Of a DNA stretch of 64,000 bases, positions 1 through 64,000 are shown piece by piece. The DNA comes from a virus. Positions within the stretch are counted from its first letter, which is position 1. Each line of letters begins with the position of its first letter. Position numbers and translations under genes: made by a program. The notes beneath the pieces were generated by a model. It was not told where the DNA came from, searched no databases, and saw nothing but the letters and a program-made list of their open reading frames with translations. The stretch is taken from IMG/VR virus record IMGVR_UViG_3300013104_000001, positions 62,001 to 126,000 of that record; one strand, 5' to 3'.

Positions 1-48
1 CCTTCTCGTGTTCTATCCTGGTATATTTGTGGTTATGGAGATCATTAA
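1..48 (+). CDS. C-terminal end of an upstream gene (partial)
   Basis: An open frame enters from the left edge and stops with TAA at 46-48; the last residues read PSRVLSWYICGYGDH. The stop overlaps the next start as TAATG, the coupling used throughout the window. Only 15 residues are visible, so no function can be given and the frame could be fortuitous. Confidence 0.5.
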   Translation, partial: PSRVLSWYICGYGDH

Positions 49-371
49 TGCCCAGCAATGTAATCGAACCTTTTCATGTAAATGAAGAACGTGCTGTCGC
101 GTGGTATATCGCAAATGATGCCGATCATGCTCGCGAACAGTATTTGCACTTCGTTGAAGATTTCAGCCATCGTGGTGTTTCTGAAGGCGAAGACCAGTGG
201 GATACCGTGCACGAAGAAGCAGAACTGGCTGATCAAGAATACCCGTTGATCATTGCGTTCTATCTTAACTTTGATCACGCTGATCGGCATGAAGCATTGG
301 TCGCTCCGCTTGGTGCGGCTATCGGCATCACCCCTCCTGAGCTTGTCGCTCATTATCAATTAACCAAGTAA
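48..371 (+). CDS. Hypothetical acidic protein, 107 aa
   Basis: I do not recognise this protein. The ATG at 48 is preferred to an in-frame TTG at 27 because GGAG at 37-40 sits seven bases upstream and the ATG overlaps the preceding stop. It is soluble, rich in Asp and Glu, with no membrane segment. It is followed after 10 bases by the next gene, so the two are probably co-transcribed. Confidence 0.8.
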   Translation: MPSNVIEPFHVNEERAVAWYIANDADHAREQYLHFVEDFSHRGVSEGEDQWDTVHEEAELADQEYPLIIAFYLNFDHADRHEALVAPLGAAIGITPPELVAHYQLTK

Positions 372-381
372 GGATAATATC

Positions 382-672
382 ATGGCCTTTGCCCTTGATG
401 CAAAACTCGTTCCATTCCTGTTCAAAACAAAAGATGGTCGTCTGTACGCTAATGTGTCTGGCGGTAACAAAACCAAACTGGTCATCTCAATGGACCAGGG
501 CCTGACTCAAGAGTTAGGTGCGCCTGCACAGGACGTTCCACTCGAAGCGCGTGTCAATGGCACGAAGCTGTACTTCAGTCCACAAGGCGAAGTGACAGGC
601 TGGGATATCCCTGAGAAGAAAGTAGCTGACGCAGCTACTGCCGGTTCGATGAACATGCGTCGTCCAGGCTAA
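382..672 (+). CDS. Hypothetical protein, 96 aa
   Basis: Unrecognised soluble protein with a TAAGGAT-type ribosome site just before ATG 382. Alternating hydrophobic and polar residues (RLYANVSGG, LVISMDQ, TKLYFSPQGEVTGWDI) suggest a small beta-rich domain. The last 15 residues are low complexity and end in MNMRRPG. It closes the first transcription unit, ending just before a strong hairpin terminator at 681. Confidence 0.85.
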   Translation: MAFALDAKLVPFLFKTKDGRLYANVSGGNKTKLVISMDQGLTQELGAPAQDVPLEARVNGTKLYFSPQGEVTGWDIPEKKVADAATAGSMNMRRPG

Positions 673-680
673 TCCATGCG

Positions 681-706
681 GGGAGGGGAAACCCTCCCTT
701 ATGCCG
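681..706 (+). terminator. Hairpin terminator with trailing ATGCCG
   Basis: Seven-base-pair stem GGGAGGG/CCCTCCC (681-687, 692-698) with a GAAA loop, then TT and ATGCCG at 701-706. First of the recurrent hairpin plus ATGCCG modules. The ATG at 701 is not treated as a start codon because the same hexamer follows many other hairpins with no coding frame. Confidence 0.85.
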
Positions 707-718
707 TTTGGGGGTTAT

Positions 719-1246
719 ATGAGTTTAGTGATTTACAAAGACGGGTTATTAGTCGGGGACAGACATGGCTCACGTTATGTTGCCTCTTTTGACATGGTGC
801 GTGATGTCGTGAAGCTCTATAAGTCTAAGTGTGGCAGGATAGCACTAGCGGTTACCGGGCAAGTGTTGACTGATGAAGATCTACAAAAAGCATTTGATTT
901 CTTCATTAACTCGGTTACTGACTATCATTACCGTCATCTGGATTTGGACTACAGCAACAGATACGCCGAGGAAGATGCACTACGTATGGGGATGACGGGT
1001 CGTCACTTCATGATCATGACCCGCTCGCATATCTTCGCAGTTGAAGCAGGTATGTTGATCGATCTCAGTAATGAACCTTGGTACGCGACGGGTAGCGGGC
1101 AAGTAATGGCAGATATTTTCTTAACTGCGGGTTACTCGCCACAAAAGACCGTTGAGAATGTATCTAAAATTAACCAAGAAGTCAGCAAGCGTTTTACCCT
1201 TATCAATCAGGCTACGTTGAAGCCGCTTATTAAAGAGGTGGTATAA
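719..1246 (+). CDS. Proteasome-beta/HslV-like Ntn-hydrolase-fold protein, 175 aa
   Basis: Start ATG 719 follows a GGGGG ribosome site; the in-frame ATG at 701 belongs to the terminator motif. The layout follows bacterial HslV: N-terminal strand SLVIYKDGLLVGDRHG, then MVRDVVKLY, an internal AVTGQ, and late ATGSGQVMADIFLTAGYS (residues 123-140) matching the AIGSGG helix region. Loss of the initiator Met would leave Ser at the position of catalytic Thr1. Asp14 falls near HslV Asp17, but the residue aligned to catalytic Lys33 appears to be Asp29. Length matches HslV (about 175). It may be a diverged protease, an inactive subunit or a scaffold. It is coupled to the next gene (stop 1246, start 1247). 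An HslU-like ATPase lies at 41566. The fold is a confident guess; activity is uncertain. Confidence 0.6.
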   Translation: MSLVIYKDGLLVGDRHGSRYVASFDMVRDVVKLYKSKCGRIALAVTGQVLTDEDLQKAFDFFINSVTDYHYRHLDLDYSNRYAEEDALRMGMTGRHFMIMTRSHIFAVEAGMLIDLSNEPWYATGSGQVMADIFLTAGYSPQKTVENVSKINQEVSKRFTLINQATLKPLIKEVV

Positions 1247-1762
1247 ATGAGTAGTATCTTTGCCATCTCAGGCGATAACGTGGTTTACGCGCATCAACTG
1301 CTTAAGCTGAATGGCTTGCCGTTCACACCGGGTGAAGGTTCGTTATGGACACCGTGCGGTCGGTTCTTTCCTGTTTCACATCAGGGGCTGGCCTTGCTCG
1401 AGTATTTCCTTGAGCCGGGCAAACTGTCAGTTGATAGCTCCTACAACAACTACGTTTTAGGTATTCTGGCAACACCACATGGATTGTTGTACGAATACAC
1501 GTTGGTTGACAGTTGTGTTACTCGTCGTATTATCCCTCGTGGGAAAGGACTGCGCTACTGTCGTTCTAACGACCCTCAACTTGAGGAGTGCATGCAAGCC
1601 GCAATGGAAATCCATACCGAGCTTGTTGATGCCATGGACCTGGTTGCTAAATCTCGCAAGATCTTATTGAATGCGTACAAGTATACACTGTTGACTAATG
1701 TATATGCTGAAATGGCCGAGCGAAAGATCATCGGGAAACCGCCTTCGCTTATGCAAGCGTAA
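1247..1762 (+). CDS. Hypothetical protein, partner of the HslV-like gene, 171 aa
   Basis: Starts at the base after the stop of the HslV-like gene, so translation is probably coupled and the products may interact. I do not recognise a family. The pattern is reminiscent of its neighbour: N-terminal SSIFAISGDNVVYA, a central hydrophobic NNYVLGILATPHGLLYEY, then helix-forming LEECMQAAMEIHTELVDAMD. A second, more degenerate Ntn-type subunit is possible but weakly supported. The C-terminal third is predicted helical. Confidence 0.8.
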   Translation: MSSIFAISGDNVVYAHQLLKLNGLPFTPGEGSLWTPCGRFFPVSHQGLALLEYFLEPGKLSVDSSYNNYVLGILATPHGLLYEYTLVDSCVTRRIIPRGKGLRYCRSNDPQLEECMQAAMEIHTELVDAMDLVAKSRKILLNAYKYTLLTNVYAEMAERKIIGKPPSLMQA

Positions 1763-1801
1763 AGAACCAATCTAACTTAACTTGTCCATAAAAGGAAATT
1801 T

Positions 1802-2254
1802 ATGAACACACGTATTGATGATGCACTAGATGTAATCGAGCTTGATGCTCAAAACGAACGTACTATGCTGTGCAGAAAGCAAGAAGCGACTCTGCCTGGT
1901 TATACAAGCAAAATGGCGGCTAAGCTTCAAAAGGTAATTGGGAAGGTTATTTGTAAGGCGAACAAATACAATGAAACTGTTGTTAGCAATACTCACTGTA
2001 CTGACCGTCTGTTTCTCTGTTTCGGTGATCGTATCACGCGTGTGCGCATTATGGCGTACGCAAAGGGCTCTGTTTATATTAGCGTTGACTGGGCTAGCTT
2101 CATTCGTGATCACAAACTACAGCACGTTGCCGGATATCAACTGGCAGGTCACCTTGGCGCAAGGATTGATGATTACACTGCTATTAGCCGTGGCGAAACG
2201 TTTAACCACGAATACGAATTCGTTTTAGTCAAAGCGTCTAAAGGGAAAGCCTGA
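1802..2254 (+). CDS. Hypothetical protein, 150 aa
   Basis: Unrecognised soluble protein; ATG 1802 follows AAAGGAAA. It has an N-terminal charged helical part (residues 1-50) and a C-terminal alpha/beta part containing DRLFLCFGDRITRVRIMAY. Its stop overlaps the next ATG (TGATG at 2252-2256), so it pairs with the 140-residue gene downstream. Confidence 0.8.
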   Translation: MNTRIDDALDVIELDAQNERTMLCRKQEATLPGYTSKMAAKLQKVIGKVICKANKYNETVVSNTHCTDRLFLCFGDRITRVRIMAYAKGSVYISVDWASFIRDHKLQHVAGYQLAGHLGARIDDYTAISRGETFNHEYEFVLVKASKGKA

Positions 2255-2676
2255 TGCCAAATCAAGGTATTATCACACACGTCCGGGAAATTGACAAAAA
2301 CCATGCTGCCGCCAAGGAGGTGGCAGTTTTACCTGATTACTGCAACGCGCTGGTAAGTACATTAATCAGCACGGCGTTTTATCACCGTAATGGTTTAGCT
2401 GATAAATCCATTCCACGTTTTGGTGAACACAAGTTCATCCAATACAACGACTTGGAAAAGGTCACTGACTGGTCTGTTGAGATCCGTAGTCACAGCTGCA
2501 TTGTTTACGAACTTGATATCCCACAATTCGTTCAGGATGCGGGTCTGATCAAATCGTTTATTGATATCGTCAGTTCTCACCTTGAGCTGTACTATCCTGA
2601 TTGTAAGGTCCTACTCGGAAATGTATTACCTCCGTGTCAGCTTACAATCCGTGTAGAGAAGAAAGAAGAAATATAA
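2254..2676 (+). CDS. Hypothetical protein, 140 aa
   Basis: Unrecognised soluble alpha/beta protein, translationally coupled to the preceding gene. Size and composition resemble its neighbour: an N-terminal helix and a C-terminal strand-rich end (CQLTIRVEKKEEI). The two may be diverged copies, but I cannot show it by eye. It is followed by a 231-base gene-free stretch. Confidence 0.8.
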   Translation: MPNQGIITHVREIDKNHAAAKEVAVLPDYCNALVSTLISTAFYHRNGLADKSIPRFGEHKFIQYNDLEKVTDWSVEIRSHSCIVYELDIPQFVQDAGLIKSFIDIVSSHLELYYPDCKVLLGNVLPPCQLTIRVEKKEEI

Positions 2677-2689
2677 TGCTTATTATATA

Positions 2690-2815
2690 GGTTGTAACTC
2701 TAAAGAGGTGATCCATATCTCCCTTGGGTAAGGGTTAGAACCCGGCCGTGGCAGCATAGCCAAAGTCGTATAACTCAAGTCGACGGATTTTAGTTATTCG
2801 GCGAACTTTGCATTG
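2690..2815 (+). ncRNA. Candidate structured non-coding RNA
   Basis: The 231-base gap between 2676 and 2908 has no good reading frame but several nested inverted repeats. CCCTT/AAGGG pair at 2721-2734 and GGTT/AACC at 2733-2742. A conspicuous two-part stem joins CAAAGT 2761-2766 to ACTTTG 2805-2810 and ATAACT 2770-2775 to AGTTAT 2792-2797. I tested the region by eye for a tRNA (T arm, D arm, acceptor) on both strands and found none. It could be a small RNA or a structured 5' or 3' end. Low confidence without folding software. Confidence 0.35.
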
Positions 2816-2860
2816 TATATTGCTCTCCTTTTTCTACACAGCTCAAATCTCCATAGTCAA

Positions 2861-2891
2861 GGGGTAGGGATAACCTACCCCTTTTATGCCG
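2861..2891 (+). terminator. Hairpin terminator with trailing ATGCCG
   Basis: Eight-base-pair stem GGGGTAGG/CCTACCCC (2861-2868, 2874-2881), then TTTT and ATGCCG at 2886-2891. It ends the unit containing the candidate RNA. Confidence 0.85.
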
Positions 2892-2907
2892 CATAGGGAC
2901 TTATTTC

Positions 2908-3228
2908 ATGTCAGAATTCTTTCACGCATATATATCGTACATCATCAATATTTTCATCTTTATCATGACATTCGCTTGGGTCTATTGCGGTAGTGGTGGC
3001 ACAAGTACTGCCAAAACTAAACTGGTGCGCTATGGTCTACCGACCGTCTTTGGTATTGGGATCTTATTAATGGTAGAGGGGATGGGTGCATTCGATGCTC
3101 ACCTGGAACGCGGTAAGTGTCGTGACCTACCTCCTGGTCAAGGGGTAATGTCAAACGACCGTTGTTACAAACGTATTGACGGGCCGGTGTACATACCTGC
3201 TAACACTGATGTATTTAAAGCGGAGTGA
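2908..3228 (+). CDS. Hypothetical membrane protein, 106 aa
   Basis: ATG 2908 follows AGGGA. Two membrane segments are visible, at about residues 9-27 (YIINIFIFIMTFAWVYC) and 42-60 (LPTVFGIGILLMVEGMG). A soluble tail follows with two Cys (KCRDLPPG, NDRCYKRI) that could form a disulfide if periplasmic. It is co-transcribed with the small membrane gene four bases downstream. Function unknown. Confidence 0.85.
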   Translation: MSEFFHAYISYIINIFIFIMTFAWVYCGSGGTSTAKTKLVRYGLPTVFGIGILLMVEGMGAFDAHLERGKCRDLPPGQGVMSNDRCYKRIDGPVYIPANTDVFKAE

Positions 3229-3232
3229 TCTC

Positions 3233-3433
3233 ATGCACGATGGATGGTTGTACATTGCATTATTCGTGCTGTGTTATATCTGGGGTTCGTACGGTCTACC
3301 TTATACCGGTAATCCATTGAAAGGTATATTGTACCCAGTATTATTTGCACTTGCTGTATGTTTTGCAGTAATGGGTATAAAGGCCTGTGTAGATGGTTCT
3401 ACTGGATATAAACCAAACTACCACGTCAGATAA
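3233..3433 (+). CDS. Small two-pass membrane protein, 66 aa
   Basis: Start is ATG 3233, with GGAG at 3222-3225 overlapping the previous stop; an upstream in-frame codon at 3176 lies inside the preceding gene and is rejected. Two hydrophobic segments (about residues 4-20 and 32-50) leave a short polar C-terminus. It probably works with the membrane protein upstream. No family recognised. Confidence 0.8.
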   Translation: MHDGWLYIALFVLCYIWGSYGLPYTGNPLKGILYPVLFALAVCFAVMGIKACVDGSTGYKPNYHVR

Positions 3434-3439
3434 GTAATA

Positions 3440-3466
3440 GGGAGGCTTCGGCCTCCCTTTATGCCG
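3440..3466 (+). terminator. UUCG hairpin terminator with ATGCCG
   Basis: Perfect seven-base-pair stem GGGAGGC/GCCTCCC with a TTCG tetraloop (3440-3457), TTT, then ATGCCG 3461-3466 and a T-rich stretch. Confidence 0.9.
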
Positions 3467-3534
3467 ATTTTTCTTTTTTGTTATTTCCGACATCATCTAA
3501 CCAATCATTTAGCCAAATATAAGAGGAATGCGTT

Positions 3535-4092
3535 ATGGGACGAATTACGAGCGATACCATCCTTGCTAAATTGCGGGAAGTATCGGAAGATAAGAAGGAA
3601 AGCCAATTTAGAGAGATTTGCTCTATCGCACAGACGGCAGCATTCAACGTCGAAGCGATTGTGGAACTCATCGCTTTATCTGGTGAGTTACATATCGACT
3701 TACTTAACCGAAAACATATTGATGCAATCATAGAGCCTCATTACGAAGGTAATATGAGATGCTACAGTCGGATTAGTCGCACCTCGTCTATACACACTGG
3801 CATGACACACCTTGCCGGTAATGCACACATCTACACCAACGACGCCGGTGAAGAGTCTGTCGGGATCGTGTGTGTCCTTAAATTTAAACGCGACTTCCTC
3901 CAGTCTTCACTATTGCCTGAAGTACGTTCTCACTTTATGAAAGCGATTCAAACTCGTATAGACACTCACGACTCAATCGTATTTCACTCTCACCCTGATT
4001 CGGAATGGGGTCCGGTTAGAGATATGCCGGGATGGCATGTGACCTCAGAAGTCCGTGATGACTCAATAATCGTTACTTTGAAATTCAAATAG
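3535..4092 (+). CDS. Hypothetical protein, 185 aa
   Basis: ATG 3535 follows AGAGG. Soluble, with a helical N-terminal half (residues 1-70) and a C-terminal half rich in paired His and Asp (IDTHDSIVFHSHPDSEW). That cluster could bind metal, but no known motif is complete. It starts a unit behind the 3440 terminator and precedes the exonuclease gene. Confidence 0.85.
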   Translation: MGRITSDTILAKLREVSEDKKESQFREICSIAQTAAFNVEAIVELIALSGELHIDLLNRKHIDAIIEPHYEGNMRCYSRISRTSSIHTGMTHLAGNAHIYTNDAGEESVGIVCVLKFKRDFLQSSLLPEVRSHFMKAIQTRIDTHDSIVFHSHPDSEWGPVRDMPGWHVTSEVRDDSIIVTLKFK

Positions 4093-4119
4093 TTTTAACT
4101 TTAAGTTAAGGAAAGAAAA

Positions 4120-4821
4120 ATGCTTGTTGGTGTAGTCGATGCTGAATCCACAGACCTGGTTGATACTGCTGGTCTGTTTACCCTTTCAGGTATTATCCTG
4201 AATGTTACTGATCTGTCTGATATCGAAAAACAGATTGCTGATTATAAAGCAAAGAAAAAACCAGAAGGGTCGTTCCATGTGGTGTTTAACATCACGGAGC
4301 AATACCTGCTGGGTCGTACGTTCCTGGCGAGCACACAAGCGTGGTGGGTGAAGAAGACGACTAAGGCTGCACAAGCAGCGATTCTGGAACCGTCCACGCC
4401 ATTGAAAGCTGCCATGGAACAGTATGCCGAATGGATCCAATCTCTGATCGATCTTTCTAAAGAAGAACGCGGCCCGGATTCTTTGGTTAACATTTATTAC
4501 CGTGGTGATTTCGACGGTCGTGCTGTGGCTTCTCTGGCACGTGCCATTGATGTCAAACTGCCTTCTAATTATCGCTCTAATAAAGAAGTGCGTACGTACA
4601 TCGATGCCAAGCTGGATACCGATATTGGCTATATTCCGTGGCTCGGTTATCCCGCCGGTCTGGAGCGCCACAACTCTTTGGAAGACGTATTAATCGACGG
4701 CTTCGAGATGGCAGTGGCGTATCACATCAACCAACTGCAAAAGACCGCATCTAAAACAGTTGATGCCGAAATGCAAAGACTCTCGAAGAAATATCCTCCT
4801 AAGGAGATTCGTCATGGGTAA
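4120..4821 (+). CDS. DEDDh-type 3'-5' exonuclease-like protein, 233 aa
   Basis: Shows the four acidic signatures of the DnaQ/DEDD fold: D7 and E9 in VVDAES (motif I), YRGDFDGRAVASLARA near residue 130 (motif II), RTYIDAKL near 160, and H184 with D189 in RHNSLEDV (motif III, HxxxxD). The spacing and the HNSLED ending resemble the Rv2179c/T4 DexA-like branch of short phage exonucleases. Expected role is trimming DNA or RNA 3' ends with two divalent metals. The gene overlaps the next by eight bases. Substrate cannot be told from sequence. Confidence 0.7.
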   Translation: MLVGVVDAESTDLVDTAGLFTLSGIILNVTDLSDIEKQIADYKAKKKPEGSFHVVFNITEQYLLGRTFLASTQAWWVKKTTKAAQAAILEPSTPLKAAMEQYAEWIQSLIDLSKEERGPDSLVNIYYRGDFDGRAVASLARAIDVKLPSNYRSNKEVRTYIDAKLDTDIGYIPWLGYPAGLERHNSLEDVLIDGFEMAVAYHINQLQKTASKTVDAEMQRLSKKYPPKEIRHG

Positions 4822-5614
4822 AGAACTATCACCAGAAGATCTTAAAGCGCAACGTCAGGCACGTTTGGCGTACGTAGATAATAGCCGGTCGGAACTGCGG
4901 AAAAAGATCTTCGACAACGGTCAGTACGACAATTACCTGGAAGCGGCCAACGCGCATTTCAAATCGACCAATCGTTTGATCATGGCCGAGCAGGTGTTCT
5001 CTGAAGATAACCTGGCGCACTTGTACAGTCGTTTGGACCATCATGCGGTACCGGGAAATGGCGCGGTGTATTTGGTGGAGCTCGAAGCTGACCCATCGAA
5101 CTATCATCCGGCGCAGGATGAAATGCGGGTTTATATTGCCCTGGGTGTCTTTGACCGTACTTTCACACCAGACACCCCGTGGGAGATGCGGGTACAGAAC
5201 CGTTATTATCCCGACAACGTGTCTGTGTCATTGATCATGACTGACCTTGATGGACGTATTGCTTCTGACGCTATCCTTACTGGATTCCGTTCATTCGACC
5301 GTGGTGCGATCTATGACCGCTATGACGGTAAGCCACGTGAGCATAACCACCACCACAGTATCATGACGGGTATTGTCAACTATAATCGTCAGGTTATCTT
5401 TAATGTTTATAACAAGATCCGTGAGTACGGTGAAGCAGCAATCTTGTTGTTGGCTAAACGTCAGATCGCTCAGCAGGACCCAGAGCTCGGCGCAGTGTGG
5501 TTGCTTGCCGGGTTAAGAATGGGTGTTAACTGGAAACTGGAGAATCACATCGTGCTTAAAGAAGCGATGGATGCCATCATTGCCGAGGAGTGTGATCATG
5601 CTGACCATGTTTAG
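4814..5614 (+). CDS. Hypothetical protein, 266 aa
   Basis: Start ATG 4814 has AAGGAG at 4801-4806 and overlaps the exonuclease end; a longer frame from 4760 lies inside that gene and is rejected. Soluble and mainly helical at both ends, with a central beta-rich part and the His-rich stretch REHNHHHSIMTG near residue 178. No family recognised. Close overlap on both sides suggests a DNA-metabolism operon ending with thyA. Confidence 0.85.
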   Translation: MGKELSPEDLKAQRQARLAYVDNSRSELRKKIFDNGQYDNYLEAANAHFKSTNRLIMAEQVFSEDNLAHLYSRLDHHAVPGNGAVYLVELEADPSNYHPAQDEMRVYIALGVFDRTFTPDTPWEMRVQNRYYPDNVSVSLIMTDLDGRIASDAILTGFRSFDRGAIYDRYDGKPREHNHHHSIMTGIVNYNRQVIFNVYNKIREYGEAAILLLAKRQIAQQDPELGAVWLLAGLRMGVNWKLENHIVLKEAMDAIIAEECDHADHV

Positions 5615-6359
5615 AAAGTGGATTGGTGCATCCAGGTCTTTTAAAGAAGACGACGGATCTACTCGGGTAACCGGCGATCAATTCGAACTGACCTACGGGC
5701 GTTCTTTTCACAAGAAGCTTAACCGTAAAGTCGGTCACGGGTTTGGTTGTCATGTCGAAAACGGTGAGAAACTCTCGCTGGTACTGCGTTTGTATTTCTT
5801 TGTGCTGATTACCTGGACGAAGAAGCGTAAGGACCTGACCTGGGAGCAGGACGATAACTGTCCGAGTTACGGGTTTAATTACATGGACAACTCCATCTAC
5901 TTTTACCTGGGTAACGAGTCAGCTAAATCTGGCAAACACATCAGTATGCGTAAACGCATCAAAGAACTGAAGATGCCGTGGGCCCGTACGTTTCATAAAC
6001 GTGAGATTATGACAACGGGTGGGAAGTGGGTCAATAGCAATGATAATCCATCCAATGTCAATCAATGGGCATTCCCAGCGACCTACACCACTAAACACGG
6101 CGAAGTCCAGGAGCTGATGATCTCTGCTATCATCGAACGTATGACCTGGCGTTTGTCCTGGTTCCCGTGGCTACCTTTGTTTGCCAAACGTGTCCGTAGT
6201 GTTGATTTTAAATACGAAGGAAACGGCGGCAATGGAATTGGTCATGATCGCAGCGGTTGGAAAGGTGGAGTGATCGGCGGGAGCGTTAGCATGCTGGATA
6301 ACGAGCACAGTCCACAGGATACGATGGATCGTCTGATCAAAGAACAACACTACGGCTAA
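5598..6359 (+). CDS. Hypothetical phage protein, 253 aa
   Basis: Start ATG 5598 has GAGGAG at 5585-5590; the in-frame codon at 5523 is inside the upstream gene. The protein is Trp- and Lys-rich with several glycine turns (FKYEGNGGNGIG, SGWKGGVIGGS). It carries one moderately hydrophobic patch (SLVLRLYFFVLITW, about residues 60-73). I do not recognise it. It sits directly before thyA with 14 bases between. Confidence 0.85.
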   Translation: MLTMFRKWIGASRSFKEDDGSTRVTGDQFELTYGRSFHKKLNRKVGHGFGCHVENGEKLSLVLRLYFFVLITWTKKRKDLTWEQDDNCPSYGFNYMDNSIYFYLGNESAKSGKHISMRKRIKELKMPWARTFHKREIMTTGGKWVNSNDNPSNVNQWAFPATYTTKHGEVQELMISAIIERMTWRLSWFPWLPLFAKRVRSVDFKYEGNGGNGIGHDRSGWKGGVIGGSVSMLDNEHSPQDTMDRLIKEQHYG

Positions 6360-6373
6360 TAAGGAAAAGTAAC

Positions 6374-7525
6374 ATGCGTCAATATTTAGACGGGGTTCGT
6401 TATATCTTTGAAAACGGATCTCAACGCGGTGACCGTACTGGCGTGGGTACGTTATCTGTCTTCTCCATGAAACAGACTTACGACCTGCGCCAAGGCTTCC
6501 CGTTGGTTACCAGTAAAAAGGTTCGTATGGATTACATCCTTCATGAGCTCATTTCATTCCTGTCAGGTAATCCTGATATGCCGGGTATCAGTATCTGGGA
6601 TGACTGGCGTGTGAAGGAAGAGATTTCTCGCGAAATCCCGATGGATAATCCCGAGCGACTTACTGCCTGGTGCGAACTGTCTGATCTCAAACGTCCGATC
6701 GCTGAAGCACAGCTCAATGGCATGGGTTCTGTGAAAGCGGCTCATGCTTTCCTGGATCAACAGGGAGTGCCACGTAATAAGAAAGTTGTCCTGGTACCAG
6801 AAGGTGCACTCAATGCACCATACGGGCCAGCCTGGCGCGCGTGGAAGGGTCGTAATGGCGAAGTGCATGATCAGATCGGTTATCTGCTAAACATGCTTAA
6901 AACGAATCCTACGAGCCGTCGTATGGTGTTGTCTGCATGGGATCCCGGTAACATGCCAGATGAATCCATCAGCCCGCAGGATAATGTCATTGCTGGTAAG
7001 CCATGCCTGACTCCATGTCACTGGGCGTTCGAGCTGTACACCGATGAGATCCCGGTTGAAGATCGTATCAATTGGATCGAGGCTAACGCACCTAGCGTCT
7101 GGGATGACTACAACGAATGGTCCCATCGGGGTCACTGGCTAGGTGATACGGATAATAAACGTCTGAATGAGTTTATGGATGATGCTAACGTACCTAAGTA
7201 TTACCTGGATCTGAAATACCATCAGCGTTCATGCGACTACATGGTTGGCGTACCGTATAACATCGCAAGCTATGCCGCACTGCAGCACATGTTTGCCAAC
7301 TCGGTGAACATGATCCCACGTATGTTAGAAGCGGACATGACTAACGTGCATATTTACAATTTCCATAAGGAGAATGCAATTATGCAAGCGAGTCGTACCC
7401 CGCGTGAGTTACCACAACTCACTCTTCTTACTCACTGTGAAAAGCTGGAGGATTACAAGCTGGAAGACTTTAAGTTGGAAGGCTATGACCCACATCCATT
7501 TATTAAATATGAGAGAGCTGTGTAA
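6374..7525 (+). CDS. thyA: Thymidylate synthase with two insertions, 383 aa
   Basis: Converts dUMP to dTMP using methylenetetrahydrofolate. The dUMP-binding loop SQRGDRTGVGTL includes Arg21. The nucleophile is Cys215 in CLTPCHWAFELYT, and the classic YHQRSCDYMVGVPYNIASYA follows. It is about 120 residues longer than the Escherichia coli enzyme. One insertion lies in the N-terminal half before APYGPAWRAWKG, the other (about 60 residues) between FELYT and the YHQRSCD block. The dihydrofolate formed would be recycled by the DHFR fusion at 46189. The C-terminus is also non-standard, ending FIKYERAV. Identity is secure; the role of the insertions is unknown. Confidence 0.96.
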   Translation: MRQYLDGVRYIFENGSQRGDRTGVGTLSVFSMKQTYDLRQGFPLVTSKKVRMDYILHELISFLSGNPDMPGISIWDDWRVKEEISREIPMDNPERLTAWCELSDLKRPIAEAQLNGMGSVKAAHAFLDQQGVPRNKKVVLVPEGALNAPYGPAWRAWKGRNGEVHDQIGYLLNMLKTNPTSRRMVLSAWDPGNMPDESISPQDNVIAGKPCLTPCHWAFELYTDEIPVEDRINWIEANAPSVWDDYNEWSHRGHWLGDTDNKRLNEFMDDANVPKYYLDLKYHQRSCDYMVGVPYNIASYAALQHMFANSVNMIPRMLEADMTNVHIYNFHKENAIMQASRTPRELPQLTLLTHCEKLEDYKLEDFKLEGYDPHPFIKYERAV

Positions 7526-7582
7526 TCCTACCTCGTAGTAGGAAGGGGTAGGAACCCTGGACTAAATTGATGGAGCAATAAC

Positions 7583-7975
7583 ATGACCTGCAATGAAGAC
7601 TGTACTTTAGTGTTTGGTGAAGTGACGGGTAATCGAGATATCCTTACCTTAAAACAATTCTTTGCTAAGATGCGTGCTGGGCTCTCTAAAACGGATCGTC
7701 GCAGATACCGGATAGACGTAGTTCATTATAAGTTCGTCTCCAGGAATGGTGACATTGTTGTTGATAAAGTCAAGACAGTAGATATCTCAGTCCTGTTTGA
7801 TTTTAACTCACGTGAATCAAGTTGCTCGACTCTGTATACTCATCATGGCTTGGTGGCATCCGATCTTCTCTTACTATTAAAAGAAGAGCAAAAATGGGAT
7901 GGGTATTGTTTAGAGGTTGGGTTGCAAGGTGTGGTGTTAGAGGGGACTGATGAAGGGTTGTTAGAAGTCGCATGA
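7583..7975 (+). CDS. Hypothetical protein, 130 aa
   Basis: Unrecognised soluble alpha/beta protein; ATG 7583 follows TGGAG. The 57-base gap after thyA holds a weak inverted repeat (CCTAC/GTAGG, about 7527-7542) but no T run, so read-through from thyA is likely. It ends directly before a terminator. Confidence 0.8.
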   Translation: MTCNEDCTLVFGEVTGNRDILTLKQFFAKMRAGLSKTDRRRYRIDVVHYKFVSRNGDIVVDKVKTVDISVLFDFNSRESSCSTLYTHHGLVASDLLLLLKEEQKWDGYCLEVGLQGVVLEGTDEGLLEVA

Positions 7976-7980
7976 ATTAG

Positions 7981-8012
7981 GGGAGGAGGGGAAACCTTCC
8001 TCCCTTATGCCG
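7981..8012 (+). terminator. Hairpin terminator with ATGCCG
   Basis: Ten-base-pair stem (7981-7990 with 7995-8004, one G-T pair) and a GAAA loop, TT, then ATGCCG 8007-8012. Closes the thyA operon. Confidence 0.85.
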
Positions 8013-8033
8013 ATAATAATGAAAGAAGTGAAC

Positions 8034-8070
8034 TGCAGAAAATCTCAGACCTACATGACACACGTGAATT
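8034..8070 (+). promoter_or_regulatory. Early-type promoter, CTACATGAC...GTGAAT
   Basis: CTACATGAC at 8051-8059 followed by ACACGTGAAT. The upstream box TGCAGAAAATCTCA (8034-8047) recurs before the sites at 57612 and 59049, so these three form a long-form subclass. It lies 56 bases upstream of the start at 8107. The core resembles the phiKZ early motif TATATTAC. Confidence 0.6.
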
Positions 8071-8106
8071 AACCAATCCAATTTAACCCTTGTAAGGAGC
8101 TTTATC

Positions 8107-9498
8107 ATGGCAGCATTAAAATCTAAAACAGCTTTGTTCGACTGGTACATGGGCCTGAAAACAAATCTGAAGTCCAATAAAATTACGGTGATTGAGTTTG
8201 AGAAAGAAATCATCGATACCCTCGGTGCTTTCTTTGAAGGCCATAAAGAAATCACTCCGACTAAAGCCGGGCTCATTGCTGACATTCTGAATGCAGTGGG
8301 TTATGACCATATCTTCACACAACCTGCAGCTGTACAGATCGCTTATGTACTGGGCGAAAGTGGCGCTACTACAGAAGAAGTGGTCAGAACAGCGTTGGAC
8401 AACTTCACTGCGGTTCAGGTAGCTGCACAGCTTGACCGTGAAAAGAAACAAGCTGCGAAAGCTGAAGAGAAAAAGACTTTCGCTAAGTTCCCGTCCAGAG
8501 CTGATATCCAGCAATGGGTCAGCATGAACAAACCGACCTCAGTGACCAATAACGTTCGTGATGCATTTAGCGCAATTAGTACCACGAGAGAATATCAAAA
8601 TACCTGTAAATTCTTCGCTGATGCTGAGAAACAAATTTCAGGACTAATAATGGAGCTGAACCAGACTGATCCTAAATATGTCGATAACCTCTTGCTTATC
8701 GACTATTTCGTCTCTTTGATCAGTGCAGTTGACACTATTCCCGATAGCGAGCGCGAACACCTACAGGACACGCTACGAAGTGTGCACGCCAGTCCTGTCA
8801 AAACACCGCACACCGATGCCTTCATGAAGATCGGTGAACCGACTGTTGGTAATGACCGGGTCACCATTGCTAAGCAAGCATTGGAAGAACGTGTGAATAG
8901 CTCCAGATTCAACGGTAATCCTGATGGCCGTGACCGTAGCAGTCTATTACAACGATTCAGTGAAGGTTACTGTCCGGTAACCACAGCGCGGCATCTGGCA
9001 CGTACAGAGCTGATGGACTTCGTGAAAGATACTACGGCGTCTGTACTGCTGGCTATCGCTAACCCTGTTGAAAAGGCGCATGCGGATTTCTTAATAAAGT
9101 TTACCCGCACCGATACTCTGGAACTAGAAAACGGCGTGCTGGCAATCACTACCGATATCCTGCGTAACGGCTTAGTGGAAATGCGCATCTACCATGAACT
9201 GTTCAGCAACATTGGTGCTAACCAAATGGGCTACGCCAAATACCCTCAGCGAGTTACTGGTTACACGCCTATGGGTGCACTGCTGCAACAGTTCATCTCG
9301 CTGTGGCCGATCCCTAATGTGGCGCCACGTTTCAATCGTACTAACGGTGGTTATAACGGCGGGGATGCTTTCGATGGTCCAGTTTCTCTGGAAGAGTCAT
9401 TGTTGTCTGCACTGCATCAGTCTGCGGCTCAGTATGACGTTACACCAACTTTCGGTGTTGACCTGACTGGTAACTGCTTACTGGTTGTGCTGCACTAA
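8107..9498 (+). CDS. Hypothetical protein, 463 aa, early-type promoter
   Basis: Large unrecognised protein preceded by a long-form early-type promoter, with AAGGAG before ATG 8107. Its N-terminal 40 residues (FDWYMGLKTNLK...FEKEIIDTLGAFF) resemble those of the 241-residue protein at 9882 (TNWYGSLKSRL...FESLLIGNLLSLI), suggesting a shared helical domain. Residues 105-125 are Lys/Glu-rich and may be a linker. The C-terminal part contains a Gly/Asn-rich loop (RTNGGYNGGDAFDG). It is followed by its own terminator, so it is probably monocistronic. Confidence 0.9.
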   Translation: MAALKSKTALFDWYMGLKTNLKSNKITVIEFEKEIIDTLGAFFEGHKEITPTKAGLIADILNAVGYDHIFTQPAAVQIAYVLGESGATTEEVVRTALDNFTAVQVAAQLDREKKQAAKAEEKKTFAKFPSRADIQQWVSMNKPTSVTNNVRDAFSAISTTREYQNTCKFFADAEKQISGLIMELNQTDPKYVDNLLLIDYFVSLISAVDTIPDSEREHLQDTLRSVHASPVKTPHTDAFMKIGEPTVGNDRVTIAKQALEERVNSSRFNGNPDGRDRSSLLQRFSEGYCPVTTARHLARTELMDFVKDTTASVLLAIANPVEKAHADFLIKFTRTDTLELENGVLAITTDILRNGLVEMRIYHELFSNIGANQMGYAKYPQRVTGYTPMGALLQQFISLWPIPNVAPRFNRTNGGYNGGDAFDGPVSLEESLLSALHQSAAQYDVTPTFGVDLTGNCLLVVLH

Positions 9499-9507
9499 TC
9501 TGTATCT

Positions 9508-9536
9508 GGGGAGGATTACCTCCCCTTTTCTTTTTT
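9508..9536 (+). terminator. Hairpin terminator, T-rich tail
   Basis: GGGGAGG/CCTCCCC (9508-9514, 9519-9525) followed by TTTTCTTTTTT. This one has a long U tract and no ATGCCG. Confidence 0.88.
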
Positions 9537-9556
9537 GTTTGCATGGTAGGTGGAAT

Positions 9557-9880
9557 ATGCTCGGTACGGTAGAGGAAGTAGATAAGTGGTTTGATCAGAT
9601 GGTGAAGCCTGCTGACGAAGGGGTGTTCTGGATGGGAGGTCGTTTAACCGAAGTTCTGATCCCCATGGTTCGGGAACTGGATGCAATCTTGTTCTCAATG
9701 GACGAGCGTGAACACTTGGCATTGATCGATTACTTCATCAGTCGTTGTTACAACTGTCGGCTGCATACCTCATCGGGTCTGCGTATAAAAGAGATCATCG
9801 AGCCGTTACAAAGCGATCGGGTCTTTCCGGTTTACATCAATCTTTTTGTTAAGAAATATACCCTAACTCAGGAGAAGTAA
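9557..9880 (+). CDS. Hypothetical protein, 107 aa
   Basis: Start ATG 9557 follows GGTAGGTGG; an in-frame codon at 9485 precedes the terminator and is rejected. Helical soluble protein (MLGTVEEVDKWFDQMV..., DEREHLALIDYFISRCYNC). The LIDYFISRCYNC stretch resembles LLLIDYFVSLIS in the 463-residue protein upstream, so it may be a detached fragment of that family. It is followed one base later by the next gene. Confidence 0.8.
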   Translation: MLGTVEEVDKWFDQMVKPADEGVFWMGGRLTEVLIPMVRELDAILFSMDEREHLALIDYFISRCYNCRLHTSSGLRIKEIIEPLQSDRVFPVYINLFVKKYTLTQEK

Positions 9881-9881
9881 A

Positions 9882-10607
9882 ATGAACAAAGAAACGTACA
9901 CCAATTGGTACGGCAGTTTGAAAAGTCGTTTAGCTGAAGGGCATATCGATCAGAAAGGATTTGAATCCCTCCTTATCGGTAACCTGCTATCGTTAATCAC
10001 CCGTATTTATAATACCCGCTATGACCTGGAGACCATGGCGCGGGAAAATATCCTTGAAATAATCAATCATTACTTTGAACTGATCGCAGATGTCGAGATA
10101 TCGAACCAGACAGCATTAAAATTGATTCGCACTGTAGCCAGTAATATCAAGAAATTACCGGCGGCGAAGACGTTTGCAGAGAAACACAACGTACCCATGC
10201 CTCCACTTGCATTTCTCATAAGCAAACCCTCTCGTACGAATCCTTTTCCTAAGGAAGGTATGATACGTAAGAAAGTTGCCAGTACTACCGATGCAATGGT
10301 AGGTCGTCCAGTAATTACTCAAGTCAACAAAGAAAGTAATGAAGTGACTATTGAGCTGCCGTGGAATGTTGCGCTGCATGTCTACAAAGGTTTCCTGGTG
10401 AAACACCTGATGTCAAAACACGGCTATAGTTTCAATGATGCGTATAAATGTATCGAGGATCATCGGAACAAATATAATTCAATCTTAGAAGAGGAGCTCA
10501 ACAGCATCATTGCGCACAAAGAATCGCATCTGGTATCAGCAGGTGGGGGTATCACTGCTGCGGGCACGGGTCTGGTTGTAGGCGGGATTGTTAAACCGGA
10601 GGAATAA
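9882..10607 (+). CDS. Hypothetical protein sharing an N-terminal domain with the 8107 product, 241 aa
   Basis: Residues 5-40 resemble the N-terminus of the 463-residue protein at 8107. The middle is helical, and the C-terminus has a Gly/Ala-rich hydrophobic stretch (SAGGGITAAGTGLVVGG) that could be a short membrane or hinge segment. AGGAGAAG precedes ATG 9882. The stop overlaps the next start (TAATG). Function unknown. Confidence 0.88.
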   Translation: MNKETYTNWYGSLKSRLAEGHIDQKGFESLLIGNLLSLITRIYNTRYDLETMARENILEIINHYFELIADVEISNQTALKLIRTVASNIKKLPAAKTFAEKHNVPMPPLAFLISKPSRTNPFPKEGMIRKKVASTTDAMVGRPVITQVNKESNEVTIELPWNVALHVYKGFLVKHLMSKHGYSFNDAYKCIEDHRNKYNSILEEELNSIIAHKESHLVSAGGGITAAGTGLVVGGIVKPEE

Positions 10608-11170
10608 TGGATACCGATATCCAGCAATTGTTCAAAGCACGTTATGGGGATTGTGTTAAACGGGGGAATGAAATCACTGTTCCTTTATACCACATTAGTT
10701 TCCATGGTGATCGCGAAGGTATCTGGGTGCCTAAAATACCCGACTCACCTTTTGATACACCGAAGAACCCAAACAGTTCTTTTGGTGAGATGCCAATCCC
10801 ACGGATCTGTGTGGCACCTTCTATTGAACAATGCTTCTGGGCGATCTATCCAAACATCTCTCATTATTTCGAGGAGGAAAATTACGATGCTATGTGCTTT
10901 ACAGTATACCGACCTATACTGAATGCAAGTATTGGTGTCGTGGATACTGCAGCGTTAACGCAACAAGAACTGGTTCATGATGCACATGTCACAGGGGAAC
11001 ATTGGTTACTCGGTGATACCTTCATGGAAGCTATCGATCAAATACGTATCAAGAACACCGCCGCTGGCGAGTTCGTCAGATTTCAACCGTATAACGGTGA
11101 ACGTGCCGAATGGTGGGATCTTGCACCCAAACACGTTGACTATCAATCTCTTAAATTAACTACTGAATAA
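10607..11170 (+). CDS. Hypothetical protein, possible ADP-ribosyltransferase-like fold, 187 aa
   Basis: Translationally coupled to the gene before. The segment LYHISFHGDREGIWVPKIP followed by MPIPRICVAPSIEQCFWAIY recalls small phage proteins with an lyH...h.P+.P...PRIC.APsI pattern, loosely like ADP-ribosyltransferase entry motifs (His on the first strand, then a helix). No complete R-S-E or H-Y-E triad can be assigned by eye. The fold suggestion is weak; the gene itself is well supported. Confidence 0.8.
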   Translation: MDTDIQQLFKARYGDCVKRGNEITVPLYHISFHGDREGIWVPKIPDSPFDTPKNPNSSFGEMPIPRICVAPSIEQCFWAIYPNISHYFEEENYDAMCFTVYRPILNASIGVVDTAALTQQELVHDAHVTGEHWLLGDTFMEAIDQIRIKNTAAGEFVRFQPYNGERAEWWDLAPKHVDYQSLKLTTE

Positions 11171-11189
11171 CTAACGGAGTCGTAATCAA

Positions 11190-11855
11190 ATGGTAACTGC
11201 TAGAAAAGCTAATAAGACCTTAGGTGAGCATGCAGCAGCTCATGAGGCAGTAACACGCTTAGGTAGCAACAAGAAACCGTCTACTACCAAACCAGAGTGG
11301 ACGCTTGAGAACATCGAGGATAACCTGGTAGCTCAGGGCATCATTGCGTATCTCAAAGCACATAAAACCATCTCTGTGCGTGATATCAACACAGCGGCGA
11401 ACCGTCTAACAAAAATCGCTGGAGCAGATATAAAGGAAGGAAAGGCCCGTGACTATGTCGCGCGTTTGGTAGGTTACAATAATTACGATTCATTGAATGT
11501 TACTGTGCGTGCTGCTATTCCAGTGCGCAATGATGTACAACGCAGAAAGGCCAATCGCCCGATAATGGTAGAGATGTCGATTGAAACTGACACTCCTCTT
11601 AAACTCTACGGCACGGATCGTGCTTACAACCCGTTGATTGAGGTGGTGTTGTTAGATTGTATTTCAAAACGTGCGTTTCGTACGCTGGGTAAAAGATACC
11701 GCGCCTGGTATAACACCGGGCAAGCTGAGATACCTGAACACCCGCTGACACTGATGCAGGCATATAACCATATCGCCAAACAGATGGGTTATCCTGACTA
11801 TCATTCAATGCCACGTCAGTACCCGATCATTAACCTCAAATACGTTCACGATTAA
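11190..11855 (+). CDS. MVTARK-family early protein A, 221 aa
   Basis: Shares its first 14 residues with the 247-residue protein at 20889 (MVTARKxxxxLGEH). Both also have the internal pattern lVGYNNYDSL / AIGYQSYNDL; here a second copy, QMGYPDYHSM, lies near the C-terminus. The rest is diverged and basic. No known fold recognised; nucleic-acid binding is possible from charge. ATG 11190 follows AACGGAG. Confidence 0.88.
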   Translation: MVTARKANKTLGEHAAAHEAVTRLGSNKKPSTTKPEWTLENIEDNLVAQGIIAYLKAHKTISVRDINTAANRLTKIAGADIKEGKARDYVARLVGYNNYDSLNVTVRAAIPVRNDVQRRKANRPIMVEMSIETDTPLKLYGTDRAYNPLIEVVLLDCISKRAFRTLGKRYRAWYNTGQAEIPEHPLTLMQAYNHIAKQMGYPDYHSMPRQYPIINLKYVHD

Positions 11856-11867
11856 GGAACCAATATC

Positions 11868-12308
11868 ATGACTGATGTGAAAATTGGTTCTGGGCAGAAC
11901 GCTGTCGTTTATGTCCTCAACGACACCATGGTAAAACGTGTAGGTCGCGAGACAGATGGTTTCCGGTTGTTGGCTGATCTCACTGATAGTCAGTGTGCGC
12001 ACTACAAGTTACCTGTAATACACAGCTATGACGACGATACCTACACCGCTATCGTTGAGAAGCTTTACCCAGCAGACCCTGATCGCTTTGAAGGTATTAA
12101 TTGGACATACATTAACGACTGCTTCGATACTCTCGAGGATGTAGACGATGAGGAACTCGCCCTGGTTATCAGGCGCGGTATTGAGCTTCATCACTATTTC
12201 GTGGAACAAGGCGCTGTAGTCGATTTAGATCTTCACCCGAGTAATATCATGCAGCGTTTAACAGGCGAGCTGGTTCTATCAGATCCTTTAGGGTATCTCG
12301 ATATTTAA
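11868..12308 (+). CDS. Minimal protein-kinase-like protein, 146 aa
   Basis: Compressed kinase fold: glycine-loop-like IGSGQNAVVYVL (residues 6-17), Lys23 in MVKRV at the position of the ATP-binding lysine, and a catalytic loop VDLDLHPSNIM with Asp121 and Asn126. The metal Asp139 lies in LVLSDPLGYLD, in place of DFG. At 146 residues it is about half a normal kinase and lacks most of the C-lobe. It may be a small-molecule or protein kinase or a pseudokinase. It lies between the MVTARK gene and an HD phosphohydrolase. Confidence 0.72.
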   Translation: MTDVKIGSGQNAVVYVLNDTMVKRVGRETDGFRLLADLTDSQCAHYKLPVIHSYDDDTYTAIVEKLYPADPDRFEGINWTYINDCFDTLEDVDDEELALVIRRGIELHHYFVEQGAVVDLDLHPSNIMQRLTGELVLSDPLGYLDI

Positions 12309-12334
12309 TTAACTTATTGTAAGGAGCACCGACC

Positions 12335-13084
12335 ATGGTGGTAACTTTCCCAAAAGAGATGGACGCAGCTTTCCATCCTAATAATGAACACACGACTCAG
12401 CTGTGCAAACAGATTGAACGTATTGCAGGTTTCGAGATCAAACGTCTGCATGTCGTCATCGCCATGCATCACTACAAACTGAACGATGCAGCGCATCAGC
12501 CTGATCATGCACTGATTGTCATGGCGGAAGCCAGTGACATCATCGATCATTATCCAGAGCTTGAGAAGTGGCGTAAACAGATCATGCTGGGTTGTCTGTT
12601 CCATGACACTCACTGTCACGTTGATCGTGACATGCATCATCTGCTGGGTGCTGAACACGCGATAGAGGCACTGTCCCCACATGCCAGTGATTATGGTTTG
12701 TCCCGTGCAGATATCTATCTGATCGGACAGGCAATCCTTGAACATCGGGCATCGTGGAAATACCCTCGTATCAACCCTGTGTCAAACGCTGTGGCTTCTG
12801 CTGATCGCGGATATCCTGACCTACAGAAATACATCCGGCGTGCTGTACAGTACCGCTACAAGCGTATGACAACGATCAACATCAACACAGTGATCGATGA
12901 ATCTATCGAACACATGGTCGAGAAATTCGGTGAAGGCGGTTACGCCTGGGAAAGCTATCCAACCTATGCTGCGAAAATGCACGGCGATTGTATCGCTAAG
13001 GTGAAGGAACAACTGGGTAGTAAGAAGGGCAGGGCCGAGCTGAAGGACTACGCAGAGCTCAACTTTGATGAGTGGGTAGAATGA
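12335..13084 (+). CDS. HD-domain phosphohydrolase, 249 aa
   Basis: Metal-dependent HD hydrolase signature: an upstream His in QPDHALIVMAEA, the HD pair in CLFHDTHCH, further His (MHHLLGAEHAIEAL) and a late Asp in VASADRGYPDL. Members of this superfamily cleave phosphate esters of nucleotides, cyclic nucleotides or (p)ppGpp; the substrate is not evident. The N-terminal 60 residues are extra. GGAG precedes ATG 12335, and the stop overlaps the next ATG (ATGA). Confidence 0.8.
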   Translation: MVVTFPKEMDAAFHPNNEHTTQLCKQIERIAGFEIKRLHVVIAMHHYKLNDAAHQPDHALIVMAEASDIIDHYPELEKWRKQIMLGCLFHDTHCHVDRDMHHLLGAEHAIEALSPHASDYGLSRADIYLIGQAILEHRASWKYPRINPVSNAVASADRGYPDLQKYIRRAVQYRYKRMTTININTVIDESIEHMVEKFGEGGYAWESYPTYAAKMHGDCIAKVKEQLGSKKGRAELKDYAELNFDEWVE

Positions 13085-13203
13085 TCTGGGCAACACTTGG
13101 CATGATTGTTTTCGCAGTAGCGCTTTGGTTCGGTATGAAAGCTGTTGAGGCTGAAGATGTTAGACGTGTTGAACGTCTTCGCCGGAAGCGTACCCGGCCC
13201 TAA
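13081..13203 (+). CDS. Membrane microprotein, 40 aa
   Basis: Overlaps the HD gene by ATGA. It encodes an N-terminal membrane helix (about residues 2-19, MIWATLGMIVFAVALWFGM) and a strongly basic tail (VRRVERLRRKRTRP), expected in the cytoplasm. It is below usual gene-caller cut-offs. Coupling and a clear single-pass topology support it. Confidence 0.7.
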   Translation: MIWATLGMIVFAVALWFGMKAVEAEDVRRVERLRRKRTRP

Positions 13204-13219
13204 CTGAATAGGTAAAGTA

Positions 13220-13336
13220 ATGAATGGATTAGTTGTGTTAGTCGTTGCATTAGTGGTTGTTGTCGTGGTTGCAACAGGCATGCATTTGAAGGAACGTAAA
13301 CGTCGCAAGTACATTACTCGCCGGGTAAAACGTTAA
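13220..13336 (+). CDS. Membrane microprotein, 38 aa
   Basis: Starts 16 bases after the preceding microprotein. One valine-rich membrane helix (residues 3-20) is followed by a basic tail (MHLKERKRRKYITRRVKR). It has the same topology as its neighbour, suggesting a pair of tail-basic membrane peptides. It ends just before a terminator. Confidence 0.7.
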   Translation: MNGLVVLVVALVVVVVVATGMHLKERKRRKYITRRVKR

Positions 13337-13343
13337 TGATGAC

Positions 13344-13371
13344 GGCCGGTGTCATGCCGGCCTTTATGCCG
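13344..13371 (+). terminator. Hairpin terminator with ATGCCG
   Basis: GGCCGG/CCGGCC (13344-13349, 13357-13362) with a seven-base loop, TTT, then ATGCCG 13366-13371. Confidence 0.82.
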
Positions 13372-13390
13372 ACTTCTCATCTTTTTGTAA

Positions 13391-13436
13391 TTTCCTACAA
13401 TCTTGGTATTTGTTATACAAAGATTATAAACTTTGT
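13391..13436 (+). promoter_or_regulatory. Leader with inverted repeats before the 13494 operon
   Basis: The 122-base leader holds an inverted repeat ACAAAG/CTTTGT (13417-13422, 13431-13436) and CCTACAATCTTGGTA (13394-13408), a poor match to the early-type element. It is a plausible promoter or operator for the three anchored-protein genes, but the match is weak. Confidence 0.3.
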
Positions 13437-13493
13437 CCCGAGCTAAGGGTAACGTGAAGAGTTATGCTGGCTAAAATTAACTAAGGGTGTTTT

Positions 13494-13982
13494 ATGAATT
13501 TTACTGACCTCTTTACTGGTGCTGTTATCGGTCTATTTGTCTGGTACATGATCTCAGTTACCCGTGCTTACAATCGCAAGGACAAGCTTCTGGCCAATCA
13601 AGGTTCTGAGCAGGTCATCCACTCAATGTTCCGTGTGTTGAACGACCCGACCGGCACTATGCCGTTACAGTTCATCCCTGAGACTATGGAGTCTACGATA
13701 TCCGTGCCGTTGCTGGATGACGTCATTGACGGTATTCGTGGTATTCTCGAGCGTTGGGCGGACGTAAACGACTTCCAGCTATTCAGCACCACTATCTCAC
13801 GTAAAGGTAGTTGGATTAACCACGTTGGGCATCGCAGTCATTTCATTTTGATAGTGACCTATCAATGTGACGATAAACCGGTCGTGGCGCATGAACTTAA
13901 TCTCGATGTCCATAGACTGGGCAGGCATACGGTTCATCAAGACGTTTACCTCGATATACTCAACGGTATGACCACTAAATAA
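13494..13982 (+). CDS. N-terminally anchored protein 1, 162 aa
   Basis: One membrane helix at residues 5-22 (DLFTGAVIGLFVWYMISV), then a soluble domain of about 140 residues with a helix followed by strands (SHFILIVTYQCDD). The same plan occurs in the next two genes and at 22615, 55683, 58133 and 60746. Given the short N-terminus, the orientation of the domain is uncertain. Function unknown. First gene of a three-gene operon. Confidence 0.88.
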   Translation: MNFTDLFTGAVIGLFVWYMISVTRAYNRKDKLLANQGSEQVIHSMFRVLNDPTGTMPLQFIPETMESTISVPLLDDVIDGIRGILERWADVNDFQLFSTTISRKGSWINHVGHRSHFILIVTYQCDDKPVVAHELNLDVHRLGRHTVHQDVYLDILNGMTTK

Positions 13983-13993
13983 AAGAGGGCACT

Positions 13994-14509
13994 ATGGACA
14001 ACATCTCTATCTGGACAATCCTGATTCCTGCTTTATCACTTATTGCAATCATGGCAGGGGGTCATTGGTTGCATAAACGTGCAACGCGGAATGTAGAAGC
14101 GTATAAACAGCAAGTGGGGCAGAACGTTTTGGCGATGTCACGCATTCTGCTTTCTACCCTGGCGGCACAGGTTGCTGTGACTCACAAGGAATTGCGGTTC
14201 TTGCGAGATGATCGGTTCTCATTTGGTCATGATCGTGGTGCAGCGGTTGCGACAGTCAATATTTTCACTAACTACTATAACCTAGCCGTTGCGCCTGCGA
14301 TTGCTTTATCCCCTGCGTTCGAGGATATTATGGTAACCAAAGTTGACAGTCAGGATACTGCTGACGGAATATGGCTGCAAATCCATCTAGGTCAGGGTAA
14401 TGATGTGGTTAAGCATTTTCTGCCTGACCATGGACTACAGTCCTTTATAACAGGCATACGCGCTATTAGCAGTTATATGCAAATAGGAGTCGATGCCGGC
14501 AAACAATAA
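13994..14509 (+). CDS. N-terminally anchored protein 2, 171 aa
   Basis: A membrane helix at about residues 8-25 (ILIPALSLIAIMAGGHWL), then a helical and beta soluble domain with DGIWLQIHLGQGNDV. It has the size and plan of the flanking anchored proteins. It starts 12 bases after the previous stop with AGAGGG upstream. No recognised family. Confidence 0.88.
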   Translation: MDNISIWTILIPALSLIAIMAGGHWLHKRATRNVEAYKQQVGQNVLAMSRILLSTLAAQVAVTHKELRFLRDDRFSFGHDRGAAVATVNIFTNYYNLAVAPAIALSPAFEDIMVTKVDSQDTADGIWLQIHLGQGNDVVKHFLPDHGLQSFITGIRAISSYMQIGVDAGKQ

Positions 14510-14525
14510 CCTGCTGAGGTGATAC

Positions 14526-15053
14526 ATGGAATACGGATTCCTTCTCAATACCCTGCTGCTAATCGCGGCGCTTTTCGTGTTGTTCAGATTCCACAAACTC
14601 GTTAACAACAACGAGCGTGCGGTAATTGCATCGGCGCATGACGCCAAACTGCGTTTCCTCGTGTACATCAGTCGTAAGATGATGGCTGACCTTTATAGTG
14701 CAGTTGATTTGGCGACGCTGACCGCGTGTCCAAAGACATACCTGCGGGCTGATGGGTCAGTTGAAAACATACAAGTCATCATGAAGCGATTCCACAAAGA
14801 GTATAATGAAGTTATTGATAAACTCTCTGTCGGTCTACAACTCGAATACATGAAGATTAGCAGGGTCGTGGTGGTTGAATCACCCGACGGGAAAGAAGTG
14901 ACCATCAGTGTGCATTGGGCTAACAAATATACCGACGTACTGGTGTTCAGTCATAACCACATGGCACAAGCGGTTTACCAGTTGGATCGTCTCGCCCATC
15001 GGCTTTCAACCTTTGGGTACACGGCACCAGCTAAAGACATGTATCAACTCTAA
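14526..15053 (+). CDS. N-terminally anchored protein 3, 175 aa
   Basis: A membrane helix at residues 5-22 (FLLNTLLLIAALFVLFRF), then a soluble domain of helix (RFLVYISRKMMADLYSAVDL) and strands (GKEVTISVHWANK). It closes the operon of three similar-plan proteins and is followed by a terminator. The local strand pattern KISRVVVVESPDGKEVTI resembles segments in the other anchored proteins. Confidence 0.88.
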   Translation: MEYGFLLNTLLLIAALFVLFRFHKLVNNNERAVIASAHDAKLRFLVYISRKMMADLYSAVDLATLTACPKTYLRADGSVENIQVIMKRFHKEYNEVIDKLSVGLQLEYMKISRVVVVESPDGKEVTISVHWANKYTDVLVFSHNHMAQAVYQLDRLAHRLSTFGYTAPAKDMYQL

Positions 15054-15059
15054 ACTTAG

Positions 15060-15087
15060 GGGAGGGCTTCGGCTCTCCCTTATGCTG
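15060..15087 (+). terminator. UUCG hairpin terminator with ATGCTG variant
   Basis: Eight-base-pair stem with one G-T pair (15060-15067, 15072-15079) and a TTCG loop, TT, then ATGCTG at 15082-15087. It is followed by TTATTTTTTTTTTG, so both a U tract and the hexamer variant are present. Confidence 0.85.
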
Positions 15088-15164
15088 CCTTATTTTTTTT
15101 TTGATTGATAATATGATTTGCAAGAAATCACCGAGTAGTATCTTTCAATTAATTAGGAGTTATC

Positions 15165-17066
15165 ATGGCAGCTACAACTGATGTATTATCGCCCCTGCAA
15201 AGACTTCTCGCAAGTGCAAAGGATAATACCCGTGTTGTCACTATCAATAATGGCGAGATGTCCTATTTCCCATTAAGTGATTTAACCGAACAGCTCACCA
15301 ACCTCCTGAGTGTTGATGTGTTGAAAGCCAATGATGCGCTGTGCTTAATTGGCCAAATCCAATCTTTCGATGAACTGCGTAAAACCAAACCACGGATGGA
15401 AGGTGCCCGTATCTCTCTGCGTGGCTGGAATGCCAACACCTGTTGTGGTGGCGGTGAGTTCATCGGTCATCTTAGCAAAGGGAAAGATGATGGCGGTACG
15501 ATTGCCGCAGGTAATGGGTTCTACTGGGAACGTGTAATGACTGACCCGGCTGAGCTCAACGTAACACATTGGGGCGCGGTACCTGACTCGAAAACCGATG
15601 CTGTTCCGGCAATGCTGAATATGTACAACTGGTCACAGGCTAACTACCAAGGTGTCGGTGTACGTTTCCCAGCAGGAACATTCTTTGTCTCTTCCTTTAA
15701 ACCAGGCAGAGAGCTCAACATTATCCGCATTACTGGCAACCCGACCAACTTTGGTTATCATGGTTCGACAATCCTCGTGTCGAATGAAGATGATAACTTC
15801 ATGATTGATCTGACAGCCCGTAAAGTAGAATTGGCTAACTTCATTTTCCGCGGTACAACAACTGTTGATAAACCGACTAAGAAAAGTGTCTACAACAACG
15901 ACATCATCGGCGGTCAGTTCTTTAACGGTAGCTGTCTGCGTTTTGAAAACATCGGTGGTAAAAGTATCAAGCTGGTCGATACCCTCGATACCCGTATCAA
16001 TCAGTGGTATGTCTCACAGTGTACCGGTGATGTGATTACCTCGACATGGTCTGGTCGGGCTGCCGGAGTATGGGATCACAGTACTGCAATCGAACTGTCT
16101 AACTTCAACGTACAGAACGTTCGTGGCGCAATGGTCTTTAATCTCCCACGCTGTACTCAGTCGATGATGTACAATGGCTGGATTGAACACTGTGATGATC
16201 CAGGCGATCTGAACAACGGTCAATGGGTGGTTACCGCGCTTAGCATCGAAGAGTGTAAGAAACCACTGCGTGTGGCATACGCACGTCTTATTGAGACGGC
16301 TCGTAGTCTGCAGTCTGGTTCAAGCATCGATTACACACCAGATCCGAACATCACCGAATGGTTAAGCGAATGGGAACGTGGTCGTGTTGACTTACAGAAC
16401 TACGGGGTTTACACCGATGGTTCTCTTGAGTTCGGCGCCATGATGTCCCGTAACAAACTGAGCAACTCTGGTGTCTCACCGAAGTGGTTCCGTGTTGGTA
16501 AGTTCTTCTCACCTGCTGAAGGTGATCAGATCGATGTCAATCTGGTTGGTACTGGTAACTTCCTCTCAGCCAGCGCTGTACTGAACGATGTCGATGATAC
16601 CCGTCAAGGCGGTGGTAACACACTGATTCGTATTCAGTACAAGAAAGACGGTGCAATTGGCGGTACTTTAATGCCGATGGGTTCCTCACCTATCCAGGCT
16701 GCTAAGATCGTTAAAGATGGATCACGCTGTGTTCTTTATGTACAGCTGAAAGGTTACACCCGTAACGTTATCCCAATCATCACAGCAACGGGTAGCACGC
16801 ACTTTGAGAAAGGCGTGTCGTTCTACTTCCGTGCAGATGTCTCGCCGGTAACCGATGCTGAAGTCACAGCGCTGGTCAACTCGACAGATATCAGCGAGCA
16901 GTGGTCTATTGGTCAGAAAGCAGGTGTCGGCGCTACTAATGAAGGCGACCTGATTCTGAAGGGCAAGATTGTAGGTGACTTCCTGCAGGTGCGGGTTCAG
17001 GTTAACCAAGCCCAGTGGTCGAAGTCCGAGCTGCGCTATATCGAGCTCAAGAAAGAAGCAAAATAA
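15165..17066 (+). CDS. Tailspike-like protein, predicted beta-helix, 633 aa
   Basis: Residues 65-125 carry the head-domain pattern of phage tailspikes: SFDELRKTKP, then GGGEFIGHLSKGKDDGGT and NGFYWERV, leading to THWGAVPDSKTDAVPAMLNM. The next 250 residues have the repetitive strand-turn pattern of a right-handed beta-helix with pectate-lyase-like fold. The C-terminal 200 residues look like a beta-rich trimerisation or lectin domain. Expected role is receptor binding or polysaccharide cleavage at the tail. TAGGAG precedes ATG 15165. It is monocistronic, bounded by terminators. Enzymatic specificity cannot be read from sequence. Confidence 0.78.
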   Translation: MAATTDVLSPLQRLLASAKDNTRVVTINNGEMSYFPLSDLTEQLTNLLSVDVLKANDALCLIGQIQSFDELRKTKPRMEGARISLRGWNANTCCGGGEFIGHLSKGKDDGGTIAAGNGFYWERVMTDPAELNVTHWGAVPDSKTDAVPAMLNMYNWSQANYQGVGVRFPAGTFFVSSFKPGRELNIIRITGNPTNFGYHGSTILVSNEDDNFMIDLTARKVELANFIFRGTTTVDKPTKKSVYNNDIIGGQFFNGSCLRFENIGGKSIKLVDTLDTRINQWYVSQCTGDVITSTWSGRAAGVWDHSTAIELSNFNVQNVRGAMVFNLPRCTQSMMYNGWIEHCDDPGDLNNGQWVVTALSIEECKKPLRVAYARLIETARSLQSGSSIDYTPDPNITEWLSEWERGRVDLQNYGVYTDGSLEFGAMMSRNKLSNSGVSPKWFRVGKFFSPAEGDQIDVNLVGTGNFLSASAVLNDVDDTRQGGGNTLIRIQYKKDGAIGGTLMPMGSSPIQAAKIVKDGSRCVLYVQLKGYTRNVIPIITATGSTHFEKGVSFYFRADVSPVTDAEVTALVNSTDISEQWSIGQKAGVGATNEGDLILKGKIVGDFLQVRVQVNQAQWSKSELRYIELKKEAK

Positions 17067-17072
17067 GAACAC

Positions 17073-17099
17073 GGGTCCCTTCGGGGGCCCTTTATGCCG
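17073..17099 (+). terminator. UUCG hairpin terminator with ATGCCG
   Basis: Seven-base-pair stem (17073-17079, 17084-17090, one T-G pair) with a TTCG loop, TTT, then ATGCCG 17094-17099. Ends the tailspike gene. Confidence 0.88.
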
Positions 17100-17129
17100 C
17101 CCTAATTTTAATTCATCTATATTTCATGT

Positions 17130-17150
17130 CTATATTACCAGTATGGTGAA
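17130..17150 (+). promoter_or_regulatory. Early-type promoter, CTATATTAC...GGTGAA
   Basis: CTATATTAC at 17130-17138 followed by CAGTATGGTGAA. Of all sites here it is the closest to the TATATTAC early motif of phiKZ-type phages. It stands alone before the YadA-like gene, with an 85-base leader. Confidence 0.65.
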
Positions 17151-17222
17151 TCAAGGAATATCGAGTCACTACACATGTGCAGTCAATCAATATTCAACAA
17201 TACCTCCAGGAACATACCGACC

Positions 17223-19478
17223 ATGAAATTAAAATCGCTTGCCGTTTCCGTTATTCTGTTTACAGCCGGAGCGAACGCTTCTCTGATCAATCTCGATCTG
17301 GGAATCCTGAACTCCACCGTCAACAAAACTACCGGTGACGTTACCGCCCTGAAAGAAACTACCGCGCTGCACACGCAGCAGATCGGTCAGCTGAATACCG
17401 GCCTGAACAACCTGAACACCAAAGTCGACACCTCTGTCAGTTACTTCAATGGTGAACTGGGTAAAACCAACTCGGCGCTGAACAACACCAACCTCAAAGC
17501 TGGCCAGGCATTCGACATCGCAGTCGAAGGTCGTGCAACGGCTAACAACGCACTGGCTACCTCTTACGGTAACGTTGCGGCAATCAACAACCTGGGCGCA
17601 AAGCTCAATGGCGAAATCGATGCGCGTGTTAGCGCTGATGACGCACTGAACGGTCGCATTGACAATCTGTCCACGTCTACGGCGAATGCCACCACAGCGC
17701 TGGATGGTAAGATCGACGCATTGTCTGCCGCAGGGACCGCGGCGATCGGGGCGGTTGACGGTAAAGTCGATACCCTGAATGGTAAAGTCAATGACCTGGC
17801 TGCAACCGGCGTGAAAGTTGCCGGTCAGCTGAATGACAAAATTGACGCTGGCGATAAAGCGCTGAGCACCCGTCTGGATTCGGCCATTGCTAATGCGCAA
17901 GCAGATAGCAAAGCGCTGGGTAACCGTGTTGATGTCGCACAAGCAACTGGCACTGCAGGCGTGGTACTCGGTACTGTCGCTAACCTGAAAGTAGATGCGC
18001 TGGGCGCAAAAGTGGATGCAACCACTAAAGCGCAAGCGGGCGTGAACAAATCTGTTGATGGTCGTCTGACTTCTGTTGAAGGCAAAACTGCACAAAACAG
18101 CAAAGATATCAGCGGTCTGAAAACTGGTCTGGCGACCACCAATACCAACGTGGGTAATCTGAACACCAAAGTGGACGGTGCGATTGCTACTCAGGCAGGT
18201 ATCAATAATCAGGTTCAACGGCAGTTCGGTGAAACAGGTGAGCGTATCGGTCGTACCGAAACTCGCCTGGATACAGCTGAAGGCGCGCTGCGTGATCAGG
18301 GTGATCATCTGAATGCAGTTGATGCACGTTCACAAAACAACGCCGTGCGTTTAGACGGTGTTGAAGGTGGTCTGCGTGAAACTAACGATCAGATGACCAA
18401 AGATCGTACCAACATCAATAACCGTGTAGACGGTGTTCAGTCACAGGTTGACAAAAACACCAACGACATTGTTAACGTTGGTAACGTTGCGAACGAAGGC
18501 TACAACAAAGCAGTGAACGCACAGAACACTGCTGACGTTGCAGTCGGTCTGGGTCAGAAGGGTATCAACGACGCCTACAATGCGCAGCAGACTGCTAACG
18601 CAGGTGTTGCCATCGGCCAGGATGCGAAGAACACAGCAATCAATGCGCAGAACACCGCGGATGTCGCTGTAGGCATGGGCCAGAAAAATGGCAATGACAT
18701 TGTCAATCTCGACAATCGCGTAACCACGAATACTGGTGCGATTCAAAAGAACAGCAATGACATCGTTAATCTGGATAACCGTACCACATCCAATACCCAG
18801 CAGATCCAGCAAACGCGGAACGATCTGGTTAACACGAACAATGTGCTGACTCAGAACGTGAAGCAGACTCAGTCTAACACCAACCGCATCACCACGGCTG
18901 AAGGCACCATCGCAACGCATACCTCGCAGATTGCGAACCACGAAGGTCGTATCACAACCAATGAAAACAATATCACTAAGAACACCAGTGATATCAAAGA
19001 AACTCAGACGGTTGTGAACAATCAGGGTAAAGTGATTAACAATCACGAGACGCGTATCACTAACAATGAAACGAACATCTCTAACCTGAGCAACGACTAC
19101 TACCAGTTCCAGGATATCTACAACCAGAACAACCAGATCATCAACAACAACATCAATAACTCTTCTGCCCGCACTCTGCAGCAGTCTAAGAGCTATACTG
19201 ATCAGCAAGTTGGTAACCTGCGTAACGAAGTGAACCGTAACAAAGATGAAGCGCGTTCCGGCGTGGCTTCTGTTGCGGCGATGGCTAACATTCCACAGGT
19301 GGCTGGACAGACGTTTACTGTTGGTGCAGGTATTGGTCAGTATAAAGACAAGACTGCATTGGCCGTCGGTGGCGTGTGGGCAGTAAGCCCTAACGTTGCT
19401 GCTAAGACTTCTATCGGCTTCTCTTCTGGCAGTGGTTCTGATGTAGTTGCTGGCGCCGGTCTTGGCTTCGGCTTCTAA
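17223..19478 (+). CDS. YadA-like trimeric autotransporter adhesin, 751 aa
   Basis: Complete trimeric-autotransporter architecture. It has a Sec signal peptide MKLKSLAVSVILFTAGANA, about 640 residues of coiled-coil stalk repeats (NLDNRVTTNTGAIQKNSND; NAQNTADVAVGLGQKGINDA), and a C-terminal YadA-type outer-membrane anchor. The anchor begins GVASVAAMANIPQVAGQ and ends SDVVAGAGLGFGF with a terminal aromatic. The ATG at 17223 is chosen over an in-frame codon at 17175 because the signal peptide begins there. No Cys is evident. Such proteins are bacterial surface adhesins; a phage copy with signal and anchor would be displayed by the infected cell, not the virion. It has its own early-type promoter and terminator. 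Confidence 0.88.
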   Translation: MKLKSLAVSVILFTAGANASLINLDLGILNSTVNKTTGDVTALKETTALHTQQIGQLNTGLNNLNTKVDTSVSYFNGELGKTNSALNNTNLKAGQAFDIAVEGRATANNALATSYGNVAAINNLGAKLNGEIDARVSADDALNGRIDNLSTSTANATTALDGKIDALSAAGTAAIGAVDGKVDTLNGKVNDLAATGVKVAGQLNDKIDAGDKALSTRLDSAIANAQADSKALGNRVDVAQATGTAGVVLGTVANLKVDALGAKVDATTKAQAGVNKSVDGRLTSVEGKTAQNSKDISGLKTGLATTNTNVGNLNTKVDGAIATQAGINNQVQRQFGETGERIGRTETRLDTAEGALRDQGDHLNAVDARSQNNAVRLDGVEGGLRETNDQMTKDRTNINNRVDGVQSQVDKNTNDIVNVGNVANEGYNKAVNAQNTADVAVGLGQKGINDAYNAQQTANAGVAIGQDAKNTAINAQNTADVAVGMGQKNGNDIVNLDNRVTTNTGAIQKNSNDIVNLDNRTTSNTQQIQQTRNDLVNTNNVLTQNVKQTQSNTNRITTAEGTIATHTSQIANHEGRITTNENNITKNTSDIKETQTVVNNQGKVINNHETRITNNETNISNLSNDYYQFQDIYNQNNQIINNNINNSSARTLQQSKSYTDQQVGNLRNEVNRNKDEARSGVASVAAMANIPQVAGQTFTVGAGIGQYKDKTALAVGGVWAVSPNVAAKTSIGFSSGSGSDVVAGAGLGFGF

Positions 19479-19490
19479 GTTATAAAGTCA

Positions 19491-19519
19491 GGGACCTTCG
19501 GGTCCCTTTCTTTTTTATG
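19491..19519 (+). terminator. UUCG hairpin terminator, long T run
   Basis: GGGACC/GGTCCC with a TTCG loop (19491-19506), then TTTCTTTTTTATG. A strong intrinsic terminator that isolates the YadA-like gene. Confidence 0.9.
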
Positions 19520-19606
19520 TCTATTTGTAGAAGTGGACAGAATAAAGAAGTTCTATACTCCCGCTGACCAAACAAAGTGTCGGCTAAACAAAGAAGAGGT
19601 AGTATC

Positions 19607-20320
19607 ATGCATATCGTAGAATCCAAAGTTGTACGTCTGGATAAACTCGCTGAATTCGCTAACGCCAATTTTGATCGCGAACCTGGCCAGCAATTTAATC
19701 TACCGTATAGCGTTGAGATTGATTATTACGAAGATCTTAAGACGGGTCATCAGTACACGCTGGCACTGAGACAGATTGGTAGTGACGGCCTTGTAAAAAC
19801 CCTGTACAGGACAGCTAAATTACCGAACGCCTTTGCCCGTGATAAGTTTGTCAAAATTGAAAACAGTATGGCGGGATATGGTCCTGGTATTGAACTTCTC
19901 GGTATGGCTGCGTGGTATTGGTTGCTGACTAAAGATAACCAGAACGGTCGTGAGCTTGGTATCGAGATCGCTACAAAAGCATGGGATGCTTGGACATTGG
20001 TCACTGCTATCATTGATGGTTCTAAAGCACGCGACAAATTCCAGCAACATGGTTTTCTGTGCCCTGGTGTTATTTTTGACCAAGCCATTCTGTGCGCGTC
20101 TATTCCTGGCGATCCATCCGTTTGGTTAAAGCGCATGACCGTAAGAAGTCTCGGTAATGTAAATATCGTATCGCGTTGGACATTCGTCAAAGTGTACCAA
20201 GGTAATCATGATCTCTTCCATGAAGAGAAACATGCAATAATGCAAACAACTAGTTTGCATCAGGAACCGGCTTCTGCTGAAAAGATTTTGAAAGCCAAGG
20301 CCTTCCCTTTTAATCCGTGA
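19607..20320 (+). CDS. Hypothetical protein, 237 aa
   Basis: Start ATG 19607 follows AAGAGG with correct spacing; a GTG at 19577 in frame lacks a ribosome site. Soluble alpha/beta protein with a central helical region (GIELLGMAAWYWLLTKDN). Not recognised. The upstream stretch 19540-19560 contains CTATACTCC, a poor match to the early-type core. Confidence 0.85.
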   Translation: MHIVESKVVRLDKLAEFANANFDREPGQQFNLPYSVEIDYYEDLKTGHQYTLALRQIGSDGLVKTLYRTAKLPNAFARDKFVKIENSMAGYGPGIELLGMAAWYWLLTKDNQNGRELGIEIATKAWDAWTLVTAIIDGSKARDKFQQHGFLCPGVIFDQAILCASIPGDPSVWLKRMTVRSLGNVNIVSRWTFVKVYQGNHDLFHEEKHAIMQTTSLHQEPASAEKILKAKAFPFNP

Positions 20321-20327
20321 GGTTGTT

Positions 20328-20759
20328 ATGGTCATCCCTGTAAATCCATTACAGTTGTATTGGTGCGGATGGCAACATCCTAACACCGTTGTAGTGCCGT
20401 TGCAGTATCCTCCTAATCCGAACATCCTGGCATACTGGACTACCGGTGCAGGTGAGCTCTGTGACGCGACCACACATTGGCAGCATATCCCGTTCAGTAC
20501 TTATACGGGGATTATTGCAGCTGAGAATGAAATCGCAGCGCAGATGGTAATCCAGGCAGAGTTCCCAAGTATGGGCTTGCGGTTCATCCGAGTATTCACT
20601 CCAAGTGATATTCAAAATGAACAGTTCGCATTGTCTGATATGTCGTGGTCATCTATGCGAGTTAACCACTTCATGCAGACTCGTCAGTTACTTGATCGCC
20701 ATGCCGCCGGATTCTACGGGAATGGTTGGTTCGCTGTCACCTATTTGAAAGGACAGTAA
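20328..20759 (+). CDS. Hypothetical protein, 143 aa
   Basis: Unrecognised. Trp- and Pro-rich N-terminus (LQLYWCGWQHPNTVVVPLQYPP), soluble. It starts seven bases after the previous stop with GAGGTTGTT as ribosome site. It ends two bases before a terminator stem region. Confidence 0.83.
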   Translation: MVIPVNPLQLYWCGWQHPNTVVVPLQYPPNPNILAYWTTGAGELCDATTHWQHIPFSTYTGIIAAENEIAAQMVIQAEFPSMGLRFIRVFTPSDIQNEQFALSDMSWSSMRVNHFMQTRQLLDRHAAGFYGNGWFAVTYLKGQ

Positions 20760-20768
20760 CATGCTCAA

Positions 20769-20800
20769 GAGGGAGGCTTCGGCTTCCCTCTTTTATTCCG
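20769..20800 (+). terminator. UUCG hairpin terminator with ATTCCG variant
   Basis: Nine-base-pair stem GAGGGAGGC/GCTTCCCTC with a TTCG loop (20769-20790), TTTT, then ATTCCG at 20795-20800, a one-base variant of the usual hexamer. Confidence 0.87.
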
Positions 20801-20833
20801 ATCTTTTATTTTTTGATTGCAATAAAAGTTAAA

Positions 20834-20853
20834 CCTACATTACCAATGTGATA
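20834..20853 (+). promoter_or_regulatory. Early-type promoter, CCTACATTAC...GTGATA
   Basis: CCTACATTAC at 20834-20843 and GTGATA at 20848-20853, with imperfect dyad symmetry (ATTAC/GTGAT). It lies 35 bases before the MVTARK-family gene at 20889. Confidence 0.62.
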
Positions 20854-20888
20854 GGCCTGATCAATTAAACTTACCTAGGAATGTAATC

Positions 20889-21632
20889 ATGGTTACAGCA
20901 CGTAAGCAATCCGAATCACTCGGTGAACATCGTGAGGCATTTGATGCCCGTAACAAAGACCTCAAACCGAATGAACATGAGAAAGGATGGAGTGAGCAAA
21001 TTCGTCCCGTTGATAATGCAAGAGTTCAGGAAATTGCCGAATGGTTCGCGAACAGCGAATCGCAGTATCACCTCAGTACGCTGAAGAACTATGCGATTGG
21101 TATCACCAAATCAACTGATCCGCGTTGGAAGCTACAAACTGCTTTCAATAAGTTGTCTAAAGCGATTGGTTATCAGAGTTACAACGATTTGCTTGATTAT
21201 GCTAAAGCTAATAGCCATGTAATAACCAATCGCTTATTTGACCCTAAAAAGAAAGATAAGCGACAGTTAGTATTTTGGAAAAATAACTCGGGAACATATT
21301 GCGCAACATTAGTTGACCAAGGTGTTAGTATCGAAGGGGTAGTTGTATTTGCCCGCAATAAGACGGCAAAGAAAACTAATAGAAGAAACAAAATTGCAGA
21401 GCATAATCTTAGCATACAAGAACTAGAGCGCTTGGTCGGCGCTACCCCCAGTTATAGTCGTAAAGAATTTAATCTGGTACGTAATGAGCTCGTAAGAGCA
21501 ATGACTATTGCTAAATACCCCGACAGATCTCCTGGACTGGCAATTAAAATGGTATTGCAATGGATCGGTCAACCGAGTATTGATCTATTTGATCAATACG
21601 AAATATTACCTAATCGTAACTTCAAAAAGTGA
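20889..21632 (+). CDS. MVTARK-family early protein B, 247 aa
   Basis: The first 14 residues match the 11190 product (MVTARKxxxxLGEH), followed by a diverged basic body with KAIGYQSYNDLLDYA. The middle is strongly basic (FDPKKKDKRQLVFWKNN, ARNKTAKKTNRRNK), consistent with nucleic-acid contact. An early-type promoter lies directly upstream. Conservation of the N-terminal tag in otherwise different proteins suggests a targeting or interaction signal. Confidence 0.88.
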   Translation: MVTARKQSESLGEHREAFDARNKDLKPNEHEKGWSEQIRPVDNARVQEIAEWFANSESQYHLSTLKNYAIGITKSTDPRWKLQTAFNKLSKAIGYQSYNDLLDYAKANSHVITNRLFDPKKKDKRQLVFWKNNSGTYCATLVDQGVSIEGVVVFARNKTAKKTNRRNKIAEHNLSIQELERLVGATPSYSRKEFNLVRNELVRAMTIAKYPDRSPGLAIKMVLQWIGQPSIDLFDQYEILPNRNFKK

Positions 21633-21639
21633 GTATACA

Positions 21640-22110
21640 ATGAGCGAAATTAAATTTAAAGATGTGCGTTATTACGATGTTATCAGTCAGGGGCAATTAG
21701 CCGCAGGTAAAGTAATCCTGTTAACACTTAAAGGTCACCAGGCTGGCGTAATGACACCGGTGGTGCAGTGGGCGAAAGATAACCTGCTGGGCGCGTTCGT
21801 GGTGTACGGCACTGTTGACGATATGACCACCATCCTTGATGACCTGCCGGCGACCAATCAATCTATCGCCGTAGTACTGACCGGTGCAACATTCCCTGTC
21901 ACTGAAATCATGCATTGGGCACGCACTAACAACGTAACTGTGTTCCTGGCCCATGACGCGAATACAATACTGCCACGGTATCAAATACTGTTACCAAGCT
22001 GCGTCGTTCAGTTGACTTATGATCACACTGGGCGTGTTGCTAACGCAACGACTATTCGTAATCAGGAACTGGCAACAGGTTGGGTAGTTGACTTTACTGA
22101 GGATAAGTAA
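21640..22110 (+). CDS. Hypothetical Rossmann-like protein, 156 aa
   Basis: Start ATG 21640 begins after the previous stop; an in-frame extension to 21508 overlaps that gene and is rejected. Alternating strands and helices (GAFVVYGTVDD, IAVVLTGATFPVTEIMHWA, VTVFLAHDAN) suggest a small three-layer alpha/beta domain. No motif identifies an activity. The 44-series gene at 43898 has a similar feel (ILVMDPSD, VIGITAQPM). Confidence 0.83.
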   Translation: MSEIKFKDVRYYDVISQGQLAAGKVILLTLKGHQAGVMTPVVQWAKDNLLGAFVVYGTVDDMTTILDDLPATNQSIAVVLTGATFPVTEIMHWARTNNVTVFLAHDANTILPRYQILLPSCVVQLTYDHTGRVANATTIRNQELATGWVVDFTEDK

Positions 22111-22593
22111 ATGCCTGGTATAAAAGGAGGGGATGATATCGCAGGCCTTGCTGAATTAAAGCTTGGTCTCGTGACAATCATCGATCGATTGGAAAGTCTG
22201 TACTTGCAGGCTAAGCACGATCATACGTACCACACTGATGCAGGGCGTTTGCTTGAGGGCACGCCAGGTATCATGCTGGAGATCTGGGATGCGATCATTA
22301 CCGCTTATGACGAAGGTCCAACTGATTTCAGTAATGGCTGGCCTGATCGGTCATTAGCAGAAGCGACTAAAGAATGCATCGAACGCATGCGCAGCGAGTT
22401 CGGTCCATTCGGTTACGCCTCATCAAATATCGTTGAGCGTGATGGTGTGACACTCAAACCTAAGGCGTTTAATGACTTACGTTTGAAGATCATTGAAGAT
22501 CATCGTCCGGTTGACATGCCTATTCAGTTAGACATGTTTGTAGAACAGGTCGTTAAGTCGATCACTCATTTCAGCAGCATCAATCCAATTTAA
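22111..22593 (+). CDS. Hypothetical protein, 160 aa
   Basis: Starts on the base after the previous stop. Mostly helical and soluble (AGLAELKLGLVTIIDRLESLYLQA), acidic. Its AAAAGGAGG lies inside the coding sequence and is not used. Not recognised. Confidence 0.83.
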   Translation: MPGIKGGDDIAGLAELKLGLVTIIDRLESLYLQAKHDHTYHTDAGRLLEGTPGIMLEIWDAIITAYDEGPTDFSNGWPDRSLAEATKECIERMRSEFGPFGYASSNIVERDGVTLKPKAFNDLRLKIIEDHRPVDMPIQLDMFVEQVVKSITHFSSINPI

Positions 22594-22614
22594 CCAATTT
22601 GTAGGAGTATCATC

Positions 22615-23223
22615 ATGGAACCACGTCACCTCGCAGCAATCGTTGTTGGTATCGGCGCACTGTTATTCAGCACGATTATGATCATCGGCGCTGTAATCGC
22701 CCGTAACCAGTTCCGTTACGAAAGCTTTAACAAAACGCGTTATGAGAACATGCTCAAAATGCACATGGTCGATCACCACAACCAGGTGATGTCTGACCTC
22801 AGTGATATCTTCACTCGTTATCTGCTGTTGCGCAAAGGTAACTACCATGACACTGGTATTGTTATCGAAGCAATGACCGGGACAGTGAAAGGTCAGTTAG
22901 AATCAATCATTGCTCACTTCAACCACGAGCTGACGAACTTTGAACTGTATGACCAGATCAAAGGCCTTGCTTTCGTACCTGATGTAACTGCACATATCCA
23001 GAGCGATCGTGTTGCCTTTACATTGAACCGTACTAACGGCAGTGATCTTCAGTTCACACTGTGCAACCCGAATTACTTCGGTCCAATGTTAGCCGCGGAG
23101 CTTGATCAGTATCGCAGCAAAATGGGTTGTCGTGTTTATACTCGCAGTCATCGTAAGTTCGAATCACTACCACAGACTTATTTGACTATGGTAGGCGCTG
23201 GATTCGGCAAAGGCGCGCGTTAA
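22615..23223 (+). CDS. N-terminally anchored protein 4, 202 aa
   Basis: A strong membrane helix at residues 7-30 (AAIVVGIGALLFSTIMIIGAVIA), then a soluble domain with a long helix and strands (DRVAFTLNRTNGSDLQFTL). Same plan as the proteins at 13494-15053 and 55683-61216, and slightly longer. GTAGGAG precedes ATG 22615. Role unknown; an envelope-associated early protein is a reasonable guess. Confidence 0.88.
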   Translation: MEPRHLAAIVVGIGALLFSTIMIIGAVIARNQFRYESFNKTRYENMLKMHMVDHHNQVMSDLSDIFTRYLLLRKGNYHDTGIVIEAMTGTVKGQLESIIAHFNHELTNFELYDQIKGLAFVPDVTAHIQSDRVAFTLNRTNGSDLQFTLCNPNYFGPMLAAELDQYRSKMGCRVYTRSHRKFESLPQTYLTMVGAGFGKGAR

Positions 23224-23237
23224 TAAACCAGATCAAT

Positions 23238-23268
23238 AAGGGGGCTTCGGTCCCCTTTATTTTTTGCC
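23238..23268 (+). terminator. UUCG hairpin terminator, T-rich tail
   Basis: Eight-base-pair stem AAGGGGGC/GTCCCCTT with a TTCG loop (23238-23257), then TATTTTTTGCCG. The tail looks like the usual hexamer with its AT replaced by T. Confidence 0.87.
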
Positions 23269-23328
23269 GTAACAGTAAATACGTACAGATCGACTAAATC
23301 TTTTAGTAACCACATATCAGGAACTATC

Positions 23329-23637
23329 ATGCCAAAACCTAAGCCAAACCCAGTTGTTCATCATGCCTTACAAGTCATCGCAACGACGTACCCTAAAGTT
23401 GAGGTGGTTTCTATTGATGGGCTTGTTGCCTGCTTTGGCACGTTAAAAGATGGTAAGATTGAAACGACCCATTTTGGCGACCTTCCTGAATACACGGAAG
23501 GTAATATTAAAAAGCTGTATAATGCCAAATGGTCACAGCGTCAACTTGCATACCTTTACGGTACCTCTCAACCTCAGATCGCGAAGATGTTAAAATCTCG
23601 TGAAACTACCGTTCCTCATCGACTGAAAGGTTATTAA
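23329..23637 (+). CDS. Small helix-turn-helix protein, 102 aa
   Basis: The C-terminal third contains a clear helix-turn-helix: WSQRQLAYLYGTSQPQIAKM (about residues 70-89), preceded by NIKKLYNAK, as in homeodomain-like or sigma-region-4-like domains. The N-terminal 60 residues form a small alpha/beta part. A DNA-binding regulator is the likely role. CAGGAAC lies before ATG 23329. The membrane-protein gene follows after one base. Confidence 0.7.
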   Translation: MPKPKPNPVVHHALQVIATTYPKVEVVSIDGLVACFGTLKDGKIETTHFGDLPEYTEGNIKKLYNAKWSQRQLAYLYGTSQPQIAKMLKSRETTVPHRLKGY

Positions 23638-23638
23638 C

Positions 23639-23929
23639 ATGAAATGGCACGAACGCATATTGGAAAGTTGGGTACTGCGTGGGATGTTTACTGGCATGGT
23701 CACTATGTTCATATCGGGCATGTTGATTAAGTTCTGGTCTCTTGCGTTAAACCTGACGTTGTTCATCTTTGCGTGTGTGATCGTTTTCAATCTGCGTGAG
23801 TTCATTAGCGACTCCCATGCAGGTACAACTAACAAACATGATTTCGTCGGCTGGGTAGTCTGGACTGTCGCTATGGCGTTAGCATTATCATCCGGCGTAA
23901 TCTCCCTTTATATGCAGGGTAAACTTTAA
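23639..23929 (+). CDS. Multi-pass membrane protein, 96 aa
   Basis: Three hydrophobic segments at about residues 13-28, 32-50 and 70-90, with short polar ends. It is coupled to the helix-turn-helix gene. No recognised family; size and topology are holin-like, but nothing lytic is adjacent. Confidence 0.82.
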   Translation: MKWHERILESWVLRGMFTGMVTMFISGMLIKFWSLALNLTLFIFACVIVFNLREFISDSHAGTTNKHDFVGWVVWTVAMALALSSGVISLYMQGKL

Positions 23930-23938
23930 GAGGCATTT

Positions 23939-24526
23939 ATGTTAAGTAAAAAGCTCTCGACCCAATTAAGTATTTATCTTTCTTTGGTTTTACGTCACAA
24001 GCCAGAAGAGCTCGAAATCATTCTTGATGAGAATGGTTGGACGTACGTACCAACACTGATTGACAAACTCAATGCAACCGGTCGTGTCTGTGAACTGGCC
24101 GACCTTCAGCAGATCGTTGAAGAAGATGAAAAGGGCCGTTATCAGTTCGATGACGCCTTCATGTACATCCGTGCAGTGCAGGGGCATTCCCATGACAGTG
24201 TGAAGGGCATGCAGCATGAGCTCGCTACACCGCCTGCAATCCTCTATCACGGCACGCCGGCTTCTAACAGGGAATCAATCGACCGTAAAGGGATCTCTCG
24301 TCAGCAGCGTTTATACGTCCATTTAACCGATGATCGTGAACAGGCGTGGAAGTCTGCCACTCGTCGCAAAACAGACGGTATCGTGTATGCGGTTGATACA
24401 GCTAAAATGATGCGCGTGGGCATTGTGTTCTACCGTGCAGAAAACGGGGTATGGTTAACCAAACGTGTTCCTTATTCTGCGTTGCGGGTTGTTGGTTTAG
24501 ATGAAACTCCATTCCTTACTCATTAA
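23939..24526 (+). CDS. kptA: KptA/Tpt1-type RNA 2'-phosphotransferase, 195 aa
   Basis: Family hallmarks in order: SIYLSLVLRHKPE (first catalytic Arg-His block), DENGW, YIRAVQGHS, LYHGT, and the following R-V/HLTDD region with SATRRKTD. These enzymes move a 2'-phosphate from RNA splice junctions to NAD, giving ADP-ribose cyclic phosphate. Bacterial and phage copies also act on other 2'-phosphate ends or nucleotides. Length is typical (about 180-200). The phage role may be RNA-repair or counter-defence against enzymes that leave 2'-phosphates. AGAGG precedes ATG 23939. Confidence 0.9.
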   Translation: MLSKKLSTQLSIYLSLVLRHKPEELEIILDENGWTYVPTLIDKLNATGRVCELADLQQIVEEDEKGRYQFDDAFMYIRAVQGHSHDSVKGMQHELATPPAILYHGTPASNRESIDRKGISRQQRLYVHLTDDREQAWKSATRRKTDGIVYAVDTAKMMRVGIVFYRAENGVWLTKRVPYSALRVVGLDETPFLTH

Positions 24527-24542
24527 CTAAAGGTCGTAGTAC

Positions 24543-24812
24543 GTGAAACGTAAATCTGGTAGTAGATTCATTCGTGTTACTCTTATTTGCCTGTGCATTT
24601 ATTCAGTGGGTATGTTTGGTTTAATGGCGATGTTATCCGGTACCGATGTCCATGCGGTTGCTGCTGATAACTTTGACAAAACCAGCGTCGACAATACCCC
24701 TGAGTTTATTTTAACAAATAAGAGTAATGGATGTAGATACGTCTATGATTCGGTTAAAAAGACTTCCCATGTCGAGATGGGTTACGATAACTGTACACCA
24801 TTGTCACACTAA
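24543..24812 (+). CDS. Exported or membrane-tethered small protein, 89 aa
   Basis: GTG start at 24543 after AAAGGTCG. Basic N-terminus, then a hydrophobic segment (VTLICLCIYSVGMFGLMAM, about residues 12-30) and a polar domain with two Cys (NGCRYVYDS, YDNCTPLSH), suitable for a periplasmic disulfide. Similar in plan to the 26144 product. Function unknown. Confidence 0.78.
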   Translation: MKRKSGSRFIRVTLICLCIYSVGMFGLMAMLSGTDVHAVAADNFDKTSVDNTPEFILTNKSNGCRYVYDSVKKTSHVEMGYDNCTPLSH

Positions 24813-24839
24813 GGTTATTATGCATCGTGCACATCGACA

Positions 24840-24884
24840 CTCCGAGCTGCTACGCTTGCCGCATCCCGCGGCCTGCACTCGGAG
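24840..24884 (+). promoter_or_regulatory. RNA hairpin that could hide a ribosome site
   Basis: CTCCGAG at 24840-24846 is complementary to CTCGGAG at 24878-24884. The second arm contains GGAG 24881-24884, the ribosome site of the gene at 24893. An inner CCGC/GCGG pair adds structure. Closed, it would block translation initiation; a protein or a translating ribosome on the leader could open it. Confidence 0.4.
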
Positions 24885-24892
24885 AACGAAAT

Positions 24893-25120
24893 ATGTCAAT
24901 TGCAATGAATCGTCATCACATGAAACGTTTGAAGGCTAAACGCAAGCATTACCATAACGTCGGATTGAAGCGTGCGAGCGCTAAGGCTGTAGGGCGGGTG
25001 TTACATACGCCTTGCATCTGCAGTTGTACGATGTGTGGTAATCAACGCTGGCACTGGGGTCGTCCTATTCAGGAGATCAAACAAGCAGCCCGTTTCAGTG
25101 ATACTGCAATGGATATCTAA
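24893..25120 (+). CDS. Small basic Cys-rich protein, 75 aa
   Basis: Start ATG 24893 has GGAG eight bases upstream; the longer in-frame GTG start at 24827 lacks one. The N-terminus is very basic (MKRLKAKRKHYHNVGLKR). The centre TPCICSCTMCGNQRWHWG has four close cysteines that could bind zinc. RNA or ribosome binding is plausible. A second frame starting at ATG 24820 (39 codons to 24939) overlaps and could act as a leader peptide. Confidence 0.75.
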   Translation: MSIAMNRHHMKRLKAKRKHYHNVGLKRASAKAVGRVLHTPCICSCTMCGNQRWHWGRPIQEIKQAARFSDTAMDI

Positions 25121-25126
25121 TCTATC

Positions 25127-25145
25127 GAGGGGTCATTGACCCCTC
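25127..25145 (+). terminator. Hairpin, terminator-like without T run
   Basis: GAGGGGTC/GACCCCTC inverted repeat (25127-25145) with a three-base loop, followed by CCTAACAAT rather than Ts. It may be an attenuator or an RNA-end stabiliser. Confidence 0.5.
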
Positions 25146-25171
25146 CCTAACAATCTGGGATATGTAGCGCT

Positions 25172-25534
25172 ATGAAACATACCTTTCCCCTTAATGAACC
25201 GATTGACGTTTATGTCAAAGGTGTGATGTATAAGTTCGAACCGGTATTAGGTGAGACTAAAGATCTGGCACATGACCGTTTGATTATCGTAGCCATGAAT
25301 AAAAAGGCTAAGCGAGTTGAATTCATCTGGCAGTGTCATGCTGAAGTCAGTTATGAAACTCAACGTCAGATCGAGCATAAGCTAATCAATGACGTGAGTA
25401 AATTTACTAAAGACTACGGTATGATTCGTGTGATTGACAGCGATGATCGTTCTCTTAGTCTGGCCGGCCCTGATCGTAAGGTCCATTCCATGGTCAAAAT
25501 GAATGGCCGTTATTACATGGTCAATGCTAACTAA
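25172..25534 (+). CDS. Hypothetical protein, 120 aa
   Basis: Unrecognised soluble, beta-rich protein (IDVYVKGVMYKFEPV, RLIIVAMNKKAKRVEFIW, DRSLSLAGPDRKV). Weak ribosome site (GATATGTAGCGC) before ATG 25172. It is followed by the next gene after ten bases. Confidence 0.82.
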   Translation: MKHTFPLNEPIDVYVKGVMYKFEPVLGETKDLAHDRLIIVAMNKKAKRVEFIWQCHAEVSYETQRQIEHKLINDVSKFTKDYGMIRVIDSDDRSLSLAGPDRKVHSMVKMNGRYYMVNAN

Positions 25535-25544
25535 AGAGGCGGAC

Positions 25545-26033
25545 ATGACTAACGACTTGAGCAGTTTCATGAAGAACACCATGAGCACGTTAACCGTTGT
25601 TCATCAGCGTATGGGTGGTTGGTTCTGTGCGTTCTTATCAGCCGAACATCATGCCGAAGCGATGGCAGACGATGCCGGCGGAAAACATGGTGATCATGAC
25701 AATTTGGAAGAAGGTCTCTTTCGCACCGATTGGTACCCGGTAGGTTTCGGTAAAACGATCCAGGACGCTATCCGTGATCTTGATGAACGTGTTACTAACC
25801 ACACCAACGCCCCGGATGATCCAAAGGGAAGTATTTATAATTACCTCTTCGATATGTTGGCCCGTCGCGCTTATCGTGAAACAGGTACTGGTCATTACAC
25901 CCTGCAGCCCGGTTTCTTCCCCGATGCTATCCCCGACTGGCTGAAGTCGTTTGATAAGATCGATGAAACCCTTATTGACAGCTATGTAGAACAAGTACCG
26001 ATTAAGCAGGATAGCGACCTGCCGGGATCATGA
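25545..26033 (+). CDS. Hypothetical protein, 162 aa
   Basis: Start ATG 25545 follows AGAGGCGG; an upstream in-frame codon lies in the previous gene. Helical protein with a His/Asp-rich segment (AEHHAEAMADDAGGKHGDHDN) that could bind metal. Not recognised. The stop overlaps the following ATG (ATGA). Confidence 0.82.
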   Translation: MTNDLSSFMKNTMSTLTVVHQRMGGWFCAFLSAEHHAEAMADDAGGKHGDHDNLEEGLFRTDWYPVGFGKTIQDAIRDLDERVTNHTNAPDDPKGSIYNYLFDMLARRAYRETGTGHYTLQPGFFPDAIPDWLKSFDKIDETLIDSYVEQVPIKQDSDLPGS

Positions 26034-26131
26034 ACAATCTATGGCTTGTAGTAATGGCAGTTATCTATACAGTCGGATTGTTAACTGCCTGTGTGCTGGC
26101 GCGTATGGCTGTTTTCCATCACCTTATTTAA
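26030..26131 (+). CDS. Membrane microprotein, 33 aa
   Basis: Overlaps the preceding stop as ATGA. Almost the whole peptide is one membrane helix (VVMAVIYTVGLLTACVLARM) with a short FHHLI tail. Too small for usual gene calling. It resembles the microproteins at 13081, 13220 and 54539 in size and position. Confidence 0.6.
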   Translation: MNNLWLVVMAVIYTVGLLTACVLARMAVFHHLI

Positions 26132-26143
26132 GTTGGGAGGTTT

Positions 26144-26416
26144 ATGAGCAAAGGTACATTGAAAGGACTTAGCCTGGTATTAGGCTGCCTGTTAGTCGGT
26201 GCGCTAATCCTCACATTTACAAACATGGCAATGGCTGAAGAGAGACCACCTAGCTGTACATCAGCAATCACAGATAACACACTGATCACTCAGTGTAATG
26301 ACGGTACAGTCACTGTGGTCAATCAAGCAACTAACACAGTTATGGTGTGCAATTCTGCCAGGAGTTCTGACGGTACTCCGAAATGCACTACGCAATCTTT
26401 AGTTCGACCTAATTAA
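26144..26416 (+). CDS. Secreted small Cys protein, 90 aa
   Basis: Signal peptide or anchor at residues 8-31 ([20 protein letters not shown]) with a plausible cleavage after AMA before EERPP. The mature part has four Cys (SCTSA, TQCND, MVCNS, PKCTT) spaced for two disulfides, expected in the periplasm. GGGAGG lies before ATG 26144. No homologue recognised. Confidence 0.82.
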
Positions 26417-26442
26417 CGTTATTCTCTTTTGGAGTAGACTAC

Positions 26443-27576
26443 ATGCAGTATAGTACTTTTAATACCAATAAAAACGATCAGATGGCTGAACCAATGTTTC
26501 TGGGTCAGTCGGTCAACGTTTCGCGTTATGACCAGCAGAAGTACGACATCTTTGAAAAGCTGATCGAAAAGCAGTTGAGCTTCTTCTGGCGTCCCGAAGA
26601 AGTTGATGTGTCTCAGGACCGCATCGACTTCAATGGTCTGCCGGATCATGAGAAGCACATCTTTATCAGCAACCTGAAATACCAGACACTGCTGGACTCT
26701 ATTCAGGGTCGTTCGCCAAACGTGGCGCTGCTACCAATCACGTCTCTGCCAGAACTCGAAACCTGGATTGAGACCTGGGCATTCTCTGAAACCATCCACT
26801 CGCGTTCGTATACCCACATCATCCGTAACATCTTTACGGAGCCGGGCATTATCTTTGATGACATCGTCACCAACGAACACATCAAGGCGCGTGCTGAGTC
26901 CGTATCTGAATACTACGATCAGCTGATCGAAGAGTGCATGTACTACAACCTGCTGGGCGCTGGCACACACAGCATCAACGGCAAGAAGGTTGAAGTTTCA
27001 CTGCGTTCAATCAAACGTCTGGTGTATCTGTGCATTGTGTCAGTTAACGTACTGGAAGCGATTCGTTTCTATGTTTCGTTCGCTTGCTCGTTTGCGTTTG
27101 CAGAACGCGAGCTGATGGAAGGTAACGCGAAGATCATCAAACTGATCGCACGTGATGAAGCATTGCACCTGACCGGCACACAGCACATGATCATGCTAAT
27201 GCGTAGCGGCGCTGATGACCCAGAAATGGCTGACATCGCGAAAGAGTGTGAAGGTGAAGTCTACGCGATCTTCAAAGATGCAGCAGAGCAGGAAAAGGAT
27301 TGGGCAGAATATCTGTTCAGTGGCGGTTCAATGATCGGTCTGAACAAAGAGATCGTTTGCCAGTACATTGAATACATCACTAACATCCGTATCCGTGCGA
27401 TTGGTTATAACGACATCTATACTGGCGTTAAAGCTAACCCAATCCCATGGATCAATTCCTGGTTGGTTTCTGACAACGTGCAGGTTGCACCGCAGGAAGT
27501 AGAAGTATCCTCTTACCTGGTCGGTCAGATCGACTCGAAGGTAGATACCAACGACTTCGACGACTTCCAGCTGTAA
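26443..27576 (+). CDS. nrdB: Ribonucleotide reductase class Ia, beta subunit, 377 aa
   Basis: Close in length to Escherichia coli NrdB (376). Ligands and radical residue are all visible: Asp85 in LLDSIQ, Glu116 and His119 in FSETIHS, radical Tyr123 in SRSYTHI, later Glu in NVLEAIRF, and RDEALH. The C-terminal tail [10 protein letters not shown] corresponds to the tail that docks on the alpha subunit. With NrdA it reduces ribonucleoside diphosphates to deoxy forms. No nrdA lies in this window, so it is elsewhere in the genome or the host subunit is used. TTGGAG precedes ATG 26443. Confidence 0.96.
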
Positions 27577-27584
27577 GGACCACC

Positions 27585-27611
27585 GCCCATCCTTCGGGGT
27601 GGGCTTTCTTT
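27585..27611 (+). terminator. UUCG hairpin terminator
   Basis: GCCCATCC/GGGTGGGC stem with one T-G pair and a TTCG loop (27585-27604), then TTTCTTT. No ATGCCG. Confidence 0.88.
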
Positions 27612-27625
27612 AATAAGGAGAGACC

Positions 27626-28222
27626 ATGGAACTTGACGTCGGACAAGGTTGTATTCGTGTATCGGATACCCAAGAGATCATCGGGATGGCGGGAGTGAAC
27701 TACCTTCCATTGAAACCCGCACCGGATGGTACTTTTGAAGTGCTGCTGTGTCGGTTAGATGGTCTTACTATCCACAACTGTATTTCTCACTATCAGTTCG
27801 ATGATTGCATCGGCGATCACATGAGGATGGTCTACAGCAAAACACCCTTTGGTGAACTTGGTGGGAATGCCCGTGTTAACATGTTGATTAGTCAACATGG
27901 TGTCGCGCCAATCGCTGCGATCAAGACCGTTGAGATTGCCAAATGTCTTTTCACTCTGCAGAACGTAACAATCCGTGAGGGGATGGTGTTTGGGGTTGTA
28001 AAACCAAATACTAGTCTGGACACCCTGCGTTTCATCGGCACCTTACGAAGACCATCAGGTGAGCATAAACCTGCTGCTGTTATCTTCACCTGGCGAGTGT
28101 TGAATAAAATAGCGAGGTTTGACGGCATTAATTTTGAGGATGTCTCTGAACTGATTAACTATGATGTCGCCTTATTAACTGAACAAGAAATACAAGAACG
28201 GCGGAATCGTTTAAACCGATAA
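27626..28222 (+). CDS. Hypothetical protein, 198 aa
   Basis: Unrecognised soluble, strand-rich protein with AAGGAG before ATG 27626. It has several repeated short beta patterns (VLLCRLDGLTIHNC, FTLQNVTIREGMVFGVV) and a helical C-terminus (EQEIQERRNRLNR). It begins after the nrdB terminator. Confidence 0.85.
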   Translation: MELDVGQGCIRVSDTQEIIGMAGVNYLPLKPAPDGTFEVLLCRLDGLTIHNCISHYQFDDCIGDHMRMVYSKTPFGELGGNARVNMLISQHGVAPIAAIKTVEIAKCLFTLQNVTIREGMVFGVVKPNTSLDTLRFIGTLRRPSGEHKPAAVIFTWRVLNKIARFDGINFEDVSELINYDVALLTEQEIQERRNRLNR

Positions 28223-28252
28223 TCCGTAACCATTCCCTAGGGGATAAGTCAA

Positions 28253-28885
28253 GTGAAAAGAACAAAAAATATAAAGCAAGATCGTTTTCGCAAGGCATGG
28301 AAATTTAGTCAGGTCTCGATGGCATTAATGGTTGTATCGGGATCGTTTTATCTGGTTGGTTGTGATGAAGTTGCCGATCAACAAGTAGCGATGTATCAGA
28401 ATGCCGATGATTGTTCTCGTGCTAATCCGCAAGAGAAAGATCAGTGTAGCAAATCGTATCAAACTGCAATGGCTGATGCAGGGCGTACAGGCCCTAAATA
28501 TAACAGCCTTGCTGATTGTCAGAAAGACTTTAATTCAGACCAATGCCATTTAGATCAGGTGCCTGGTCCGAATGGATCCTCTAGCGCGCACTGGGTACCT
28601 TACCCGTATGGTTTTATGTATGGATCTCATGGATCCTACAGCCAGCCTCTGTATTCCTCAAGTCGTCCGGGCAGCTCGATGTATAAGCAAGCCTTTGATG
28701 CAGCAGGTAACAAATACGGTAGTGCGGTATCAGGGCGTAACTTTGCTACGACTCGCAGTAACCTTGCTCCTAAGCCTACGATCTCTACGGTGACCCGTGG
28801 TGGTTTCGGTGCAACAGTTGCTCGTATGAGTAGTTCACATTCATCGTCCAGTCACAGCAGTGGCGGACATTCATCTGGTGGTTAA
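28253..28885 (+). CDS. YgiB/DUF1190-like outer-membrane lipoprotein, 210 aa
   Basis: GTG start at 28253 after GGGGATAAG. From memory of enterobacterial YgiB the match runs end to end: MKRTKNI...FRKAW at the start, lipobox FYLVGC with Cys37, VAMYQNADDCSRANP, GPKYNSLADC, QPLYSSSRPGSSMY, APKPTISTVTRGGFG and a Ser/Gly/His-rich tail. It should be exported and lipid-modified. In Escherichia coli ygiB is followed by the ATP-grasp gene ygiC, which is absent here. Probably acquired from a host; function in the phage unknown. Confidence 0.88.
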   Translation: MKRTKNIKQDRFRKAWKFSQVSMALMVVSGSFYLVGCDEVADQQVAMYQNADDCSRANPQEKDQCSKSYQTAMADAGRTGPKYNSLADCQKDFNSDQCHLDQVPGPNGSSSAHWVPYPYGFMYGSHGSYSQPLYSSSRPGSSMYKQAFDAAGNKYGSAVSGRNFATTRSNLAPKPTISTVTRGGFGATVARMSSSHSSSSHSSGGHSSGG

Positions 28886-28894
28886 GGATCAGTA

Positions 28895-29413
28895 ATGCAA
28901 ATCCCTGGTATGCCCGAGAAGTTTGAAGACCTTTGTGAAATCATTATCAATTTAGGTTTCATCAAAGAGAACGTCACGAAGACCGCTGAGTTACTCGGTA
29001 TCTCAATCGAAGATCACGGGTTCACTCATCGCTGGGATGATCCAGATCAGGAACTGTGCTCAACTGATCGCTGGTTCAACCATGTGTCGCAACTCGGGAT
29101 CGAGTACACTGGTGATGTTATCGCCATGTTGGTTGACTGGTCGATCATGACCGGGCGCATGGATGCATACACGCACGCCGAAGATTATAAGCAACACTGC
29201 CGTAATTGGTTGGCATCAAGTATTAGCGTTAGCCTACAACTCGATGGCGAAGGCGTCACTGAAACAACACTGCATCCGCCAGTGTATCGCTATCTGCAAG
29301 GCGGAAAGATCTTTATCGTCAACACTGCTACCTCTGGGAATGGTGGCGGTATCAATTACCACACTATCTCATTAGAGGAGTTTGTGACCTATGGACAAAA
29401 AGTACATCCCTGA
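28895..29413 (+). CDS. Hypothetical protein, 172 aa
   Basis: Unrecognised soluble protein; starts ten bases after the lipoprotein gene with AAGGAT upstream. Helical N-terminal two-thirds, then a beta-rich C-terminus with a glycine turn (TATSGNGGGINYHTISL). Its end overlaps the start of the HigA-like gene by 23 bases, coupling the two. Confidence 0.83.
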   Translation: MQIPGMPEKFEDLCEIIINLGFIKENVTKTAELLGISIEDHGFTHRWDDPDQELCSTDRWFNHVSQLGIEYTGDVIAMLVDWSIMTGRMDAYTHAEDYKQHCRNWLASSISVSLQLDGEGVTETTLHPPVYRYLQGGKIFIVNTATSGNGGGINYHTISLEEFVTYGQKVHP

Positions 29414-29681
29414 GAAACTACGGATCGGCACAGCCGGTCATGTCCTGTATCATGATTTCATTTTGAAACAGGATCTTACGTTCGCTGAAACTGCACGTCG
29501 TATGGTGGTTCATCCATCAGCTGTCGGTGACATCATCGATAACTGTCGTAACATCACCAACGATATGGCAGAGAAGCTTGCTCGTGCTTTTCCAGAGACC
29601 ACTGCTCAGTTCTGGAAAGATCTGAAGCCGAATAAGCTGCGTCACCATAAAGGTAAAGCGAAAGCTGACCGGTACTGGTAA
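29391..29681 (+). CDS. HigA-like antitoxin-type XRE protein 1, 96 aa
   Basis: HigA/VapI pattern: GHVLYHDFILKQDLTFAETA (helix 1-2), RRMVVHPSAVGDIIDNCRNI (helix-turn-helix), TNDMAEKLARAFPETTAQFW. In plasmid and chromosomal systems HigA binds its own promoter and neutralises HigB RNase. No HigB-like reading frame lies next to it. The basic tail (KPNKLRHHKGKAKADRYW) may add DNA binding. It overlaps the preceding gene; AGAGGAG lies upstream. Confidence 0.82.
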   Translation: MDKKYIPEKLRIGTAGHVLYHDFILKQDLTFAETARRMVVHPSAVGDIIDNCRNITNDMAEKLARAFPETTAQFWKDLKPNKLRHHKGKAKADRYW

Positions 29682-29691
29682 TCACAAAAGC

Positions 29692-29702
29692 GGGGGGGGG
29701 GG
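29692..29702 (+). repeat. Homopolymer run of eleven G
   Basis: Eleven consecutive G at 29692-29702, ten bases before ATG 29713. The run includes the expected ribosome-site position, so length changes could tune translation of the 62-residue gene. It is also a classic site for sequencing error. Confidence 0.8.
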
Positions 29703-29712
29703 TGCAAAGATC

Positions 29713-29901
29713 ATGCCAATAGTTCCCAATGCTGAAATTAAAGCGGTTGATATCCCAATTTTTATAAAAGCCCTTGAAGCACGTCGTCGTGAACGCGAAC
29801 GCTTTAAGATCGTCACTTATAAGTTGACTATCGAGTCGCTGCCTGAAATGTTGTTAACCCATCAACAAAAACAATCGGAGAAATCCCATGGGAAAAGTTA
29901 A
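29713..29901 (+). CDS. Hypothetical protein between two HigA-like genes, 62 aa
   Basis: Small soluble, charged helical protein (IPIFIKALEARRRERERFK) with the poly-G run as its only ribosome-site candidate. It overlaps the second HigA-like gene by 14 bases. It does not look like HigB (no conserved RNase residues seen), but its position makes a partner role possible. Confidence 0.65.
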   Translation: MPIVPNAEIKAVDIPIFIKALEARRRERERFKIVTYKLTIESLPEMLLTHQQKQSEKSHGKS

Positions 29902-30166
29902 AGAGCAGTTGTATCGCAAACGCAGTACCGCAGGTGAAGTCCTGAAGCATGAGTACATGGTTCCACTTAACCTTTCTGTGCGTGAATGTGCAAAGAAAGT
30001 TGGCGTGGGTATCGGTACGATTTCTCGGGTAGTTAATGGTCGCAACAGTCTTTCATTGCATACTGCAACGAAGCTGGGTAAAGCCTTTGACACCTCTGCG
30101 GATTTCTGGATGGGCTTTGCTGATAACAAGACCAATCCGTACCCGCCACAATACGGCGGTTATTAA
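29888..30166 (+). CDS. HigA-like antitoxin-type XRE protein 2, 92 aa
   Basis: Same pattern as the 29391 product: AGEVLKHEYMVPLNLSVREC, AKKVGVGIGTISRVVNGRNS (helix-turn-helix) and SLHTATKLGKAFDTSADFWM. This copy is closer to canonical HigA. CGGAG precedes ATG 29888. The stop overlaps the next start (TAATG). No toxin gene is adjacent, so it may act as an orphan antitoxin or repressor. Confidence 0.85.
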   Translation: MGKVKEQLYRKRSTAGEVLKHEYMVPLNLSVRECAKKVGVGIGTISRVVNGRNSLSLHTATKLGKAFDTSADFWMGFADNKTNPYPPQYGGY

Positions 30167-30420
30167 TGTTCGGCCAAGACCTTACCCAACCCATCTATGA
30201 GGTAGAGGAAGGTCAGATCTACTTGTCGCCTAGTCGACTCCCTTTTAAGGTCCTTCACCGAGGTTCTCACGGGCAGGACTGCTCACAGTCAATGATCGTC
30301 TACACTAATGTTACCCCGACTTACGATACGCCTGCAGGGCATATCTGGGTCATGTGTGAATCACTGTTTTTAAAATTGTTCAGGGCGTCGGTCGATGGTA
30401 TGGCGGTAAATAACCGTTAA
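30166..30420 (+). CDS. Hypothetical protein, 84 aa
   Basis: Coupled to the second HigA-like gene by TAATG. Beta-rich soluble domain (GQIYLSPSRLPFKVLHRGS, GHIWVMCESLFLKLF), reminiscent of a small SH3-like or DUF-type barrel. Not recognised; the pattern is not that of HigB. Confidence 0.78.
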   Translation: MFGQDLTQPIYEVEEGQIYLSPSRLPFKVLHRGSHGQDCSQSMIVYTNVTPTYDTPAGHIWVMCESLFLKLFRASVDGMAVNNR

Positions 30421-30438
30421 CCCATAAAGGAGTAGCCC

Positions 30439-30708
30439 ATGAACGGTCCATTAACAATATCCGATCAGGCTATTATCGACGCTATACTTGATTACACCCG
30501 TAAGCATTACGAAGACTGTCCTGTTGCGTATGACCCGGCGGCTGATGAAACTGCCAGGAAAAATCAAGAGGAGAGAATTGTGCGGTGGTTTCAAGACACA
30601 CGCCTCATTGTTGACATGGTTTGTCAACGTGAAGGTTTCTCTGGTTTGAATGTATTAAAGATTGCAGTCCAGGCTATCGAATCAGAAATCGGTGGTCAGG
30701 CTAGTTAA
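30439..30708 (+). CDS. Hypothetical protein, 89 aa
   Basis: Helical acidic protein with AAAGGAG before ATG 30439. No motif recognised. Part of a run of very small genes from 29391 to 31385, all in the same direction. Confidence 0.8.
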   Translation: MNGPLTISDQAIIDAILDYTRKHYEDCPVAYDPAADETARKNQEERIVRWFQDTRLIVDMVCQREGFSGLNVLKIAVQAIESEIGGQAS

Positions 30709-30737
30709 TCTTTGTAAAAAATAATAGAAGACTACAC

Positions 30738-30947
30738 ATGCAATTAAGTGAACTGGTTAATCGCGTACGCGCAGGTGATGTGATTACCAATACTTCCTGG
30801 CCAAAGAATAAAACTTTCACAGTCTCCACTGAGTTTATGAAGCATCATACCGGTCGTGGTTTTGAGGTGGTTGCTCGTAACTCATGTCCTGATGGATTGT
30901 GGAATGGATGGGAAGTGGCTAATCGCTACCCTAGCGGTACGGACTAA
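30738..30947 (+). CDS. Hypothetical protein, 69 aa
   Basis: Small soluble beta-rich protein (GDVITNTSWPKNKTFTV, GRGFEVVARNS). Weak ribosome site (AATAGAAGACTAC) before ATG 30738. Not recognised. Confidence 0.72.
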   Translation: MQLSELVNRVRAGDVITNTSWPKNKTFTVSTEFMKHHTGRGFEVVARNSCPDGLWNGWEVANRYPSGTD

Positions 30948-30977
30948 CTGTAACCCTGAAGTGCAAGAGGAAATAAA

Positions 30978-31385
30978 ATGATCTCCATTACTGATGCTAA
31001 GGAAAATGACAAATTTAACGATGATATTCGTGAAGATGTTGTCAATCGGTTACCTAAAGACGATGACGGGGTTGCCCACGTCTACGAGTTTACCGACAAT
31101 GCTGAAAAAGACCCATTTACGGGTTATCTGGTAATCGGATCACCGTCGTTGAAATACCACATGGTTCGTTCTGAAACAAACGAATATGGCGATACGTCCT
31201 ATAACTACATGGGCGCGTATATTCCAACTGTGGATGGTGGGGTTATCCCTGAAGGTGGTCTGGGCCAGAATCTGAGCGACGTCATTGGCGATCGTATCAG
31301 TGAAGTCGAAACACTTATGCGTGCATTCCATCGCAGAGTGCTCGAACGTCTGGGTCAGCCAGTGCCAGGTAGTGGACCGCTCTAA
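30978..31385 (+). CDS. Paralogue of the 32469 product, 135 aa
   Basis: Shares a core with the 131-residue protein at 32469: HVYEFTDNAEKDPFTGYLVI versus SVYAFKDGSRFIKPFNGFLV, then a strand with Tyr/Arg, and GGVIPEGGL versus NAIIPDEMR. Two copies flank the acidic 323-residue gene. Both look like small alpha/beta domains. AAGAGG precedes ATG 30978. Function unknown. Confidence 0.85.
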   Translation: MISITDAKENDKFNDDIREDVVNRLPKDDDGVAHVYEFTDNAEKDPFTGYLVIGSPSLKYHMVRSETNEYGDTSYNYMGAYIPTVDGGVIPEGGLGQNLSDVIGDRISEVETLMRAFHRRVLERLGQPVPGSGPL

Positions 31386-31391
31386 GTAACT

Positions 31392-31421
31392 GAGGAGGGG
31401 GATCCCCCTCCTCTTATGCCG
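31392..31421 (+). terminator. Perfect-palindrome terminator with ATGCCG
   Basis: A 22-base perfect palindrome (31392-31413) built around GGGGGATCCCCC, then TT and ATGCCG 31416-31421. The stem has no free loop, so the tip must open. Confidence 0.87.
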
Positions 31422-31493
31422 TGTCTTTTATTCTTTGTTGAAAGATACATAACCGCTCGTTTATATACACCACGTTAAATAAGGAAGAACAAG

Positions 31494-32465
31494 ATGTCTG
31501 ATCAAGTTGAAGGTAAAGTATATCCGTCTCAGTTGTTTGTGACCGTCGCGGGTAATCACCCAATGGCAGAAGCGGCACTGGGCTCAGTTCTGTCCACGTT
31601 CTTCAATGACCGCGGTATCGCTGGTCGTCGTCAGGCAAATGAAGTGTTCGATGCTCAGTTTGCAATTGACACTGTCAATGGCCTGGCGTCCAATCAGGAG
31701 AACACGGTTAACATCATGACCTCTCCACTTACCCTGGCGGCGATGCGTGGCGAATACCAAGTGTGGGACTGGCCGACCTGGGGTGATGAATCACAACCAT
31801 GGACCGCGTTGGTAAATGACGAACTGCGTAACATGTGGACGACATTTACCAGTCAGCAGAAGCGCGCTATCTATAATAGCTTCAATGCGCTGAACATCGA
31901 AGTGGAAGGCGAAGACGAACCGTTGAGTTTTGAACATGCACGGCGCATTATTCTGGATGAATCAGGAACGTTCGTTCGTTTCAACCCTAACAAAGATCGC
32001 ACTGCCTTTGGCGGCATTACGGTAGCTGAATCATTACTTGATACTGCCGAGATCCAAGCGATCCTGTTCTTACTGAACAATACCGTTCCTGGTAAAGATG
32101 AAGGCGATGACGAACCGCGTCTGCGTGAGCAGCCAGTAGTAGAAGATACTGACGCACAGCCAACACCTGAACTGACCGCCGGTGAAAACCCAGCAAGCAA
32201 TGGCGCACATGCCGCACCAGAACTCCCTGATGGCCGTGAAGTATCTGACACCGATGCACCGGTCGCTGATGTAGCCAGCCCTGAGCACAACCCAGAGAAG
32301 ATCGATCTGACCGAAGGCGTACCAGCCGTTAAATCAACCGACCCTGTGCTGGCGCCGGTCTCTGGAAATATCGTATCGAACGACCCGTCTGATGCAGCGA
32401 CACTCGCTTCACCGCCAGCGTCTGGCTCAGTAGTAGAACCATCACGTGACCATTTAGAGGATTAA
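31494..32465 (+). CDS. Acidic protein with disordered tail, 323 aa
   Basis: Residues 1-200 look globular and helical (SQQKRAIYNSFNALNIEVEG, FEHARRIILDESGTFVRF). Residues 205-323 are a low-complexity acidic tail rich in Pro, Glu, Asp, Ala and Ser (EDTDAQPTPELTAGENPAS). A similar Pro/Glu/Val-rich stretch occurs in the 38168 product. AAGGAAG precedes ATG 31494. Possible scaffold or binding protein; no family recognised. Confidence 0.88.
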   Translation: MSDQVEGKVYPSQLFVTVAGNHPMAEAALGSVLSTFFNDRGIAGRRQANEVFDAQFAIDTVNGLASNQENTVNIMTSPLTLAAMRGEYQVWDWPTWGDESQPWTALVNDELRNMWTTFTSQQKRAIYNSFNALNIEVEGEDEPLSFEHARRIILDESGTFVRFNPNKDRTAFGGITVAESLLDTAEIQAILFLLNNTVPGKDEGDDEPRLREQPVVEDTDAQPTPELTAGENPASNGAHAAPELPDGREVSDTDAPVADVASPEHNPEKIDLTEGVPAVKSTDPVLAPVSGNIVSNDPSDAATLASPPASGSVVEPSRDHLED

Positions 32466-32468
32466 TTG

Positions 32469-32864
32469 ATGCTGCCCATCTCTGAACCTATCTCTATCTT
32501 TGACGTACAGAGTGTGCGTTTGACAGAAGAACTGCAAGAGCACTTTCGTAAGGACCTCAACGAAGCAGATAAGATCCATTCGGTCTATGCGTTCAAAGAT
32601 GGGTCTCGCTTCATTAAACCATTTAATGGGTTTCTGGTTGTAACAGGTCCCATCCTGCAATATCAGTTGTACCGTGGTAACGAAGCGGTAACAGCTGAGT
32701 GGGCTGGGGTCTTTACTTACGATGGCGAAGGCAATGCAATCATCCCTGATGAGATGCGTACGGTATTCACTGACGTGGACCGTAATCGTGTTACACAGTG
32801 GAAGACACTTGCGCAGGCATTACACTTCGCTGTGTTGCAGGATATCAAACGGGGATCGTTCTGA
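32469..32864 (+). CDS. Paralogue of the 30978 product, 131 aa
   Basis: Start ATG 32469 (preferred to TTG 32466) follows GAGG. The core SVYAFKDGSRFIKPFNGFLV...GPILQYQLYRG matches the 30978 product. The stop overlaps the next ATG (TGATG), so it is coupled to the 242-residue gene downstream. Confidence 0.85.
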   Translation: MLPISEPISIFDVQSVRLTEELQEHFRKDLNEADKIHSVYAFKDGSRFIKPFNGFLVVTGPILQYQLYRGNEAVTAEWAGVFTYDGEGNAIIPDEMRTVFTDVDRNRVTQWKTLAQALHFAVLQDIKRGSF

Positions 32865-33592
32865 TGAAAGATTCGCTGTACAGTGATTTACCAGAGGGGT
32901 GTCATCCACCCCTTCCTATCGCCAAAGGTGGGATCTTCTTACGAGAAGGTAGTAAAGAAGCCGTTGAGCTGGTTGTGTGGAATCATGTTTTCGAGACCAC
33001 TCACCAACTACCATCTGAAGCCATTCCTGGCGAACGAGCGTTCATTGCGATAGCTCATGTAGTATACGTCTGGAAAGACAATATGTGGTGTGAGGACAAA
33101 GATGCCAAGCCGCACATCGATCGTTGTGTTCTGGCGGGTAATTTTAACGTCATGGACTTTAACTACATCACTGTGTCATCTGCATCCGAAGAAGCAGGCA
33201 TTGCCTTTAGTAGTAAAGAACGGCGTGAGTGGACTATCGGTAATTGGATTGCTCACTTAGGCGGTCGCATCAACGACGCTGGCTATCTGGAGTTTGGCAG
33301 TGTCTATGCCTTCAACATGATGTTAAGACAGATGATACGTGCAGACTTCAAAGGCAGCGAAGAGAAAATGCGGGTTACCGTTGACGGGGGTGGTGACAAC
33401 ATGAAGGTAGCACTTGCTTCCATGTTGCTTGGCTCTATCAATAAAGCAAACTGCAAACCTGGGGATAACCTTGCTGAGTTAGTTACTCAGGTCAATGCCC
33501 GTAGTACCGATGCCGACGCGGTTGAACGTCTATTGCGCAGCATCGAAGATGTAGAAGTGACCATTGATGTTCTGCCGTCATTGCGGAGATAG
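32864..33592 (+). CDS. Hypothetical protein, 242 aa
   Basis: Start ATG 32864 overlaps the previous stop; an in-frame extension to 32798 is inside that gene and is rejected. Soluble; N-terminal Pro-rich (EGCHPPLPIAKGG), then beta-rich, then a helical C-terminus. No known domain recognised. It is followed two bases later by the MazG-like gene. Confidence 0.85.
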   Translation: MKDSLYSDLPEGCHPPLPIAKGGIFLREGSKEAVELVVWNHVFETTHQLPSEAIPGERAFIAIAHVVYVWKDNMWCEDKDAKPHIDRCVLAGNFNVMDFNYITVSSASEEAGIAFSSKERREWTIGNWIAHLGGRINDAGYLEFGSVYAFNMMLRQMIRADFKGSEEKMRVTVDGGGDNMKVALASMLLGSINKANCKPGDNLAELVTQVNARSTDADAVERLLRSIEDVEVTIDVLPSLRR

Positions 33593-33594
33593 TC

Positions 33595-34614
33595 ATGAGC
33601 GATTATAAACCGTTATCACCCATCGTCAGTGATAAGGTAGGTAAAGATGCGTATACCGGTCAACCTACTGTCGATTACATGGCGTTTGAAAAGAGCGGTC
33701 TTGATGAACTGTTAGCCATGCATCCTTCGCATGCGCTGTTTATCCGAGACCGTCAGGCGCCACCATTGTACTATTCTTCAATACCACTGGATGAGCTGGA
33801 AGCGAAAGAGTTTCCACTGGTATTGTCTATCATCGGCCCTGTTGACCAAGAGACGAAGCATATCGTTCTTGAAGCAGCGGGGCTTACTGAAATTCAAGCG
33901 CTTAGCGCAATTCTTAAACAGAATGAGCAAGATGCTAAACAGGGCAAATTCTTAATGACTACCGATACCACCAACGTTAACTACTTCGAACTGATTCGTG
34001 ACTGGGGTAAAGCTCGCAACATCATCGGTGGCGGTTCTACACCAATCGATCAGTTTATCAAAGGCATGACCGAAGCCTCTGAAGCCTGGGGTAACATCCT
34101 CGGCAACCAGACCGATAACCTGAAAGACGATATCGGCGATGTGCTGGTTTGTCTGACACAGTCCTTCGGCATCATCGATAGCATTAAGATCGAAGACGCT
34201 GCTACTGACCTTGGCCCGTGGCTGCGTGAAGCACGTATCGAATATCAGAACCACGGTGTGTGGGGCGACAAACGTCTGGCGCTGTCTGTCCTGCGTAAAC
34301 TCGGTAATATCTCTCGTGAAGTTGAGCTGGCGCAGTTTGAACCAGACCATCACCGTCCAGACGAGATGATGGACTGCACTGCAGACCTGGTAGCTGACCT
34401 GGTTGTGCTGGCCGAGTCTAAAGGCTGGACACTGCAGGAATGTCTGGAAGAAGCCTACAACGATATCAAAGATCGTAAAGGCGTGATGTACAATGGCGGT
34501 TTCGTGAAAGAAGCGAGCCTGTCGGTTGAGCGCGCTAAAGAGATGTTAGCATCTGGTACTGTTGGTGGTGTCGGCGCAGAATACCTGAACGGCTATATCG
34601 CAGCTAATAGCTGA
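33595..34614 (+). CDS. Tandem MazG-like nucleotide pyrophosphohydrolase, 339 aa
   Basis: First MazG-type four-helix unit at about residues 130-200: IRDWGKARNIIGGGSTPIDQ, EASEAWG (E160, E163) and LKDDIGDVLVCL (D179, D182), the E-x-x-E...D-x-x-D metal set. A second, partial unit at about 225-305 has REVELAQ, CTADLVADLVVL and NDIKDRKGVMYNGGFVKE. N-terminal 120 residues are unrelated and unassigned. MazG-type enzymes cleave NTP or dNTP to the monophosphate; phage copies are proposed to adjust nucleotide pools or alarmones. Identity is good; substrate unknown. Confidence 0.82.
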   Translation: MSDYKPLSPIVSDKVGKDAYTGQPTVDYMAFEKSGLDELLAMHPSHALFIRDRQAPPLYYSSIPLDELEAKEFPLVLSIIGPVDQETKHIVLEAAGLTEIQALSAILKQNEQDAKQGKFLMTTDTTNVNYFELIRDWGKARNIIGGGSTPIDQFIKGMTEASEAWGNILGNQTDNLKDDIGDVLVCLTQSFGIIDSIKIEDAATDLGPWLREARIEYQNHGVWGDKRLALSVLRKLGNISREVELAQFEPDHHRPDEMMDCTADLVADLVVLAESKGWTLQECLEEAYNDIKDRKGVMYNGGFVKEASLSVERAKEMLASGTVGGVGAEYLNGYIAANS

Positions 34615-34631
34615 TTCTAAAACATCTGTCA

Positions 34632-34641
34632 CCTACATTAC
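34632..34641 (+). promoter_or_regulatory. Early-type core CCTACATTAC overlapping a terminator
   Basis: CCTACATTAC directly abuts the hairpin at 34644-34667 and lacks a well-spaced GTGATA. If it is a promoter, its transcript would begin with the hairpin of the MazG-gene terminator. It precedes the gene at 34697. Confidence 0.45.
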
Positions 34642-34643
34642 TA

Positions 34644-34675
34644 AAGGGATAGTGAAAGCTATCCCTTCTATGCCC
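34644..34675 (+). terminator. Hairpin terminator with ATGCCC variant
   Basis: Nine-base-pair stem AAGGGATAG/CTATCCCTT (34644-34652, 34659-34667) with a six-base loop, then CT and ATGCCC at 34670-34675, a one-base variant of the hexamer. Confidence 0.83.
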
Positions 34676-34696
34676 ATTATAAATTGAGGATTAGAA

Positions 34697-35077
34697 ATGA
34701 AACAAGTCGCTCCTAACGTCAATGTGTTATCTGTGAACTTACGTTTCTCTGTTAAGCAGATGGAGATCTATGCGAAGTTTATTACTGATGCAGCTACTGC
34801 CGGTAAGAAGATCTTTATCTTTGCTGACAGAGAAGCCCGTGTGAAAGTGAAAGAACTCTTTCCTAAGTTCATGGGTATCGAAGTGTTGGAAAAGATAAAC
34901 GTCAACGCATATCCCACTAATGAACTGACTGCACTTAACGTCGGTCGTGGTGTCTCCAACATGGCAGCTATTTTCATCAGCGAAACCGGTCGGTATAACG
35001 ACCAGATCGCGAAGACTGTCGCGGCTACCAAAGACCACGATGTACTGATCGTCGATTGCAATACGGCAGTAGCGTAA
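34697..35077 (+). CDS. Hypothetical alpha/beta protein, 126 aa
   Basis: Unrecognised. Alternating helix and strand (KQMEIYAKFITDAATAGKKI, FIFADREARVKVKEL, KDHDVLIVDCN) suggests a small Rossmann-like domain. TTGAGGATT precedes ATG 34697. Possibly served by the early-type core at 34632. The stop overlaps the next ATG. Confidence 0.83.
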   Translation: MKQVAPNVNVLSVNLRFSVKQMEIYAKFITDAATAGKKIFIFADREARVKVKELFPKFMGIEVLEKINVNAYPTNELTALNVGRGVSNMAAIFISETGRYNDQIAKTVAATKDHDVLIVDCNTAVA

Positions 35078-35436
35078 TGTTCAACGTCAAACGCGGCATA
35101 TGGCGCGGTGTGTTGTTTGACCTGTGGATGACCATCCTGGTACTGGGTAGCTGGTTATTATACATCCTCTGTGTAGGATGGCATGGCTACTTCTTTCCAA
35201 AAGAAACTATCATCAACAATGACGCTGAATTAGCTGAACTGAAAAATAACCTTTACAACCGTTATGCTTTCGAAGTATTGGATACCGTAATTGCTAATAC
35301 CGAATGTCTGTATCCAATCACCTTCAAAGAAGGCACGCACTGGTTATATGCTGTGGATCTCTTTTCAGCTGAAAACGCGAAGTGTCGTTCTAAGTCTTGT
35401 CTGAAAGATAAGGTCAAGACAACCGAATTAACTTAA
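35077..35436 (+). CDS. Single-pass membrane protein, 119 aa
   Basis: Start ATG 35077 overlaps the previous stop (TAATG). A basic N-terminus (MFNVKRGIWRG) is followed by a membrane helix at about residues 14-34 (LFDLWMTILVLGSWLLYILCV). The tail of about 80 residues has three Cys (TECLYP, AKCRSKSCLKD). The plan is like the anchored-protein group but with a shorter tail. Confidence 0.83.
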   Translation: MFNVKRGIWRGVLFDLWMTILVLGSWLLYILCVGWHGYFFPKETIINNDAELAELKNNLYNRYAFEVLDTVIANTECLYPITFKEGTHWLYAVDLFSAENAKCRSKSCLKDKVKTTELT

Positions 35437-35461
35437 TTAACTAACTTGTGGGGTAATCACC

Positions 35462-35875
35462 GTGCATCGTACTCGAGCTCAACTCATCGCTGATCGTATC
35501 AAAGAAGTCCTGGCTGGTAAGCCTGTTGCAATTAGCGATATCCAATTCGAAGATACAAAAGAAGCTTCGTTTGGTCCTGTTAAGATTGTCATGTTTAATT
35601 GGAAGGTTGCAGACAATGACCTGACCGCTGAAATGACAGAACGCGATGTTCTGGCCATTCTTGCACAGGACAACATCTATGTCGCTTTTCACAAGACACG
35701 CCGTCTTGAAGGGGAGCGCTTGATTACTGCCACAAAACCACTCCAGCCAGGACATCCTAACTTCACTCTGGGTAATCTCCGGGGTTTCACTCGTATGTGG
35801 TTGATTGAAGCAACTGGCGCTGACAAAAGCAAGCGTCCTTCTCACCACGATGTTACCGCAACCGTTCGTCGCTAG
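35462..35875 (+). CDS. Hypothetical protein, 137 aa
   Basis: GTG start at 35462 after TGGGGT. N-terminal helix (RAQLIADRIKEVLAG), then strands (FGPVKIVMFNWKVADND) and a basic C-terminus. Not recognised; small alpha/beta domain. Confidence 0.8.
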   Translation: MHRTRAQLIADRIKEVLAGKPVAISDIQFEDTKEASFGPVKIVMFNWKVADNDLTAEMTERDVLAILAQDNIYVAFHKTRRLEGERLITATKPLQPGHPNFTLGNLRGFTRMWLIEATGADKSKRPSHHDVTATVRR

Positions 35876-35883
35876 GAGCAACG

Positions 35884-36609
35884 ATGACTATTAATAAACA
35901 TCAGTTACTCGGTGTGCTGTTAAACGACTTCACCGACATGTACATGTTACAGCTGAACAACCGCAACCGTGACGTCTGCATCGATGAGATGAACTCAGGA
36001 ATGTGCGGTGTAGTTGCCATGTGTGTTGGTAATGTCATGCGTGAGCGCTATGGGGTTACTGATATTGATTGGGAGTCGCACTGTCTGCACATGTGGTTGG
36101 TGCTAGACGGTAAACGCTACGACACGTTGTACCCAGAAGGGTATAGCGAGGAAGTCGTTGATGCGTGGTTACTGAAGATGCAGCACTACAACAGTAACGT
36201 CATGACTAATGACACTGGTATTGGGCTGGAAGATAATACTGGTTATGTTGCCGGCGGTTGGTGGGATTGTCTCTATCTCATCAAAGGCTGGTATGAACGC
36301 TACGGTATGACGCCTCCAGCGTACGTTAAACGCATGATGGCTAACTTACGTGGCAATCATCGCCATCGTCAGGAACGTCGTGCAGAGCGCCGTTATCAGC
36401 TCGTATTGAAAGCCCCACTTCCTTCACCTACCGATGAAGTGCGCACCAACGACGTCTTACCGATGACCCATTACTGGCACGGTGAGTTCGAAGGTAATCA
36501 GGACCGGGTATTATCACGCCGCCCTGGCATGCCGTCCGTAAACGTCTATAAAAGCTTATTGAAGTATTACCGTGAAAAGGGTGTTCCTGTCACGCAGTAC
36601 TTCTGTTAA
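35884..36609 (+). CDS. Papain-like-fold candidate 1, 241 aa
   Basis: Shares with the 43347 product the block xCGVxAxxVxxVxxEKY...HxWLxxxGxxYDTLYPEGY. Cys41, His69 and Asp80 occur in the order and spacing of a papain-like (NlpC/transglutaminase-type) catalytic triad. C-H spacing is 28 here and 27 in the paralogue; H-D is 11 in both. The remaining 160 residues differ and include a basic segment (HRHRQERRAERRYQ). Peptidase, deamidase or transferase activity is possible; the fold is an inference. Confidence 0.65.
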   Translation: MTINKHQLLGVLLNDFTDMYMLQLNNRNRDVCIDEMNSGMCGVVAMCVGNVMRERYGVTDIDWESHCLHMWLVLDGKRYDTLYPEGYSEEVVDAWLLKMQHYNSNVMTNDTGIGLEDNTGYVAGGWWDCLYLIKGWYERYGMTPPAYVKRMMANLRGNHRHRQERRAERRYQLVLKAPLPSPTDEVRTNDVLPMTHYWHGEFEGNQDRVLSRRPGMPSVNVYKSLLKYYREKGVPVTQYFC

Positions 36610-36637
36610 TCCACCGTTTGTTAAGAAGGAAAACGTT

Positions 36638-37426
36638 ATGACGCTGAAGAGCAACGAGCAACTCAATGCTGAGACCCCTGAACTGCGCGATGTCATTGTG
36701 ACTGTCGATGGACTGAATGTCCTTGATATCAATGTCGCTCCTGGCGCGCGTGCACCACGCTACAGTGTGCAGTTATCCGGTGATGCGGGTATGACCCCCA
36801 AAGGGATGCGTGCGGTATACGGCCATGCAGCACAGATACTGAATCACCTTGTTGAAAAGGGTTTCTCAGCGCATGCCAATGTATCCCGCGATGACCTGGA
36901 TAACGACGTTGTTAGCGCAACTTCACTCATGAAGCAAGCGATTGCCGCACTGACCGTTGGCGGCGAAGATATCTCACTGCATTGTCACTCATTATCTATC
37001 TGGGTAACGTCATGTGATTTTGATCTGACTGAGCTGCGTCTGCTCGGCGATGAAGCAATGGATAAGGTAGAGTTCCTGCTGGAACAACCTGCCGAACCAT
37101 CTGAAGCGCTAACAGAGTTGATGACACGTAAGCGTAAGAACCTGATACGTGAAGATCTGGGTGAAACTGCGCCGGTAACGACATCACTGGGTACCACCAC
37201 GACTATCATGATTGGTGATGAACTGCATGTGCGTCGCGAGTTCAATGATGAAGACGGCGAAGCTCTCATCGTCTGGATTCCATCTGACCTCAACCAGGAC
37301 ATCAACACCTTGAGCGATGTGGATAAACACAAGCTCAGTTTCCACGGCGGTGCGTCAGAAGGTCATCCAACCTTTATTCTGAACCGTCACGTGGTTAAAG
37401 GTGACGCCGACCAATCTCCAGCTTAG
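36638..37426 (+). CDS. Hypothetical protein, 262 aa
   Basis: Start ATG 36638 follows AAGAAGGA; an in-frame extension upstream overlaps the previous gene. Soluble acidic alpha/beta protein (VIVTVDGLNVLDINVAPG, YGHAAQILNHLVEKGF). No recognised motif. It ends the unit before the composite terminator at 37439. Confidence 0.85.
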   Translation: MTLKSNEQLNAETPELRDVIVTVDGLNVLDINVAPGARAPRYSVQLSGDAGMTPKGMRAVYGHAAQILNHLVEKGFSAHANVSRDDLDNDVVSATSLMKQAIAALTVGGEDISLHCHSLSIWVTSCDFDLTELRLLGDEAMDKVEFLLEQPAEPSEALTELMTRKRKNLIREDLGETAPVTTSLGTTTTIMIGDELHVRREFNDEDGEALIVWIPSDLNQDINTLSDVDKHKLSFHGGASEGHPTFILNRHVVKGDADQSPA

Positions 37427-37438
37427 TAATTAAAAACT

Positions 37439-37505
37439 AGACAGCGTAATATTATGTCCATTAGGGGGTCTGGTGAAAGCCATATCCCCTTAGGTTATGC
37501 TGTCT
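37439..37505 (+). terminator. Composite terminator, ATGCTG inside an outer stem
   Basis: Inner hairpin AGGGG.../...CCCCT (37463-37490). It is enclosed by an outer 11-base-pair stem pairing 37439-37449 (AGACAGCGTAA) with 37495-37505 (TTATGCTGTCT, one G-T pair). The TTATGC element is thus base-paired, unlike at other sites. TTTTTTTTT follows. It may switch between forms. Confidence 0.7.
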
Positions 37506-37595
37506 TTTTTTTTGGTTAAGAAATACTACCCTTCTCCATTATATGTCATTTAGTTTACACATTGTAAAACTTCACACAAAGCAAGCGAGAGTCAT

Positions 37596-37739
37596 ATGTC
37601 AAAACCTGAAGAATTCGATATGAACGGTCTGGAAGATCTGGACCTGGAAGGCGCTGAGAAAGCAGCAGAAGTAAAAGCAGCAGGTGGCGGCGAAGCGCTG
37701 TCTGACGCTGAATCAGATTGCGAAGGTTGCAAGATCTAA
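37596..37739 (+). CDS. Acidic CxxC-ending peptide, 47 aa
   Basis: ATG 37596 after GCGAGAG. Mostly acidic leader-like sequence (KPEEFDMNGLEDLDLEGAEK), a Gly-Gly-Gly stretch at residues 30-32, and the C-terminus SDAESDCEGCKI. The shape (acidic leader, GG, short Cys-containing end) recalls precursors of modified peptides, but no modifying enzyme is adjacent. A metal-binding or redox microprotein is equally possible. It stands alone between a terminator and the next gene. Confidence 0.7.
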   Translation: MSKPEEFDMNGLEDLDLEGAEKAAEVKAAGGGEALSDAESDCEGCKI

Positions 37740-37792
37740 ATGTCGTGATGTGAACCGGGGTTGATAAGGGATCAACTAACCGAGGAAACATC

Positions 37793-38092
37793 ATGAACAT
37801 CTATCTTGTCAAACTTAAGTCTGAAACGCGGTATACGCCAGATTCATTTATCGCTGCTGCAACATCAACCGAACAAGCGTTGTCAATTCACCCTGGGTAT
37901 TATAAGGGCCGACACACACCTGTGAAGTTCGATGAGGAGATGGCATCACTCTGGGCGGTTGAATCGTCTGACCGTCCTATGGATCATACGTGGACAACTG
38001 ACAGGAACGATATTGAGGTTACCTATTTAGGGCAAGCCGCGATTGAATTCACTGGGCCCACGATCATCTCCATAAGCTATGAATCTTGCTAA
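37793..38092 (+). CDS. Hypothetical protein, 99 aa
   Basis: CGAGGAAAC precedes ATG 37793. A small GTTGAT/ATCAAC hairpin (37760-37776) lies just before its ribosome site. Soluble alpha/beta protein with an early YLVKLKSETRYTPDSF and a beta-rich end. Not recognised. Confidence 0.8.
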   Translation: MNIYLVKLKSETRYTPDSFIAAATSTEQALSIHPGYYKGRHTPVKFDEEMASLWAVESSDRPMDHTWTTDRNDIEVTYLGQAAIEFTGPTIISISYESC

Positions 38093-38100
38093 CCATATCT

Positions 38101-38127
38101 GGCGTCCTTCGGGACGCCTTTATGCCG
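38101..38127 (+). terminator. UUCG hairpin terminator with ATGCCG
   Basis: GGCGTCC/GGACGCC with a TTCG loop (38101-38118), TTT, then ATGCCG 38122-38127. Confidence 0.9.
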
Positions 38128-38167
38128 GCTATCTTATGACTTGTCTGTAACAGGTCTGAGGAAGCTT

Positions 38168-38839
38168 ATGTTCAAGCGATTAGCATTTCTTTTGTTTAGA
38201 AAATTCTTTGATCCTAAAGGGGAGTACAAAATGTCAGAGCAGTCTAAAGATCAAGTTGCTGTAGAAGAGAATGCATCTCCAGAATCGGAGCAGCCTACTC
38301 CTGCTTCATCTGATCCGATTGCAGAGACATCTACCGCAAGCGATACGTTCGTGGTTGCACAAGACGGTGGGCCTTCACGCCCGGTTGTTGAAGACGTAGT
38401 AGATGATACTCCTGTCGCCGACGAACCCGTTCAACCTGCAGCACCGGCTATCCCAGCAGTAGAAGATGCGCCCGCTCCTGTTGTTGTAGAACCTATTGCG
38501 GTAGAACCGGCTGAACCAGTTGAACCGGTAGCTGTACCCGTAGAAGCCCCTGCTGTTTCTCCAGCACCGGCAGTAGTACCTTCGACCGACAGCGATAAGA
38601 CTGAAGGCGAACCAGATACCTATCGTTTCGACCTGCTGGCCAGTGCACTGAAGAGTTTACTTCAGGAAGCCGGTCATGACCTGGACGAAGCATTTGACGA
38701 TGCAGTACCTTTGGCAAAAGAGATCGCTTCAAGTGATGAAGACTTTGGGCATAAGCTCAAAGGCATTCTGGTAGTGGTTGGTCGTGAATACGGCGAAGCA
38801 TTCCATAAGTTCTTCAATTACGCGAAGAAACATATCTAA
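38168..38839 (+). CDS. Pro/Glu/Val-rich protein with two possible starts, 223 or 202 aa
   Basis: Two starts each have a ribosome site: ATG 38168 (GAGG at 38158) and ATG 38231 (GGGGAG at 38218). The longer form adds a basic, hydrophobic helix (FKRLAFLLFRKFFDPKGEYK) that could bind a membrane; the shorter would be soluble. Residues after that are a disordered Pro/Ala/Val/Glu stretch (about 100 residues). A globular helical C-terminus follows (YRFDLLASALKSLLQEAGHD...VVVGREYGEAFHKFFNYAKK). Unknown function. Confidence 0.82.
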   Translation: MFKRLAFLLFRKFFDPKGEYKMSEQSKDQVAVEENASPESEQPTPASSDPIAETSTASDTFVVAQDGGPSRPVVEDVVDDTPVADEPVQPAAPAIPAVEDAPAPVVVEPIAVEPAEPVEPVAVPVEAPAVSPAPAVVPSTDSDKTEGEPDTYRFDLLASALKSLLQEAGHDLDEAFDDAVPLAKEIASSDEDFGHKLKGILVVVGREYGEAFHKFFNYAKKHI

Positions 38840-38847
38840 CGAAAACA

Positions 38848-38878
38848 GGGGTAAGGAATCCTTACCCCTTTTATGCCG
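38848..38878 (+). terminator. Hairpin terminator with ATGCCG
   Basis: Nine-base-pair stem GGGGTAAGG/CCTTACCCC (38848-38856, 38860-38868), TTTT, then ATGCCG 38873-38878. Confidence 0.9.
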
Positions 38879-38921
38879 TCTAAATCTTATAGCTCCTTGT
38901 TATTCACTAATAGGTGGTTTC

Positions 38922-39704
38922 ATGTTTGAATTATTCATGGGTGGCAATCCGAATGGAAGTCTTCCTGTTGGTCAAAAACTCTTCACAGTGGCTTCAACCG
39001 ATTGGACGGTTCCTGACGGCGTAACCGATATCTCGGCAGTCTGTGTGGGTTCAGGTGGTGGTAACACCTCTAACCGATTTGGTGGTAGCGGTGGCGATCT
39101 CCGTTGGCGTAATCACATTTCCGTCACACCTGGTGAAGTTCTGACAATTACAGTCGGGATAGCTGCGGCTGGAAAGGTTGGGGTCAGTACTAAAATTGTT
39201 CGTAAGTCTAACGGACAAGTTCTGTTACTTGCTAAAGGCGGCGATGCTACCGATACTTCTACAGCTATGGATGGAAGTACAATAGGCGGTGGTAACGGCG
39301 GGGCCGGCAGCGGGACTACCGGTGGCGGTGCAGGCGGCTACGCAGGCAATGGTGGTACCGGTATTGGCAAACCTGCTGATACGGGTTCCGGTGGCGGCGG
39401 TACAGGTAGTGGGTATAGCTTTAACGGTAACGGGTTCGGTACCGGTGGCGGTGGTGTCGGTGTGTTGGGTAAAGGCGCTGATGGCTTAGCCGGACCTAAT
39501 AACACCGGGTCTCAGGCAATTGGCGGGGGCGGTGGTTCTGGCGGCGTTAGAGGTGATCATACCACTGGTGGTAACTACGGTGGTGGTTGCGGTGCACCGG
39601 CATCGATTACCAGCGCGAGTTTAGGTGGTAATGGAGCCTGTCGTCTTATCTGGGGTTCTGGTCGTGCATTCCCCGCAACCAAAACAGCTGATATTATCAC
39701 TTAA
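38922..39704 (+). CDS. Glycine-rich tail adhesin-like protein, 260 aa
   Basis: Start ATG 38922 follows TAGGTGG; a frame from 38778 runs through the previous gene and the terminator and is rejected. The N-terminal domain begins DWTVPDGVTDISAVCVGSGG. About 130 residues of glycine-rich repeats follow (TTGGGAGGYAGNGGTG), and the end is GACRLIWGSGRAFP. This matches phage receptor-binding adhesins with polyglycine helices, of the T-even gp38 and related type. Probably at the tail-fibre tip. It lies just before tdk, and another virion-like gene lies beyond. Confidence 0.8.
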   Translation: MFELFMGGNPNGSLPVGQKLFTVASTDWTVPDGVTDISAVCVGSGGGNTSNRFGGSGGDLRWRNHISVTPGEVLTITVGIAAAGKVGVSTKIVRKSNGQVLLLAKGGDATDTSTAMDGSTIGGGNGGAGSGTTGGGAGGYAGNGGTGIGKPADTGSGGGGTGSGYSFNGNGFGTGGGGVGVLGKGADGLAGPNNTGSQAIGGGGGSGGVRGDHTTGGNYGGGCGAPASITSASLGGNGACRLIWGSGRAFPATKTADIIT

Positions 39705-39772
39705 CAATTAAATATGTAAATAAGGAAATACTTGTATTCTTATATGGACTATTACTTAATGAGATTAACATC

Positions 39773-40351
39773 ATGGCAAAACTTACATTCTATTATGCTT
39801 CAATGAACGCAGGAAAATCCACAGCGTGTATTCAAGCAGGTTACAACTATATTGAACGTGGCATGCATGCGCTCATGATTAAACCTGAAGTCGATGACCG
39901 TGATGACAAAAATAGAGTCAGCTCACGTGTCGGCTTATCGGCCAAAGCTATGGTGTTTGATGCCGAGGCTAATCTGTACGAATTAGTCTTGCTGCAAATG
40001 AAAACCTCGAAAGTCTCTGTCGTGTTAGTTGATGAAGCGCAGTTCCTCACCAAAGAACAGGTCACTGAACTTAGCGACATTGCTGATTTCAATGACGTGC
40101 CAGTTGTGTGTTATGGATTGCGCACTGACTTCCAGGGCGAACCTTTCCCAGGCTCTGCCGCACTCATGGCCCGTGCTGATCGTCTTAATGAATTGATCGG
40201 TGTATGTCACTGTGGTTCAAAAGCCCACTTTGTATTGCGTCGTGACGAAAAAGGTCATGTTGTAAAAGAAGGCGAGCAAATTCTCATTGGCGGGAATGAT
40301 CGTTACGAAGCCGTCTGTCGTAAACATCACCGCCTTGCAATGCTTAGTTAA
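39773..40351 (+). CDS. tdk: Thymidine kinase, 192 aa
   Basis: Type II thymidine kinase: P-loop SMNAGKST (residues 10-17), DEAQF (87-91), CYGLRTDFQGEPFPGS, and zinc-ribbon cysteines CHCG plus a later CRKHH. It phosphorylates thymidine to dTMP, complementing thyA. Length is close to Escherichia coli Tdk (205). ATG 39773 lies after a 68-base gap with a weak ribosome site (GAGATTAACATC). Confidence 0.96.
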   Translation: MAKLTFYYASMNAGKSTACIQAGYNYIERGMHALMIKPEVDDRDDKNRVSSRVGLSAKAMVFDAEANLYELVLLQMKTSKVSVVLVDEAQFLTKEQVTELSDIADFNDVPVVCYGLRTDFQGEPFPGSAALMARADRLNELIGVCHCGSKAHFVLRRDEKGHVVKEGEQILIGGNDRYEAVCRKHHRLAMLS

Positions 40352-40366
40352 TAAGTAAGGGCACGT

Positions 40367-41083
40367 ATGTTAGAAATGATGATGGCGTCAAGATCAACTG
40401 TACCAAAAGCCGGACAGCCGTTACTTGGGTATAACTTTGATCAGGGTAAGAGTATCAGTGCGCCTAGCGTAACAGGTTATACCGGCGGGACCATTGAAAC
40501 GCTTGGTAGCAGGGTTTCAGCTCTTAGTGGGTATACCAAAAGCCTGCGTGTTACAAGTCCGGTGGCTAGCATCACTCCGTTGTCTGCGCTGTCAACATTG
40601 GGCCTCGGTGATTTCACGTTAGAGTGTTATGCTTGGATAACCACTCTTCCTGGTGACTATTACCAGCTGTTCCTGGCAACATTTGCTAACGGCAAATACC
40701 TGACAATCCGCGCCGGTAATGGTTCGTTTAACCAACGTATGCAAGTAGGTATCGATCTGGGTAATGGCGCTAACTTCTGCAGTAGTCAGACTGGCCCCTC
40801 TTTACGTAACGGATGGCATCATTATGCATTTGTTCGTAAGGCAGGTAAATGTCGCTTCTTTATTGACGGCCAGTTACAGATGCTTGCGCAAGGAATTGGT
40901 ACGACTTACAACCTTACTGAGTTTGATGCTAACTTTGATCTGTCGGGTAACATGAGCTCATTCGTAATTGGTAAGGCTAACTCCGGTACAGGTGATTTAA
41001 CGATGCCTGAATTCCTGTTGTCCAAAACAGCAAGATACCAGGCAAGCTTTACACCGCCTTCTCGACCTATCTACCAACCATGA
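40367..41083 (+). CDS. LamG/concanavalin-like jelly-roll protein, 238 aa
   Basis: Residues 75-235 follow the LamG pattern: DFTLECYAWITTL, a QLFLATFANGKYLTIRAGNG strand pair, NGWHHYAFVRKAGKCRFFID (family core W-H-H-x-A-x-x-R) and FVIGKANSGTGDL, ending RYQASFTPPSRPI. In phages such domains bind carbohydrate and sit in tail or capsid decorations. Probably a virion protein. It lies next to the glycine-rich adhesin with tdk in between. Confidence 0.82.
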   Translation: MLEMMMASRSTVPKAGQPLLGYNFDQGKSISAPSVTGYTGGTIETLGSRVSALSGYTKSLRVTSPVASITPLSALSTLGLGDFTLECYAWITTLPGDYYQLFLATFANGKYLTIRAGNGSFNQRMQVGIDLGNGANFCSSQTGPSLRNGWHHYAFVRKAGKCRFFIDGQLQMLAQGIGTTYNLTEFDANFDLSGNMSSFVIGKANSGTGDLTMPEFLLSKTARYQASFTPPSRPIYQP

Positions 41084-41090
41084 TAACGAT

Positions 41091-41118
41091 GCCAGGGTTA
41101 GCCCTGGCTCTTATGCCG
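41091..41118 (+). terminator. Hairpin terminator with ATGCCG
   Basis: GCCAGGG/CCCTGGC (41091-41097, 41102-41108), then TCTT and ATGCCG 41113-41118. Confidence 0.87.
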
Positions 41119-41135
41119 TGCTAAATCATTTCATA

Positions 41136-41154
41136 CCTACATTACCCATGTGTA
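41136..41154 (+). promoter_or_regulatory. Early-type promoter, CCTACATTAC...GTGTA
   Basis: CCTACATTAC at 41136-41145, then CCATGTGTAG. It sits 52 bases before the gene at 41207, and so upstream of the HslU-like gene too. Confidence 0.6.
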
Positions 41155-41206
41155 GAACCAAACATTGTTAACTTAACCTATAGTGTTTTTGTTGCGAGAT
41201 TAATTA

Positions 41207-41566
41207 ATGAACAGTTTAATTCTGGATGTAACCCCTAACGTGATATCCGTCACGCGCAGATTCACTAATGCAAACTGGGAAGGTATTTTACGTGATATCA
41301 GTTTGCGTGTTCTAAAACAATACGAGGAAGTGCGGGCAACTAACCGTGTTCCTTATTTGGATACTGTTTACTTGCAGGAGCTACAGTGGCGTTATGGTTT
41401 TGAAAGGAATGACCAAGCGGTGCTGACCCAATTTACCGAACTGTATAACAACTTATACTCAGCCATTGCCGGGTATGTCAATTCGATTAACCCCACCAAC
41501 CTGTTGACCGTTGTTCAAGTAACGACAGCCAACAATGTCTTCCAATTGCATTTAGGGTATGCCTAA
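41207..41566 (+). CDS. Hypothetical protein upstream of HslU-like gene, 119 aa
   Basis: Weak ribosome site before ATG 41207. Soluble, helical in the middle (GILRDISLRVLKQYEEVRAT) with strands at both ends. Its stop overlaps the HslU-like start (TAATG), so the two are translationally coupled; an adaptor or partner role is a reasonable guess. Not recognised. Confidence 0.82.
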   Translation: MNSLILDVTPNVISVTRRFTNANWEGILRDISLRVLKQYEEVRATNRVPYLDTVYLQELQWRYGFERNDQAVLTQFTELYNNLYSAIAGYVNSINPTNLLTVVQVTTANNVFQLHLGYA

Positions 41567-43299
41567 TGTCTACCATGACCACTAATGAAGTTGTTGAACA
41601 CTTAGACCAGTATGTAATTGGTCAGATGGAACCTAAACGTGCCATTGCACTGGCGTATCGTGAACGTATGCTCAAAGCCGAAAACACCGGCGCTGAATGG
41701 AAATACATTACGCCTTCTAACATCCTCATGGTCGGACCTTCAGGTTCCGGTAAAACTGAATTAGCCAGGCAGCTGGCTGAGATGACGAACAGTCCTTTCG
41801 TTAAATGCGAAATCACCGAATTCACTCAGGTGGGTTATCACGGTCGTGACGTTAAAGCAATCCTGACTGACTTAGTCAATGACGCGGTACGTATTGCACC
41901 TGCCATCTGGGCCAAAGAGAATAAGCCGAAACTCTCTAAGTCGGCACGTGACATGTTATCCCTGATACTCAAGGATAAAGCGGAACGGGAAATGTTCTCA
42001 AAGGTAATGAACATTCCTGATGACAAACTCACCTTGACATCATTAGAGGAGGCGCTACTTAGCAAGAACTCTGTGTACCGTAAAATCAATATAAGCTATC
42101 GCTGGTATAGCGACATGATCATCGCGGCAGCAACAAAGAAGAAACGCGATGAAGAACCCGCTGAACCCGAACCTAACATCCTTGAGGACAGTGCAGCCTG
42201 GTCGCAATGGTACATCCGCAACAAACTTAATCCCCGCAGCTTTGGTATTCGGGCTAACGATGAAGTGCAACATATTCGTCATGCCGCCATGTTGCTGGAT
42301 TCAGTTGGTGCGAAAGATACTAAGCTTGAAGAAGCCCTGGTCGAGAACATCGGTGCGCCTTTTAATGAAGCACGTAAAAAGATCAGCTCTAAAGGCCGAG
42401 GTATCGGCAAGATCATCAAGTTCTTAATGGATCATAAACTTGAGGGTGATAAGGACGCGTCGATTGAAGTCCTTAAAGCATTGGCGCCGTTTAAGAAAGT
42501 GCAGTTGGATAATGTCATTGATATCAGTGATGCCCTGCGTACCAGTTCTGAACCACCTGCTGACTTCATCGTCAAATTGGTAGAAGAGCGTGGCATTGTC
42601 TTCATCGATGAATTCGATAAGATCTTTGTCGACTTGCGTGGGTCCAACGTGGGTAACATGGGTGTGGTGCGTGACTTGATGCCTTACCTGGATGGTGTCA
42701 TTGCTGACGTTCCTACAATCACTGACCGTGACCGTAGTGGTGGTATGTTTGGTACTCGCAGTGAAACGTATCAGATCAATACCGCTAATATCCTCTGGAT
42801 CGCATCAGGTGCGTTTCATCTGGCTAAGGTCTCAGATGTACCTGCCGAGATCTTAGGACGTCTCCCAGTGCATGTCACGCTCAATCAGCTGAAAGCAGAT
42901 GACCTGGAAAAAGTATTGATTAAACCACATGGCTCGTTAATCAATGCAATCACCACGGTACTGAAAGCAGAAGGCGTTGATTTCGTTATTGAACCTACTG
43001 CCATTCGTGCTATTGCTGAACTTGCTTTTGAAGCTAACACTTACGGTGAAGATACCGGTGCTCGTCGGTTGAAGACCGTTTGTCGTGAACTGTTCGGTGA
43101 CTTACTGTATACCGCCTCTAACTTACCACCTGACCAACGTAAGGTACGTTTCACCGCCGCACAAGTGAACGCAGCTCACGACCGCATTATGGCGAACGTT
43201 ACTAAACGTAAAGAGAAGAAAGAGCCGGGTCAGAAAGAACGCGAAGACTTCAAACAAATGCTTGATGCCATTCGCGGCAAAGTTACCCAACCCGATTAA
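41566..43299 (+). CDS. HslU-like AAA+ unfoldase, 577 aa
   Basis: Clear HslU/ClpY family: LDQYVIGQMEPKRAIALAYR, Walker A GPSGSGKT (57-64), pore motif GYHG (90-93, GYVG in HslU), Walker B IVFIDE (344-349), SGAFHLA, GRLP (431-434) and sensor-2 TGARRL (497-502). It is about 130 residues longer than bacterial HslU, with an enlarged I-domain (residues 110-335). It lacks the HslU C-terminal tail that docks into HslV; instead it has a charged end (KRKEKKEPGQKERED). It may unfold phage or host proteins alone or with the HslV-like product of the 719 gene. Coupled to the gene before. Confidence 0.9.
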   Translation: MSTMTTNEVVEHLDQYVIGQMEPKRAIALAYRERMLKAENTGAEWKYITPSNILMVGPSGSGKTELARQLAEMTNSPFVKCEITEFTQVGYHGRDVKAILTDLVNDAVRIAPAIWAKENKPKLSKSARDMLSLILKDKAEREMFSKVMNIPDDKLTLTSLEEALLSKNSVYRKINISYRWYSDMIIAAATKKKRDEEPAEPEPNILEDSAAWSQWYIRNKLNPRSFGIRANDEVQHIRHAAMLLDSVGAKDTKLEEALVENIGAPFNEARKKISSKGRGIGKIIKFLMDHKLEGDKDASIEVLKALAPFKKVQLDNVIDISDALRTSSEPPADFIVKLVEERGIVFIDEFDKIFVDLRGSNVGNMGVVRDLMPYLDGVIADVPTITDRDRSGGMFGTRSETYQINTANILWIASGAFHLAKVSDVPAEILGRLPVHVTLNQLKADDLEKVLIKPHGSLINAITTVLKAEGVDFVIEPTAIRAIAELAFEANTYGEDTGARRLKTVCRELFGDLLYTASNLPPDQRKVRFTAAQVNAAHDRIMANVTKRKEKKEPGQKEREDFKQMLDAIRGKVTQPD

Positions 43300-43307
43300 T
43301 TAATTAC

Positions 43308-43333
43308 CGGGGGTCTAATCACCCCCGCTTATT
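43308..43333 (+). terminator. Hairpin, terminator-like
   Basis: CGGGGGT/ACCCCCG (43308-43314, 43321-43327) with a six-base loop, followed by CTTATT rather than a full T run. Confidence 0.6.
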
Positions 43334-43346
43334 CAAGGAAACATGC

Positions 43347-43889
43347 ATGCAATTCGAATACATTGAAATCAGTAAACTCAATCCGCAGGCAATCATCAAA
43401 ACGGCGTTGAACAATTTCGTTCGTCTTTATTCGGCGTTTAACCAATTAGGTGAAATGTCTAATGAAGAGGTTGTTGCGGAGATCAATCGGGGTGACTGTG
43501 GCGTGACGGCGATCGCGGTTCATCATGTTCTCAAAGAGAAGTACAAAATTGAGACCACTGTCGTCGTCTGTCGCAACCATTGCTGGCTGTGCTACGAAGG
43601 CATTGACTACGACACACTGTATCCAGAGGGCTATGAAGGCTCAGCCGCAGCGCATTGGGAAAAAGACATCAATGCACCACGCTGCCCAATAACCTTCAAA
43701 GAAGCGTGCGACGAATGGATGCCGTGTGATGTAAAAGGCGCAGTCATGGTCAAAGGGTTCTGCGATAAGCTCTGGGTTAAGTTCCCGCCTGAGCTCCAGC
43801 ACTGCTTTGACAATGCCGATGAATACGAACGGCCTGGCGAGCTTGCTAAGTACGAAGCACAACTTCAATCTGCGTTAGAGAAAATCTAA
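43347..43889 (+). CDS. Papain-like-fold candidate 2, 180 aa
   Basis: Paralogue of the 35884 product in the block RGDCGVTAIAVHHVLKEKY...NHCWLCYEGIDYDTLYPEGY. Cys51, His78 and Asp89 are placed like a papain-type triad. The C-terminal 85 residues differ from the paralogue and carry several Cys (PRCPITFKEACDEWMPCDV). CAAGGAAAC precedes ATG 43347. It directly follows the HslU-like gene, so it may be co-expressed with it. Confidence 0.68.
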   Translation: MQFEYIEISKLNPQAIIKTALNNFVRLYSAFNQLGEMSNEEVVAEINRGDCGVTAIAVHHVLKEKYKIETTVVVCRNHCWLCYEGIDYDTLYPEGYEGSAAAHWEKDINAPRCPITFKEACDEWMPCDVKGAVMVKGFCDKLWVKFPPELQHCFDNADEYERPGELAKYEAQLQSALEKI

Positions 43890-43897
43890 GGTGACAC

Positions 43898-44446
43898 ATG
43901 TCTACTGTCGATAGTGAAAAACGTTTAAGCGTATTCAGTGGTGGTAGTTTTCAAGGTCTGACGATCAGCGTGATGACTGGGTTACGTGAGCTTCTTACGC
44001 CCGGTATCCGTAAAGTTAACCTGTATGGCCTGCGCCGTGAATACTACAAAGTGTTGATTGCGTCGTTACGTGCAGAGTACGAACCCTACGGTGCAGTCGT
44101 CACGGTTAACACGTCCCCTATGTATGATTCTGTGGATATCTCCTGGCCGGCGTCAGATAGCGTGACTATCCTCGTCATGGATCCCAGTGACCTTAAGTTA
44201 GCCCATCTGCAGGGATGTGCGCATGACACACGGGTCATTGGTATCACGGCACAGCCAATGACGACCACGTGGTTGTTTGACCTCTATGATATCTCTCGTC
44301 AGTCGGGTATTCATACCCGCATCTACACCACGGGATATGTACCAGAGCCGGGTCCATTGAGTCTGTTGGAATCGTTTGAACTCATCCATTATGTCTCGTC
44401 AGCGAAGTCCGAACCGCAAGTAACTGCCGACATAAATGGCGCTTAA
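43898..44446 (+). CDS. Hypothetical Rossmann-like protein, 182 aa
   Basis: Alternating helices and strands (SVTILVMDPSDLKLAHL, TRVIGITAQPMTTTWLFDL, IHTRIYTTGYVPEPG) suggest an open alpha/beta sheet. No catalytic motif is obvious. AAGGTG precedes ATG 43898. Ends a unit before the 44457 terminator. Confidence 0.83.
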   Translation: MSTVDSEKRLSVFSGGSFQGLTISVMTGLRELLTPGIRKVNLYGLRREYYKVLIASLRAEYEPYGAVVTVNTSPMYDSVDISWPASDSVTILVMDPSDLKLAHLQGCAHDTRVIGITAQPMTTTWLFDLYDISRQSGIHTRIYTTGYVPEPGPLSLLESFELIHYVSSAKSEPQVTADINGA

Positions 44447-44456
44447 TATGTTACCT

Positions 44457-44490
44457 GCCTCCTGGGTAATTCCGGGAGGCTTTTTATACG
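44457..44490 (+). terminator. Hairpin terminator with ATACGG variant
   Basis: GCCTCCTGG/CCGGGAGGC stem (44457-44480, one T-G pair), then TTTTT and ATACGG, a diverged form of the hexamer. Confidence 0.85.
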
Positions 44491-44515
44491 GTCTTCATTT
44501 TTTGTTGAGGGTAGC

Positions 44516-44869
44516 ATGACACCTGTTGGATTAACTGTCTGTTTTAGATTGCAGGCGACTGACGTGGTGCCGTTCTTGGTTGGTGTCTGCACCTACGATG
44601 TGGATGTAACTGTTGAACGCGCATCCGGTTTATTGGGTGAGCTCGAAGGATTGTGTAAACGGATTATGTATCGCTACGATCACAACGCCTGTGAATACCA
44701 AATAAAGGAAAAACAACTAGACATCACCTTACCTTTTATCCCTAATCTATTCGAAGGGAAAATTGAACCTCCTATTACTACACGCATTCCGAAAGGTGTT
44801 AACTACGCAATTAATGGGTGTATGAAAGAAACTCATGAAGTGCTGTATCCGTTAAGATCTAAGGTGTAA
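44516..44869 (+). CDS. Hypothetical protein, 117 aa
   Basis: GAGGGTAGC precedes ATG 44516. Soluble, strand-rich N-terminus (VGLTVCFRLQATDVVPF), three Cys. No recognised family. It lies alone between a terminator and the 44882 early-type site. Confidence 0.8.
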   Translation: MTPVGLTVCFRLQATDVVPFLVGVCTYDVDVTVERASGLLGELEGLCKRIMYRYDHNACEYQIKEKQLDITLPFIPNLFEGKIEPPITTRIPKGVNYAINGCMKETHEVLYPLRSKV

Positions 44870-44881
44870 AGTTTTTCAAGT

Positions 44882-44900
44882 CTACATTACTACCGTGATG
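44882..44900 (+). promoter_or_regulatory. Early-type promoter, CTACATTAC...GTGATG
   Basis: CTACATTAC at 44882-44890, then TACCGTGATG. It starts 12 bases after the preceding stop and 34 bases before the gene at 44925. Confidence 0.6.
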
Positions 44901-44924
44901 TATGATAATTAAGAAAGGTGACCT

Positions 44925-45509
44925 ATGGCCTGGAAAGGTTATGTTATCGAATTCCTGCACGTTAAACCACCTCGGTACTATTACGGTGCAGCGGTAGGCG
45001 ATGTGTTTGAAACGGTAAACGCATTGTTAGCACGTGCACGTAACAAAGACGTCAGTGTAGCGAATGGACTTATTGAGTTAGTGGCTTATCCGCAGGAAGG
45101 ATTAGGTGAGCCTGTCTATAAGGTCATTGAACTACCGAAAGGGAAAGAGAAAGATCCTGAGATCTGGCTTGACGAACTGATGCACTCAGATGTTCAGCAG
45201 GGGAATCAGGCAAGCAGCATTAACATCAATCACCTTAAACGTCGTATCCGTCGTTTACGTTCTGTTGTTACTGTCAATGCTGGATTGTATTACGATAATG
45301 ACGAGCCGATGATTACAGACCAACAGTGGGATGAGTTTGCGTATAAACTTGTTGAGCTGCAGAAACGGTATCATTGGTTGTTACCCCACATCGACTTCTT
45401 CGATAATTACTTCTACGACTTCGATGGCAGTACCGGTATGCATCTACCGTATCGAGATGCCTACTTCATGGGGATCATGAAAGTAGTGACCACACCTAAG
45501 GACAAATAA
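44925..45509 (+). CDS. Protein with LigA domain-Ia-like segment, 194 aa
   Basis: Residues 100-145 (LKRRIRRLRSVVTVNAGLYY, then DNDEPMITDQQWDEFAYKLV and ELQKRY) resemble the N-terminal Ia domain of NAD-dependent DNA ligases (AYYv.d.PsisDaeYD.L..eL..lE). That domain recognises NAD nicotinamide. There is no adenylation domain here, so this is not a ligase by itself. The N-terminal 90 residues are unassigned. AAAGGTG precedes ATG 44925. The similarity is a visual match only. Confidence 0.7.
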   Translation: MAWKGYVIEFLHVKPPRYYYGAAVGDVFETVNALLARARNKDVSVANGLIELVAYPQEGLGEPVYKVIELPKGKEKDPEIWLDELMHSDVQQGNQASSININHLKRRIRRLRSVVTVNAGLYYDNDEPMITDQQWDEFAYKLVELQKRYHWLLPHIDFFDNYFYDFDGSTGMHLPYRDAYFMGIMKVVTTPKDK

Positions 45510-45557
45510 TTCCTCATATGCCTATCATGGCGCTTATTAAAAGCAAGAGAGAAAACA

Positions 45558-46175
45558 ATGAACATCGTCAACAGTATTATCAAACTTGGCTCAGGTAACG
45601 AGCCGTGCACAATAACCATTGATCACGATCAAGAAACCGGCGACGCGAATGCTAAACTCCAATACATGAGTGCCGATATCATCGACATCACCTGGGGTAT
45701 TAAGAAACGTAAGGACACGAAGTTCCGGTTAGGCGCAACAGCACATGGGTTAACCCAGCTCTATTTGTACGTGCATCACAATCTGATCAAAACAGACAGT
45801 CCGTTGGTGCGCGACTACTTCACATGGAAGCGTGAAGAGATCTTAGAGAATATCAAAACACTCGGGATCATCTACAACGGTGATGAGTGGTGGGATAAGC
45901 TCAAACAATCTTTCTTCCGTCTGGCGATTGTTGAACAGAAGTCAGAAACGTTAAAAGCAGTGATGGTCTTAACTAGCGATGCCAAAGAGCATAAAGCTTT
46001 TTACACCATCAGTGCTGATTCCAAACTGACGGGCAGAGAAAATAGTGGCCGGACACAATTACTGGGTGTGAGCACCCGTATCGTCAGTTATTACAATCTG
46101 ACAGAATCACCTGAATCAATTGATTCTATTTTGGCGAAGTACACCCCTGAACACGTTACAGCAAAAGCTGTTTAA
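45558..46175 (+). CDS. Hypothetical protein, 205 aa
   Basis: Soluble alpha/beta protein; AAGAGAGAAAAC before ATG 45558. N-terminus strand-rich with acidic loops (CTITIDHDQETGDANAKL), middle basic and helical. Not recognised. Precedes the DHFR fusion with 13 bases between. Confidence 0.83.
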   Translation: MNIVNSIIKLGSGNEPCTITIDHDQETGDANAKLQYMSADIIDITWGIKKRKDTKFRLGATAHGLTQLYLYVHHNLIKTDSPLVRDYFTWKREEILENIKTLGIIYNGDEWWDKLKQSFFRLAIVEQKSETLKAVMVLTSDAKEHKAFYTISADSKLTGRENSGRTQLLGVSTRIVSYYNLTESPESIDSILAKYTPEHVTAKAV

Positions 46176-46188
46176 AAAGGAACGTAGT

Positions 46189-47817
46189 ATGACTAAGCAG
46201 ATTCAAGATATGGTTTTCGCTATTCGACTCGGCGACAGTACACCTGGTGTTGATTATCGGATGATAAGCCTGGTCAATGACGATGGGCATTTGGTAATCG
46301 AACATCCCGTTCCAACCAATATGTCCAACTACTTACTCAGCCTGCCGACTGACGAGAGCAATAAGAAGTGTGCAGCCTATCTGGCCATTGCTTATAACTA
46401 CACGCGTGACTATCGTGAAGGGTGTGGTGCAGCAGCGGCTGAGTTCGCACGTTCTGCCTGGGCATGTCTTGAGCAGTATGTTGTTGAAAAGGGCCTGGGC
46501 GAATTCACTAACGAAGACTTTACCGATATCACGGTTGTTGACTACATCGATGGATTGCCATCCGCGATGATCACCAGTCCTAACGGCTCTGAAGTTGTTA
46601 TCACATTACGTCGTCAGAATGGTCAGCTGTGGACTGAACACGTTCGTCACTTTACTGATGAAGATGTCATTCCAACAATTGCTGAGCTGTACGAAGAATG
46701 GGGGCAGGCTGATAGCGCACGTCAACAGATCGAACCTGCAGCGGTAATGAGCTTTGGTGAAGTGAACTTCGTCTACGCTGTCGATGTCTCTGAAGCGGCA
46801 CGGGTGCGCCGTGAAGCAGTACTGCAGATCACAGTTGGTGATCGTGTGGTTGTTGAGCAGCGTATCTTTGAAGGTAGCAAACCACTGCTGTACTTCATCC
46901 TGGAAGTATTCAACATGTTGGCGCTGCGTTTTCGTATCGGCAGTGTTGCGACAATCCAGGAAGATGATCGTGTCCTTATCCTGAACGCCATCATCGGTAT
47001 TCTCAGTAACCACATGCGCATGGGCGAGCACGTCCAAATGGAAGCGGGTCTCGTGTACGCGTACGAAGGCAGCATTGATGATCAGGTGACGTATTCGGTC
47101 AGTCATGAACTCACTGCTGAGAATCGCATCAAGGCCATCTATCGCTTCATGCGTATGTCTGATGACACCATGCGTCGCAGTGTGGAAATGGTTGACGAGG
47201 TCGAGTATCTCGAATCACCTATGACCCCAATGGAATTCTACAACGCGTTCCAGGAAAACATTGCGCGTGAGCTCGGTGTTGCACGTCGCTTTGATATCGC
47301 AATGATTGCTGCGGTAGATCAGCAAAATGGTCTGGGTAAAGATAATGAGCTGCTGTTCCGTATTAAAGAAGACATGCAGTACTTTAGAGAGAGTACTCTG
47401 CATTCTCCGGTAATCATGGGACGCAAGACTTATGACTCCTTGCCTAACCCGTTGGTTGATCGTCTGAACATCGTTATTACGTCTCAGCCAATCAAAGACC
47501 ATACTACCAAGTCAGGCGTTGTCTTTGTGAATAGCAAAGAAGAAGCTCTGGCCAAAGCAGTAGGGTATCTGACTGAGAATGGTGGCGATAAGATCTGGAT
47601 CATCGGTGGTGCACAGATCTATGCAATGTTCCTGCCAGATGCATCTGAGTTACATCTGACCATCATCTACGCAGAACGTGAAGATGCGGATACCTTCTTC
47701 CCTGAGTTTAACCACAGCGCGTATGATGCTGAGGCGCTGTTTGAGCAGCATCAGATCATCACACGTGAAGGTGAAGAGATCGCCTACAATCGTTTCATCC
47801 TGCGTCCTAAGTCGTAA
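46189..47817 (+). CDS. Dihydrofolate reductase with large N-terminal extension, 542 aa
   Basis: Residues 368-542 are a complete DHFR: MIAAVDQQNGLGKDNELLF, catalytic Asp395 in RIKEDMQYFR (equivalent to Asp27), GRKTYDSLP, VDRLNIVIT, WIIGGAQIYAMFL and the closing DADTFFPEF. The usual Trp22 position is Phe (LLF). It regenerates tetrahydrofolate for the phage ThyA. The N-terminal 365 residues are unrelated to known DHFR fusions I recall (not TS-DHFR). They may hold two similar halves (starting DMVFAIRLGD and NFVYAVDVSE). ATG 46189 follows AAAAGGAA; an earlier in-frame codon lies in the previous gene. Confidence 0.9.
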   Translation: MTKQIQDMVFAIRLGDSTPGVDYRMISLVNDDGHLVIEHPVPTNMSNYLLSLPTDESNKKCAAYLAIAYNYTRDYREGCGAAAAEFARSAWACLEQYVVEKGLGEFTNEDFTDITVVDYIDGLPSAMITSPNGSEVVITLRRQNGQLWTEHVRHFTDEDVIPTIAELYEEWGQADSARQQIEPAAVMSFGEVNFVYAVDVSEAARVRREAVLQITVGDRVVVEQRIFEGSKPLLYFILEVFNMLALRFRIGSVATIQEDDRVLILNAIIGILSNHMRMGEHVQMEAGLVYAYEGSIDDQVTYSVSHELTAENRIKAIYRFMRMSDDTMRRSVEMVDEVEYLESPMTPMEFYNAFQENIARELGVARRFDIAMIAAVDQQNGLGKDNELLFRIKEDMQYFRESTLHSPVIMGRKTYDSLPNPLVDRLNIVITSQPIKDHTTKSGVVFVNSKEEALAKAVGYLTENGGDKIWIIGGAQIYAMFLPDASELHLTIIYAEREDADTFFPEFNHSAYDAEALFEQHQIITREGEEIAYNRFILRPKS

Positions 47818-47827
47818 TTAACTAACC

Positions 47828-47850
47828 AGGGGGATTAAACGCCCCCTTCT
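47828..47850 (+). terminator. Hairpin, terminator-like
   Basis: AGGGGG/CCCCCT stem (47828-47833, 47842-47847) with an eight-base loop, followed by TCTTGTT. Modest T content. Confidence 0.65.
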
Positions 47851-47871
47851 TGTTATATAAGGAAAATTATC

Positions 47872-48483
47872 GTGGCCAAATCATCAGCGTTAAAGAAAGC
47901 AACTGTTCCTGCTATTGTTGAGTTTGCAATGGGCACCAATGTATTCGACTTCGCAGCAACGAAACCGAATGCCGTTATCCTGCTCGATAGCAACACCATC
48001 AGCATTCAGTACACGCCTGCTTTTCATCAATTCAAACCAGAAGTTCAGAAAGCACTGCTGGCAGCAGAACTCACCTCACCCATCCTCAGTTTACAAAGCC
48101 CGTTGTTACCCAATGGTAAAGTCGATACAGAAAGCAACAGCATGGTTATTGCAGCGCTATCTGATAAGACTGAAGCGTACGACGGTAAGAAGCTTGGTCA
48201 CTTACGCGAGTTCCCGGGTGGTTACTTTATCCACACGCATTATCACGGCGGTGCAGGTAGCGACTTCAGCTATGCGCTTTTTGAAGAGTCACTGCGTAAC
48301 TACTGCGAAATGGCTTACCTGATGGGTGCCAAAGATCGTCCAGTTGTTATCAACTTACCTGGCCTGCAGTGTAATTGTGTTTATACTGAAGCCCGTGCAG
48401 TAAAACCACAACATATCGAACGTGTCAAAGAGATCATTGAAAACACCATGTTCGAAAACACCACTGTGTATCTGGTTCTGTAA
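47872..48483 (+). CDS. Hypothetical protein, 203 aa
   Basis: GTG start at 47872 after TAAGGAAA. Alpha/beta protein with the segment GGYFIHTHYHGGAGSDFSYA (paired His) and a terminal strand (NTTVYLVL). I considered a macro or metallo-hydrolase domain but no full motif is present. It is followed two bases later by the GNAT gene. Confidence 0.83.
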   Translation: MAKSSALKKATVPAIVEFAMGTNVFDFAATKPNAVILLDSNTISIQYTPAFHQFKPEVQKALLAAELTSPILSLQSPLLPNGKVDTESNSMVIAALSDKTEAYDGKKLGHLREFPGGYFIHTHYHGGAGSDFSYALFEESLRNYCEMAYLMGAKDRPVVINLPGLQCNCVYTEARAVKPQHIERVKEIIENTMFENTTVYLVL

Positions 48484-48484
48484 T

Positions 48485-48928
48485 ATGGTGGTGCTCAATT
48501 CAACGGTCAGCTTTACGGGTGCATTTGCCGTATTGCCTTTCATTAAAGGCCTCGATACTTACTATCCCGAAATCAGTCACTGGTTCATCAATACTGTCAT
48601 TCCAGGTTTATCACTTGGTAGTGACAAATTGATTGTTGCCCGTGACGGGGTAAATATCGCCGGGATCGCATTGGGCAAAATGGGCGATGAATCTAAATTA
48701 CGTTGTGTACGTGTGCATCCTGATTATCAGGGAACCGGGCTTGGGATTCGTTTGATCGATGAGATGTTGGAATTGATTGAAGATGGCAAGCCTGGGGCTA
48801 CGGTCTCAGAAGAGATGCTGCATTTATACAGTCGTCCGTTTATTAAGCGCTATGGGTTTGAGCTCAGCGATGTAAGTAAAGGTCAGTATCGTCGTGGTAA
48901 GCTCGAATACGTATTTAACGGAGCGTGA
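48485..48928 (+). CDS. GNAT-family acetyltransferase, 147 aa
   Basis: Start ATG 48485; an in-frame extension overlaps the previous gene. Motif A is visible as KLRCVRVHPDYQGTGLGIRL (family core V-x-P-x-x-Q-G-x-G-x-G), followed by helix IDEMLELIEDG and FIKRYGFEL. It transfers acetyl from acetyl-CoA to an amine or protein N-terminus; the target is unknown. In phages such enzymes may modify host proteins. Confidence 0.85.
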   Translation: MVVLNSTVSFTGAFAVLPFIKGLDTYYPEISHWFINTVIPGLSLGSDKLIVARDGVNIAGIALGKMGDESKLRCVRVHPDYQGTGLGIRLIDEMLELIEDGKPGATVSEEMLHLYSRPFIKRYGFELSDVSKGQYRRGKLEYVFNGA

Positions 48929-48929
48929 T

Positions 48930-49370
48930 ATGTTAACTGAAATAGTTACACACTGGGCGCACGTGCGTTTGACCTTGGGTGTAGACCCAGACAAACATAT
49001 TCATGTGTTGGTCCCGTGTCAGTTAGACGAACCCATTGACTTCGTCGAACGTTTTGCAAGTGATGCATTCATAAGCGTCATACCTTGCATCTGGTCCTGT
49101 CTTTATCGTCGTGAATTATCTCTGACAAGTTTGGAGTTGATTTACGACCGTGTCACACCTACCATCATCGACTTGATTGATGTCGTCCGTAACTCTTTAA
49201 AAGAAATGGATGATAAGCGCATTGTACTTCTCTCATCTGACGACGCTTTAATGGGCTGGTTAGAAGGCGGCACTAACAGAAATATTAAATGGTGCAACTC
49301 AACACAATTTATCCACAGTAAACAGCCCTACATGGTGTTTACAGTTACGGAGTATGCAGATGGTGATTGA
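48930..49370 (+). CDS. Hypothetical protein, 146 aa
   Basis: Start ATG 48930 follows CGGAG. Alpha/beta soluble protein with repeated short strands (HIHVLVPCQLDEP, KRIVLLSSDDALMGW, YMVFTVTEYADGD). Not recognised. Its end overlaps the zinc-ribbon gene by 11 bases. Confidence 0.82.
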   Translation: MLTEIVTHWAHVRLTLGVDPDKHIHVLVPCQLDEPIDFVERFASDAFISVIPCIWSCLYRRELSLTSLELIYDRVTPTIIDLIDVVRNSLKEMDDKRIVLLSSDDALMGWLEGGTNRNIKWCNSTQFIHSKQPYMVFTVTEYADGD

Positions 49371-49785
49371 ACCGTGTCCACTCTGCGCATCAAAAGCCCA
49401 TACGTTTAAGTTCGCGCTGGTATTCTGGGGTGTGAAGTGTAGCAGTTGCATGCTCGTGCTAAAAGATATGAACACGTCTGAAGCCAGTGCAATTAAGCAA
49501 TGGGACACGCGCATCTCACCGGAAGAGAAAGCCGCTAAGAAAGGGAAGAAAGCCAAAGCTAAAAGCAAAGGTGATTTCGTGTTCTATGTGGATGGTGAAC
49601 TGATCTCTGTTTGGTCGTATGAAGAACACATCCCGCACGAGCTAAGCCTGAAGCATAGTTTATTCATATCTGATACAATTACAGCGGAACGTGCGATTCG
49701 TCATAGCTGTGCCAGCCGACAGATGGTTACCTGGAATTGCAACGGTCATTGTAAGTTAGTGTTTAGACCAATTGAAAAGGAATGA
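49360..49785 (+). CDS. Lar-like zinc-ribbon protein, 141 aa
   Basis: Start ATG 49360 has GGAG at 49349-49352 with proper spacing (ATG 49354 is too close). Residues 1-51 fit the restriction-alleviation Lar pattern: PCPLCASKAHTF, then GVKCSSCMLVL and EASAIKQWDTR (CPxC...CxxC...A...W+.R). A Lys/Ala linker follows, then a second domain of about 70 residues with further Cys and His. Lar of Rac prophage modulates type I restriction; the extra domain is unusual. Confidence 0.75.
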   Translation: MVIEPCPLCASKAHTFKFALVFWGVKCSSCMLVLKDMNTSEASAIKQWDTRISPEEKAAKKGKKAKAKSKGDFVFYVDGELISVWSYEEHIPHELSLKHSLFISDTITAERAIRHSCASRQMVTWNCNGHCKLVFRPIEKE

Positions 49786-49787
49786 TC

Positions 49788-50102
49788 ATGTTGAAAAAAG
49801 TGTTATTGAGTCTGGTAGTCTGTACCGCACTCTCTGGTTGTAATTCAGCAGAATCAGACAACGTCCCGGTCAAGTCCGTCGAAGGCAAGATCATCAGCAA
49901 TGATGTCTGTCAAGCCGGTCGTAAGTGCGAAGCGGTTATTGCACGTGATGGCGAGGCCTGGACATACCAGTTGGTTGAAGGGCCTTTTAAGAAAGGTGAT
50001 AAAGTCTTTAAGGCTTGTGCGTACTACCCCAATCGAGAACGTTGCTCTACCGTTTGGTCATCGATACCTGACCAGTTTATCCCACCTGAATCAAAGAAAT
50101 AA
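49788..50102 (+). CDS. Small lipoprotein, 104 aa
   Basis: Start ATG 49788 (not 49782) gives correct spacing from AAAAGG. Signal MLKKVLLSLVVCTALSGC with lipobox LSGC, acylated Cys18. The residue after Cys is Asn, not Asp, which in enterobacteria favours outer-membrane sorting. The mature domain is beta-rich with four more Cys (NDVCQAGRKCEA, KACAYYPNRERCS) for likely disulfides. Possible superinfection or envelope function; unknown. Confidence 0.88.
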   Translation: MLKKVLLSLVVCTALSGCNSAESDNVPVKSVEGKIISNDVCQAGRKCEAVIARDGEAWTYQLVEGPFKKGDKVFKACAYYPNRERCSTVWSSIPDQFIPPESKK

Positions 50103-50111
50103 CTAACAGTC

Positions 50112-50145
50112 CGGCACGGGATAACCTGTGCCGTTTAATTTAATT
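50112..50145 (+). terminator. Hairpin terminator
   Basis: Nine-base-pair stem CGGCACGGG/CCTGTGCCG with an ATAA loop (50112-50133), then TTTAATTTAATT. Confidence 0.8.
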
Positions 50146-50168
50146 AAATAAATGTAAGGTTACCTGCC

Positions 50169-51542
50169 ATGACATCCCACATCAAAGATACTACTGTTGA
50201 CACCTCTACGCAGTTCAGTGATGAACTGGCTGAACTTATTGAAACTTATGTTGCTGACCGTTTCACCGTTATGGATGATGCGGTTCTCGAAAAGCTTTAT
50301 GTCGACCTGCCCGATATTGCTTATCTGAAAGGGATGGTCAAAGGTCTGCGTCGTAACCTCGCACGTCAAGCTGCAGAGATCAATATTGAAGATGCTTATC
50401 CTAAAATTAATGCAGGATCAATGGCAGAAGCATTAGAGCAGGCTAAAACACAGATGCTCAATGTTGAAGAACAATACCCGAAAGTGCATACGGTCGGCAA
50501 TAAATCACTGACTGTTGAAAACGTGACGGAGATTCTGGGTAAAGACAATCCAGATAAATCGCCTGAACAAGTAACTGAAGAAGCAACCAAGCTCGTTGAA
50601 GCGCATCAGGCTGCTGAGAAGGCACCACTGTCAATGGCGGAATTGATGTTGCTTTCTTCTGGCATGAACTTTGATAAACCTCAGATTCATGAGAAGAGCC
50701 ATGAGGATGAGTGGGAGGATGAGAGTGTCCAGCCTGCACATCTACTGAATCAGGACCCGGCAGCCACTCATCGTGTGCAATCTACCCGTGAATTCCTGGA
50801 GCCCCACTTCAGTCGTATGTTACAGACACATTATCCTCAGCAGCAAAATGGTTTAAGTAATCGTGACATGCGTGCTCTGACTGTGACAAAAGAAGATCTG
50901 CAGAAACTGGCAGCGCCTGAAGTGAAATTCGAATCTCGGGTTAATGAAAACCGCGCACCGAAGATTGATCGTAACTTTCGTAGCAATCTGTCTCGTTACG
51001 GTATTGCTCAGGCAACCCTTGCTGACATTACCAGTAATGCACGGCCAGGCGGCATGTTCTCAGCGGATACACTGAAGCACTCTAAGAACAAAGATCTGCT
51101 CTTAGTGCGCTCTCCGGTGACTCGTCCTCGTGAACACCTGCAGTTATTGGAAAGTACTGATCCGCAGTATTACCAGTATATGTGGATGGCGTTCGAAGAA
51201 GCCTTGTCGATCATTCTGGCGGATACCACACTGCCTGATAACCAAGCACGTCGTTTAGATGATGAGCTGTTGATCGAACGCTTCGGTGTCGAGACTGCAT
51301 CTGCAGTACAAGTCATGACAGCTATTGGTAATCGCGACTTACTGCATGTTGAGAATGTCAATACGTGTATTCGTTTGCTTACTGACAAGTTTACCGGTGT
51401 GAAACTCTACACAGGTGACAAAGTCATGGTTGATGGTGTGTGGGCTAAGACGTGGACGCATGCTACATTGAAAACACCGAAAGGTCGTTTTGTATTTGGC
51501 GATGAAGGAGAAAACATCGTATGGCAAACTCCGGCGAATTGA
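50169..51542 (+). CDS. Hypothetical protein, 457 aa
   Basis: Large unrecognised protein. The N-terminal third is helical (ELAELIETYVADRFTVMDDA), residues 150-240 are polar and partly disordered, and the C-terminal 200 residues are folded, ending in a beta-rich part (KVMVDGVWAKTWTHATLKTP). TAAGGTTACC precedes ATG 50169. Its end overlaps the next gene by 22 bases. Confidence 0.88.
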   Translation: MTSHIKDTTVDTSTQFSDELAELIETYVADRFTVMDDAVLEKLYVDLPDIAYLKGMVKGLRRNLARQAAEINIEDAYPKINAGSMAEALEQAKTQMLNVEEQYPKVHTVGNKSLTVENVTEILGKDNPDKSPEQVTEEATKLVEAHQAAEKAPLSMAELMLLSSGMNFDKPQIHEKSHEDEWEDESVQPAHLLNQDPAATHRVQSTREFLEPHFSRMLQTHYPQQQNGLSNRDMRALTVTKEDLQKLAAPEVKFESRVNENRAPKIDRNFRSNLSRYGIAQATLADITSNARPGGMFSADTLKHSKNKDLLLVRSPVTRPREHLQLLESTDPQYYQYMWMAFEEALSIILADTTLPDNQARRLDDELLIERFGVETASAVQVMTAIGNRDLLHVENVNTCIRLLTDKFTGVKLYTGDKVMVDGVWAKTWTHATLKTPKGRFVFGDEGENIVWQTPAN

Positions 51543-51844
51543 TTATGTGGGATAAACTACTGCGGGCCCTGACGTTAGTGGCTACGACGGATACCATCCC
51601 AGATAAAGAGACACGTTGCTTATCTGTACCACAGGTTCATCATCATTTAAAGTCCTGTGTACGCCGGGCCGTAACACGCATTGATGCTATCGTTGCTCAA
51701 CAGATCACGGGTGATGACACGTATGCTGAACTTGATCGCCTTATAAAGGAAGCGGGTTTAGAAGTGAAGGTGACACGTTTCACAGGCGGTAGTTTCAATC
51801 ATGGCAAAATAGCTACACCGAAGGGTTTTATTCTTTATGGTTAA
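51521..51844 (+). CDS. Hypothetical protein, 107 aa
   Basis: ATG 51521 with AAGGAG ten bases upstream overlaps the previous gene; a later ATG at 51545 lacks a ribosome site. Helical, followed by a beta-rich end (LEVKVTRFTGGSFNHGK). Not recognised. Confidence 0.78.
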   Translation: MANSGELIMWDKLLRALTLVATTDTIPDKETRCLSVPQVHHHLKSCVRRAVTRIDAIVAQQITGDDTYAELDRLIKEAGLEVKVTRFTGGSFNHGKIATPKGFILYG

Positions 51845-52130
51845 TGATCCAGCAGTACTTCGGGCATTGATGTACATTGACGAACTCGAGCATACGTTAG
51901 TTGCATTGCAGCTTGCTAAAGCGAGTGCCGAGTATGATAACCGGTTGTATGGGTTATCGGTAAAAGACACGGATGAATTAATCAAGCGTTGTGCTCGTGC
52001 ACTTTATGTAAAAGCCAAGTTTGATCCGACCCGTGATCTGTTATTAAAAGTAATGGCTGATCGTACGCCATTAAAAGTAGTAATCGATAAGCAGGATGAG
52101 TACTACCGAGTAATCGGCAAAACGACATAA
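51837..52130 (+). CDS. Hypothetical protein, 97 aa
   Basis: Overlaps the previous gene by eight bases. Mostly helical (VLRALMYIDELEHTLVALQL, DTDELIKRCARALYVKAKF). The last gene before the convergent terminator shared with the helicase. Confidence 0.8.
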   Translation: MVNDPAVLRALMYIDELEHTLVALQLAKASAEYDNRLYGLSVKDTDELIKRCARALYVKAKFDPTRDLLLKVMADRTPLKVVIDKQDEYYRVIGKTT

Positions 52131-52132
52131 GT

Positions 52133-52185
52133 CGGCATAGAGGAAGGCATGTGCCTTCCTCTAGCCTTTATGCCATCTTTTTTTT
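52133..52185. terminator. Convergent bidirectional terminator with hexamer on both strands
   Basis: Ten-base-pair stem AGAGGAAGGC/GCCTTCCTCT (52139-52162). On the plus strand it is followed by AGCCTTTATGCC (52163-52174) and a T run. On the minus strand the same stem is followed by TATGCCG (complement of 52133-52139). It serves the plus genes ending at 52130 and the minus helicase ending at 52186. Confidence 0.88.
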
Positions 52186-54342
52186 TTACCAATCTAACGC
52201 TTTGTTACCGCGAGGTGATCCGACCGATACAGGCACGTCATCGCAAATAAGTTCTTGTGCTTCCAGGTCATCTAACCAGGCTTCCATTGAGGCGGACAGG
52301 AAACGGTGGTCAGTTTGGTCTGACTGTGAGAACAATGACTTATAATAGGTATCGTCTGCAAAGGCTTCTAGACCCACTGATTCAGCGATCTCAGTAACGT
52401 CGATAGTTGATCCATAACGATCAAGACCCATCAACTGATCAACCTGGGTTTTAGACCAGGCCATGATATCTTCAGAACGGGTTGAGATGTTCGGAAGGTT
52501 ACCGGTGTCCAATACAAAGTTGTAGATATACACATCGTCTTCTTGACCGATACGGTGCATACGAGATACCGCTTGTTCGTAGTGATGGAAACGCCAAGGT
52601 TTGTTAATCATCAACCCAGTGTTAGCCTCGACTATTGGAACAGCTTCAGCCAATGAGCGATAGGTTGCGACACCCGGATTAGCTGACTCGATGTTGCGCA
52701 GCTTTGCAACCATCTCCACAAGATCTTTGTTCGTCTCGCCGTAAACCACAACTGGACTGTATCCAAGCTGACGGCAGATATCTGCAGTTCTTTCCAGTGC
52801 AGGTACAAAGTCAGTGAAGATCAACGTCTTCTTCTTGGCGTTGTCGATGTATGTACCAAACGGAATGGCCTCAACGAGCTCTACGTGACACTGAGTGCGT
52901 TCTTTACCAAGTACCCTACCCAGACACTCCCCTTTGATCTTCAAGTCAACATACTTGATAACAGAGCGGGCATCTTTGAACGGCTTACGCATTGCCTCAG
53001 GGATGGTGGGGATAATCCGCTTGAGTTCGTAGTCGTTACAGTACTTGCTGTACGGACTCATCCATTCAGCCTGGAACCCCTGCTTGATAAACATCTCAAC
53101 ATACTCGTTGTACTTCTTGAAGTCCTCTTTCTCAGCAGGCGTCTTCAGCGTCCTTTCGAAGTAGTGGAGTGCGTCATCGTAGATCCGTTGATAAACAGGT
53201 TTGTTCTTGGTGTAGTACTCGAAGCGTTCTTTAATAAAGGCCATCATGATACGCTGGATGTTTTCCAAGGTATAATGCGCGCCATTCTTGATCTTCACCC
53301 TTACGGTAGTTTCGAAAGGTTTGGTATCCATGAAACGCGACTTCGGCACAGAGAAGCTTACAATACCCAAACGGTTCGCCAGGATGTCGTTCGCTTTGGT
53401 CGCTGTCTTACCCCAAATCTTACGCATGGCGAGTTCAACGCCGTCATTGAAACCTGGGATTATGCTACGGAACAACGGAACAGCTTCGGTGCCCATGGCG
53501 GTCATGGCGGTACCGGATGCCCAGACGATATCTTCAGACTTCGATTCGGTGCAGACGTCAATAAAGGTTTGGGTACGGATGGATTCTTTGGTTTTCTGGT
53601 TGAGGTTGTGTGACTCATCCAGGATGATCCCGACATTGGAGAAGCGATGTTCTTTTACCAATGCCAGTACTTCATCTAAACTTTCGTAATGTGCAACAAT
53701 CCACTTGGTACCTTTTACGTAAGGTTGCTTGTACTCAGCGACCCAAACCTGTTGCGGGGTAGTCAGCTCGGTTGTGATAGTCCTTTCCCAGACATCACGG
53801 GTGGCTTTCTTTGGCGCGATCACAATGACGTAATCTTTCTTACGACACAACATCGTCATGATTGAGCACAGGGTTTTACCCGCACCAGGTGCAGCAGCCA
53901 ACAACGCACCGCGTAGACGATACCGTGGCTTAGCGGTGTTGTAATAGTTCAGCCAGTTACGCTGTTCAGGTAATGGTGGCTTCTTAACGAACTTCAGCTG
54001 GGACAAATCGACGATGTCTTCGAAAGGTGCATCGATATCCCGCATCCAGGTATTCTTCTTTAACAGATCAAGGATCTTACCAAGACCGCGACGATCTGAA
54101 TACGTCTTATCGTGATCGTACAATCTTTGTAGAATGTACTGAACTTCGATTGCGAAGAAACTGTGGAAGACAATCTTACTTGAAGTAATTTCTTTAAAGA
54201 TCCAACCTGCGACTTTTGACGTCTTCCAGATCTTCTGAATGTCGCGTGTTACCAAAGGAGCATTGAAGCCGGTGATGGTAATTAGGTCGTTCTTTTCTTC
54301 GACATTAATAAGGCCTAATGCCTTACGTAAATAATCAAACAT
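52186..54342 (-). CDS. SNF2-type superfamily 2 helicase, 718 aa
   Basis: N-terminal about 120 residues are phage-specific. The ATPase core has Walker A AAPGAGKT (150-157), VIVIAPKKA (motif Ia), DESH (242-245, motif II), SGTAMTAMG (motif III), and TLIFTDFVPALERT in the second lobe. Motif VI is QAVSRMHRIGQEDDVYIYNF near residue 590, typical of SNF2 enzymes. Expected to translocate on duplex DNA using ATP, for example in replication, repair or transcription. It is the only minus-strand gene in 60 kb and stands opposite the plus early cluster. The C-terminal 100 residues are unassigned. Confidence 0.92.
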   Translation of the reverse strand: MFDYLRKALGLINVEEKNDLITITGFNAPLVTRDIQKIWKTSKVAGWIFKEITSSKIVFHSFFAIEVQYILQRLYDHDKTYSDRRGLGKILDLLKKNTWMRDIDAPFEDIVDLSQLKFVKKPPLPEQRNWLNYYNTAKPRYRLRGALLAAAPGAGKTLCSIMTMLCRKKDYVIVIAPKKATRDVWERTITTELTTPQQVWVAEYKQPYVKGTKWIVAHYESLDEVLALVKEHRFSNVGIILDESHNLNQKTKESIRTQTFIDVCTESKSEDIVWASGTAMTAMGTEAVPLFRSIIPGFNDGVELAMRKIWGKTATKANDILANRLGIVSFSVPKSRFMDTKPFETTVRVKIKNGAHYTLENIQRIMMAFIKERFEYYTKNKPVYQRIYDDALHYFERTLKTPAEKEDFKKYNEYVEMFIKQGFQAEWMSPYSKYCNDYELKRIIPTIPEAMRKPFKDARSVIKYVDLKIKGECLGRVLGKERTQCHVELVEAIPFGTYIDNAKKKTLIFTDFVPALERTADICRQLGYSPVVVYGETNKDLVEMVAKLRNIESANPGVATYRSLAEAVPIVEANTGLMINKPWRFHHYEQAVSRMHRIGQEDDVYIYNFVLDTGNLPNISTRSEDIMAWSKTQVDQLMGLDRYGSTIDVTEIAESVGLEAFADDTYYKSLFSQSDQTDHRFLSASMEAWLDDLEAQELICDDVPVSVGSPRGNKALDW

Positions 54343-54538
54343 AGCAAAGCCCCTTGGGAATGTTAAATCATACTAAACCGGCCTATAGAATAGCGATGTG
54401 GTTCTAATCTCAGTATTTCTCATGCCTACATTACATAGGTGATATGTGGTGCAACACAATGTGCCATATTGAGTTGGGTATACTAAAACTTTATTCATTA
54501 TAGAGTTTTATTACGCTAACAACATGAGGGGGATCTGT
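54343..54538. other. Divergent intergenic region with control elements
   Basis: This 196-base gap separates the minus-strand helicase from the plus cluster at 54539. It holds the early-type site at 54425 on the plus strand. I see no comparable site on the minus strand, so the helicase promoter is unidentified. An imperfect GTGCAAC...ATGTGCC repeat follows the early-type site. Confidence 0.5.
54425..54446 (+). promoter_or_regulatory. Early-type promoter, CCTACATTAC...GGTGATATG
   Basis: CCTACATTAC 54425-54434 and GGTGATATG 54438-54446, the same spacing and box as the site at 59049. It serves the cluster beginning at 54539. Confidence 0.65.
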
Positions 54539-54610
54539 ATGGATCGATTAGTTATCTTTATTTTAGTTATCGTTGCATTTGTAGTCACTGTGGTGACCAA
54601 TGTGACGTAA
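54539..54610 (+). CDS. Membrane microprotein, 23 aa
   Basis: ATG 54539 with AGGGGG upstream. The peptide MDRLVIFILVIVAFVVTVV plus NVT is a single membrane helix with an Asp/Arg start. First frame after the 54425 early-type site. Very short, so support rests on the ribosome site, position and clear hydrophobicity. Confidence 0.5.
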   Translation: MDRLVIFILVIVAFVVTVVTNVT

Positions 54611-54622
54611 AAGGAGCGGGGA

Positions 54623-55036
54623 ATGAACAGCCCTACAATGACTGTGCGAAGTATGGTAGATGACATGTTGTCACACGCCAAAAACAATTACCCAGATGTA
54701 ACGCAGCTAGCAATGAAGGTCGTCTATATTCAGAATGAGAATGCAAAATACATTGTGAATATCACAACGGCAGCTGGAGTGGTGCCATTCACTGATGAGT
54801 GTCAGATGGATGTTATGGGAGTTGTAGAAGCGGAAGTGGCAAAGATCACTACACGCGAACGCAACAGACCCAATGTAGGCGAGGTTGATATCGCCAGCAA
54901 TACCACGATCCAGCTGTATACAAAGTTTAGGCACATCTTTGGGCCTCGACCCATTATCACAGTGAAATTGGGTTATCTTGATCCACACAACTCTAACGTA
55001 AACAGAGTAACGGTGGAATTAGACTACACTTACTAA
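54623..55036 (+). CDS. Hypothetical protein, 137 aa
   Basis: AAAGGAG precedes ATG 54623. Soluble, with an N-terminal helix (TVRSMVDDMLSHAKNNYPDV) and strand repeats (AMKVVYIQNENAKYIVNI, IITVKLGYLDPHNSNVNR). It resembles the soluble domain of the anchored proteins nearby without a membrane helix; the preceding microprotein might supply one. Not recognised. Confidence 0.82.
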   Translation: MNSPTMTVRSMVDDMLSHAKNNYPDVTQLAMKVVYIQNENAKYIVNITTAAGVVPFTDECQMDVMGVVEAEVAKITTRERNRPNVGEVDIASNTTIQLYTKFRHIFGPRPIITVKLGYLDPHNSNVNRVTVELDYTY

Positions 55037-55048
55037 GGGTTTGACTAC

Positions 55049-55624
55049 ATGTTAAACAAAATCATAAACGAAAACGTAGGGCGTCTAGGGCTAAAGTCCT
55101 GGGAAAATTGTGAGGAATATCTTCTGCGGTTAACGCAGGGGGTCAAACGTGACATCATGCGCGAAGTTAAGCAGTATGGTGGTCAACTCACATTCCGGGT
55201 TGCGATTCGTAATACTCTGGGCTACAACAAAACCGACGGCGTCTTTCATGACGTCCAGGTTGTCGTCACCTGTTCGGCAACCACTCGGGAATTGAAGGAA
55301 ACTGTACGTTTGCCAGTGGGTGTCACTAATCCACTAATTTCACTGCAAGGTACATTAAAGCACATTGCCATGCGTGCTAACATGATTCGTAACTATACTG
55401 CGCTTAAAAGTGGCGTAGATCAGTTACGTGTCCAGCTCACTGAGCAACTTAATGACATGATGAAAACACACCGCGCGGTCGTGTCGATTTATGCCAACAC
55501 AACAGGGCAGGCTGAAGTCTCTGCCGAATTTCTGCAAACCAGTGGTCCGACTATGGCTGCTCTGTTTGAGAAACTCTCCCAGCGTGCTCCATTAACCGGT
55601 CTGTCTGCTTCGCCGTCTGTGTAA
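55049..55624 (+). CDS. Hypothetical protein, 191 aa
   Basis: Soluble helical and beta protein; weak ribosome site (AAGGGTTTGACTAC) before ATG 55049. Strand-rich centre (QLTFRVAIRNTLGYN, DVQVVVTCSATTRELKETV) and a long helix (LKSGVDQLRVQLTEQLNDMM). Of the same early-type cluster as its neighbours. Not recognised. Confidence 0.83.
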   Translation: MLNKIINENVGRLGLKSWENCEEYLLRLTQGVKRDIMREVKQYGGQLTFRVAIRNTLGYNKTDGVFHDVQVVVTCSATTRELKETVRLPVGVTNPLISLQGTLKHIAMRANMIRNYTALKSGVDQLRVQLTEQLNDMMKTHRAVVSIYANTTGQAEVSAEFLQTSGPTMAALFEKLSQRAPLTGLSASPSV

Positions 55625-55636
55625 GCGCGTTTAATC

Positions 55637-55674
55637 AGTTAGGCGGGAGCGTTTAGCCCGCCTAACTTTATGGG
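55637..55674 (+). terminator. Hairpin terminator with ATGGGT variant
   Basis: Eleven-base-pair stem AGTTAGGCGGG/CCCGCCTAACT (55637-55647, 55657-55667), then TT and ATGGGT, a diverged hexamer. Confidence 0.8.
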
Positions 55675-55682
55675 TGCCTTAT

Positions 55683-56177
55683 ATGAGCTTAGCAGATTAT
55701 CTTTCATTACCGAATATACTCATGGGTGTGTTCATCGCTGTATGTACATGGTTGCTTGCTGTGAAATTAACGGATATGTCTAAACAACGCGCCATCAATC
55801 AAGTCGGGCATAAGCTCGTGATTGATATTGAGAACCTGTGTCGAGAACTCGCAAGTCCCTCTGACCATCGCCGCTATGTGAAGACTGATCTTCCAGCAGA
55901 AGCCGATATTGATAACTACCTGCGAAAACATATTGAAACCTACGTCAAGCTACGTGTAAGTAAATACATAACCGAAGCTTATTATAACGATTCAACCATC
56001 GGTATAATTCGATCGAAAGTCAAAGTGACTAAGATTGTTATTCCACAAATGGGCGATGCCATTCAGATTAGTTTTAAACTAGGATTCGGTTTCTTCTCCG
56101 ATTACATCACCTATTTTAAACCATCTCCGTTTGCGCACGCATCCTGGTTTTTCCAACAAGAAGTATTATCCAAGTAA
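55683..56177 (+). CDS. N-terminally anchored protein 5, 164 aa
   Basis: Start ATG 55683; an in-frame GTG at 55674 belongs to the terminator tail. A membrane helix at residues 11-29 (ILMGVFIAVCTWLLAVKL), then a soluble domain of about 135 residues, ending in strands (AIQISFKLGFGFFSDYITYF). Same plan as the other anchored proteins. Unknown role. Confidence 0.85.
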   Translation: MSLADYLSLPNILMGVFIAVCTWLLAVKLTDMSKQRAINQVGHKLVIDIENLCRELASPSDHRRYVKTDLPAEADIDNYLRKHIETYVKLRVSKYITEAYYNDSTIGIIRSKVKVTKIVIPQMGDAIQISFKLGFGFFSDYITYFKPSPFAHASWFFQQEVLSK

Positions 56178-56192
56178 AAGGAAATAAGTTCC

Positions 56193-57512
56193 ATGTCTAA
56201 GATCGCAGCCAAGAAACCAAAACTGAAAAAGCAACATCAGCAGGCTGTTGCACAGCAGATGCAACAGACCAACGCTGAATTGCAGTGGGCAGAACACAAT
56301 TTCAAAGCGATTGATAACTACTTTGTCAATCGTGTTAATAATGATGTGTATCGTCGCTATAAAGGAAGTGATAACTTCCCTAAACACTTTGGTGCACGTG
56401 TTGAGATCAATGAGCGTAATGGTCGCTACGACGTTCTGGAATTTGAAACACACAACGAAGGCGGTCCGCTGCTACCAGATGGTACACAAGCTGAAGGCAT
56501 CTATCGTCTGGGCTATGTCACTTTCGATCGTCTGAAACGTGTGCATGAAGATGCGCATCAGAATGGTCGTCAGACTGACATCGGTTGGGCCTATGTACCG
56601 CACGTACCATTTGACTTCAACGTCGAGCGTTCAATTGCCGCGCAGAAAGCTCAAGTGCAGCTGGAAGCGAAAGTCAGCGCGCACCTGAACAAAGCACTGG
56701 CGCTCTATAACGTGGTGCGTGACGAACTCAAAGCGGAATGGACCAGTGAGAACGCAGATGGTAAATACGTTGGTATCTGCTTCTTCTATAACCCAGAAAC
56801 CGCTAAGCTCGAATACGTAGTGCAAAAGCACGGCGTGACCGATCTGATTGATGGTAAGAACGCAGAGCGTGACTTCCGTGATCTGCCGGGTGATACCGCA
56901 ATTGCTGAACCATTGGCGATTGAAGGTGATGTTGACTTCATCAACTACAAGTCTTGCATCCAGCGTCTGGTTGCCGAATGCTCTGCATCTAAATGGGAGC
57001 GTATCAGTAAGCCAAACAAAGACTGCATGACCGATGCTGCAGCGCAGTTGGTTGATCGCATGATTGATAACGCCCATAAGGTGTTTGATATCGCTAAAGA
57101 GAAAGCAGCGGCTCAGGGTATCACTGCTGAACTGTCTATGCGCTTCAACGGCCTGCGTGGCCTGCTGGAAGTTGTCTACACCGATGAACACGGTAATCTG
57201 GCGCACATCGACCTGGGTGCAGATGCAGCTGCCGTACTGATGATCATGACTCGTATCGAACCAGACCTGGCTGTGTACACCACACCACGTTTCAACGATG
57301 CCTGTGTTCGTGAGTTCGGTGGTGGTGATCAGTTCGTGCGCACTGACGATGGTAAGATCATTGCCACTAATGTGCCGCGTCTGCCAGATGCAAGTTACGA
57401 ACGTGGTTGCATGCCATCACTGCAGATCGTCGATGAACTCGCTTACTTCGATGAGAATGAAGCGAAGGACGCAGAGCAGGCGGATGACGAGAACTACGCA
57501 CTGAAAGGTTAG
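56193..57512 (+). CDS. Hypothetical protein, 439 aa
   Basis: AAAAGGAAA precedes ATG 56193. Basic Gln/Lys-rich N-terminus (KIAAKKPKLKKQHQQAVAQQ), then a mixed fold with an early beta part and a long helical middle (LEAKVSAHLNKALALYNVV). The tail is acidic (FDENEAKDAEQADDENYAL). No recognised domain. It is followed by a terminator and then a new early-type promoter. Confidence 0.88.
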   Translation: MSKIAAKKPKLKKQHQQAVAQQMQQTNAELQWAEHNFKAIDNYFVNRVNNDVYRRYKGSDNFPKHFGARVEINERNGRYDVLEFETHNEGGPLLPDGTQAEGIYRLGYVTFDRLKRVHEDAHQNGRQTDIGWAYVPHVPFDFNVERSIAAQKAQVQLEAKVSAHLNKALALYNVVRDELKAEWTSENADGKYVGICFFYNPETAKLEYVVQKHGVTDLIDGKNAERDFRDLPGDTAIAEPLAIEGDVDFINYKSCIQRLVAECSASKWERISKPNKDCMTDAAAQLVDRMIDNAHKVFDIAKEKAAAQGITAELSMRFNGLRGLLEVVYTDEHGNLAHIDLGADAAAVLMIMTRIEPDLAVYTTPRFNDACVREFGGGDQFVRTDDGKIIATNVPRLPDASYERGCMPSLQIVDELAYFDENEAKDAEQADDENYALKG

Positions 57513-57534
57513 TCCTGTTGTAAATTGTCGTAAA

Positions 57535-57560
57535 AGGAGGGGTTTCGGCCCCTCCTCTTT
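57535..57560 (+). terminator. Hairpin terminator
   Basis: AGGAGGGG/CCCCTCCT stem (57535-57542, 57549-57556) with a TTTCGG loop, then CTTTCT. Weak U tract. Confidence 0.78.
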
Positions 57561-57592
57561 CTAATTGGTTGTTTATTTTTTGTAAAAATTGT

Positions 57593-57652
57593 AATGCAGA
57601 TTTTTTCAGACCTATATGACACAGGTGAATAGATCCACTAGTCTCAGTGGAT
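57593..57652 (+). promoter_or_regulatory. Early-type promoter, CCTATATGAC...GGTGAAT, plus leader hairpin
   Basis: CCTATATGAC at 57611-57620 and AGGTGAAT at 57623-57630, preceded by ATGCAGATTTTTTCAGA as in the 8051 and 59049 sites. Just downstream, ATCCACT/AGTGGAT (57633-57652) forms a leader hairpin. The ATG inside CTATATGAC opens an in-frame extension of the next gene, which I reject as coding. Confidence 0.65.
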
Positions 57653-57684
57653 TAAACTTTAAACTAAACCTGTGGGGTAATAAA

Positions 57685-58122
57685 ATGAAACTGTCTAAAC
57701 TGCGTTATGTACTTTCTAAAGACTTCATCAAGCTTTGTGCTGACAACATCGAAGCGATGGGTATGAAAACCGTCATCCGTATGGCTGAACGTCGCTTCAT
57801 CTTCTCTCATCCAAAAGCTGATGAAATCGAAATCAACGAATCTGATGTGCTGCGTGCACTGAGCATCGCTAAGAACAAAGATGCTCGTTATGACCGTATT
57901 GCTAACCTGTACTCTTGGTTAAGCAACAACCTGAATGGCGTTCGCGCTTCTACTAACCTCAGCCGTGAAGTTGTGAAAAGCCTTTGGGCCAGCTATCGTG
58001 GTTATGTTACTGCGAATGCTCTGGAAGAACTGTGGGTCGTGACCAAAGTCTACGATAGCAACACTGACGTCGAAGCTGAATTCGGTGAAGTTGTCGCTCT
58101 GATCACCAACAGTGAAGTATAA
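57685..58122 (+). CDS. Hypothetical protein, 145 aa
   Basis: Start ATG 57685 with GGGG at 57674; an in-frame ATG at 57616 lies within the promoter element. Helical basic protein (MKLSKLRYVLSKDFIKLCAD, NLSREVVKSLWASYRGYVTA). No family recognised. Expected early by its promoter. Confidence 0.85.
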   Translation: MKLSKLRYVLSKDFIKLCADNIEAMGMKTVIRMAERRFIFSHPKADEIEINESDVLRALSIAKNKDARYDRIANLYSWLSNNLNGVRASTNLSREVVKSLWASYRGYVTANALEELWVVTKVYDSNTDVEAEFGEVVALITNSEV

Positions 58123-58132
58123 GGAGCACATT

Positions 58133-58615
58133 ATGTCTAACGGGGTAATGTGGATGATATTAGCAGGCTTTATAGCAATTGGCATGAAACTAGTCGGTAC
58201 AGCAATGTCATCACCGGCCTCGACTGTTGCAGATCTTAAACGCTGGGCTTCTATAAAGACACCAGATTTCATTGATGCGGCTTTCACCGGGGATGCCATG
58301 TTCAGTATCACTGAACGTACGGCTAGACGCCATCTTAACCAATTCGGTTCAAGTGGCATTGTACAAATGTATACAGAAGTATTTGCAGAACTAAAACAAT
58401 GTACGACCATGGATGAGTGGCTGGTATTAGGTAGCATTGAAGATACCAACAATGGAACTGTAAAGATCAACCTGACATTAATCAGAGAAGAAGTAACATT
58501 AGAACGTGAATACATTGTATCCTACTTGCACATCCTGCGAGTCACCGATACGTTCTCACCTGAAATGCTGCGTCGCTCTGTACGTGATGGACTGGTTATT
58601 AATGAAGCTGTATGA
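58133..58615 (+). CDS. N-terminally anchored protein 6, 160 aa
   Basis: Start ATG 58133 with AAGGAG. A membrane helix at residues 5-25 (VMWMILAGFIAIGMKLVGTAM), then a soluble domain with helices and a strand (GTVKINLTLIREEVTLEREY). Same plan as the other anchored proteins; co-transcribed with the 145-residue gene. Confidence 0.87.
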   Translation: MSNGVMWMILAGFIAIGMKLVGTAMSSPASTVADLKRWASIKTPDFIDAAFTGDAMFSITERTARRHLNQFGSSGIVQMYTEVFAELKQCTTMDEWLVLGSIEDTNNGTVKINLTLIREEVTLEREYIVSYLHILRVTDTFSPEMLRRSVRDGLVINEAV

Positions 58616-58634
58616 AAACTCCTCTACCTAATTC

Positions 58635-58664
58635 AGGCCAGGGTAATTCCTGGCCTTTATGCCG
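58635..58664 (+). terminator. Hairpin terminator with ATGCCG
   Basis: AGGCCAGG/CCTGGCCT (58635-58642, 58649-58656), TT, then ATGCCG 58659-58664. Confidence 0.87.
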
Positions 58665-58670
58665 GTTCAT

Positions 58671-58845
58671 GGGGTAGGTACCTTTTATGCCACTACTAAT
58701 TAATCAAAATGTAAAAACAGTAGATTGGCTCGAATTAGGGCCAACTACCTAACCGACATAACTGCGCTGGGGATCCCAAGTGGTCCCCAGGCAATCCATT
58801 TAACAACATGTATTAACACCTTTATTTAAACCAGGACAACCAAAC
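58671..58845 (+). other. Gene-free stretch with decayed terminator and two hairpins
   Basis: GGGGTAGGTACCTTTTATGCCA (split here as GGGGTAGG + TACC + TTTTATGCC, 58671-58692) looks like the 2861 terminator with its second arm deleted. Two further hairpins follow: TTGGCTC/GGGCCAA (58725-58744) and CTGGGGA/TCCCCAG (58767-58790). No good reading frame until 58846. It may be a leader RNA or a remnant of lost genes. Confidence 0.5.
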
Positions 58846-59016
58846 ATGCTGCGAACTTTCGTACGCTTTATTAAATCAGCTACAGTGTTACCAGTCGATC
58901 AGACTGTAGCAAAACTTCAGCGGGAGGTTAAAGAACAACAAGAACTCATCGAACGTATTCGACGTCGTAATGAGGAACATGTCCGCGGTGAAAGACTGCG
59001 TGACTTTCGCGACTAA
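58846..59016 (+). CDS. Small basic coiled-coil protein, 56 aa
   Basis: ATG 58846 with CCAGGAC upstream. MLRTFVRFIKSATVLPVDQT then a charged amphipathic helix (KLQREVKEQQELIERIRRRN). Below common length cut-offs but with good codon pattern and a ribosome site. Possible dimeric DNA- or membrane-associated peptide; unknown. Confidence 0.68.
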   Translation: MLRTFVRFIKSATVLPVDQTVAKLQREVKEQQELIERIRRRNEEHVRGERLRDFRD

Positions 59017-59031
59017 TTAGAAATTATTGAA

Positions 59032-59069
59032 TGCAGAAAATCTCACACCTATATGACCTAGGTGATATG
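59032..59069 (+). promoter_or_regulatory. Early-type promoter, CCTATATGAC...GGTGATATG
   Basis: CCTATATGAC 59048-59057 and GGTGATATG 59061-59069, with an upstream TGCAGAAAATCTCA box (59032-59045) identical to that at 8034. CCAATCCAATTTAAC in the leader is also shared with the 8107 leader. It is the strongest form of the element in the window. Confidence 0.7.
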
Positions 59070-59128
59070 CAGTAGTAAGCACATCAAGATCCAATCCAAT
59101 TTAACTATTCGTCTAGTGAGGTATTATC

Positions 59129-59725
59129 ATGTCAAACGTAAAATCAATCAATGGCAACATTCCAGCAAACCCGGTTATGGCTGAAGCTTTCCAGAAAGCA
59201 GCAGTGAAAGTATTACCGGGTATCGGTGGTGATACCTTGCAAGCCGAATCAATCAACATGACCGCTCGTAGTGAAACATCCACTCAGCATTATGCCAAAG
59301 TGATGGCAGAAATGACCAGCGACAAAGGAAGCAATATCATGCACGAAACTAACGGCGAAGATGCCGGCATGTTCACAGAAGTAAAAGAGATCGCCGAACC
59401 TGTCTTCACTGGCAAACACGGTACTCTCAAACGTCAGGCAATTGCAACCGCCGCATCCCTGGCCGGTACTGTAGCTGCCTATGCTGTCCTGACTGGTGAC
59501 ACCCGTCGTGTAAAAGCGGGTGCTGTTGGTAGCCTGTATGCCAGTGCTGCCATAATGAGCTATGGCGTTGCGAAGCGTGCAATCTTTAAACGCAAAGATC
59601 CGCTGGACAACAAGAAACTGACCTGGAAAGAAACTGCAGCCATCGTTGGTTGTAACCTGGCAGTCAGCGCTGGCCTGTGCAGCCTGAGCATCCTCCTCAA
59701 CAAGAAATTCTCTTCAGCCGAATAA
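59129..59725 (+). CDS. EP-motif membrane protein 1, 198 aa
   Basis: The N-terminal 75 residues are polar. Then MFTEVKEIAEPVF, the motif shared with the next membrane proteins. Membrane helices at about residues 103-122 (AIATAASLAGTVAAYAVLTG), 130-148 and 172-190 follow. AGTGAGG lies before ATG 59129. First gene behind the strongest early-type promoter. It probably inserts in the inner membrane; function unknown. Confidence 0.87.
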   Translation: MSNVKSINGNIPANPVMAEAFQKAAVKVLPGIGGDTLQAESINMTARSETSTQHYAKVMAEMTSDKGSNIMHETNGEDAGMFTEVKEIAEPVFTGKHGTLKRQAIATAASLAGTVAAYAVLTGDTRRVKAGAVGSLYASAAIMSYGVAKRAIFKRKDPLDNKKLTWKETAAIVGCNLAVSAGLCSLSILLNKKFSSAE

Positions 59726-59736
59726 GGTAACGCATC

Positions 59737-60117
59737 ATGGATCAGTTTGAAACTGTAAAAGAAGTACAGGAACCAATGGTCGATCGTGCAGTAGCCACTC
59801 GGGCTATCATGATGGGTTCAGCAATCCGTGCAGCCTCTGTGGCTGCCGGTGTTGCGGTCGGTGCAGCAGCTCTCAAGATCAAACCCAAAGCTGCGATCAA
59901 GGTAGCGCTTCTGCCGGCAGCAATCGAGCTGGCAGTTACCTATGCTTCAATCCGTGCAGCTGATGACGATCAACTGGAAGAGATCGCATTAGAGCGCGAC
60001 AACAAAAAGAACTTCAATGACGCTGCGAAGAACTTCGTGTTCGGCAGTGTCGCTCTCGTGGTGGGCGTATTGATCGCTCGCCAAATCTCAGTGCCGGAGA
60101 AACCGGCTGCAGAATAA
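59737..60117 (+). CDS. EP-motif membrane protein 2, 126 aa
   Basis: Begins with the shared motif (MDQFETVKEVQEPMV, residues 1-15), then Ala/Val-rich membrane segments (ASVAAGVAVGAAALKI, AIKVALLPAAIELAVTYA, FVFGSVALVVGVLIARQI). It starts 11 bases after the previous stop. Like a reduced version of protein 1. Confidence 0.86.
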   Translation: MDQFETVKEVQEPMVDRAVATRAIMMGSAIRAASVAAGVAVGAAALKIKPKAAIKVALLPAAIELAVTYASIRAADDDQLEEIALERDNKKNFNDAAKNFVFGSVALVVGVLIARQISVPEKPAAE

Positions 60118-60130
60118 AAAGGTAATAGCC

Positions 60131-60319
60131 ATGTTTAACAACAAGAAATGTGTAGAAGAACCAACCTGTGAAGTTGAACTGCGCGTTGGTGTGCAAATCG
60201 TTGGCATGGCTATGGGCTGTGTTCTCGCTCAAAGTGAGAACACCTGGACCAAGGCCTGTGGCGTAGGTTTGACTACTGCGTCATTCCTGTCCCTGATTAA
60301 GAAACTGTCTAAGATCTAA
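60131..60319 (+). CDS. Small membrane protein in the EP-motif operon, 62 aa
   Basis: Weakly hydrophobic segments (VQIVGMAMGCVLAQ, ACGVGLTTASFLSLI) with four Cys. It lacks the EP motif (it has MFNNKKCVEEPTCEVEL, where EEP may be a relic). AAGGTAATAGCC before ATG 60131. Function unknown. Confidence 0.78.
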   Translation: MFNNKKCVEEPTCEVELRVGVQIVGMAMGCVLAQSENTWTKACGVGLTTASFLSLIKKLSKI

Positions 60320-60387
60320 GCAATACCTGCATCACAAACAAACCAAACATACTTTAATTAACCTAACTGTAAATAAGCGAGATTACC

Positions 60388-60678
60388 ATGAAAACCGAAA
60401 CTATCACTTCAATCAACGAAACTGCTAAAACTGCTGGCGCAACTGTTGAGAACGCGGTAAAGAACGAAATGTTCGACGCTGTTAAAACTGTGGCTGAGCC
60501 AACCGTTGCAAAGAAAATCGTTAAACGCACTCTGATCGGTGCTGGCGTTCTGGCGCTGGTAGCCGGTGGCTTCTACGGCTACAAAGCCCTGAAGAAAACC
60601 AAATCGATCACTGTCGTCACTGACGAAACATCAAACGACCCAGCAGTCGATGTCGTGGTTGAAGAAACCGCAGCATAA
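60388..60678 (+). CDS. EP-motif membrane protein 3, 96 aa
   Basis: Helical N-terminus, then MFDAVKTVAEPTVAKKIVK, the shared motif, immediately before a single membrane helix (LIGAGVLALVAGGFYGYKAL). The C-terminal tail is acidic (DETSNDPAVDVVVEETAA). Same linear order, motif then helix, as in proteins 1 and 2. Confidence 0.86.
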   Translation: MKTETITSINETAKTAGATVENAVKNEMFDAVKTVAEPTVAKKIVKRTLIGAGVLALVAGGFYGYKALKKTKSITVVTDETSNDPAVDVVVEETAA

Positions 60679-60686
60679 TTTTGTGA

Positions 60687-60731
60687 GGGCTAGGGAATCC
60701 TAGCCCCACTCTTTCCTCTTTCTTTTTTTTT
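60687..60731 (+). terminator. Hairpin terminator, long T run
   Basis: GGGCTAGG/CCTAGCCC (60687-60694, 60699-60706), then CACTCTTTCCTCTTTCTTTTTTTTTG. Ends the EP-motif operon. Confidence 0.85.
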
Positions 60732-60745
60732 GTTTCGAGGTGCGT

Positions 60746-61216
60746 ATGCACGTTATTACTACCGGTGCAATTTCTATCCTGCTGTTCATCACGTTTCTGG
60801 CTTTATCAGAATGGCGGTTACGTGCCAGCAAAAACTTAATCTTTCGCGAGATCACCAAGATTGCTTATTCAGTGTTACGCTACACGGAAATAAAAGAAGT
60901 CACACCAGAGATCTATCTCATCTGTGCTGAGCTACAATCACGCATGATCAAGATGGGTAACTTTGCAGTGACACCCCGTGATAAAGAAATTGCCATGACC
61001 ATTGCTAAGTACATTGCTGTGTTTGGTAATCAGCGTGTACGTGATCCCGTTGTGTTGTTAACGGTTATCGCCAGACGCTTAAATGAGTTTGATGGTATAT
61101 CAGCTAAGTCACTTACAACCACCAATGGACGCATGGAACTCGTTATAGGACACGACGATGCAACTGACTATGATCGTATCATCTTTCGCTTCAACTCTAC
61201 GCAGACTTTATTCTAG
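60746..61216 (+). CDS. N-terminally anchored protein 7, 156 aa
   Basis: Start ATG 60746 with GAGG five bases upstream; a GTG at 60740 overlaps the ribosome site. A membrane helix at residues 3-20 (VITTGAISILLFITFLAL), then a soluble domain with a long helix and a terminal strand (GRMELVIGHDDATDYDRIIF). Same plan as the other anchored proteins. Ends at a bidirectional terminator. Confidence 0.85.
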   Translation: MHVITTGAISILLFITFLALSEWRLRASKNLIFREITKIAYSVLRYTEIKEVTPEIYLICAELQSRMIKMGNFAVTPRDKEIAMTIAKYIAVFGNQRVRDPVVLLTVIARRLNEFDGISAKSLTTTNGRMELVIGHDDATDYDRIIFRFNSTQTLF

Positions 61217-61217
61217 G

Positions 61218-61250
61218 CGGCATAAAGGGCAGGGTTTCCCCCGCCCTCTT
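61218..61250. terminator. Convergent terminator, TTTATGCCG on the minus strand
   Basis: Imperfect stem GGGCAGGG/CCCCGCCC (61227-61246, one mismatch). On the plus strand it is followed by TCTTTTATTT; on the minus strand, behind the structural genes, by TTTATGCCG (complement of 61218-61226). The hexamer again follows the hairpin in the direction of the gene it ends. Confidence 0.8.
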
Positions 61251-61895
61251 TTATTTACTGGTCAGTCGCTTTTCGTAGTCAGCAATGATTGTGCGTAACT
61301 GTGCATTCTCAGCCGTCAATGACAGAACTTGTGCGTGTTCAGTCTGACGACGTTTAATCGCGTTTAGACGATTGATCTCATTCAGTCGATATTGTTCAGC
61401 AGTCACTGCATTAGTAGAAGGCGCGACAGCAATAGCAATTGTCGGCTCCACACCAATGAGGTCACTGATATCGGCTTTGATGACATCCTGCACTTGGGTC
61501 AGTTGCGACACGATAGAAGAAGGCAGCGCACCAAGCGACATGGACATCACGATGTACTCGTATTGAATTGCTGAGTCATCAGGGAACTGTGTGATGTACG
61601 TGCTTGGAATATATACCGGTGGAACACCTGTGCCTTGGAGTGTGATGATATTAGCGTTAGCCAATATATCGCTATCCATATTCGCCTGGCTTAATCCAAC
61701 CGGTGTATAGACACGTCCTAAGATATCTACATTTAATGCTTGCAGATCTTGGAACGTACGAATACCTTCTACTTCGTAAATAATACCTGGGTCAATTCTG
61801 GTGGTATCGCCTGATCCCGCAGTGGTCTGATAAGGCGGGTTAACCTTAAACAGACCTTTGGTATTAATCGGGGGCGTTAAAGAGGTAACCGCCAT
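61251..61895 (-). CDS. Hypothetical, probably virion protein, 214 aa
   Basis: Strong ribosome site on the minus strand (AAGGAG before ATG). Beta-rich first two-thirds, C-terminal coiled coil (TAEQYRLNEINRLNAIKRRQ then AENAQLRTIIADYEKRL). It follows the 440-residue gene by ten bases in one operon. Minus-strand location apart from the early cluster suggests a late structural protein; not recognised by family. Confidence 0.82.
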   Translation of the reverse strand: MAVTSLTPPINTKGLFKVNPPYQTTAGSGDTTRIDPGIIYEVEGIRTFQDLQALNVDILGRVYTPVGLSQANMDSDILANANIITLQGTGVPPVYIPSTYITQFPDDSAIQYEYIVMSMSLGALPSSIVSQLTQVQDVIKADISDLIGVEPTIAIAVAPSTNAVTAEQYRLNEINRLNAIKRRQTEHAQVLSLTAENAQLRTIIADYEKRLTSK

Positions 61896-61905
61896 GTACT
61901 ACTCC

Positions 61906-63228
61906 TTATGCATACAGTGACTCAACATAAGGTTTCGCCACTACCAGGAACTTAATCCCGTTAACTGATTTCGCTGCACAGATCACATCGTCACGCACAA
62001 CACGTGAAACACCTTCCGGTAGTTCAGAGAACTCAGTCATGGTTTCTGCTGCTTTGAGCATTACCTGGATCTGGTAAATGAAATCCTGGGTGTCTGGTGA
62101 GATGCGGTCAAACTCAACGTCCTGTGAGCTGATTAATGCATAATCAGGATACAGTTCTTTAAGCTTGATCTGACCATTACGGTTGGTTGGTTTAGCAACA
62201 GCATACAGCGCCAGTGACTTAGTCAGCGACGGGAACACTTGCAGTGATGCTTTGATGTGGTCAGCCGGATACCACTTCATGACTTTGGTCGGCATGTCCA
62301 GCATCGTTTCAAAGTCGATTACCGGCGAGTTAATGCCAGTCTCGGTGGTTTTGTTAGGAATGCTATAGGACCGCCAGTCTGGTGCAATCACATATTCGAT
62401 TGGGTTAAACAGGTCAGGAATCACCAGTGCCCATTCTTCTTCTGTGAACTTTGAGTTAGCCAGAATATCAGCTTTCAGCAGTTCATAGATCGCATCATCG
62501 TTATTGCCGTTCTTACCATAACCAACAATGGGGAAGTAACCCAACTGCCAGCGCGACGTGTTTTCTTTATCGTAGATCTTAAACGAGATCTGTCGCACGA
62601 AGGTTGGCGGGTTAACACCCATAAGCTTGTTGATGTTGTTTGCTACGTCACCTTTAGTGACACCATCAATAGCTGCTTTTGCTGTTGCGTAGTCTTCATG
62701 CAACACGTCGATATTCGACAACGGGACAGGATAGTCCGCAAAGAGTTCATAGCGCGGATAACTAAGCTCAAATGACTCGTCACTCAGCCACACCTTGACA
62801 ATATTGTCAGTGGCGTCGGTTCCGATGCTACCAGAAATCCATTCAGGCGCCCAATTTTTACCATCAGTGATCATGTCACCAATAGTCAGGTTAAACCAAC
62901 TTGAACTGAAGTCGGCTTTGATCTGTTGCAGTGCAACGGTCTTGTCGTTGGTGAATCGACCATCTACAATACGTGGCAGCATCCAAGCTTGTAGCTTGAG
63001 AATTGCCAACTGGTAGGCGGTCATCTGAGAAGTGCTAATGGGTGCGTTGTTCTCATCTACCGCAGTGAAAGCTAAAAAAGCTGTGCCTGCCTGATCCGTG
63101 TTAGTGTACGTCCCAACTTCCCGTGAGAAAGAGATTGAGAGTTGCGATAATTCGCCAATGGGGTTTGTAACACCTTTCTGGTTGTTATTCAGTGACGGAT
63201 ACACCGAAAACCCTAGAATCGTTTTCAT
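61906..63228 (-). CDS. Hypothetical, probably virion protein, 440 aa
   Basis: First gene of the minus-strand pair. Beta-rich protein with ordinary charge (QLSISFSREVGTYTNTDQAG; FKIYDKENTSRWQLGYFPI). No Cys is seen near the ends. Composition and neighbours suggest a structural or assembly protein of the particle. Not recognised. The upstream minus strand contains TTATGTAT within 40 bases of the start. Confidence 0.82.
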   Translation of the reverse strand: MKTILGFSVYPSLNNNQKGVTNPIGELSQLSISFSREVGTYTNTDQAGTAFLAFTAVDENNAPISTSQMTAYQLAILKLQAWMLPRIVDGRFTNDKTVALQQIKADFSSSWFNLTIGDMITDGKNWAPEWISGSIGTDATDNIVKVWLSDESFELSYPRYELFADYPVPLSNIDVLHEDYATAKAAIDGVTKGDVANNINKLMGVNPPTFVRQISFKIYDKENTSRWQLGYFPIVGYGKNGNNDDAIYELLKADILANSKFTEEEWALVIPDLFNPIEYVIAPDWRSYSIPNKTTETGINSPVIDFETMLDMPTKVMKWYPADHIKASLQVFPSLTKSLALYAVAKPTNRNGQIKLKELYPDYALISSQDVEFDRISPDTQDFIYQIQVMLKAAETMTEFSELPEGVSRVVRDDVICAAKSVNGIKFLVVAKPYVESLYA

Positions 63229-63306
63229 AGCTCGCCCTTTACATGGGATGGGATTAAATACATAACATTTAACACAGCGATATGAGTGCCTGTAGGGAGA
63301 CCAGAC

Positions 63307-63717
63307 GTGTTATGGTTAAAGCTATTCTTTTGGAGTCTGCCCTTCATTAAGAAACGTTCTAAAACGTTTATGGCCGATGGCGCGACTCGTTACAATGCAT
63401 CGAAAAAAGCACGCGGTTGGTTTTACGCTATTGCGATTGCATTCTTTCTATTCCTTGGGGTTATTACGTGGGGTTATCGTCAGTACGATTTTCTGACAAA
63501 GCAAAACCGCCAGATGACTGTGGAGATATCTCAGCTCAAAGGCCGTATCGATGTTTACCCAACCCTATCTGACACAATTGAGCAAAACCGTCTCCTATTA
63601 TCGCAAAACCGTGATCTTGCTGACGAATTGATTAAAACTCGTCAAAGTAATCGTGAATTGTATTCCGACAACGTAAAACTGCAAGATCAGATCGATAAGT
63701 TGAAACTTAAGAGATAA
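63307..63717 (+). CDS. Membrane-anchored coiled-coil protein, 136 aa
   Basis: GTG start at 63307 with GGGAG at 63295; a GTG at 63286 has no ribosome site. Basic cytoplasmic N-terminus (about 35 residues), membrane helix at 37-56 (WFYAIAIAFFLFLGVITWGY), then a long coiled coil (LSDTIEQNRLLLSQNRDLAD, NVKLQDQIDKLKLKR). The plan resembles an inner-membrane spanin subunit, but no outer spanin or lysin is adjacent, so the role is open. Confidence 0.8.
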   Translation: MLWLKLFFWSLPFIKKRSKTFMADGATRYNASKKARGWFYAIAIAFFLFLGVITWGYRQYDFLTKQNRQMTVEISQLKGRIDVYPTLSDTIEQNRLLLSQNRDLADELIKTRQSNRELYSDNVKLQDQIDKLKLKR

Positions 63718-63785
63718 CGCCCGTTTTGGTAATTTATTACGTGGTTGATCAATTATAAGAGAGATATTGTTTATTCGAGGGCGTT

Positions 63786-64000
63786 ATGGATAAGTTACCT
63801 ACTACTTCGCTGCCAAAGGTATCGATGGTTCTTTATACCGATGGTGGATGTCGTCAGAAGGTCGGCGGATGGGGTATTCACGGATACACCTGGTTGCTGG
63901 AAGATGATGACAAAAAGAAAAAGAAGAAGCCGGCACGTGACGTCCCGTCGACGACTGGCTATATCGTAAAGGATGACCCTAAGCTTGAGCAGCGTGAAGT
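63786..64000 (+). CDS. rnhA: Ribonuclease HI-like protein, start only (partial)
   Basis: ATG 63786 follows GAGGG and the frame is open to the window edge (71 codons). After a short leader comes VSMVLYTDGGCRQKVGGWGI then HGYTWLLEDD, the RNase H first strand with catalytic Asp in YTDGG and the glycine turn. A very basic insert follows (DDDKKKKKKPARDV), where cellular enzymes have a short loop. The rest of the active site lies beyond the window. Expected to cut RNA in RNA-DNA hybrids. Confidence 0.8.
   Translation, partial: MDKLPTTSLPKVSMVLYTDGGCRQKVGGWGIHGYTWLLEDDDKKKKKKPARDVPSTTGYIVKDDPKLEQRE

Follow-up and report, generated by a model that had tools for sequence, protein, structure and literature searches.

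The gene at 17223–19478 encodes a 751-aa protein that sequence and predicted fold confirm as a type Vc trimeric autotransporter (TAA) with a genuine YadA-type membrane anchor and no head domain; the virus that carries it most likely belongs to the nucleus-forming, phiKZ-like jumbo phages. Positions refer to the window, that is, the whole 64,000-nucleotide stretch of DNA analysed, which covers bases 62001–126000 of a virus record of 287,406 bases. The locus has the following features:

15165–17066, plus strand: tailspike/EPS depolymerase gene, the upstream neighbour, outside the unit (phrog_4250, E = 1e-218)
17073–17090, plus strand: hairpin behind the tailspike/EPS depolymerase gene, weak and possibly an insulating terminator (-14.9 kcal/mol, z = -1.6)
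17130–17145, plus strand: phage promoter CTATATTACCAGTATG of the CTAYATKAC-N4-GTG set, assigned by motif and found at the same place in AH06, Ea35-70 and L008
17146–19526, plus strand: insertion relative to AH06 and Ea35-70, approximate, from alignment of the flanks
17208–17211, plus strand: ribosome-binding site AGGA, read directly
17223–19478, plus strand: whole coding sequence, 751 aa (ORF and PF03895)
17223–17279, plus strand: signal peptide, residues 1–19, MKLKSLAVSVILFTAGANA/S (direct reading and relatives)
17280–19220, plus strand: helical stalk without head, residues 20–666 (helix prediction, heptad periodicity, asparagine layers)
19302–19475, plus strand: YadA-type membrane anchor, residues 694–751 (PF03895, 2LME, fold)
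19490–19515, plus strand: intrinsic terminator, 7-bp stem (19490–19507) and T-tract (folding z = -4.5)
19607–20320, plus strand: phrog_11154 gene, the downstream neighbour, with no assigned function; directly behind the promoter in AH06 and Ea35-70 (PHROG)
8051, 17130, 20835, 34633, 41137, 44882, 54426, 57612 and 59049, plus strand: promoter-like motif CTAYATKAC-N4-GTG (motif scan)

The best start of the coding sequence is the ATG at 17223, behind the AGGA ribosome-binding site, which is also present in L008, a second viral contig. Direct reading of the N-terminus gives a Sec-type signal peptide with a predicted cleavage site between MKLKSLAVSVILFTAGANA and SLIN; signal peptides were called throughout by such reading together with a simple rule set, which 6 of 78 background ORFs also pass. 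At the other end, the Pfam family PF03895 matches residues 694–751 with an E-value of 1.5e-9, exceeding the curated cut-off, and a profile built from 19 phage anchors retrieves the YadA anchor 2LME first (E = 5e-13) and then those of AtaA and Hia. For the last 133 residues, which end in ...GFGF, AlphaFold2 predicts a long helix and four strands with pLDDT values of ~85–95 in the barrel part, and the only PDB matches of this model with E < 0.001 in Foldseek are TAA anchors (Hia 3EMO, 2GR7 and 2GR8, AtaA 9VNJ and YadA 2LME). In the full-length monomer model, whose confidence is low (mean pLDDT 57), residues 38–666 form a helix with short breaks. The hydrophobic residues of the stalk recur with a period of 3.5 (score 8.6 vs 4.3 for the 95th percentile of shuffled sequences), and six asparagine layers of the form [IV]xxN[TSE]xx[IVL] are found in it, compared with 0.56 expected from shuffles. 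Low-confidence helix prediction, heptad period and asparagine layers together identify the stalk as a coiled coil. The whole protein contains no cysteine and two prolines. No head domain was found, as the full-length model has no strands before the anchor and Pfam returns no head domain; heads are common in type Vc proteins but not obligatory. The initial annotation had described a signal peptide, a long coiled-coil stalk and a C-terminal YadA anchor in this ORF, and all three were recovered; the profile search and the structure prediction of the barrel, which it had proposed as checks on the anchor, both bear it out.

The promoter of the gene differs at one position from CTAYATKAC-N4-GTG, a motif family with 9 matches in the window vs 1.2 expected. 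In the whole record, exact sites number 14 on the forward and 0 on the reverse strand, and a reversed control pattern gives none; with one mismatch allowed there are 24 sites, all forward and mostly 36–80 bases 5' of an ORF. Forward sites number 9 in AH06 and 8 in Ea35-70, and neither genome has a reverse site. One copy in the record lies 80 bases upstream of the start of the nuclear-shell gene, another precedes the gene of an RNA polymerase beta subunit, and the 16-mer promoter of the L008 adhesin gene is identical to the nuclear-shell promoter of the record. Nine virion genes, namely those of the major head protein, tail sheath, terminase, tail fibre and tailspike and of four other structural proteins, were found to have no copy within 250 bp. 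Because the motif is shared with the nuclear-shell and RNA polymerase subunit genes and is absent from these nine virion genes, the adhesin gene is likely expressed early. These companions, along with the early promoters of phiKZ-type phages (TATATTAC), suggest that early genes are what the motif marks. This 8-mer alone was discarded as evidence, since it occurs once in the window vs 1.95 expected and is hence not over-represented; the evidence lies in the longer motif. Thus, the early-type promoter that had been assigned to the gene agrees with the distribution of the motif, and the claim that the gene has its own terminator also holds, given the stem at 19490–19507 and its T-tract.

The nearest named relatives of the record are Agricanvirus phages such as Erwinia phages AH06 and Ea35-70. 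Its assignment to the nucleus-forming, phiKZ-like jumbo phages is based on a nuclear-shell gene (phrog_4795), read whole with 720 aa, and several RNA polymerase subunit genes. The nuclear-shell (chimallin-type) protein, encoded at L099:188–2350 (G000:C1:205887–208049), has a long N-terminal extension that is rich in Gln. In AH06 and Ea35-70 the tailspike gene adjoins the phrog_11154 gene with nothing between them, and PF03895 has no match anywhere in either genome. Gap alignment places the insertion site at about 17146–19526, just 3' of a conserved CTATATTACC element, and L008 carries a gene that is 87% identical at the same place. By this comparison the adhesin gene is an accessory gene (moron), present here and in L008 and missing from AH06 and Ea35-70, and it is dispensable, as the nearest relatives lack it.

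Matches to the adhesin were found by tblastn in 60 phage records. A signal peptide is present in the window protein and in 16 of 16 fully read relatives from named phages, which span jumbo phages, Ackermannviridae, Schitoviridae, Kuravirus, Grimontviridae and T5-sized phages; the start of the phiEco32 relative is mis-annotated. Among the IMG/VR loci, the relative at L023 is cut by the contig end, no signal peptide was seen at L033, and in L038, a T4-like copy, the signal peptide is immediately followed by an in-frame stop. The neighbours of the relatives are mostly non-tail genes with early or metabolic functions (RNA polymerase/dUTPase, dexA, DNA polymerase, NrdD/NrdG and anti-sigma genes), and in Pantoea phage AAM22 the relative adjoins a structural gene on the opposite strand. 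Passengers vary from ~60 to 1000 residues, one of them, in L034, being collagen-like; minimal versions of 128–142 aa in T4-sized phages (L041, L042 and L043) consist of a signal peptide, a short linker and the anchor. Between the window protein and that of L008 the stalk is 94% and the anchor 69% identical, and in the anchor tree L008 falls together with Bue1 and phiEa2809, two phages of the Ackermannviridae (support 98/85). Hence, anchors appear to have been exchanged between phage families. This contrast between a far more divergent anchor and the stalk of two near-identical adhesins (L022 and L008 against window positions 19200–19475) points to exchange with Ackermannviridae phages. The tree, from an alignment of only 90 columns, requires at least five changes of label between phage and bacterium on well-supported branches. 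Capture of a whole bacterial TAA was rejected, since no bacterial relative of the stalk was found, although the anchors of Enterobacterales TAAs are related to those of the phages. In the Foldseek list of viral proteins, the anchor weakly resembles cyanophage 'outer membrane protein-like barrel' families, including DUF680 proteins, one of which was detected in virion proteomics of S-SZBM1.

Relatives of the protein are labelled 'tail' in PHROG and RefSeq, the upstream neighbour is a tailspike gene and the stalk is weakly similar to the tail needle gp26, all of which would fit a tail fibre in which a YadA-like end has been co-opted for trimerisation. Among the 'YadA' proteins encountered in the analysis, a single one, that of cyanophage S-SZBM1, has also been documented in virions (PMC9146016). 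However, a virion component would have to be reconciled with signal peptides in all relatives read from named phages, with a real membrane anchor by profile, structure and fold, and with a promoter that is not used by the nine virion genes examined. On these three grounds, the signal peptide, the fold of the anchor and the class of promoter, we set the tail-fibre reading aside as very improbable. The cyanophage precedent was likewise discarded: the protein annotated as 'YadA domain-containing structural protein' (L021:8885–10219) lacks both the Pfam YadA domain and a signal peptide, and with neither anchor nor signal peptide it is a different protein, whose annotation looks wrong. The 'tail protein' label of the relatives is probably wrong as well.

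The anatomy of the protein and the established route of type Vc secretion point to export and display. In the proposed mechanism, the gene would be transcribed early from the phage promoter, the protein would be exported by the Sec system of the infected cell and BAM would insert the trimer into the outer membrane, where a stalk of ~90 nm (~630 helical residues of ~0.15 nm each) would be shown on the infected cell; we consider this sequence of events very probable. As its most likely role, we tentatively hypothesize a brush of stalks reaching past the LPS, which would hinder the adsorption of further phages or the re-adsorption of progeny (surface exclusion) during replication of the phage within its shell. 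Early expression, the absent head and the recurrence of such proteins in competing lytic phages are compatible with a brush. For the whole chain, up to and including early display of a protein that changes the cell surface against contacts from outside, we regard the chances as about even. A counterpoint is provided by the T4-like versions of 128–142 aa, which are too short for a tall brush, so that the class must serve more than one function unless the length of the stalk is irrelevant; they urge caution in assuming a single mechanism for all phage versions. The absence of the gene from the nearest relatives and the Gly-rich tip repeat of the Yoloswag and pEa_SNUABM_5 versions also weigh against this reading.

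TAAs commonly cause autoaggregation, and infected cells might adhere to one another or to uninfected neighbours, which would give the progeny access to new hosts at lysis. Relatives are annotated as 'autoagglutinating adhesins', although only from the shared anchor sequence, and Eib TAAs form chains, but the head domains of EibG contribute to both chain formation and autoaggregation (PMC12511318) and a head is missing here. This makes aggregation somewhat less likely than the brush, and we consider it improbable on its own terms. Fainter still is the prospect that the infected cell adheres to a surface such as a plant or biofilm matrix, or that carrier cells become lastingly stickier. Bacterial TAAs bind matrix, and a role in virulence has been suggested for N4-like viruses (PMC10654107); the Salmonella carriers are, however, described as virulent phages (PMC3728262), so any benefit would be brief. 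A comparably slim chance is given to interference with the envelope, in which the anchor, independently of the stalk, would occupy BAM or alter the outer membrane and thereby affect receptors or the trigger of a defence. Such an effect would suit the very short versions in T4-like phages, and a gene of the same kind in a T4-like Serratia phage lies within a ToxIN-escape deletion; but the smallest such deletion spans 13 ORFs, none of which was assayed singly (PMC5449768), and the long stalk of the present protein would be superfluous. A role as a defence system was discarded, as PADLOC returned only weak coiled-coil matches.

Phage yadA homologues were known before, having been reported in 2013 and 2023 (PMC3728262, PMC10654107), and for the Salmonella N4-like phages their non-tail neighbourhood was noted (PMC3728262). 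The nearest relatives are already annotated as adhesins, and a functional study of phage-borne TAAs was not found in the literature searched. The putative autoagglutinating adhesins of the Erwinia jumbo phages Yoloswag (AQT28733.1) and pEa_SNUABM_5 (QQO90415.1) resemble the window protein in signal peptide, long stalk and anchor, are 50–53% identical to it in alignment and are not encoded beside tail genes. In contrast to the window protein, they have a Gly-rich tip repeat, which could be a binding tip, and they come from a different genus and another gene position. The proteins of Bue1 and phiEa2809, annotated as STEC autoagglutinating adhesins, share the anchor clade and the membrane-proximal stalk but are shorter (~470–490 aa) and lie in a DNA-metabolism neighbourhood. 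For the agglutinating adhesins of phiEco32 and Salmonella phages FSL SP-058 and SP-076 (PMC3728262), all from lytic phages and away from tail genes, signal peptide and anchor are shared, whereas the passengers differ, as does the collagen-like one of the related L034. Anchor fold and secretion type are also those of Yersinia YadA (2LME) and Haemophilus Hia (3EMO), which are bacterial and have head domains, unlike the phage-borne, headless protein described here. The Eib proteins of Escherichia coli, presumably prophage-borne, are likewise TAAs tied to phage genomes, but of temperate phages, and they bind immunoglobulin and have a head.

The present analysis contributes the link of the promoter to the nuclear-shell gene, the insertion site, the uniform presence of signal peptides in the named-phage relatives read and a correction of the 'tail' label. 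It is conceivable, though rather doubtful, that lytic phages of many unrelated lineages share a family of early, host-exported trimeric autotransporters, now labelled as tail proteins, whose stalks would remodel the surface of the infected cell and thereby exclude competitors, with passengers and anchors being exchanged among the phages. If such proteins are indeed displayed on the cells that lytic phages infect, nucleus-forming phages among them, a number of 'tail protein' annotations would have to be corrected, and an overlooked layer of phage–phage competition would exist at the cell surface.
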